Source of the DNA: a virus
Length of the DNA stretch: 22,476 nucleotides
Virus record (IMG/VR): IMGVR_UViG_3300035682_000210
Span: 1 to 22,476 of that record
Direction: 5' to 3' (one strand)
Shown piece by piece: positions 1-22,476 of the stretch. The notes below the pieces were generated by a model. The model was not told the origin of the DNA. It searched no databases and worked only from the letters and a program-made list of their open reading frames with translations. A program made the position numbers and the translations under genes. Position 1 is the first letter of the stretch, and each line of letters begins with the position of its first letter.

Positions 1-471
1 TCATAGTACTATTATATTATTATTTGATACTTGTAACGTTACATAGTCCCAAAGTGGCATCAAAGAGCGTTTTAAACTTTCGTAATTACCTGAGTCTAAT
101 TCTGCTCTAAATTCCAACCATTGAAAATAAGCTAAGTTTACAACCCTTATACTTTGATAAGTGTCTAAAGGAATTTCAAAACCACTCAAAACGAATTTAT
201 TCTCAGGAAACGCCCATTGGTATATCTCAGGGATTTCAACTGCGTAAGGACTTAAACTTGGAGGTGTAAAATAGTTTAAATCCTCAATGTTTAAACTTTC
301 TAAAGTTACATTATTAAACACACTTTCTAAGTCAGCGTTAGTACTTACTTTTTGCCAATTATTTAAAAAGTCAAAGTACCCTAATTGTCGGGCAACATCT
401 AAACCATTATCATTAAAATAATAGTCAGCATAAACTTTTAATTCTTTTTTATCAAAAAATCCTATTATCAT
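1..471 (-). CDS. Hypothetical phage protein, 156 aa, last gene of the late cluster
   Basis: I do not recognise this family. The ORF is complete: the ATG is at 469-471 and a TGA stop occupies the first three bases of the window. It begins MIIGFFDKKELKVYADYYF and is moderately acidic and rich in aromatic residues, with no signal peptide, membrane segment or obvious motif. It follows the 495 residue protein gene with one base between stop and start (TAA-T-ATG), so it is almost certainly translated by coupling with that gene. Its place after portal, connector and a tail-completion-like protein suggests a small virion or assembly protein, but that is inference from position alone. Confidence 0.75.
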   Translation of the reverse strand: MIIGFFDKKELKVYADYYFNDNGLDVARQLGYFDFLNNWQKVSTNADLESVFNNVTLESLNIEDLNYFTPPSLSPYAVEIPEIYQWAFPENKFVLSGFEIPLDTYQSIRVVNLAYFQWLEFRAELDSGNYESLKRSLMPLWDYVTLQVSNNNIIVL

Positions 472-472
472 A

Positions 473-1960
473 TTATGGTGCGGTTATTAAATTTCTTGCG
501 TTACGAACAAACATACTTCCAACAGTTTGGCTTTTAGGGTCGTAAGATTGAAATCTACTTACCCATTGGTGATAGTATGCACTTGTAGTTACGTTGGCAG
601 AAGTACTTGCAGTCCACATTGTGCCATAAGCATTTTGCAATACACGAACTCCAGTCACATTGTCTAAGGTCGCAAATGTACCTGCATAATTATTAAAAAT
701 CAAATCCATTTCATCTTTAGTGACTAAATACCAATCATCATAAACAATTGATTTGACCGTAATTGAATAAGCAACACCATAATCAACGCAATCATTCCAA
801 CTCCCTGCAAATAATTCATTGCGATTATACATTAAACCTGTTAATTTGTCAATTACTACATCATCTGCGTTTCCAGTTGTAGAAAATGCTTGGATACCAT
901 TAACGTCAACAAATCTTGTAGTTGAACTTACTCCATTAACAACTAATGGATTTTTTAAAATATAAAAAAAATTAGCATTTGTATAGTCTAACTCTGCAAT
1001 AGTTTTTGGAGTTGTTGGTGGTGTATAATCAAACCATCCATTTTGAACTCTCCAACCCTCATCCCCCGTACGGTAAGAAGTATATTGGTTTGGTGGTATT
1101 GTTTTAAAAAGAACCCCACTTGAAGCCCCACCACCACCCGTCGGCACAATCCACTCACTGCCTACCTTACTACCTACTTGAGTCCCCGTTCCATCTTTAA
1201 CAAGAATATTTGACGTTACCCCACTTGGATAAGGGGAAAAACTTGCTGAGTTAATTGTTATCGTGGAGTCAGGGGCGGTAATATCCGAACTTCCCCCACT
1301 TGCAATACTTGTAGTTGACAATGTAGTCCCTAAAGTATTCTTAAGTACTGCTGAAGCGTTTGGACAAGATGCCGTAACAACCCAATTACCACTAACCAAA
1401 GACCCTACTGGAGTTCCAAACCCGTCCACTACTGCAATATCCTCAGTTCCTCCACTCGCTGCACTCCCGTAAGCAACACCATTAATTGTTATTATTGCAA
1501 CTGGGCAAGAACTTGTCGGAGGTGTTGGTGTTCCCGTAGTTGGAACTGCACACTCATTGTAGTCAAAATCAGCCGTTACGCTAACAGTAATTAAATGCCC
1601 TGCAATCCTATCTTTAAAATCATGAATAAAAGGAGTTAAGGTGTTATTCTTGTCTAAGTCAACATCTCTATTTATGTTTAAAGTCGCTAAAAGGTCTAAC
1701 CCAATTTGAAAAGTATCCGATTCAACTTCGACTTTATTTGCATCCCCATCCTCAAGCCTATCTCCGATTAAGATATTAAAATTGTAAGTTATCTCATTGC
1801 CAGAAATGTTAGACGGTTGCGGACTAACCCAAAATAAAGGATAAGTTGTAGCCGTAGACGAACTAATCTCCGATAGGTCGCCATAGCCATAGTCTTTAAT
1901 CTGCAAATGGTTGTCTGCAAAATCCTTAAAATATTTGTAAAGAATGTTTTTAGTTATCAT
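473..1960 (-). CDS. Modular virion protein: completion-like N-domain, Ig-like repeats, DUF1566/Lcl-like C-domain
   Basis: This 495 residue protein looks like a three-part fusion. Residues 1-140 begin MITKNILYKYFKDFADNHLQ and include TTYPLFWVSPQPS and YNFNILIGDRL. I know this as a stand-alone or N-terminal domain near the connector in Bacteroidetes phages, probably a tail-completion or head-tail joining protein. A Pro/Thr linker follows, then two related Gly/Ser/Thr-rich beta segments near 152-195 and 235-275, each with a V-D/K-G-x-G-T-x-V-G-S core, which look Ig-like. The last ~195 residues resemble DUF1566/Lcl C-terminal modules: WYLVTKDEMDLIF near 408, GTMWTAST, and a terminal SMFVRNAR. That C-type-lectin-like module is often found on host-binding phage proteins. 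The start overlaps the preceding small ORF by four bases (ATGA). The presumed job is a virion joining protein carrying surface-exposed decoration. Confidence 0.7.
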   Translation of the reverse strand: MITKNILYKYFKDFADNHLQIKDYGYGDLSEISSSTATTYPLFWVSPQPSNISGNEITYNFNILIGDRLEDGDANKVEVESDTFQIGLDLLATLNINRDVDLDKNNTLTPFIHDFKDRIAGHLITVSVTADFDYNECAVPTTGTPTPPTSSCPVAIITINGVAYGSAASGGTEDIAVVDGFGTPVGSLVSGNWVVTASCPNASAVLKNTLGTTLSTTSIASGGSSDITAPDSTITINSASFSPYPSGVTSNILVKDGTGTQVGSKVGSEWIVPTGGGGASSGVLFKTIPPNQYTSYRTGDEGWRVQNGWFDYTPPTTPKTIAELDYTNANFFYILKNPLVVNGVSSTTRFVDVNGIQAFSTTGNADDVVIDKLTGLMYNRNELFAGSWNDCVDYGVAYSITVKSIVYDDWYLVTKDEMDLIFNNYAGTFATLDNVTGVRVLQNAYGTMWTASTSANVTTSAYYHQWVSRFQSYDPKSQTVGSMFVRNARNLITAP

Positions 1961-2055
1961 TTCTTTTTCTCTATGTAAACCATCAATTTCTGAAGATTCT
2001 TTTTAGTGATTTTCTTATTAGCAATCTTTACAGTAGGGGTAGTATTTTCGTTCAT
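1957..2055 (-). CDS. Small basic ORF, 32 aa
   Basis: This short ORF begins MNENTTPTVKIANKKITKKN and ends MVYIEKKK. It is lysine-rich and probably forms one helix. Its TGA overlaps the ATG of the 495 residue gene in the ATGA arrangement used at several other junctions here, which supports it being translated. Its start lies 38 bases inside the end of the connector gene, a larger overlap than elsewhere in the window. If the six-A run in the sense strand at 2058-2063 were one base longer, the connector would stop exactly at this start with another ATGA junction. Short Lys-rich proteins in this position are familiar from Bacteroidetes phages, but I know no function. Confidence 0.5.
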   Translation of the reverse strand: MNENTTPTVKIANKKITKKNLQKLMVYIEKKK

Positions 2056-2584
2056 TGTTTTTTCTTCTTGACTTGCCTAAATAGATTCCAGTGTTATATC
2101 CTAATTCTCTTGATTGAATGTCTTGAGCGTTGTTATTGCCTGACATCCACAAAGGGTAAGAGGTGTTATATTCGCTTAAATAACCTGACAACCTTTTGCC
2201 GTAGAACTCAGCCATACGCCCCCATTTTTGTTCTATCAATTCTAATTCTCTTTGGCTTACGGGTTGCTGATTATCCGAGGTTTGAGTTACTACTCCTTTG
2301 TTTGAGAATCGGTAGTTAAATATTATCGCCCCATCAGCGATGGTTGCGTTGATAATAAAATCTCTGATATAATCATCTAACAAGGTTTGGTTTAACCCCG
2401 TTAAAGTCGATGCGTTTATTTGGTCTGCGATTTCATTGTAAAGGTCGCTCCCTAAAATTTGTTGCAGTTGTAAATCTTGCACCATGATAATAGTCTGAGC
2501 GATTAATTTATCGTCTACATTATTCTCAATTACACCATATTTTTTAATGGTGGCGGTGCTTACGAAAAGTGGTTTTAAACTCAT
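2018..2584 (-). CDS. Head-tail connector (adaptor) protein
   Basis: The 188 residue product matches, from memory, the DUF6712-type connector of Bacteroidetes phages. It has an N-terminal F-V-S-x-x-x-I-K-K-Y segment, then DDKLIAQTIIMVQDLQLQQILGS, a helical core with LLDDYIRDFIINATIADG, then FNYRFSNKGVVTQ and a C-terminal helix with AEFYGKRLSGYLSEY. Such proteins form a ring under the portal, equivalent to HK97 gp6 or SPP1 gp15. The location directly after the portal gene, with a TAA-TC-ATG junction, fits. The last residues after YNTGIYLGKSRRK look odd: they run out of the familiar domain and overlap the next small ORF by 38 bases. The true stop may lie there if the adjacent homopolymer is miscounted. 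Confidence 0.75.
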   Translation of the reverse strand: MSLKPLFVSTATIKKYGVIENNVDDKLIAQTIIMVQDLQLQQILGSDLYNEIADQINASTLTGLNQTLLDDYIRDFIINATIADGAIIFNYRFSNKGVVTQTSDNQQPVSQRELELIEQKWGRMAEFYGKRLSGYLSEYNTSYPLWMSGNNNAQDIQSRELGYNTGIYLGKSRRKNNERKYYPYCKDC

Positions 2585-2586
2585 GA

Positions 2587-4575
2587 TTATTTTTTCTTTC
2601 TAACTAACACTGACTCCCAAAAATGGCGGCAACTTGGTATATGAGTAACAGTGCCTTTAATTGTCTGCCATCCACCCTTATATTTAAAAACATCTTCATT
2701 GTATCCTTTTGTATTTGCTACATTTTGCATTGCATCGATTTGCGCCCTTGAGTATAATTGTTTCGCAGTGATTAAATCAACGCAGAATTTTCTACTTGTA
2801 TAATTGCCGTCCTTATCCGTTAAAAGTTCAGGACTTAAATTTGTAGTGTATCTCCATTTAGTTTCTAAGCCTACCTCTTGCGTCGGTGGTTCTTGTATCT
2901 CTTCGGGAGTAATACTTATTTCGCCTTTAACCTCAGTGTATTTTACTTGTAGAATGTTAGCCTTATTTAAGCGTTCCAAACTTTTGTAAAGTTCACTTTC
3001 TGAAATCTTTAATTTTTTTGCTAAGTCCGATATCTTGTAACTCTTGCCTTTTTTAATTTCGTCTAATAATTTTTGATCGTCTTCTTTTGCGAACTTGTCA
3101 GCATCCGAATAAACAAAACAAGATTTTACTATTTCGTAATTGTCAGCACTCTCGCCTATTTTTAAAAACTCATTAAGGATAAAATCTTCTTGCGTTTCAA
3201 AACTTGACTTTAAAACATCCCCTCCGACAATCGCAGGTAAACTTATTAAGTTTCTAATTTCGTTAGGTGTTAATATTTCAAGAATCTTAGGAGCGATAAT
3301 AGGATTTGAATTGATAATAGTTAAAATGTCATCCTTCTTTACAAGGTTCGGTTTTTCAATTCCTAATCTTTCATAAACCATGTCAGCGAATGAATCCGCA
3401 TCTATTGTTCTACTAATTACTTCACTTGTCAATTCAATTCCGATAGGGTCTAAGGTAGTAAGTTCAACGGGGTTGCCTATAAATCCATACAAAGAAAGAA
3501 TATAATTCATGTCCTCCTCCTCTTCTTGTTGTTTTGGCTTTACATAGGTATTTGAAAAATGTTCCCATGACAAATCAAACTCAGAACGTCCGCCACCCAA
3601 TTCGCCAGGTGTTTTAATACCGAAAAGTAAACCGTTAGAAACTCGGTGAGAATAAAGAATCTTATTTATTGTGTCCTTGCTTAGTTGTTCGTATTGTTTA
3701 TCTAAATCGTTACTTCTTAAAGGACTAATTTCGGGAGGTGTTGTATTTGGATTCTGAAAGTTTAATAAAATCTCACCTGCATTATCCGTTCCCGAAGCCT
3801 TACTTTTAAAAGCGTGTTCTATTTCTACTTGCTCTTCATCATTAATAGCCGTTCCATTAAAGAAAGTTACCATTGTCCCTGCCGAGAATCCCGTTTTAAC
3901 ATTGTTTAATTGAAAGAAGTTACACTCTATGTCCGTTTCAATAGGTGTAGCCCCGCTATTGTACTCAGGCAAAGGGTAAATATCACTTGCGGGGTTATCG
4001 TCTATTAAATAAAGGATTTGTTTGCCTTGTCTTTTCAAGGGGTCGAATGCAGGAAGCTTTACTGTATCTTCAGGAAGTTTCCCGTTTGAGCGTTTCCATT
4101 TAGCATTAGTACTTTGTTCTCTTGTCCATTCTTTAGAGATATAAAATTCTGACTTGTCTACGTTGGTTCTAATTGTGTTAAACGGTTGTAGCTTTACACT
4201 TTTGATTGCACCAAAAACATCCCATTCAATTAAGTATGCACACCCCCCGTAAAGAGTTCTTTCAAAGATTTTCTTTCTTGCTAATTCATCAGCCGTTTGA
4301 GAATTGTTAATAGACTTTAAAGTTTTTTCTAAAGCAACCTTGTCCCCGTTCCAATCGGCTTTAATTTTAAAACCTTTCCCATAGATATAAGTTGCCTTAC
4401 CTTTTATAATTGCTCCGTGTATTCCTGAATTGTTATAAAGATAACTAAGATAATCTGAGTAATCGTTATTTTTACCATAAGGCACATACAACATATTAGG
4501 TTGTCTGCGAAATATGGGTGTTTCATTCGCATACAAAGGGAATTTTGAGAATGAATAATTTTTAGTTTGGCTCAT
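2587..4575 (-). CDS. Portal protein with winged-helix and MuF-like C-terminal extension
   Basis: At 662 residues this is the portal of the phage, the dodecameric ring through which terminase packs DNA. The N-terminal ~400 residues show the portal pattern: a YLYNNSGIHGAIIKGKATYIYG helix region, a basic clip/wing stretch, and SHRVSNGLLFGIKTPGELGG followed by SEFDLSWEHF. Residues ~498-558 resemble a small winged helix (YKISDLAKKLKISESELYKS). Residues ~571-660 contain SRKFCVDLI, KGGWQ and CRHFWESVLV, a Cys/His/Trp pattern like the C-terminal domain of Mu gpF/SPP1 gp7 minor head proteins. From memory Bacteroidetes phage portals often carry such tails. An acidic run, QQEEEEDM, sits near residue 350. 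The start overlaps the upstream 130 residue gene by 14 bases, and the downstream connector follows two bases after the stop. Confidence 0.82.
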   Translation of the reverse strand: MSQTKNYSFSKFPLYANETPIFRRQPNMLYVPYGKNNDYSDYLSYLYNNSGIHGAIIKGKATYIYGKGFKIKADWNGDKVALEKTLKSINNSQTADELARKKIFERTLYGGCAYLIEWDVFGAIKSVKLQPFNTIRTNVDKSEFYISKEWTREQSTNAKWKRSNGKLPEDTVKLPAFDPLKRQGKQILYLIDDNPASDIYPLPEYNSGATPIETDIECNFFQLNNVKTGFSAGTMVTFFNGTAINDEEQVEIEHAFKSKASGTDNAGEILLNFQNPNTTPPEISPLRSNDLDKQYEQLSKDTINKILYSHRVSNGLLFGIKTPGELGGGRSEFDLSWEHFSNTYVKPKQQEEEEDMNYILSLYGFIGNPVELTTLDPIGIELTSEVISRTIDADSFADMVYERLGIEKPNLVKKDDILTIINSNPIIAPKILEILTPNEIRNLISLPAIVGGDVLKSSFETQEDFILNEFLKIGESADNYEIVKSCFVYSDADKFAKEDDQKLLDEIKKGKSYKISDLAKKLKISESELYKSLERLNKANILQVKYTEVKGEISITPEEIQEPPTQEVGLETKWRYTTNLSPELLTDKDGNYTSRKFCVDLITAKQLYSRAQIDAMQNVANTKGYNEDVFKYKGGWQTIKGTVTHIPSCRHFWESVLVRKKK

Positions 4576-4954
4576 ATGCTTTGCGTGTTAAAGTAGATTC
4601 TTGTTCTACTCTTGAGGTTATAATCTTATCGTAGGTCATTAGTCCATTTTCAACCACATTTAAACCAGTAGGCACTAAATTAGTTGAACTTACTTGCTCG
4701 TAAACATTGTAGGTGTATTCATCGCCTAAAGGTATTTGAATTTCGCCTACTAATGGACTCGGTGTAGTTGTCTTTACTACTATTGTAAACTTATTATATC
4801 TCTCGGGATATAAGCTTAAATCACTTGAGATACAATAGTACTTTATTTGGGTTTGGTTATTAATAAATTCAAATAAGAAGTTAGGCGAGGATATCGTTAT
4901 CTTTTCGGATAAAGTCAATACCACTACATTACTTCCTAAATTTAGTCTTATCAT
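4562..4954 (-). CDS. Conserved phage structural protein of unknown role, 130 aa
   Basis: The protein starts MIRLNLGSNVVVLTLSEKIT and has alternating beta-prone segments, including SPNFLFEFINNQT, RYNKFTIVV and YTYNVYEQ. I know this pattern from phages of Bacteroidetes, where it accompanies portal or tail genes, but no exact function is established to my knowledge. It is the first gene after the terminator at 4988-5020 and has the TATAATATAA box three bases before its ATG, so it probably opens the portal transcription unit or is expressed from its own leader. Its last 14 bases overlap the portal start, implying translational coupling with the portal. Confidence 0.7.
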   Translation of the reverse strand: MIRLNLGSNVVVLTLSEKITISSPNFLFEFINNQTQIKYYCISSDLSLYPERYNKFTIVVKTTTPSPLVGEIQIPLGDEYTYNVYEQVSSTNLVPTGLNVVENGLMTYDKIITSRVEQESTLTRKAYEPN

Positions 4955-4957
4955 TAC

Positions 4958-4967
4958 TTATATTATA
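4958..4967 (-). promoter_or_regulatory. TATAATATAA box, three bases before ATG
   Basis: The sense-strand 10-mer TATAATATAA is separated from the ATG of the 130 residue gene by GTA. The same 10-mer, at the same distance, precedes the protease gene, and a one-base variant precedes the 409 residue tail protein. No Shine-Dalgarno sequence is present. The box directly follows a terminator, so it could be a -10-like promoter giving an almost leaderless mRNA, or an A/T-rich translation enhancer. Confidence 0.5.
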
Positions 4968-4987
4968 TGATAAAGTAAGTTAAGTAC

Positions 4988-5020
4988 AAAAAAAAAGGGA
5001 AGCCGTTAAGCCTCCCTTTC
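4988..5020 (-). terminator. Rho-independent terminator after the capsid/tail-tube genes
   Basis: On the minus strand AAAGGGAGGC pairs with GCTTCCCTTT (one G-T pair near the middle, closing with GGC/GCC) around a six-base loop TTAACG. It is followed directly by an uninterrupted T tract, nine T counted at 4988-4996 of the plus strand. It lies 15 bases beyond the stop of the 171 residue gene. It is the only clear intrinsic terminator in the window and splits the late genes into a capsid-side and a portal-side unit. Confidence 0.9.
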
Positions 5021-5035
5021 TTTAATTATAATTTA

Positions 5036-5551
5036 TTAGATTAATGTTGTAACAATAGCTTGAGATATTCCATAAGGATAAGTCTTCTCTTCACCCGTAA
5101 ATGTCAAAACAAAACCGTTTAAGTCACTTGCACCTTTGCCCGTTCCCGCAGTTCCCGTTGATAGGTCTAAACCATTCTCAGAACCGAACAAACTAAACAA
5201 ACCATTCTTGTCTTTAACGATAAACATCAAAGGTTTTTGAGCAAGTACTCTTATCTCGTTACGTTTAGCAACATCAAAACGATCAAGTTGAAACTCAACT
5301 GACTGCATGATGTAACCGCTACCTGAAGTCACTTCTCCTGCGTTGTCCGCCTTAGCTTCTGCGGTGTTGCGTCTAAGTTCATACTTATAGAACTTTTTGC
5401 CACCCGTCATTGCCATTGCTGAAACTAAACCTGCTGAAGTTGTGAAAGTAGTAGTATTTAAATACTCTAATTCGCCAATGTATACTTCGTCCACTCCACC
5501 GATACTATCTCGGCAATCAAGAGTGAATCCTGTTGATAGTAAGCACGGCAT
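5036..5551 (-). CDS. Virion structural protein, probable major tail (tube) protein
   Basis: The 171 residue protein begins MPCLLSTGFTLDCRDSIGG and has KKFYKYELRRNTAEA, a VEFQLDRFDVAKRNEIRVLA segment, IVKDKNGLFSLFGSENGLDL and a closing GFVLTFTGEEKTYPYG. This arrangement is familiar from Bacteroidetes phages, where it regularly follows the capsid gene. The small beta-rich build, the FTGEE-type closing strand and the location before a terminator, which implies high expression together with capsid, favour a tail tube protein. A head decoration or fibre protein cannot be excluded. It starts one base after the capsid stop (TAA-T-ATG). Confidence 0.65.
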   Translation of the reverse strand: MPCLLSTGFTLDCRDSIGGVDEVYIGELEYLNTTTFTTSAGLVSAMAMTGGKKFYKYELRRNTAEAKADNAGEVTSGSGYIMQSVEFQLDRFDVAKRNEIRVLAQKPLMFIVKDKNGLFSLFGSENGLDLSTGTAGTGKGASDLNGFVLTFTGEEKTYPYGISQAIVTTLI

Positions 5552-5552
5552 A

Positions 5553-6515
5553 TTAAACTAATTTAAAGGTTACAATCTCATTCGGGAATTTCACTTGAGT
5601 ACCAACCTTGAAATGAATGTCTAACATCATAGTCAAACTGATAGGGTTTTCACGAATGTTGAACATATCTTCGTCAGACTCCAAGTCAGTTCCGATAATG
5701 AAATTAGAAGTTCTACCCAAGTGGATTCTATTTGTACCGTCTAAACCGAAGTAAGCAACTACTTTGATTCCAGTGCCTGGCAAAATTAACTCTTGAGATT
5801 GGTAAGCAGAACCATTTACACCATCATAGTGGAATAAATTAGCAGCTTTCAATGCAAGGATTAATTTGTCGAAAGTATCGCTACCACACATGAATTGTAA
5901 GTCAGCCTTACCTTTCAATTTAGCAGGAAGCAATGCCCATATTCCGTCAAAGATAGATACTACGTTAGCAGATGTGATACCCGTTCCAGTTGTGATGCCT
6001 GATGGGTTACCGTTGATTGTAGTAGCTGAAGCATCAAGAATGATTTTGTTGAAACCATCAAATTGAGTTAAGTTGCTTCCACCTGAACCACCGATTGCAG
6101 ATTGCCATAATGCAGTCTCTTTAGCTTCAGTCAACAAACCTACCAAGAAGTTAGTAAAGTCAGCTTCGAATGCAATGTAGTCATACATAGTGCCTGGGCG
6201 CAATGCTCTTTCAGTCCAAAATCCTTCAAGTTCTTTTGCGCAAAACTCTTGTTGAACTTTGATTTTACCTACTGTGATAGTTCTCTTAGAGAAACCAGTC
6301 TTACCTGAAGCGTTGAATGCACACGCAGTGTCAGCTTGGTAGAACAATTCAGTTGTGATGTAATGCAAATCAGCGGTACTTTTGATACCCGTTTGTTTTG
6401 CGAAAGTAGCACCCGTTTTGCCTTCGTAGAAAGAACGGATAAGCAATTCAAGTGATTGGTCATTAACGACTGCTGGTAATCCAGTGGTGTCGTATGCGAA
6501 TTTTTTAAGTTTCAT
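5553..6515 (-). CDS. Major capsid protein (HK97-fold type)
   Basis: The product is 320 residues, a usual size for an HK97-fold major capsid protein. It opens MKLKKFAYDTTGLPAVVNDQ, then has RTITVGKIKVQQEFCAKELEGFW, a long helix FTNFLVGLLTEAKETALWQS, a glycine-rich loop, and a C-terminal segment ending GTQVKFPNEIVTFKL. I recognise this as the capsid family common in Bacteroidetes phages. It lies directly after the protease/scaffold gene, six bases from its stop, and before the probable tube gene, which is the classic protease-scaffold-capsid order. No long N-terminal delta domain is obvious, consistent with the scaffold being supplied by the upstream gene. The leader before the ATG is an A-rich repeat of AAAAT units instead of a Shine-Dalgarno sequence. 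Confidence 0.85.
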   Translation of the reverse strand: MKLKKFAYDTTGLPAVVNDQSLELLIRSFYEGKTGATFAKQTGIKSTADLHYITTELFYQADTACAFNASGKTGFSKRTITVGKIKVQQEFCAKELEGFWTERALRPGTMYDYIAFEADFTNFLVGLLTEAKETALWQSAIGGSGGSNLTQFDGFNKIILDASATTINGNPSGITTGTGITSANVVSIFDGIWALLPAKLKGKADLQFMCGSDTFDKLILALKAANLFHYDGVNGSAYQSQELILPGTGIKVVAYFGLDGTNRIHLGRTSNFIIGTDLESDEDMFNIRENPISLTMMLDIHFKVGTQVKFPNEIVTFKLV

Positions 6516-6521
6516 CTTATT

Positions 6522-7091
6522 TTATTTTATTTTGTTTAATATTTCGGTTAATCTTGAGAATTGAGAAGCTCCAACGCTTACACTCTTTCTCTTTGCATCA
6601 TCCTTAACGGGTTCAGCTTCTTCGGTCTTAGCAAGGATTCCAACTGCTGAAAATAATGCAGTTGTCTTTGCGTTTAATGCTTCAATTTCTTTAGCATACT
6701 TAGAGTGAATCTCAGCAATCTGAGTGTTGAAGTCATTTGCTTGAGCCTCTAATGCTTCGTTTACCTTAGACATCATTGCTTCGTCATTCAACGGGCTTTC
6801 TTCTTCAGGGGTTGAAACCTCTTCGATAACTCCACCCGTTACAGTGATAACAATGTCACCTTCTAAAGTGTGTTCACCGTCAGGTACTTCTACTTCAGAA
6901 CCGTCAGCCATAATTAAAGTTACACTTTCGCCAACTGCGATAGTTCCTTTAATACTTGCGCTACCGTCTAACAATTTAGTTTCTGCTAATTCTATTGCAG
7001 GTTCTACTACTGGCGTTTCTTCACTAAAAACTTTTTTAAGTTGGTTAGTAAGGTCTTCGCCTAAGACCTTTTTTAATTTATTAAATTCCAT
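6522..7091 (-). CDS. Possible internally initiated scaffold protein, 189 aa
   Basis: Met199 of the protease gene is a candidate second start in the same frame. It opens what looks like the complete scaffold part, MEFNKLKKVLGEDLTNQLKK onwards. The bases just before it (AAATAAAATAATATCGAAT) are A/T-rich and resemble the true leaders in this window, such as that of the capsid gene, even though they are coding here. Lambda C/Nu3 uses the same nested design, and in related phages, from memory, protease and scaffold are often separate genes. This is inference; no Shine-Dalgarno sequence proves it. Confidence 0.35.
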   Translation of the reverse strand: MEFNKLKKVLGEDLTNQLKKVFSEETPVVEPAIELAETKLLDGSASIKGTIAVGESVTLIMADGSEVEVPDGEHTLEGDIVITVTGGVIEEVSTPEEESPLNDEAMMSKVNEALEAQANDFNTQIAEIHSKYAKEIEALNAKTTALFSAVGILAKTEEAEPVKDDAKRKSVSVGASQFSRLTEILNKIK

Positions 7092-7685
7092 ATTCGATAT
7101 TATTTTATTTTTTAATTCTTCGTATTCGTTTTGTTCGGCTTCGTCTACTTTCTTATCATTAAAGTAACCCTCAACGCTAAAACCTTTGATGTCACCTTTC
7201 TTTGCCATGTCCCATACTGCATCATCCTCAATTTTTACATAACCAAACCATGAACCATCGGGTGCAGGAGTGAAGTTGTCAGGCGTTTTAATGCCTAATT
7301 TGCTATCAATGATAAAATGAGAGAGTAAATAAGCACCTTTTACGGGCAAATTATCGTCGTGGTTTAGGTTAAAACTTAGTGGTTTGCCACTTTTTGCCAA
7401 CTTATTAACGATTCTTGCGATGCTTTCGGAGGTAAATTTGACGTAATATTCAGTCCCGTCTTCATCACGTCGGTAGATTGGCTGCTCGGATACCATTAAA
7501 AAGCCACCTAAAATCCTTTTTTCTTCATCTACAACGGTGAATTTATGGTCAATAGGCTTCTCATCCTCCGAAAATGTCTGCCAATTTCTCTCGATAGCAG
7601 GTTGCAAAACTAAACCTACTGCGAAAACTGAAGTTTCATCCTCAAGATTCTCGTCTATATCCAAAACATATAAAGGTAGCTTCAT
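6522..7685 (-). CDS. XkdF-like prohead protease fused to scaffold
   Basis: Residues ~60-176 form a prohead-protease-like domain: YYVKFTSESIARIVNKL, then FNLNHD with the likely catalytic His109, GSWFGYVKIEDDAVWD, and KGFSVEGYF with the likely nucleophile Ser170. This pattern fits the phage XkdF family. Residues from about 199 look like a scaffold: a helix beginning MEFNKLKKVLGED, a beta segment with VTLIMADGSEVEVPDGEH, an acidic linker, and a coiled coil ~305-350 with AEIHSKYAKEIEALNAKTTA. The C-terminus is basic. The enzyme should cleave the scaffold during head maturation, inside the prohead. It sits directly before the capsid gene. The 42-base gap before it carries the TATAATATAA box. An internal start at Met199 may also make free scaffold. 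Confidence 0.78.
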   Translation of the reverse strand: MKLPLYVLDIDENLEDETSVFAVGLVLQPAIERNWQTFSEDEKPIDHKFTVVDEEKRILGGFLMVSEQPIYRRDEDGTEYYVKFTSESIARIVNKLAKSGKPLSFNLNHDDNLPVKGAYLLSHFIIDSKLGIKTPDNFTPAPDGSWFGYVKIEDDAVWDMAKKGDIKGFSVEGYFNDKKVDEAEQNEYEELKNKIISNMEFNKLKKVLGEDLTNQLKKVFSEETPVVEPAIELAETKLLDGSASIKGTIAVGESVTLIMADGSEVEVPDGEHTLEGDIVITVTGGVIEEVSTPEEESPLNDEAMMSKVNEALEAQANDFNTQIAEIHSKYAKEIEALNAKTTALFSAVGILAKTEEAEPVKDDAKRKSVSVGASQFSRLTEILNKIK

Positions 7686-7688
7686 TGA

Positions 7689-7698
7689 TTATATTATA
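7689..7698 (-). promoter_or_regulatory. TATAATATAA box, three bases before ATG
   Basis: The sense-strand TATAATATAA is followed by TCA and the ATG of the protease/scaffold gene. It is identical in sequence and spacing to the box before the 130 residue gene. It lies in a 42-base gap after the tape measure stop, one of the few real gaps in the window, where a new promoter would be most useful. It may be a -10-like element or a translation signal. Confidence 0.5.
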
Positions 7699-7727
7699 TT
7701 TATAATTAAACTATGTACAATATAGAC

Positions 7728-9398
7728 TTAAATCAAAGTTGCGTTATGCCTAATCCTCGCTACTCGACCTTGAGAATCCGTTATGTCCTTTTCTAAAACA
7801 TAGACTCTTTGGTTAGCACTCATTGGGTTACGGTTACTTTGGAATGTATCTATTCTTGGAGGTTGACTTGAGAAATTGCCCCCACCTATACCACCACCAC
7901 CGCCTCCAGTATTACTAACACCCTTACCTCCAAATTCAGTTCTCCCAATCGCTACCACTCTTGCTAAACCACTTGCGGTTGCTATCCCTGCGGCTATTTG
8001 CGCCCTTATTGGTGCATCAGGTGTCGGAATACTTAACTGTGAAGCATAGGCTTTCTGCGCTGATAAATAAGTATCTATAATTGTAGTACTTATGTTTAAC
8101 GCTTTATTTACTGCAAAGGCTCTTCTTTGCCCCTCTTCTGATTTGCCCGCAAATGCAGATGTTAAATCACTTAAAGCATTTAACCCATCCCTTGTTAGGT
8201 TTAATTTATTATCAAACAACTGTTTTTCTAATGCCAACTTTTTATCGGTTGCCTCTTGTTCTGCCAAAACCTCTGCCTCAAGTTGTGACATAAGCAAAGC
8301 CATATCTTCCTCCCCTTGTTTAACATTGTCTAAATATAATTGTACATGAGAATCTTGTTGCTCTAACTTTAATTCTTCTTTGACGGTTTTTTGTACAACA
8401 ACTTTTTCTTTGCCTACTTTCTTTTTACTGTCTAAAATTTGTTTATTGTGTTGAGCCTCTAAAACTTTATCCTCTTGTCTTAATTCTTCAAGCTTAGTTT
8501 GATATTCTTCAGCAGATACTATGCCTTGTAGTTTTTGTCTTTCAAGTTGTAAAATGTTATTTGAAATTATTAAAGACTTCTTGCGATAAATTTGTTCTTC
8601 TTTACCACCAATTGCCTCAAGTATTTCTATTTCATTCTCTAAAGATTTATTCTTTTTATTATTTGCCTTTTCAAATTCCTCAACTTTTCTTTTGCCCTCT
8701 GAACTAATCCCTATAAAGTCAGTCACTGCATTGTAAGCCGCCTTAAATCCTTTTGACAATGTGTCTAAACTTGGGATAAACTTACCGACAGTATTTTTAA
8801 GTTTGTCAAAATTGGTTACAAGTAAAGCAATACCACCGACAATTAACGCTATTGGTAACGCTGCACCTGCTATCCTTAACAACTTTGTCATCCCCGTTGT
8901 AGCTTGAACCGCCATCGCATAGCGTTTCTGAGCAAAAGTACTTATGTTAGTAGCAATAGTATTCGCAGTAGTGTAGGCTGCACTTGTTTTGTTAAGTGTG
9001 TTAGCGACTGCTTGAATCCCTGCAAGTGCTGACATTGCCCCTTGCAACTTAACCATTGTCTTTTGCAAGTCCTCATTCTCAGTTCCAACCATTGCCGTAA
9101 TACCTTGAACCGCAGCAAACCCCCCGACAATACCTTGAGTTATGGAAATTAAACCGTCCAATCTCTTAGAATCACTTGCTAAGTTCTTAACTTGTTGGTT
9201 TACATCACCTATCTTGTCTTGTAGTTGACCTGCTTCTTTGCTTAATTTTGTAAATTGTGCATTATCTAAAGTCCCCGAAGCCAATAAAGCCTTCATCTCC
9301 TTTAGCTGAGTTTTTAAACTCTTGGTTTTTTGTTCTACCTGCTCAACACTTTCGCCACCTTTGATGACGAGGTCTACTTCTATTTTAGTTTTTGCCAT
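7728..9398 (-). CDS. Tail tape measure protein
   Basis: The 556 residue product has the tape measure layout. A helical N-terminus (KTKSLKTQLKEMKALLASG) precedes a long Ala/Thr/Gly-rich middle and one strongly hydrophobic segment at ~173-194 (LPIALIVGGIALLV). A Lys/Glu-rich coiled coil spans about 235-400, followed by a small-residue stretch and a glycine-rich region (GGGGGGIGGG) near the C-terminus. Tape measure proteins lie in the tail lumen and set tail length. With the rough 1.5 angstrom per residue rule, 556 residues would give a short tail of about 80 nm. Unusually it is encoded downstream of the hub/fibre genes and directly upstream of the protease gene, where lambdoid phages have tape measure before the tail tip. 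The leader is A-rich. Confidence 0.75.
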   Translation of the reverse strand: MAKTKIEVDLVIKGGESVEQVEQKTKSLKTQLKEMKALLASGTLDNAQFTKLSKEAGQLQDKIGDVNQQVKNLASDSKRLDGLISITQGIVGGFAAVQGITAMVGTENEDLQKTMVKLQGAMSALAGIQAVANTLNKTSAAYTTANTIATNISTFAQKRYAMAVQATTGMTKLLRIAGAALPIALIVGGIALLVTNFDKLKNTVGKFIPSLDTLSKGFKAAYNAVTDFIGISSEGKRKVEEFEKANNKKNKSLENEIEILEAIGGKEEQIYRKKSLIISNNILQLERQKLQGIVSAEEYQTKLEELRQEDKVLEAQHNKQILDSKKKVGKEKVVVQKTVKEELKLEQQDSHVQLYLDNVKQGEEDMALLMSQLEAEVLAEQEATDKKLALEKQLFDNKLNLTRDGLNALSDLTSAFAGKSEEGQRRAFAVNKALNISTTIIDTYLSAQKAYASQLSIPTPDAPIRAQIAAGIATASGLARVVAIGRTEFGGKGVSNTGGGGGGIGGGNFSSQPPRIDTFQSNRNPMSANQRVYVLEKDITDSQGRVARIRHNATLI

Positions 9399-9415
9399 TG
9401 TTTTTTATTTTATTT

Positions 9416-9610
9416 TTATTCCCAAACTCCCGATACTTTTATTTTAGGTGTTGCAGTTTTCCACACCCCTGCTACTTTTATCCATGTCACAACTTGTTTC
9501 CAAGTTCCTCCAACATTTAACCAAAATATTGAGGATACACTTGATGTTCCTACTATTGGTAGTATTTCTAATTCAATCTGCGCCCCATCAAATAATCTTC
9601 TTGTTGCCAT
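9416..9610 (-). CDS. Small Trp-repeat virion protein, 64 aa
   Basis: The first ~30 residues (MATRRLFDGAQIELEILPIV) are followed by three imperfect repeats of about 12 residues: FWLNVGGTWKQV, TWIKVAGVWKTA and PKIKVSGVWE. Each has a hydrophobic/Lys-V-x-G-x-W core, so the protein likely forms small repeating beta hairpins exposing Trp. Repeats of the type W-x-V-x-G-V-W-K occur, from memory, in small proteins next to phage tail fibre genes. The gene starts one base after the stop of the 269 residue structural gene and ends 17 bases before the tape measure start, so it is a tail-region gene. A role in fibre attachment or host surface binding is inference. Confidence 0.7.
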   Translation of the reverse strand: MATRRLFDGAQIELEILPIVGTSSVSSIFWLNVGGTWKQVVTWIKVAGVWKTATPKIKVSGVWE

Positions 9611-9611
9611 T

Positions 9612-10421
9612 TTATGCTTCCGTTAAAATTACTGCACCTGTTAGTGATGTTGATATTGCAGAAAACACACTAATTGCAAGGCAAGCGTCAGGGTCTATTT
9701 CTGCCAAAGAACCGATAATGCAACCTGTACTAACTGAATCTAATGGCATTGCACCTGTTGCACTTTCCAATGAAATCATTGCCAAAGGCTTGAACATACA
9801 AATCCCAAAATTACCTGCCGTTCCTGTGGTGGCAGTAACGGTTACTGATTCAATACTTTCCACACCTGTATCACCCGCTTGTAATGGAATAGGAAGTAAA
9901 ACACCTGCCTCTCTAAAACCTGTATTCCCAATTGATATGGCAGTAGATGTTCTACCTGATGTTCCTGCTGAATTTGTGTAGCTTATTGTTACCGTTGTCG
10001 CAGTTGTTCCTACTGTTGTATAAACTACAATTCCTGCCATAACACCTTCACCCGATGTATACCTTGTAAGTGCTGCGGTTGGTAAGTTGGTAGTTTGGGC
10101 AGTAGTTAAAGTTCCATTCAGTCCTCCGCTAACATTTAACAAATCAACTAAAAGCATACCGCCTGCGCCAAATGTTGAAGTATTAAATCTACCGCCCAAA
10201 AATGTAAGTCGCCCTGTTGATATGTTAGGGATAGGCCCTATTGATTGAGCAGAATTTTTATTAAGAGCAACGCTTGTAGTTGGTGTAGCAGGTGCAGGAT
10301 TAAAAGATTGCCAACTTGCGTTCAATCGCAAAGTTCTACTGATTGATGTGGATAGCTGAAAATCTGCAACACGATTTTCTTGTAGCTTTTCTACATATTC
10401 ATCAAAGTCTGTTAGTGCCAT
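9612..10421 (-). CDS. Virion structural protein, paralogue of the preceding gene (269 aa)
   Basis: The N-terminus MALTDFDEYVEKLQENRVAD is helical, followed by a beta-rich Gly/Thr/Ser body. The C-terminal ~160 residues align well with the 282 residue protein encoded just upstream. Shared stretches are the TAALTR/TPALTR segment, TVTISYTNSAGT, SIGNTGFRE, PLQAGDTGVESIE, the 12-residue TATTGTAGNFGI and DPDACLAISVF. The two genes overlap by one base (TAATG). The body resembles surface or tail structural proteins with an AGDxGVxSI motif known from several tailed phages. No enzyme motif is visible. A decoration, tail-surface or adsorption role is likely, and the paralogue pair may form a hetero-oligomer. 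Confidence 0.65.
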   Translation of the reverse strand: MALTDFDEYVEKLQENRVADFQLSTSISRTLRLNASWQSFNPAPATPTTSVALNKNSAQSIGPIPNISTGRLTFLGGRFNTSTFGAGGMLLVDLLNVSGGLNGTLTTAQTTNLPTAALTRYTSGEGVMAGIVVYTTVGTTATTVTISYTNSAGTSGRTSTAISIGNTGFREAGVLLPIPLQAGDTGVESIESVTVTATTGTAGNFGICMFKPLAMISLESATGAMPLDSVSTGCIIGSLAEIDPDACLAISVFSAISTSLTGAVILTEA

Positions 10422-11269
10422 TATTTTTCAATTGTTGCTAATGAACCAAATAATTCAGGTGCAGTTGCAGCACTTGGGATAAACATTAGTGCTAAACAAG
10501 CATTAGGGTCAATAACGGGTATGCCAGGCAATCCTGTTGTGTAATCTCTCCACCCCATTGTACCAGCTGCACCAACTGGAATCCATGCCAACGGTTGAGC
10601 AATGGTTATACCAAAGTTGCCTGCAGTTCCCGTTGTCGCAGTTAATTGTATTTGCTCAATAGCTTGTATTCCCGAATCTCCTGCTGCTAAAGGTATTCTT
10701 TGCATTCTTGTAACCTCACGGAAACCCGTTGCACCTATATTAATAGTTGATGTTCTACTTCCTGTACCTGCTTGGTTTGTATAGGTCATTGTAAGGGTTG
10801 TAGATGCTGTTCCTATTATTGTATAAATCTCATAGAATGCAATATTCCCTGCGCCCCCTGTATTACGAGTAAGAGCAGGAGTTGGTGTTGAGCCTTGAAT
10901 AGTTTGAGCTGCGGTTGAAATTCCCGAAAGTCCGCCCTCGTGAAATAACCTATCGTATAAAAGATAAACTCCCGCAGTTAATGGAGTAATAGATGCCCCA
11001 ATTAAATGTTTATCTCTGCCACCACCTGCGGCAGTAAAAGGAATTGCACCTTGAGTTGATTTAGTAGGTATAGCACCTACTGTGGGTACATTCCCCTTTG
11101 CAGGCATTCCATCGTATTCCCACAAAGAACATCCTCTACCTGATATTGGCGAAGTTGCAGAAACACCTGCGACTCTTGGCACTTTGTGAAAAAAGATATT
11201 TTCAGGTGTACCACTATTGCCGCCTGTTTGTCGATTTATTAAATCGGATAAGTCAGTTATTGATGCCAT
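10421..11269 (-). CDS. Virion structural protein, first of a tandem paralogue pair (282 aa)
   Basis: The N-terminus MASITDLSDLINRQTGGNSG is unique to this copy. It continues with a segment holding FFHKVPRVAG and CSLWEYDGMP that the neighbour lacks. From about residue 120 it matches the 269 residue paralogue (TPALTRNTGG, TLTMTYTNQAGT, INIGATGFRE, PLAAGDSGIQAIE, TATTGTAGNFGI, DPNACLALMF). The duplication is old, since only short runs are identical. The gene lies after the 1094 residue hub/fibre gene with a 19-base A/T-rich gap and no Shine-Dalgarno sequence. It is probably a virion surface or tail protein. It could bind host surface glycans, but nothing in the sequence proves that. Confidence 0.65.
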   Translation of the reverse strand: MASITDLSDLINRQTGGNSGTPENIFFHKVPRVAGVSATSPISGRGCSLWEYDGMPAKGNVPTVGAIPTKSTQGAIPFTAAGGGRDKHLIGASITPLTAGVYLLYDRLFHEGGLSGISTAAQTIQGSTPTPALTRNTGGAGNIAFYEIYTIIGTASTTLTMTYTNQAGTGSRTSTINIGATGFREVTRMQRIPLAAGDSGIQAIEQIQLTATTGTAGNFGITIAQPLAWIPVGAAGTMGWRDYTTGLPGIPVIDPNACLALMFIPSAATAPELFGSLATIEK

Positions 11270-11288
11270 GTTATTTTAATTAATAATT

Positions 11289-14200
11289 TTATAAATACTG
11301 TAAATAAATATCTCCATCAGAACCGCCTACAGGTGCAGCCGTTCCACTTGTTATTGCTTTTTGTTTGCTATTGAATGTACTCCAATCTGATGAATTTAAT
11401 GCACCTCTATTAGCTGCTGATGCCGTTGGTACATTTAAAGTTATTACAGGTGTTGTAGTTGAATTTGCTACTGAACTACTTAAATCAGTGCCACTTGTAC
11501 CTAAAGTCAGAGCTGCAACCGAAGTTACTGTTCCACTACCTCCACCGCCTCCCCCAACTCCACCTGCTAAAAATTCTAATCTGCTTAAATAAGCATCTTC
11601 AATGTAAACCCCAATGTCGGGAGTGCCTGACGAAACAATAGTATAGAATTTAATGGCTAATCTATCCGTACTCAACAAAGTAATTATAGACGGGTTGTAA
11701 ATCTCTAACTCGTAGTCATCAATACTCAAAGTGATATTTGTCGAAGTCACTGGAGTTGTCGCTAAAAGCGTTTCAGTCCCTGCTAAGTTACGTTTGTACA
11801 CTTCGGCAAAGATTGTTGCATTACCTCCATTTGTTCGCTTAGCATGAAAGTGAGTTTTAAACACTCCCGTAGGAATAAAGAGAGTGCCAGGACTTGATGG
11901 CTCGGTTACAAAAGTAGCCAACAAAGTAGTCCCCGAACAATTCGCAACCGTTACATCTTGACTGCCTCCCGTTGATGGACTTGTCAACATTTTATAATAC
12001 CCCCCGATATCGCTCGCAGTCTTAAAGAAAAACAAATTTAAATCTGCAAATTGATTTGTCGCAAATTCTATTTGATTATTAGTAGCGTTATAAGTCCATA
12101 CTTGCCCGTTGATTGGACTGCCGACTAATACTTTGATATTGTCGATGTATTGAACTCCACTCTCAGCGATGGTTAAACCACTTGTATTGATTAAAACAAC
12201 ATCGGTGATGCCGGGCAAGATTACGTTGTTATCCCCTTGAATAATTACATTTGAGTTATCCCCTCCTAAGTTGTTCCCGTTGCCCGTAACTACTATACCG
12301 TTGGTGTTATCGTTTATTACATTGCCTCCCGTAGCTAATAAACCTTTTTTAATTACGTTGCGTGTAGTGTTATAACCTCCGTCTTTCTCGCCTTGCCCGT
12401 TACCTCCACTTGATTGTAAGATAGTAGGAACAAACGCATCTTGATAAGCAAATTTTAAAAGTTTACATAGAGTTGTAGAGTTTCCGTTCGGGTCATAATC
12501 TTGAACCGTTAAAAGTCGGTAAGCGTTATCTTTAACCCAATAAGTCTTACGGAAGTCTAAGTTTGCAATGTCGTTTGGCCTAAGTTTAAACCATGCTTCT
12601 ACTAACTTACTATCCTTATTCCCTATTTGTTCCCATTGACTCTTGTGGAATTGGTTGTATAGGTTATTGTCCGTTGTGGTAACCCCCGAACTTTGAGGGG
12701 TTAGGTAATAATAAAAGTCTTGAACATCAAAAGCTAAATCATAGTTAGGAGAGTTTAAGTCATCGACGTGTCCTGCATACGGATAAGTACTATAATCGGT
12801 AGCCGTTGTATTATTAAAGTTCCAATATCTCAGCTTCCCTGACTTCATGCCTCCAAAGTAAGCGATAATCGGTTTAGGCGATTTCTCTTGCGTTTCTCCA
12901 TCAAAGATGGTACGCATTACTACGTTCTTATCGTCATCAGTTTGCAAGGGGATAAGACAAAAAGGGATTTCAACTTTTTTAGTTTCTTTAACAAATTCAT
13001 TATCGAAGATTAAATCCCTATACCCAAAGTTAAAAGATGTCGCTTGTTTAAACTTCTTATTAAGGTCATCCCCATTCTCGGTGTAGGTAAACACTAACTC
13101 TTTATTCTCAAGTAGTCCTTGAGGCTTAATTGTAAAGTCCTTAGACGTGTCTAACAAGTCCGTCCAATCAACTACATCATCAGTGTAATATGTATCTCTC
13201 GGTTCAATTACAACACCCGTTTCATAAATCGGACTCATGTACAAATTAAACATTTTAATTATTGCCATTAAGAAGTCCGTTTGTTTCATGTTAGGCAGGA
13301 TTCTCTCAATTGGGAATGTTTGACCGTATTCTATTTGACCATCTACATATTGAGTGTAGCTATTTGCAAATGAGCTTATAAATCCAACATTCCCACCAAG
13401 TGTACTATTGTCTATTGTGCCTCCCGTTGCCCCTAAAAAAAAATTACCTACACAAAATCTAACTTCATCTCCTGCGAATAATTCAGCTGAGTTCACCGTT
13501 ATTCTAAAACTTTGTGTTGTAGTTGAATATCCAGGTATATCTAAATGTGTCTCTTCTATTATTTTATAATCAGTCCCTCGCTTACGAATAGCGTAAATGT
13601 ATAACCTACCTAATGGCCCAGTAGTATTAACAACGTTTAAAGCTGCCTCTACTTCAAAGTTAGTATAACCTGAAATTAGTTTAGTGAATGTTCCCGTAGT
13701 GGCGTTGTATTGACCTAAAGGGTCTAACCCCGTTATGTTATATTGAAGTGCATTTGCATAGATTAAACTTAAATTCCCTGCATTTGCAGTTGATACTATT
13801 GATATGGTTTGAGTTGTTGACCTTGTCGCAGTTACAATACTGGCAGCCTTTTCGCCTTCATTCATTTTGAACTTAGCTACGTCGCATTGAATGATTAACT
13901 TTTGGAATTGTGCCGTATTAAAAAAACTTGCAACCTCCAAAGGGACTTCAGCCTCTTCAAAGATAGCATTGATAATATGCCCGACATAAATAAAAGGCTT
14001 AAAACTATTGTAGTTGTGACTTATAACCGTAGAAGCATCCCCATTGAAACCGAACTTATCTAAACCCACATCGACCATAGGATAAGTCAACTTAATAACG
14101 GGGTCAAAGGTTGCAGTCCAACTATTTACTATTTCAGTATCGTTCCACGTTGCAGTGCCTAAACTGGTAAGGTCGTTTAAAGTCTTATCGGTTAGCCTTG

Positions 14201-14573
14201 AAAAGATATCTATGTTCTTCCCGTAGATAGTTATCGAGTAGGTTACTTGGTCATTGTTTAAAACCTTAATCTCGTTTAACTGACAATATCCACTTATTTG
14301 TTGTAGTGTGTCTTGATAGTAAATACAAGTTGCTTTCTTAGACGGGTTGAAATCGGGATTAAGTTGGTCGGTGTTTCTTATTGAAAAGGAAACATCGAAC
14401 AAAGACTTAAAAACAAAATCATTCAACTTACTTCCAGGTATGTCGACTGACTTACTAAAGTCCGATTGACGTTTGCTTGGGTCATCTATGTTGTAGACCT
14501 CTTTAGTTATGTTGATGTCTATGTCTTCAATGGTGTCTATACTATATCCACCTATTACCAATTCATTTCTCAT
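11289..14573 (-). CDS. Large modular tail hub/fibre protein, 1094 aa
   Basis: This is the largest protein of the window. The N-terminal part starts MRNELVIGGYSIDTIEDIDI and continues with RQSDFSKSVDIPGSKLNDF and TYSITIYGKNIDIFSRL. I associate it with tail hub/baseplate-like proteins of Bacteroidetes phages. Residues ~754-800 form an Asn/Gly-rich beta-helix-like stretch (IVVTGNGNNLGGDNSNVII, then QGDNNVI). Residues ~844-999 begin FFFKTASDIGGYYKML and end with a TDRLAIKFYT strand, a fibre domain seen, from memory, in many unrelated tailed phages. After a GGGGGGSG linker, the last ~80 residues (GTVTSVAALTL, SSDWSTFNSKQ) resemble common Bacteroidetes phage fibre tips. It probably links the tail tip to receptor binding. 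It overlaps the upstream gene by one base (TAATG). Confidence 0.75.
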   Translation of the reverse strand: MRNELVIGGYSIDTIEDIDINITKEVYNIDDPSKRQSDFSKSVDIPGSKLNDFVFKSLFDVSFSIRNTDQLNPDFNPSKKATCIYYQDTLQQISGYCQLNEIKVLNNDQVTYSITIYGKNIDIFSRLTDKTLNDLTSLGTATWNDTEIVNSWTATFDPVIKLTYPMVDVGLDKFGFNGDASTVISHNYNSFKPFIYVGHIINAIFEEAEVPLEVASFFNTAQFQKLIIQCDVAKFKMNEGEKAASIVTATRSTTQTISIVSTANAGNLSLIYANALQYNITGLDPLGQYNATTGTFTKLISGYTNFEVEAALNVVNTTGPLGRLYIYAIRKRGTDYKIIEETHLDIPGYSTTTQSFRITVNSAELFAGDEVRFCVGNFFLGATGGTIDNSTLGGNVGFISSFANSYTQYVDGQIEYGQTFPIERILPNMKQTDFLMAIIKMFNLYMSPIYETGVVIEPRDTYYTDDVVDWTDLLDTSKDFTIKPQGLLENKELVFTYTENGDDLNKKFKQATSFNFGYRDLIFDNEFVKETKKVEIPFCLIPLQTDDDKNVVMRTIFDGETQEKSPKPIIAYFGGMKSGKLRYWNFNNTTATDYSTYPYAGHVDDLNSPNYDLAFDVQDFYYYLTPQSSGVTTTDNNLYNQFHKSQWEQIGNKDSKLVEAWFKLRPNDIANLDFRKTYWVKDNAYRLLTVQDYDPNGNSTTLCKLLKFAYQDAFVPTILQSSGGNGQGEKDGGYNTTRNVIKKGLLATGGNVINDNTNGIVVTGNGNNLGGDNSNVIIQGDNNVILPGITDVVLINTSGLTIAESGVQYIDNIKVLVGSPINGQVWTYNATNNQIEFATNQFADLNLFFFKTASDIGGYYKMLTSPSTGGSQDVTVANCSGTTLLATFVTEPSSPGTLFIPTGVFKTHFHAKRTNGGNATIFAEVYKRNLAGTETLLATTPVTSTNITLSIDDYELEIYNPSIITLLSTDRLAIKFYTIVSSGTPDIGVYIEDAYLSRLEFLAGGVGGGGGGSGTVTSVAALTLGTSGTDLSSSVANSTTTPVITLNVPTASAANRGALNSSDWSTFNSKQKAITSGTAAPVGGSDGDIYLQYL

Positions 14574-15802
14574 TACAGTCTTTGTCTTTTAGTATCCGCG
14601 CTCAATTCCACTTCCATAGTCACATTAAATAGTTTTTCTTTGATTGTACTCTTAGCCTGGTATTCAGTTGTCAAGATGTTGACTGCTACAAATTGCCCTC
14701 CGATAATCATATAAATCAAAGGGGATTGAACCAACTCTTTTAACCATAGACTTGTTTCGCTATTCACATATCCTGAATTAAGAGTGTATTTTTGTTTACT
14801 TGAATTAAAGAAGTTACTTCTTTCGTGTGAGTAAGTATTAAAGGTAATCCCTGAACTTGTCCTTGTGCCTTGTAAACGATTGTAGTTAGAACTTTGTACG
14901 GTTATGTTGTCATCTGCGATTTGGGTGAAATTAAACGCATCCATTCGCCCCAAAGGATTAAGCCAAAATAAACGATTGTAATTCCCATCACGTGTGCATT
15001 CACGATCAATTTTAAAAGTCAGAGTATTTGAAACTATTGTAGGCGTGTTGTTTTCAAAACTGATTTCATACTTAGCCACGTTGTCAGCTATCATAGGTTG
15101 AGCCGAACCTGAAGCCACAGTCCATGAGTTAAGATTTGCAGGGCCAACCAAGACACTTAAGAAGTGTTCCTTATCCGTTGTGTCAGCTACAAACGCATTG
15201 GCGAATGTTGAACTTTTAAGTAGCGTTCCACTATCGTCATAAGTCTTAACCCTCATGTGGTCAGTCCCATTTGTCGCATAGTTTAAGAATCCTAATTCGT
15301 AACTATCCCCGACTCTTATATCAATAGTCGATGGTTGGTTGGTTAAGAATGTCCCATAGGTCAACCCTAACCCCATGTAAACTGAATCTTGGATAGGTGA
15401 GTTAATTTGTTTTAAATACGTCTGAGCCGAATTAATAGCGTAAATGTAACTACTCTCTGCACTGGCATAACCACTTACAACCGCTCCGTATTCCTCTCTA
15501 ATATTAATCTTGAACTTTTTGTAGACATTCACACCCGTTTTAAACCCTACCGAACCTGCAATTAAGTTAGTCATGTCATAAGACAAATAGTTCTCAATGA
15601 TTCTATGAGCGTCTAAGTCAACTGTTCCGTCAGCGTAGTAAGCAGGTTTTCTTAACTCCGTTATTACATTTGCTGAAGCATCTAAGACTTGAATCCTATA
15701 TCTAAAGTTCGTTTGAGTAGTTTGGTTTGAACTCGCCAAATAAATGATAGGGTCAAAACCGCTAACAAATAAGTCAGGTTGTTGGATAAATGTAACTGCC
15801 AT
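14573..15802 (-). CDS. Tail structural protein, 409 aa (distal tail-like)
   Basis: The protein starts MAVTFIQQPDLFVSGFDPII and is beta-rich. It contains DLDAHRIIENYLSYDM, an RLFWLNPLGRMDAFNF segment near the middle of the C-terminal half, and ends in VTMEVELSADTKRQRL. The R-x-F-W-x-N-x-x-G-x-x-D-x-F-x-F pattern is familiar from tail proteins of Bacteroidetes phages, encoded just before the large hub protein, as here. Position suggests the distal tail protein joining tube and hub. A fibre-adaptor role is also possible. It is preceded by a 33-base gap with a TATAATATAG box three bases before the ATG, so it may open its own expression unit. Confidence 0.65.
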   Translation of the reverse strand: MAVTFIQQPDLFVSGFDPIIYLASSNQTTQTNFRYRIQVLDASANVITELRKPAYYADGTVDLDAHRIIENYLSYDMTNLIAGSVGFKTGVNVYKKFKINIREEYGAVVSGYASAESSYIYAINSAQTYLKQINSPIQDSVYMGLGLTYGTFLTNQPSTIDIRVGDSYELGFLNYATNGTDHMRVKTYDDSGTLLKSSTFANAFVADTTDKEHFLSVLVGPANLNSWTVASGSAQPMIADNVAKYEISFENNTPTIVSNTLTFKIDRECTRDGNYNRLFWLNPLGRMDAFNFTQIADDNITVQSSNYNRLQGTRTSSGITFNTYSHERSNFFNSSKQKYTLNSGYVNSETSLWLKELVQSPLIYMIIGGQFVAVNILTTEYQAKSTIKEKLFNVTMEVELSADTKRQRL

Positions 15803-15805
15803 TAT

Positions 15806-15815
15806 CTATATTATA
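15806..15815 (-). promoter_or_regulatory. TATAATATAG box, three bases before ATG
   Basis: The sense-strand TATAATATAG precedes ATA and the ATG of the 409 residue tail gene. It differs only in its last base from the boxes before the protease and 130 residue genes and keeps the same three-base spacing. It occupies the 33-base gap after the gp10-like gene. No Shine-Dalgarno sequence or hairpin is seen in that gap. Confidence 0.5.
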
Positions 15816-15835
15816 TTAAATGAGGCTGAAAATAC

Positions 15836-16438
15836 CTACCTTTTAAATTCGGTGATTAATCTAAACTCAACATCTTGACCGATAATCAAACTTAGTTTGT
15901 TAGTTAGTTCGTTGTAACTTTCATCGTTAAATGTGTCTGAATAGAAGCGTGTGCCATCAATACCCTTTAGTTTGATAGCTAAAGCCATTGACTCTGCCAT
16001 TTGGAAACTCGTTTGTATTACTTGACTTGTCGACTCATTGCCTACCCTTGCTTCAAGTCCTTTTCTTGCGATGAAGTCTTGTAGGCTATTTATCATTTGA
16101 GGCGGTGTGCCTATGTTTCTAAAACTGAATCCATTGGGAAAGTCTTTATTAGTGTAAGTCTTTGTAGGTATCGAACCCGTCTTAGGGCCTGACTTATTCC
16201 TAAGTCCTTTAACTCCTAAGTCAATATACATCCAGTAATCGTTTAAGTCAATAGCCATTGAAACTACACCACCTTTGATTATCGGGTCTTGTAGGTCTAT
16301 ACTCTGTGCTAAATTACTTTCAGTCTTCTTATGCTTAAGTCTTTCTCTCAGGAGTCTTCGCATCTCATTTGCGTTTGCGTTGCCCCATTCTAAAAGAACA
16401 TCGGCACACTTGTCTAATATTTCATCACTTATTTTCAT
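15836..16438 (-). CDS. HK97 gp10-like head-tail joining / tail completion protein
   Basis: The 200 residue protein starts with a helix (MKISDEILDKCADVLLEWGN) and a basic helical stretch RRLLRERLKHKK. A beta segment ending in YWMYIDLGVKGLRNKSG and a basic loop with PTKTYTNKDFP follow, then a helical region QMINSLQDFIARKGLEARVG. The YIDLGVKG strand followed by a loop is what I expect of HK97 gp10-like proteins, which sit at the head-tail interface or tail terminator. The N-terminal helices are longer than in the shortest members. It ends in a TAG stop, where most genes here use TAA or TGA. It is separated from the upstream split gene by a 64-base gap holding an inverted repeat. Confidence 0.6.
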   Translation of the reverse strand: MKISDEILDKCADVLLEWGNANANEMRRLLRERLKHKKTESNLAQSIDLQDPIIKGGVVSMAIDLNDYWMYIDLGVKGLRNKSGPKTGSIPTKTYTNKDFPNGFSFRNIGTPPQMINSLQDFIARKGLEARVGNESTSQVIQTSFQMAESMALAIKLKGIDGTRFYSDTFNDESYNELTNKLSLIIGQDVEFRLITEFKR

Positions 16439-16462
16439 TTTGAATGTAATCTAATTCTATAC

Positions 16463-16495
16463 TTAGTTTACTTTGGGTGTAGAAATGTAAACTAA
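16463..16495. repeat. 9-bp perfect inverted repeat in an intergenic gap
   Basis: TTAGTTTAC at 16463-16471 and GTAAACTAA at 16487-16495 are perfect reverse complements separated by 15 bases. The element sits between the split chaperone-like gene and the gp10-like gene. In minus-strand RNA it has no U tract after the stem, so it is not a canonical terminator. An operator or an mRNA hairpin affecting translation of the gp10-like gene are the options. Confidence 0.6.
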
Positions 16496-16502
16496 AAAAC
16501 AT

Positions 16503-17203
16503 TTATTTCTTTGGTTGATTATCAGCTTTGTCTTTTAAATAACATAGATGGTTCAAGAAGTCATAAGCGTTCATTTTAAAATAGTAGTTGAACTTAGACC
16601 TATCTTCTTTCGCAAATAGTTTATCAATTGTCGCATACCAAGACCACTTAGCAGAGAACCAATCCGACTCTTGTTCTTCTTCCTCCGTTTCCTTTTCTTT
16701 ATTAAAGAGGACTGGATACCCTCCGATAATTTCACTAAAAGAAGTGCAAAAAAAAACCCTATCGGATAAGCGACATCCACATCTAAATGAGATTGAAACA
16801 ACTCTGCCCTCCGATTAAACTCGGTCATCTGAACATCCTCATCTTTTTCCTTGTAGCACATAGTCGCTAAGATTAAATGTAGATTGTCTACAATCGCTTC
16901 TTTCTCCTTAGTCAAAGATGACATGGAAATAAACTGCTCAGTATTCCAATCGGTTAAATATTGATTGACAAAGAACCTTTCCCCTTTCACTTCAAACTCA
17001 GTTACCCACGCATCAGGGAATGTACTGATGTCGGGAATAATAACACTCTCTTGTTCCTTTAGAAAATCAGTCCACTTCATTCGTTTATATTCTGAAATAG
17101 GTTTGCCCGTTAGAACTGACAATACATTGTATGCCGTTCTTATTTCATTGTTGTCGCCTAACTTAATGGCGTTGTATAACTCTTGGTATGTTTTAATGTT
17201 CAT
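16503..17203 (-). CDS. Tail-assembly-chaperone-like protein read across two frames (frameshift at T9)
   Basis: Frame one runs from ATG at 17203 and stops at 16571, giving 210 residues. Its part up to PIGFFF (residue 152) looks genuine and contains WTDFLKEQESVI, KGERFFVNQYLTD and NLHLILATMCYKEK. After that it becomes a Lys/Arg run (IKKRKRRKKNKSR) typical of glutamate-rich DNA read out of frame. The -1 frame is open over the same bases and encodes FNKEKETEEEEQESDWFSAK, then WSWYATIDKLFAKED and NAYDFLNHLCYLKDKAD, ending TAA at 16503. That ending matches my memory of the C-terminus of this family in Bacteroidetes phages. Joining at the nine-T tract (16748-16756) gives about 233 residues. It starts in a four-base overlap with terminase. 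Tail chaperone function is inferred from position and the frameshift habit. Confidence 0.65.
16748..16756 (-). other. T9 slippery tract, candidate -1 frameshift site
   Basis: Nine consecutive T in the sense strand are read as three Phe codons between Gly (GGG) and Ala (GCA). The in-frame heptamer T-TTT-TTT fits the X-XXY-YYZ rule for -1 slippage, and the -1 frame after it encodes a sensible C-terminus. An alternative is a one-base undercall in the assembly, since ten T would also join the frames. A second, weaker site is the A-rich stretch around 16698-16708. Confidence 0.6.
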
Positions 17204-18426
17204 CGTATTCGGTATGTGCCAAGTCCTGGCTGTTGTATAATGTGGGTGAATCCGTATCTCATAGCATCCATTAAGTGGTTGTGTATGTCAATAGGTTCTC
17301 CCGTTGGTTTATTGTTGCGGTCAGTTGCCCAAACATAAGACCTCAATTCTTTGATAAGGTTTGTTGAGTGTTTAGTGACTAAAAGGTTTTGTTGCTGTAT
17401 CAATTGTATTCCGTGCAAGATTGAATCCTTACCTTTTAAAGCCCCCATGCACTTAAGACCATAGCTTTGCAGTTCAGCTATTGACTTAGGTTCTGCTGAG
17501 TCACAAATGACCATTGTCGGCTCATTGCGTATCATATCGAATATATTCTTATTGCTCAGTTCCTTTTGATAGATTAATTCGTGCAGGATAAACGAATCAT
17601 TGTACTTGTAAATGCCAATACAAGCCGTCGGGTCAACTGAATATCCAAAGTCTAATCCAATCCCTAAAAGTCTTGCATCATTCGGTAAATTATCTATTTG
17701 TTGCCAATTAGTAAATATCGTTCCTGAAAGCGAACCAACTAAACCTAATCCATATACTCGCCATCTATTAGCCCAATACCCATTTTTAATATTACTTTCG
17801 GCAAACAAGGACTCCCCTAATAATTCAGTATTAAAAAAACCTTTATCCCTATAATCTAATATGCTGTTAACTTCGCTTTGTGGCAAATATTCATTATCCT
17901 CAAATGTTAAAGTTATAAAGTTGTTATCATTTATGTATTCATCGCCCCAAAATAATTTATCAGGGTTATAATCTATTATTGTAAGTTTTGCCCTTGATAT
18001 GAATTGTACCGCAGTTTCAATATTCATCCTATCGGCTTCATTTATGTAAAGAATATCACGACGGAATCCCTTACCTATATCATTTACATCAGCCCCTAAG
18101 AAGTCTAAGTAAGAACCATTTGGATATTCATGCTTAGATTCTGATTTATTAAAATCGTTTTCTGTTTGAAATATACCCCAATCTTTGCAAATCTTCTTAT
18201 AATCCCTTATAACCGTTCTTTTCATCTTTGATAGTTCCGATGAAAGTATTGAGGCTTCTTTCTCTGAAGATAACAAAGCTTGAATAATTAACTCAATAAT
18301 TGAAATAGTCTTAGACGCACCTTGTCCACCCCTAATGACAAAAATACTTTCATTTGGATTAGAAAGTATTAAGTTAAGGATTTTAAAATACGCCCTCGAA
18401 TATTTATATTTATTGCCTGTTTCCAA
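17200..18426 (-). CDS. terL: Terminase large subunit
   Basis: This is the DNA packaging motor, an ATPase that pumps DNA through the portal with a nuclease that cuts concatemers. In 408 residues it shows Walker A GGQGASKT at 33-40, a Walker B DILYINEAD at 124-132 with catalytic Glu130, and an RNase H-like nuclease domain. The acidic residues are Asp259 (GLDFGYSVDPTA), Asp309 (VICDSAEPKS) and Asp387 (NHLMDAMRYG). The length is normal for the phage terminase large subunit (PBSX/Terminase_6-like). The start must be TTG at 18424-18426, because the frame is closed by a TAA about 20 bases upstream and no early ATG exists. It overlaps the small subunit gene by 17 bases. The weak start may keep its level below the small subunit. 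Its TGA overlaps the next ATG. Confidence 0.93.
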   Translation of the reverse strand: METGNKYKYSRAYFKILNLILSNPNESIFVIRGGQGASKTISIIELIIQALLSSEKEASILSSELSKMKRTVIRDYKKICKDWGIFQTENDFNKSESKHEYPNGSYLDFLGADVNDIGKGFRRDILYINEADRMNIETAVQFISRAKLTIIDYNPDKLFWGDEYINDNNFITLTFEDNEYLPQSEVNSILDYRDKGFFNTELLGESLFAESNIKNGYWANRWRVYGLGLVGSLSGTIFTNWQQIDNLPNDARLLGIGLDFGYSVDPTACIGIYKYNDSFILHELIYQKELSNKNIFDMIRNEPTMVICDSAEPKSIAELQSYGLKCMGALKGKDSILHGIQLIQQQNLLVTKHSTNLIKELRSYVWATDRNNKPTGEPIDIHNHLMDAMRYGFTHIIQQPGLGTYRIR

Positions 18427-18838
18427 TGTCAGGGATGTTTGGAATATTTAAAGTCCCTTTTAATTCTGTTTCGCTTTGTTCTTTTAAGCCTACGATTCTA
18501 TTGCCCATACTTGCGTTATAAAACCCTAATAGTGTACCAGTCTTTATACTTGCGTCTCTCTCATTCTTTATGTGCGTAACGATACCCCAAAACTCTTCTT
18601 CATAAATACTTGTTTGTTCAAAATAATGGTGAATACTTCTATTGTATTTGTTATAATACCATGAAACAAACCCACTTAAATCGTAAGGCATTGGGGGGTA
18701 ATCTTCTACTCTTATACCATCCTTACCTACATATTGAACCTTAGCCCATTTTCTTGCTTCATCGTCTAAATGTTGTTTATAGTCTTTCCATGCGTTCAAT
18801 AACTCATCTGCTGTCTTGAATATTCTTGTCGGGTGCAT
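18410..18838 (-). CDS. terS: Terminase small subunit
   Basis: The 142 residue product lies directly before the large subunit and overlaps it by 17 bases. It starts MHPTRIFKTADELLNAWKDY, then has a helical DNA-binding-like core with DLSGFVSWYYNKYNRSIHHYF and EEEFWGIVTHIKNERDASIKTG, then LLGFYNASMGNRIVGLKEQSE. The I-x-x-x-R/K-x-x-x-x-K/E-G-x-x-x-G-x-x-N-x-x-x-x-x-R-x-x-G-L-K-E pattern is that of P22 gp3/DNA-packaging-type small subunits found in Bacteroidetes phages. Such proteins form rings that recognise the packaging site and stimulate the large subunit. The C-terminal ~20 residues are Pro/Asn-rich and may contact TerL. It starts one base after the stop of the 48 residue gene (TAA-T-ATG). 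Confidence 0.83.
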   Translation of the reverse strand: MHPTRIFKTADELLNAWKDYKQHLDDEARKWAKVQYVGKDGIRVEDYPPMPYDLSGFVSWYYNKYNRSIHHYFEQTSIYEEEFWGIVTHIKNERDASIKTGTLLGFYNASMGNRIVGLKEQSETELKGTLNIPNIPDIGNRQ

Positions 18839-18839
18839 A

Positions 18840-18986
18840 TTATTTTTGTCTAATTATGTCTAAGTAAAGGTAAAATAGTCTATTGTCGGTTGTAAAGTTA
18901 CTTGTAAACTGAGGGCGTTTAATCTTTGGTGTTGCCTCTCCTTGTTTACTGTACTTGTCAATGTCGGTTTTTTGTTTTGGTTTCAT
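18840..18986 (-). CDS. Small basic protein upstream of terminase, 48 aa
   Basis: The ORF starts MKPKQKTDIDKYSKQGEATP and ends FYLYLDIIRQK. It is strongly basic in the first half with a probable helix at the end. Its ATG overlaps the TGA of the 76 residue gene (ATGA), and its TAA is one base before the small terminase start, so it exactly fills the only 140-base hole in this part of the cluster. Both junctions match the packing used throughout the window, which is the main reason to accept it. I know no family. Its location before terS would allow a DNA-packaging accessory role, but that is a guess. Confidence 0.6.
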   Translation of the reverse strand: MKPKQKTDIDKYSKQGEATPKIKRPQFTSNFTTDNRLFYLYLDIIRQK

Positions 18987-19213
18987 ACTTGTTTTGGGTT
19001 AATATAAATATCCATAAATTCTTGTAAGCTTAGCCAACTAATCCACTCCATACCTCCTGAATAGAACGAGGTGTATTCCAACCCGTCATAGTCGGTGTAT
19101 GGGGCAAAGCTATCCATAGTAAGAAAGTATCTCTTTACTACATTGCAATCCGTTAAACTATAAAAGTCTTCTTCCTCTTGTTTAGCCGTTAGTTCAAATA
19201 CTTCAATCCACAT
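18983..19213 (-). CDS. Hypothetical acidic protein, 76 aa
   Basis: I do not recognise this protein. It begins MWIEVFELTAKQEEEDFYSL and is acidic and aromatic-rich (YTDYDGLEYTSFYSG, WISWLSLQEFMDIY). It starts one base after the exonuclease stop (TAA-T-ATG) and ends in a four-base overlap with the 48 residue ORF. The bases before its ATG (AAAATACTATTAAT) resemble those before the exonuclease start. Compact acidic proteins of this size in phages often mimic DNA or act as small inhibitors, but nothing here shows that. Confidence 0.65.
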   Translation of the reverse strand: MWIEVFELTAKQEEEDFYSLTDCNVVKRYFLTMDSFAPYTDYDGLEYTSFYSGGMEWISWLSLQEFMDIYINPKQV

Positions 19214-19214
19214 A

Positions 19215-19958
19215 TTAATAGTATTTTAAATTGTTGCCTGATACTGTATGGAATTTACTACACATATTGCATTTCATTTGAAACTTTTGATATCCCGATA
19301 CGCTTATTCTCTTTCTATGCACCCCTAAGTCAGTTGATCCACATTCTGGACATGAATGCTTCTTGCCTCCGTTTAACATGCCGTGATGAAGTTTTGGGAC
19401 TAAATGGCCTTGCATCTTTAGATATACCTTTTCGAGTATCTCAACATCTACCTTGCAATATTCAATCATTTGCCCCATTGCAACTTTATCCTTTTCGAGT
19501 ACTATGTCTTTCCAAAGATTGTATGTAGTTTTGATTTTTTGACCTACTCCTAAATATTGTGCAATGTAATCTAACTTATTAGAATTGAATCTAAACTTAC
19601 TGCGAGAGTGTTTAAGCGTGTCTATCGTATCGTAAGTAGGGAACATATCAACTCCATGAAATAAACATCGTGTACGGATAAATGATAAATCGTACTTATC
19701 TCCGTTATGTCCTACCATTTCATCACACTCGTTTGCTATCTTGATAAATTCAGTTAGCATCTTCTTATCGTCTTGTTTAGAATCCCATTGAAGACTATAA
19801 ACTTTGTCTTGCCCTTGCCATTTATAGCAAATGCAAATTATCGCTCTTTCTTTTATGATGTTTTCGGGTGCTATGTTTAGCTTAAACCCTGCTGACCAAA
19901 ACAAACCTATATTAGGACTTGTTTCAATATCGAAGAATAGTCTTTTAGGTGTGGTCAT
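19215..19958 (-). CDS. DnaQ/YprB-type exonuclease with C-terminal zinc ribbon
   Basis: The first ~185 residues are an RNase H-like 3'-5' exonuclease domain of the YprB/RNase_H_2 type. Exo I is FFDIETSP with Asp10 and Glu12, Exo II is GHNGDKYDL with Asn85 and Asp90, and Exo III is YCKVDVEIL with Tyr167 and Asp171. These residues would bind two metal ions and cleave DNA or RNA ends. The C-terminus adds a zinc ribbon: Cys203/Cys206 (CPEC) and Cys230/Cys233 (CNMC), probably for nucleic-acid binding. No polymerase domain is attached. Phage enzymes of this type are often called DNA polymerase proofreading or RNase H-like proteins. Its location next to terminase would suit end trimming or host nucleic-acid degradation. 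It is preceded by a 25-base A/T gap with a TATAAT element. Confidence 0.85.
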   Translation of the reverse strand: MTTPKRLFFDIETSPNIGLFWSAGFKLNIAPENIIKERAIICICYKWQGQDKVYSLQWDSKQDDKKMLTEFIKIANECDEMVGHNGDKYDLSFIRTRCLFHGVDMFPTYDTIDTLKHSRSKFRFNSNKLDYIAQYLGVGQKIKTTYNLWKDIVLEKDKVAMGQMIEYCKVDVEILEKVYLKMQGHLVPKLHHGMLNGGKKHSCPECGSTDLGVHRKRISVSGYQKFQMKCNMCSKFHTVSGNNLKYY

Positions 19959-19962
19959 ATAA

Positions 19963-19972
19963 TAGTATTATA
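19963..19972 (-). promoter_or_regulatory. TATAATACTA element four bases before ATG
   Basis: In the 25-base gap upstream of the exonuclease start, the sense strand reads TATAATACTA then TTAT and ATG. It shares the TATAATA core with the three boxes elsewhere but has a one-base longer spacer and a different end. It is the only other clear gap in this half of the cluster, so it may be a weaker member of the same motif. Confidence 0.35.
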
Positions 19973-19983
19973 TTGTTTTTTGT

Positions 19984-20547
19984 TTAAAGTTTTTGTATTA
20001 TCGCCTCAATCTGATATTCACCGTTTCCGTGTTTTTCTGGTTCATCCTTATTTGTTGAGGTGTCATTGGTTTGAATGCTGATTATTTTATAGTTAAAATT
20101 CCTGCAACCTACTTCGATAAGGTGTTTTAAACTTCGGGTGTCGGGTAGGTCTTCGGTGTCAGGTAGAATGAAATACTTATGGTCTTTATTCCATTTACTC
20201 GGCATCTTGGTTTTACGTTCATACAAATCTCTATGAGGCACGGCCATAATTAAATATCCGTTAGGCTTAGTGATTCGCATCCAATTCATAATCGCCAGTT
20301 CGGGGCGGTCAAGGTGTTCGAGTAAGTGAGAATTATAAACTAAGTCATAGGTATTATTAGGTACTGACTCCATCAACTCTGCATTTCCGTTGTCCTTATC
20401 CCATGTGTCGCACCAATCAGTTAAGGCATCAGCACCATCGTGTGTGTCTATTCGACCAACTCCAATGTCAATTACTTTTCCTTGAACATATTTGTCAAAG
20501 AATCCGTTTGCTTCTCTGCGTGGTTTACTTTTAGATGTTTCTGCCAT
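19984..20547 (-). CDS. Class I SAM-dependent methyltransferase (187 aa)
   Basis: The fold is visible from KVIDIGVGR at 24-32 (motif I, SAM binding). YDLVYNSHLLEHLDRPELAI at 67-86 is the Methyltransf_11-type motif IV with the L-x-H-L-x-H-like segment, and RITKPNGYLIMAVPHRDLYE is motif VI. SKWNKDHKYFILP in the second half is a segment I associate with phage-encoded methyltransferases near glycan genes. The acceptor is unknown: it lacks the DPPY/NPPF motif of DNA amino-methyltransferases, so sugar or small-molecule methylation is more likely than DNA adenine methylation. It starts two bases after the 99 residue gene (TAA-TC-ATG). Together with the second methyltransferase and the glycosyltransferase it forms a modification module. 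Confidence 0.8.
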   Translation of the reverse strand: MAETSKSKPRREANGFFDKYVQGKVIDIGVGRIDTHDGADALTDWCDTWDKDNGNAELMESVPNNTYDLVYNSHLLEHLDRPELAIMNWMRITKPNGYLIMAVPHRDLYERKTKMPSKWNKDHKYFILPDTEDLPDTRSLKHLIEVGCRNFNYKIISIQTNDTSTNKDEPEKHGNGEYQIEAIIQKL

Positions 20548-20549
20548 GA

Positions 20550-20849
20550 TTAATATTTGTTTAGTTTTGAATCAACATATTCTTTCAATCTTTCAATTGT
20601 TTTTCTTGATGGTCTAATATTGTTTGGCATATTTTTATTGCAATATGGTGTGCCGTAACCGTAAGGATAATGCTCAACCCAAACTCTTATCTCTCCAAAT
20701 TGTATTTGAAAAAAATTTACACCATCCATAAAATAATTTATTACCCCATTATCTTCGTCAATTAATCTATTTAATTCAATATCCCATCGTTTTGAATAGC
20801 GGTCATTCAGATGCCACCAAATAGGATTTAGTATGTATTTTAGTTTCAT
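20550..20849 (-). CDS. Conserved small phage protein, 99 aa
   Basis: The product starts MKLKYILNPIWWHLNDRYSK and contains VWVEHYPYGYGTPYCNK followed by NIRPSRKTIERL. The V-W-x-x-x-Y-P-Y-x-x-G-x-P and R-P-S-R-x-T motifs are, from memory, shared by small uncharacterised proteins of many tailed phages. No enzyme is known for them. The protein has no membrane segment or signal peptide. Its ATG overlaps the TGA of the methyltransferase before it, and it is followed two bases later by the other methyltransferase, so the three are expressed together. Confidence 0.7.
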   Translation of the reverse strand: MKLKYILNPIWWHLNDRYSKRWDIELNRLIDEDNGVINYFMDGVNFFQIQFGEIRVWVEHYPYGYGTPYCNKNMPNNIRPSRKTIERLKEYVDSKLNKY

Positions 20850-21496
20850 ATTTTTTTTGCAGTTATTTGTTCGTGACCTACTTTGTGCCTATCTACTTTC
20901 AAGACTTCAAAGCCGTTCTTAAGTAATAGTTCTTTTAAATCTTCAATTCCGTATATCCAAATATGCTCTAAGCCGTTAAACATCTTGTCATCCATTTGAC
21001 CGTCCTCAAGGATTATAGGGCTCTGAATAATCAAATGTCCACCCGTTACCATTAAACGGTTGCACTCAGCTAAGAAGCCGTTTGAATATTCAATATGTTC
21101 AAAAACATCTAAGGCTATTATGTTTGAAAATTGTTTCCATACCCAATACTTTGTTATCTCAGGGAAAAATCCAAAATGCAAAACTGCCCCTCTTGAATAC
21201 TTTTCTATTTGTTCTTTGTACTTTGAATCTACTTCTATACCTACACAAGCAAAATCAGCCTCACACATTTCTCCAAGCAATACACCTGGCGAACAAGCAA
21301 TCTCTAAATTTCTCCAAGGGAAAAGGTGGGTTAAGTTTTCAATTACAAGTCTATTCTTGTCTACAACATTAGACACTTGTTCGTCAATGGATGACCTTAT
21401 CGGTGTACTCCAATAGTTATCAGTGTATATCTCTTGAGGGTTACCAAAGACTTTGCTCTTGTAACTGTTCCCTATTTTCTCGTATTCGCTTATCAT
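20846..21496 (-). CDS. Class I SAM-dependent methyltransferase (216 aa), degenerate motif I
   Basis: A Rossmann-type methyltransferase core is visible from about residue 60. NLEIACSPGVLLGE (63-76) stands in for motif I, CVGIEVD (84-90) is the ribose-binding acidic motif II, and IIALDVFEHIEYSN (116-129) with MVTGGHLIIQSP gives motifs IV-VI. Motif I has Ser-Pro where Gly-x-Gly is usual, so SAM binding may be altered. The N-terminal 60 residues are not typical of the core. The D-V-F-E-H-I-E segment is that of glycan/lipid/small-molecule methyltransferases, not DNA ones. The ATG overlaps the stop of the 63 residue gene (ATGA). Confidence 0.75.
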   Translation of the reverse strand: MISEYEKIGNSYKSKVFGNPQEIYTDNYWSTPIRSSIDEQVSNVVDKNRLVIENLTHLFPWRNLEIACSPGVLLGEMCEADFACVGIEVDSKYKEQIEKYSRGAVLHFGFFPEITKYWVWKQFSNIIALDVFEHIEYSNGFLAECNRLMVTGGHLIIQSPIILEDGQMDDKMFNGLEHIWIYGIEDLKELLLKNGFEVLKVDRHKVGHEQITAKKI

Positions 21497-21684
21497 AATT
21501 GTTCTATTTCTTTTTTAACTAATTCCCAATATACTATACTTACATAATCTTCCAATCGATTAAAAGCATCTATTGTTTCATCTACACAAATCAATGCACA
21601 TTGTTTGGCTACATACATTTCGTGGCTTTCTCTTTGAAAAGTAAACTTGTTTACTAATTCTTTCGCCTTTTCTTTTGCGTTCAT
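21493..21684 (-). CDS. Small conserved helical phage protein, 63 aa
   Basis: It starts MNAKEKAKELVNKFTFQRES, then CALICVDETIDAF and YWELVKKEIEQL. The A-K-E-L-x-x-K-F start, the A-K-Q-C-A-L-I-x-V-D-E middle and the Y-W-x-x-V-K-x-E-I-x-x-L end are familiar from many Bacteroidetes phage small proteins, which are not characterised. The pattern is almost all helical. Both ends show ATGA overlaps, with the glycosyltransferase before it and the methyltransferase after it, which strongly supports it as a real gene. Confidence 0.75.
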   Translation of the reverse strand: MNAKEKAKELVNKFTFQRESHEMYVAKQCALICVDETIDAFNRLEDYVSIVYWELVKKEIEQL

Positions 21685-22454
21685 AATGTTTTATCTAAAA
21701 TGTTTTTAAATTGTTCGTTGGTGTGGAAAGTAAACCACTCGCCTCCTTGAGGGATGACATTAGGGGCATAGACATATTGTTCTAACACTCTTTTTACTTT
21801 TAATTGTTCTGCGATACTAAAGGCTAAACTTTGACCGCCTATAAATAACTTGCAACCATTAATCGCTATCGCCATCTCTAAAGCGTTTGAAACTTTTAAG
21901 TGTTGTATCTTATCATTATGAATAGAAAAGCGTTTAAACTCTTTCTCAGTGCCTACAAAGTATACATTGTCATGCTTCTCTAAGACTGAATAATCAATAA
22001 AGAAGTTATTGTATCGAGTAGTTCGGTTTACGATTATGTAATTGTTGCCGATGTTCTCAGGGATGAATAAACATTGCTTTGAAAGGTTCGGTCTAAATTC
22101 GTGATAAGCATTCGCTATCCAGTTTTGAATGTTCCCTGCACTTAGGTTTTTAAATTCCTTTCTGAATGAATCTATATCAAAATCGAATACCATGTTTTCT
22201 CCTTTGGCTAATTTGATAACATCATGTATGTAAGGTTGTGCCTTTAACAATGGTGCAAGAAAATCAAACATAAAGTCATTCATCATTACCGCCCCCGTTG
22301 GATGTGTCTCTAAAGTGAAACCACTTGGAACATCCATTTTAATATAGTAAACAAATTTACAGTCATTGTCTAAACTATATTGATACAAGCTACTCAACGA
22401 GTAAACTATATCTCCTGCGTTTCCGCTACAATTTACCTTAATGTATTTTTTCAT
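21681..22454 (-). CDS. GT9-like glycosyltransferase (ADP-heptose transferase-like)
   Basis: The 257 residue protein has a GT-B-like layout. The N-terminus has SGNAGDIVYSLSSLYQ, like the G-D-I/V-V-x-S-L-P loop of LPS heptosyltransferases. The middle has NYIIVNRTTRYNN and VYFVGTEKEFKRF. The C-terminus has FIGGQSLAFSIAEQ (204-217) followed by KVKRVLEQ, similar to the nucleotide-sugar binding end of GT9 enzymes. It is shorter than typical heptosyltransferases (~320-350 residues), so some loops are missing. A role in adding sugar to virion proteins, host surface glycan or modified DNA is possible; the acceptor cannot be seen. The true start is ATG at 22452-22454 with a stop-rich A/T leader. It overlaps the next gene by four bases. 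Confidence 0.65.
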   Translation of the reverse strand: MKKYIKVNCSGNAGDIVYSLSSLYQYSLDNDCKFVYYIKMDVPSGFTLETHPTGAVMMNDFMFDFLAPLLKAQPYIHDVIKLAKGENMVFDFDIDSFRKEFKNLSAGNIQNWIANAYHEFRPNLSKQCLFIPENIGNNYIIVNRTTRYNNFFIDYSVLEKHDNVYFVGTEKEFKRFSIHNDKIQHLKVSNALEMAIAINGCKLFIGGQSLAFSIAEQLKVKRVLEQYVYAPNVIPQGGEWFTFHTNEQFKNILDKTL

Positions 22455-22476
22455 ATTCTATTACTAATTTATTTAA

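What the first reader, a model, noticed from the sequence alone, without database searches (positions are those of the whole stretch)
16503..17203. Tail-chaperone-like gene is split over two frames at a nine-T slippery tract
Frame one gives good protein to PIGFFF and then a Lys/Arg run. The -1 frame from the T9 tract encodes an acidic linker and a WSWYATIDKLF...NAYDFLNHLCY ending to TAA at 16503. That frame has no start of its own. T-TTT-TTT is a valid -1 slippery heptamer, and tail assembly chaperones of siphophages classically use programmed -1 frameshifting. The competing explanation is a missing T in the assembly.
Basis: partly seen in the sequence, partly recalled or inferred. Interest (0 to 1): 0.78.

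Follow-up and report, generated by a model that had tools for sequence, protein, structure and literature searches.

The report
Phage gene pair fused by nine-T slippage
A flavobacterial phage gene next to the DNA-packaging gene is read in two frames joined at a run of nine T's, and 128 distinct sequences all keep a run of 9-10 T's and the same split, so it is a real programmed slip (probably by RNA polymerase) that makes a short and a long form of a likely tail-assembly protein, not a sequencing mistake.

Summary
On the minus strand, frame 0 (17203-16571, 210 aa) runs through T9 (16748-16756); the -1 frame, with no usable start, continues to TAA at 16503 (fused 233 aa). Assembly error is refuted: 128 distinct sequences (relatives down to 17% identity, including isolated Nonlabens phages P12024L/S) all have the same split at T9 (121) or T10 (7). 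Among close relatives, substitution periodicity switches from frame 0 to -1 exactly at the tract. Remote Duneviridae relatives carry both parts in one frame (profile E 4e-12), so the fusion is a genuine protein. The run sits in all three codon phases yet never falls below nine: when the upstream codon supplies fewer T's, the downstream codon always supplies them. Nine is the RNA:DNA hybrid length and the known bacterial slippage threshold; no RNA structure flanks the site. Ribosomal frameshifting is not excluded. The tail-chaperone role is plausible (two-product layout, neck/tail neighbourhood, weak top fold match to the HK97 chaperone) but unproven, and the gene does not lie beside the tape measure here.

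The parts
16748..17203 (-). N domain, frame 0, shared by the short and long products (152 aa up to the end of the T tract)
   Evidence: Coding periodicity in frame 0; AlphaFold model pLDDT 90
16748..16756 (-). T9 slip tract (GGG TTT TTT TTT GCA in frame 0)
   Evidence: Identical in all 27 close sequences; T9 or T10 in 128 of 128 distinct contexts
16571..16747 (-). Frame-0 tail of the short product (58 codons plus stop), Lys/Arg-rich, not selected as protein in the window clade
   Evidence: Substitutions follow the -1 frame here; openness is not unusual, P 0.29
16503..16748 (-). C domain in the -1 frame (81 aa plus TAA): acidic linker, W-W-Y motif, helices; only reached by recoding
   Evidence: Coding periodicity in the -1 frame; conserved W35/W37/Y38 of the C part across 48 sequences; helical model, pLDDT 72
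17200..18426 (-). Terminase large subunit, directly upstream neighbour (context)
   Evidence: Pfam Terminase_3C 4e-17; a TerL match lies upstream in 105 of 128 relatives, mostly within 300 nt
15836..16438 (-). Downstream neighbour, possibly a tail-completion protein (by eye; no family match above noise)
   Evidence: PHROG 17241 of unknown function at E 0.005; no Pfam match
7728..9398 (-). Likely tape measure protein, six genes and 7.1 kb from the recoded gene (context)
   Evidence: PHROG 3336 tail length tape measure, E 9e-10

Best explanation
The gene is one unit that gives two proteins: a short one (N domain plus a frame-0 tail, 210 aa) and a long one (N domain joined to an 81-aa helical C domain, 233 aa). 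The join is made at a conserved run of nine T's. Most likely RNA polymerase slips on T9, where the whole RNA:DNA hybrid is rU:dA and can re-pair in register; mRNAs with one extra U (or two fewer) place the C domain in frame and ordinary translation makes the long protein, while U9 mRNAs make the short one. Shown here: the split, its deep conservation, coding selection on both sides of the tract and the fixed run length. Inferred: that polymerase rather than ribosome slips, and the product ratio. Also inferred: a G/GT-like tail-assembly chaperone pair of a siphophage of Flavobacteriia.
For: 128 distinct contexts, all T9 or T10, all split 0/-1; periodicity switch at the tract. Run length, not codon phase, is conserved: first codon TTT goes with a following codon that never starts with T, first codon GTT/CTT/ATT with one that always does, first codon GCT/TGT/TCT with TTN. 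At least nine changes of phase/length class on the tree; the residue after the run changed at least 20 times, at least 12 within phase 1 and always to a T-first codon, base rate 20%. TTC is 28% of Phe codons in the N part but absent from the tract. No flanking RNA structure in 33 representatives. No T run of nine in 517 kb of other ORF DNA; the window's other coding T9, at 13435, is not conserved. Nine A/T is the slippage threshold in many bacterial genomes (PMC1088944), slippage at nine is efficient in vivo and the hybrid is 9-10 bp (PMC5009743), insertions prevail at A/T runs (PMC5574713). Single-frame homologues of the whole fusion exist. Tail role: layout as in lambda G/GT, HK97 chaperone 2OB9 top PDB match, homologue three genes before the tape measure in Ingeline_1.
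Against: No RNA or protein was examined. Every run of nine or more also contains the in-frame heptamer T_TTT_TTT. Strictly independent phase switches are few (three plus three, all in the predicted direction; sign tests not significant). The fold match is weak (E 4.1, Z 2.3) and the gene is not next to the tape measure in the window.
Confidence: 0.62

Rival explanations
1. Programmed -1 ribosomal frameshifting: the ribosome slips with two tRNA-Phe on T_TTT_TTT inside the run, as in lambda G/GT; the extra T's are incidental or only improve slipping.
For: The heptamer is in frame in every member whatever the phase; tail chaperones of other phages use ribosomal -1 shifts (PMC5009743).
Against: Seven T's would do, yet no T7 or T8 site exists among 128, and flanking codons compensate to keep nine; no TTC in the third codon although U_UUU_UUC is allowed; no stimulatory structure.
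Confidence: 0.3
2. Assembly or sequencing error: one T is missing and the gene is really a single frame.
For: Homopolymers are error-prone; remote relatives are single-frame.
Against: Same tract and split in 128 distinct sequences from many samples and in two isolated phages, with the run in three codon phases and T9/T10 differing by substitution rather than by insertion (L197 against L199).
Confidence: 0.01
3. Phase variation: replication slippage at the tract switches the long form on and off between genomes.
For: Long homopolymers can serve as contingency loci.
Against: No member with the fusion in frame was found among the loci fetched.
Confidence: 0.02
4. Two separate genes: the C part is translated from its own start, as annotated in P12024L_41 and P12024S_39.
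For: Annotators called two CDS in both Nonlabens phages.
Against: The window has no usable start in the -1 frame; the -1 frame is under coding constraint soon after the tract; single-frame homologues show one continuous protein.
Confidence: 0.03

Closest known systems
Lambda gpG/gpGT tail assembly chaperone pair and its counterparts in most long-tailed phages
   Same: Short product plus a longer -1 product with an added C-terminal domain; structural gene region of a tailed phage.
   Different: No sequence similarity found; gene follows TerL, not directly before the tape measure; tract is T9 with conserved length rather than a heptamer; probably slips at transcription.
Transcriptional slippage genes: Thermus dnaX, Shigella mxiE and spa13 (T3SS), slippage-type IS elements
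   Same: Run of nine A or T in the coding strand, two frames, long product (mxiE, spa13) only after slippage.
   Different: Here the site is in a phage structural-region gene, conserved over 128 sequences in three codon phases; slippage itself not yet measured.
PHROG 25418 proteins of Duneviridae (Flavobacterium phages FPSV-F7 and laban6-1, Cellulophaga phage Ingeline_1)
   Same: Homologous over N and C parts, profile E 4e-12; FF coded by T6 at the junction in three of five.
   Different: Single uninterrupted frame of 293-301 aa; no T9.
PHROG 32199 (unknown function)
   Same: Matches the N part of relatives (E down to 3e-15), apparently the frame-0 product of the same family.
   Different: Covers only the N part; the -1 extension is missed by annotation.
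Nonlabens phages P12024L_40/_41 and P12024S_38/_39
   Same: Same TerL neighbour, same T9 and -1 arrangement in isolated phages.
   Different: Annotated as two unrelated hypothetical proteins; run in codon phase 1 rather than 0.

Membership tests
G/GT tail assembly chaperone | Two overlapping frames, conserved -1 shift giving a long and a short product | tested here: met
   128 distinct contexts; periodicity. That both products are made is not shown.
G/GT tail assembly chaperone | Gene lies directly upstream of the tape measure gene | tested here: not met
   Window: six genes and 7.1 kb away. Single-frame homologue in Ingeline_1: three genes upstream.
G/GT tail assembly chaperone | Fold like solved tail assembly chaperones | tested here: inconclusive
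   2OB9 (HK97) is the top PDB match but E 4.1, Z 2.3 over 73 residues.
G/GT tail assembly chaperone | Binds tape measure and tail tube; absent from mature virions | not testable with these tools
   Needs biochemistry and virion proteomics.
Transcriptional slippage site | Run of about nine or more A or T in the coding strand | tested here: met
   T9 in 121, T10 in 7 of 128.
Transcriptional slippage site | Run length conserved regardless of reading-frame phase | tested here: met
   Codon table, tree changes; few strictly independent switches.
Transcriptional slippage site | mRNA of mixed run length | not testable with these tools
   Needs cDNA sequencing.
-1 programmed ribosomal frameshifting | In-frame X_XXY_YYZ heptamer | tested here: met
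   T_TTT_TTT in frame in every member.
-1 programmed ribosomal frameshifting | Stimulatory RNA structure near the site (common, not universal) | tested here: not met
   33 representatives: mean z 0.16 (0-60 nt downstream), 0.07 (5-95 nt), 0.5 upstream; none below -2. Pseudoknots not modelled.
-1 programmed ribosomal frameshifting | Upstream Shine-Dalgarno-like stimulator | not tested
   Not tested systematically.

The most novel reading that the evidence does not exclude
A whole lineage of flavobacterial tailed phages makes its tail-assembly-chaperone pair by RNA-polymerase slippage on a T9 tract instead of by ribosomal frameshifting. The codon phase of the tract drifts through all three positions while its length stays at the RNA:DNA hybrid length, and sister lineages carry the same protein unsplit.
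Probability: 0.4. Interest if true: 0.75.

Novelty: new variant of a known kind. Interest (0 to 1): 0.6.

Why it matters
Two-product tail chaperones are a textbook case of ribosomal frameshifting. A phage lineage that reaches the same end through transcription would show the two mechanisms to be interchangeable (as for dnaX), in phages of Bacteroidota, where I found no earlier report. It offers a natural panel of 128 sites in three codon phases for separating selection on run length from selection on a heptamer. It also corrects annotation: such genes are now called as two unrelated hypothetical proteins or one truncated one, and tools that look only for slippery heptamers with structures will miss them.

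Tried and rejected
Assembly error and phase variation: rejected. Own start for the -1 ORF: rejected. RNA stimulatory structure downstream or upstream: none found. Selection for an open frame-0 tail: not supported (P 0.29). Pfam, NCBIfam and sequence search of solved structures: no usable match; PHROGs gives only families of unknown function. Two family-wide scans failed because alignment A1 was too diverged. A GTDB genome scan gave only three MAG contigs, not analysed further. Other TerL relatives (L042, L067, phi46:1, FpV9, BT12) have other genes after TerL and were not used. Relatives cannot be drawn for a virus record. Flavobacterium phage 6H first looked like another split case, but its close kin FPSV-F7 is single-frame, so 6H is probably a broken or mis-sequenced copy.

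Full report
Check of the observation. The minus strand of 16503-17203 is as described. The ATG at 17203 opens a frame that reads GGG TTT TTT TTT GCA over nine T's (16756-16748) and ends after a Lys/Arg-rich tail at 16571 (210 aa). The -1 frame continues from the last T for 81 aa to TAA at 16503. No start codon gives that frame an ORF of 50 aa or more.

It is not an assembly error. A search of IMG/VR with the fused protein gave 33 loci: 27 distinct sequences with the window, down to 73% identity. Each has exactly nine T's, the same two frames and an invariant 23-nt block around the tract. Third positions vary most in frame 0 before the tract (128/149 against 51 and 31) and in the -1 frame after it (37/58 against 20 and 17), so protein is selected in one frame before the tract and in the other after it.

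The arrangement is old. Terminase-linked loci and further searches brought in relatives as low as 17% identity. After removal of duplicates there are 128 slip contexts: T9 in 121 and T10 in 7. No locus fetched carries the two parts fused in one frame by a motif search, apart from the remote relatives below; one contig, L140, has an internal deletion that puts only the far C-terminal end into frame 0. Two isolated phages, Nonlabens P12024L and P12024S, have the split too, annotated as two hypothetical proteins each. A terminase large subunit match lies upstream in 105 of 128 loci.

The fusion is a real polypeptide. The fold search of the N domain pointed to Flavobacterium phage 6H among others. 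Kin of 6H in Duneviridae, a Polaribacter phage and a Microcystis phage encode single-frame proteins of 259-301 aa, three of them with FF coded by T6 at the corresponding place, and the C-terminal part in the same frame. Profile-profile comparison aligns these with the fused family over some 220 columns including the junction (96.9%, E 1.6e-10; 97.6%, E 4.4e-12).

Which machine slips? The run lies in all three phases relative to frame 0. The codon table is strict. If the first codon is TTT, the codon after the two following TTT codons starts with G, C or A. If the first codon is GTT, CTT or ATT, that codon always starts with T (TAC, TCG, TGC, TGG, TAT, TTG, TTC). If it is GCT, TGT or TCT, that codon is TTN. 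A slippery heptamer needs only seven T's; what is kept is nine. On a tree of 41 representatives the phase and length classes need at least nine changes. The residue after the run changed at least 20 times, at least 12 of them inside phase 1 and always to another T-first codon, although only 20% of codons in the N part start with T. Shuffling the downstream contexts never reproduced a minimum of nine in 200,000 trials; this ignores kinship, and strictly independent phase switches are few (three plus three, none contradicting the prediction, sign tests not significant). TTC, 28% of Phe codons in the N part, is absent from the tract. No flanking RNA structure was found in 33 representatives. In 517 kb of other ORF DNA from these loci no T run reaches nine. 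The window's own second coding T9, at 13435, is interrupted in relatives L088 and L098 though kept in L084, and the third, at 4988, follows a hairpin as in an intrinsic terminator.

These are the marks of transcriptional slippage. Nine A or T is the length at which avoidance in coding regions becomes evident in many bacterial genomes, and is found at known slippage genes (PMC1088944). Bacterial polymerase slips efficiently at nine in vivo and its hybrid is 9-10 bp (PMC5009743). Insertions prevail at such runs in transcriptomes (PMC5574713). Ribosomal -1 frameshifting remains possible, since every run contains T_TTT_TTT in frame. I put polymerase slippage at about 0.62 and the ribosome at about 0.3. 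No transcript or protein has been examined.

What does the protein do? The N domain is modelled well (pLDDT 90). Its best match among solved structures, and the only one with Z of 2 or more among the 67 chains re-aligned, is the HK97 tail assembly chaperone 2OB9, but at E 4.1 and Z 2.3 that is a hint, not a result. The C domain is a small helical unit with no match. The two-product layout is that of lambda G/GT. In Cellulophaga phage Ingeline_1 the single-frame homologue sits after portal and adaptor and three genes before the tape measure. In the window it follows TerL and lies six genes from the likely tape measure. A tail-assembly chaperone is the best guess (about 0.6, inference). Membership is not established: the position test fails here and the fold test is inconclusive.

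Novelty. Two-product recoding of tail chaperones and slippage at nine A/T are both known. Searches of the held open-licence literature found no report of transcriptional slippage used for a tail chaperone, nor of recoding in these phages; most subscription papers are not held. I file it as a new variant of a known kind.

Noticed in passing
13435-13443: A second T9 in coding sense inside the 1094-aa gene 11289-14573 (GGTAATTTTTTTTTAGGG); kept in L084 but TTTTTATTT in L088 and L098, so apparently chance; slippage there would truncate the protein.
   Followed up: partly
4988-4996: T9 directly after a GC-rich hairpin (AAGGGAGGCTTAACGGCTTCCC) in an intergenic gap: an intrinsic-terminator-like site.
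   Followed up: no
L140:2136-2846: Relative with T9 kept but an internal deletion after WGWY that puts the last part of the C domain into frame 0; a natural defect or an assembly join.
   Followed up: partly
L240:10352-10927: Flavobacterium phage 6H gene AGN89393.1 is cut short by a frame break, while close relatives (FPSV-F7) have a 293-aa single frame; sequencing error or a broken copy.
   Followed up: partly
9612-11269: Two adjacent genes (282 and 269 aa) look alike by eye (shared ..TAGNFGI.. region), probably a tandem duplication of a structural protein; no family match.
   Followed up: no
6522-7685: Head protease (Pfam Peptidase_S78_2, XkdF-like) whose C-terminal part matches a Mu Gam-like profile weakly; possibly a protease-scaffold fusion.
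   Followed up: no
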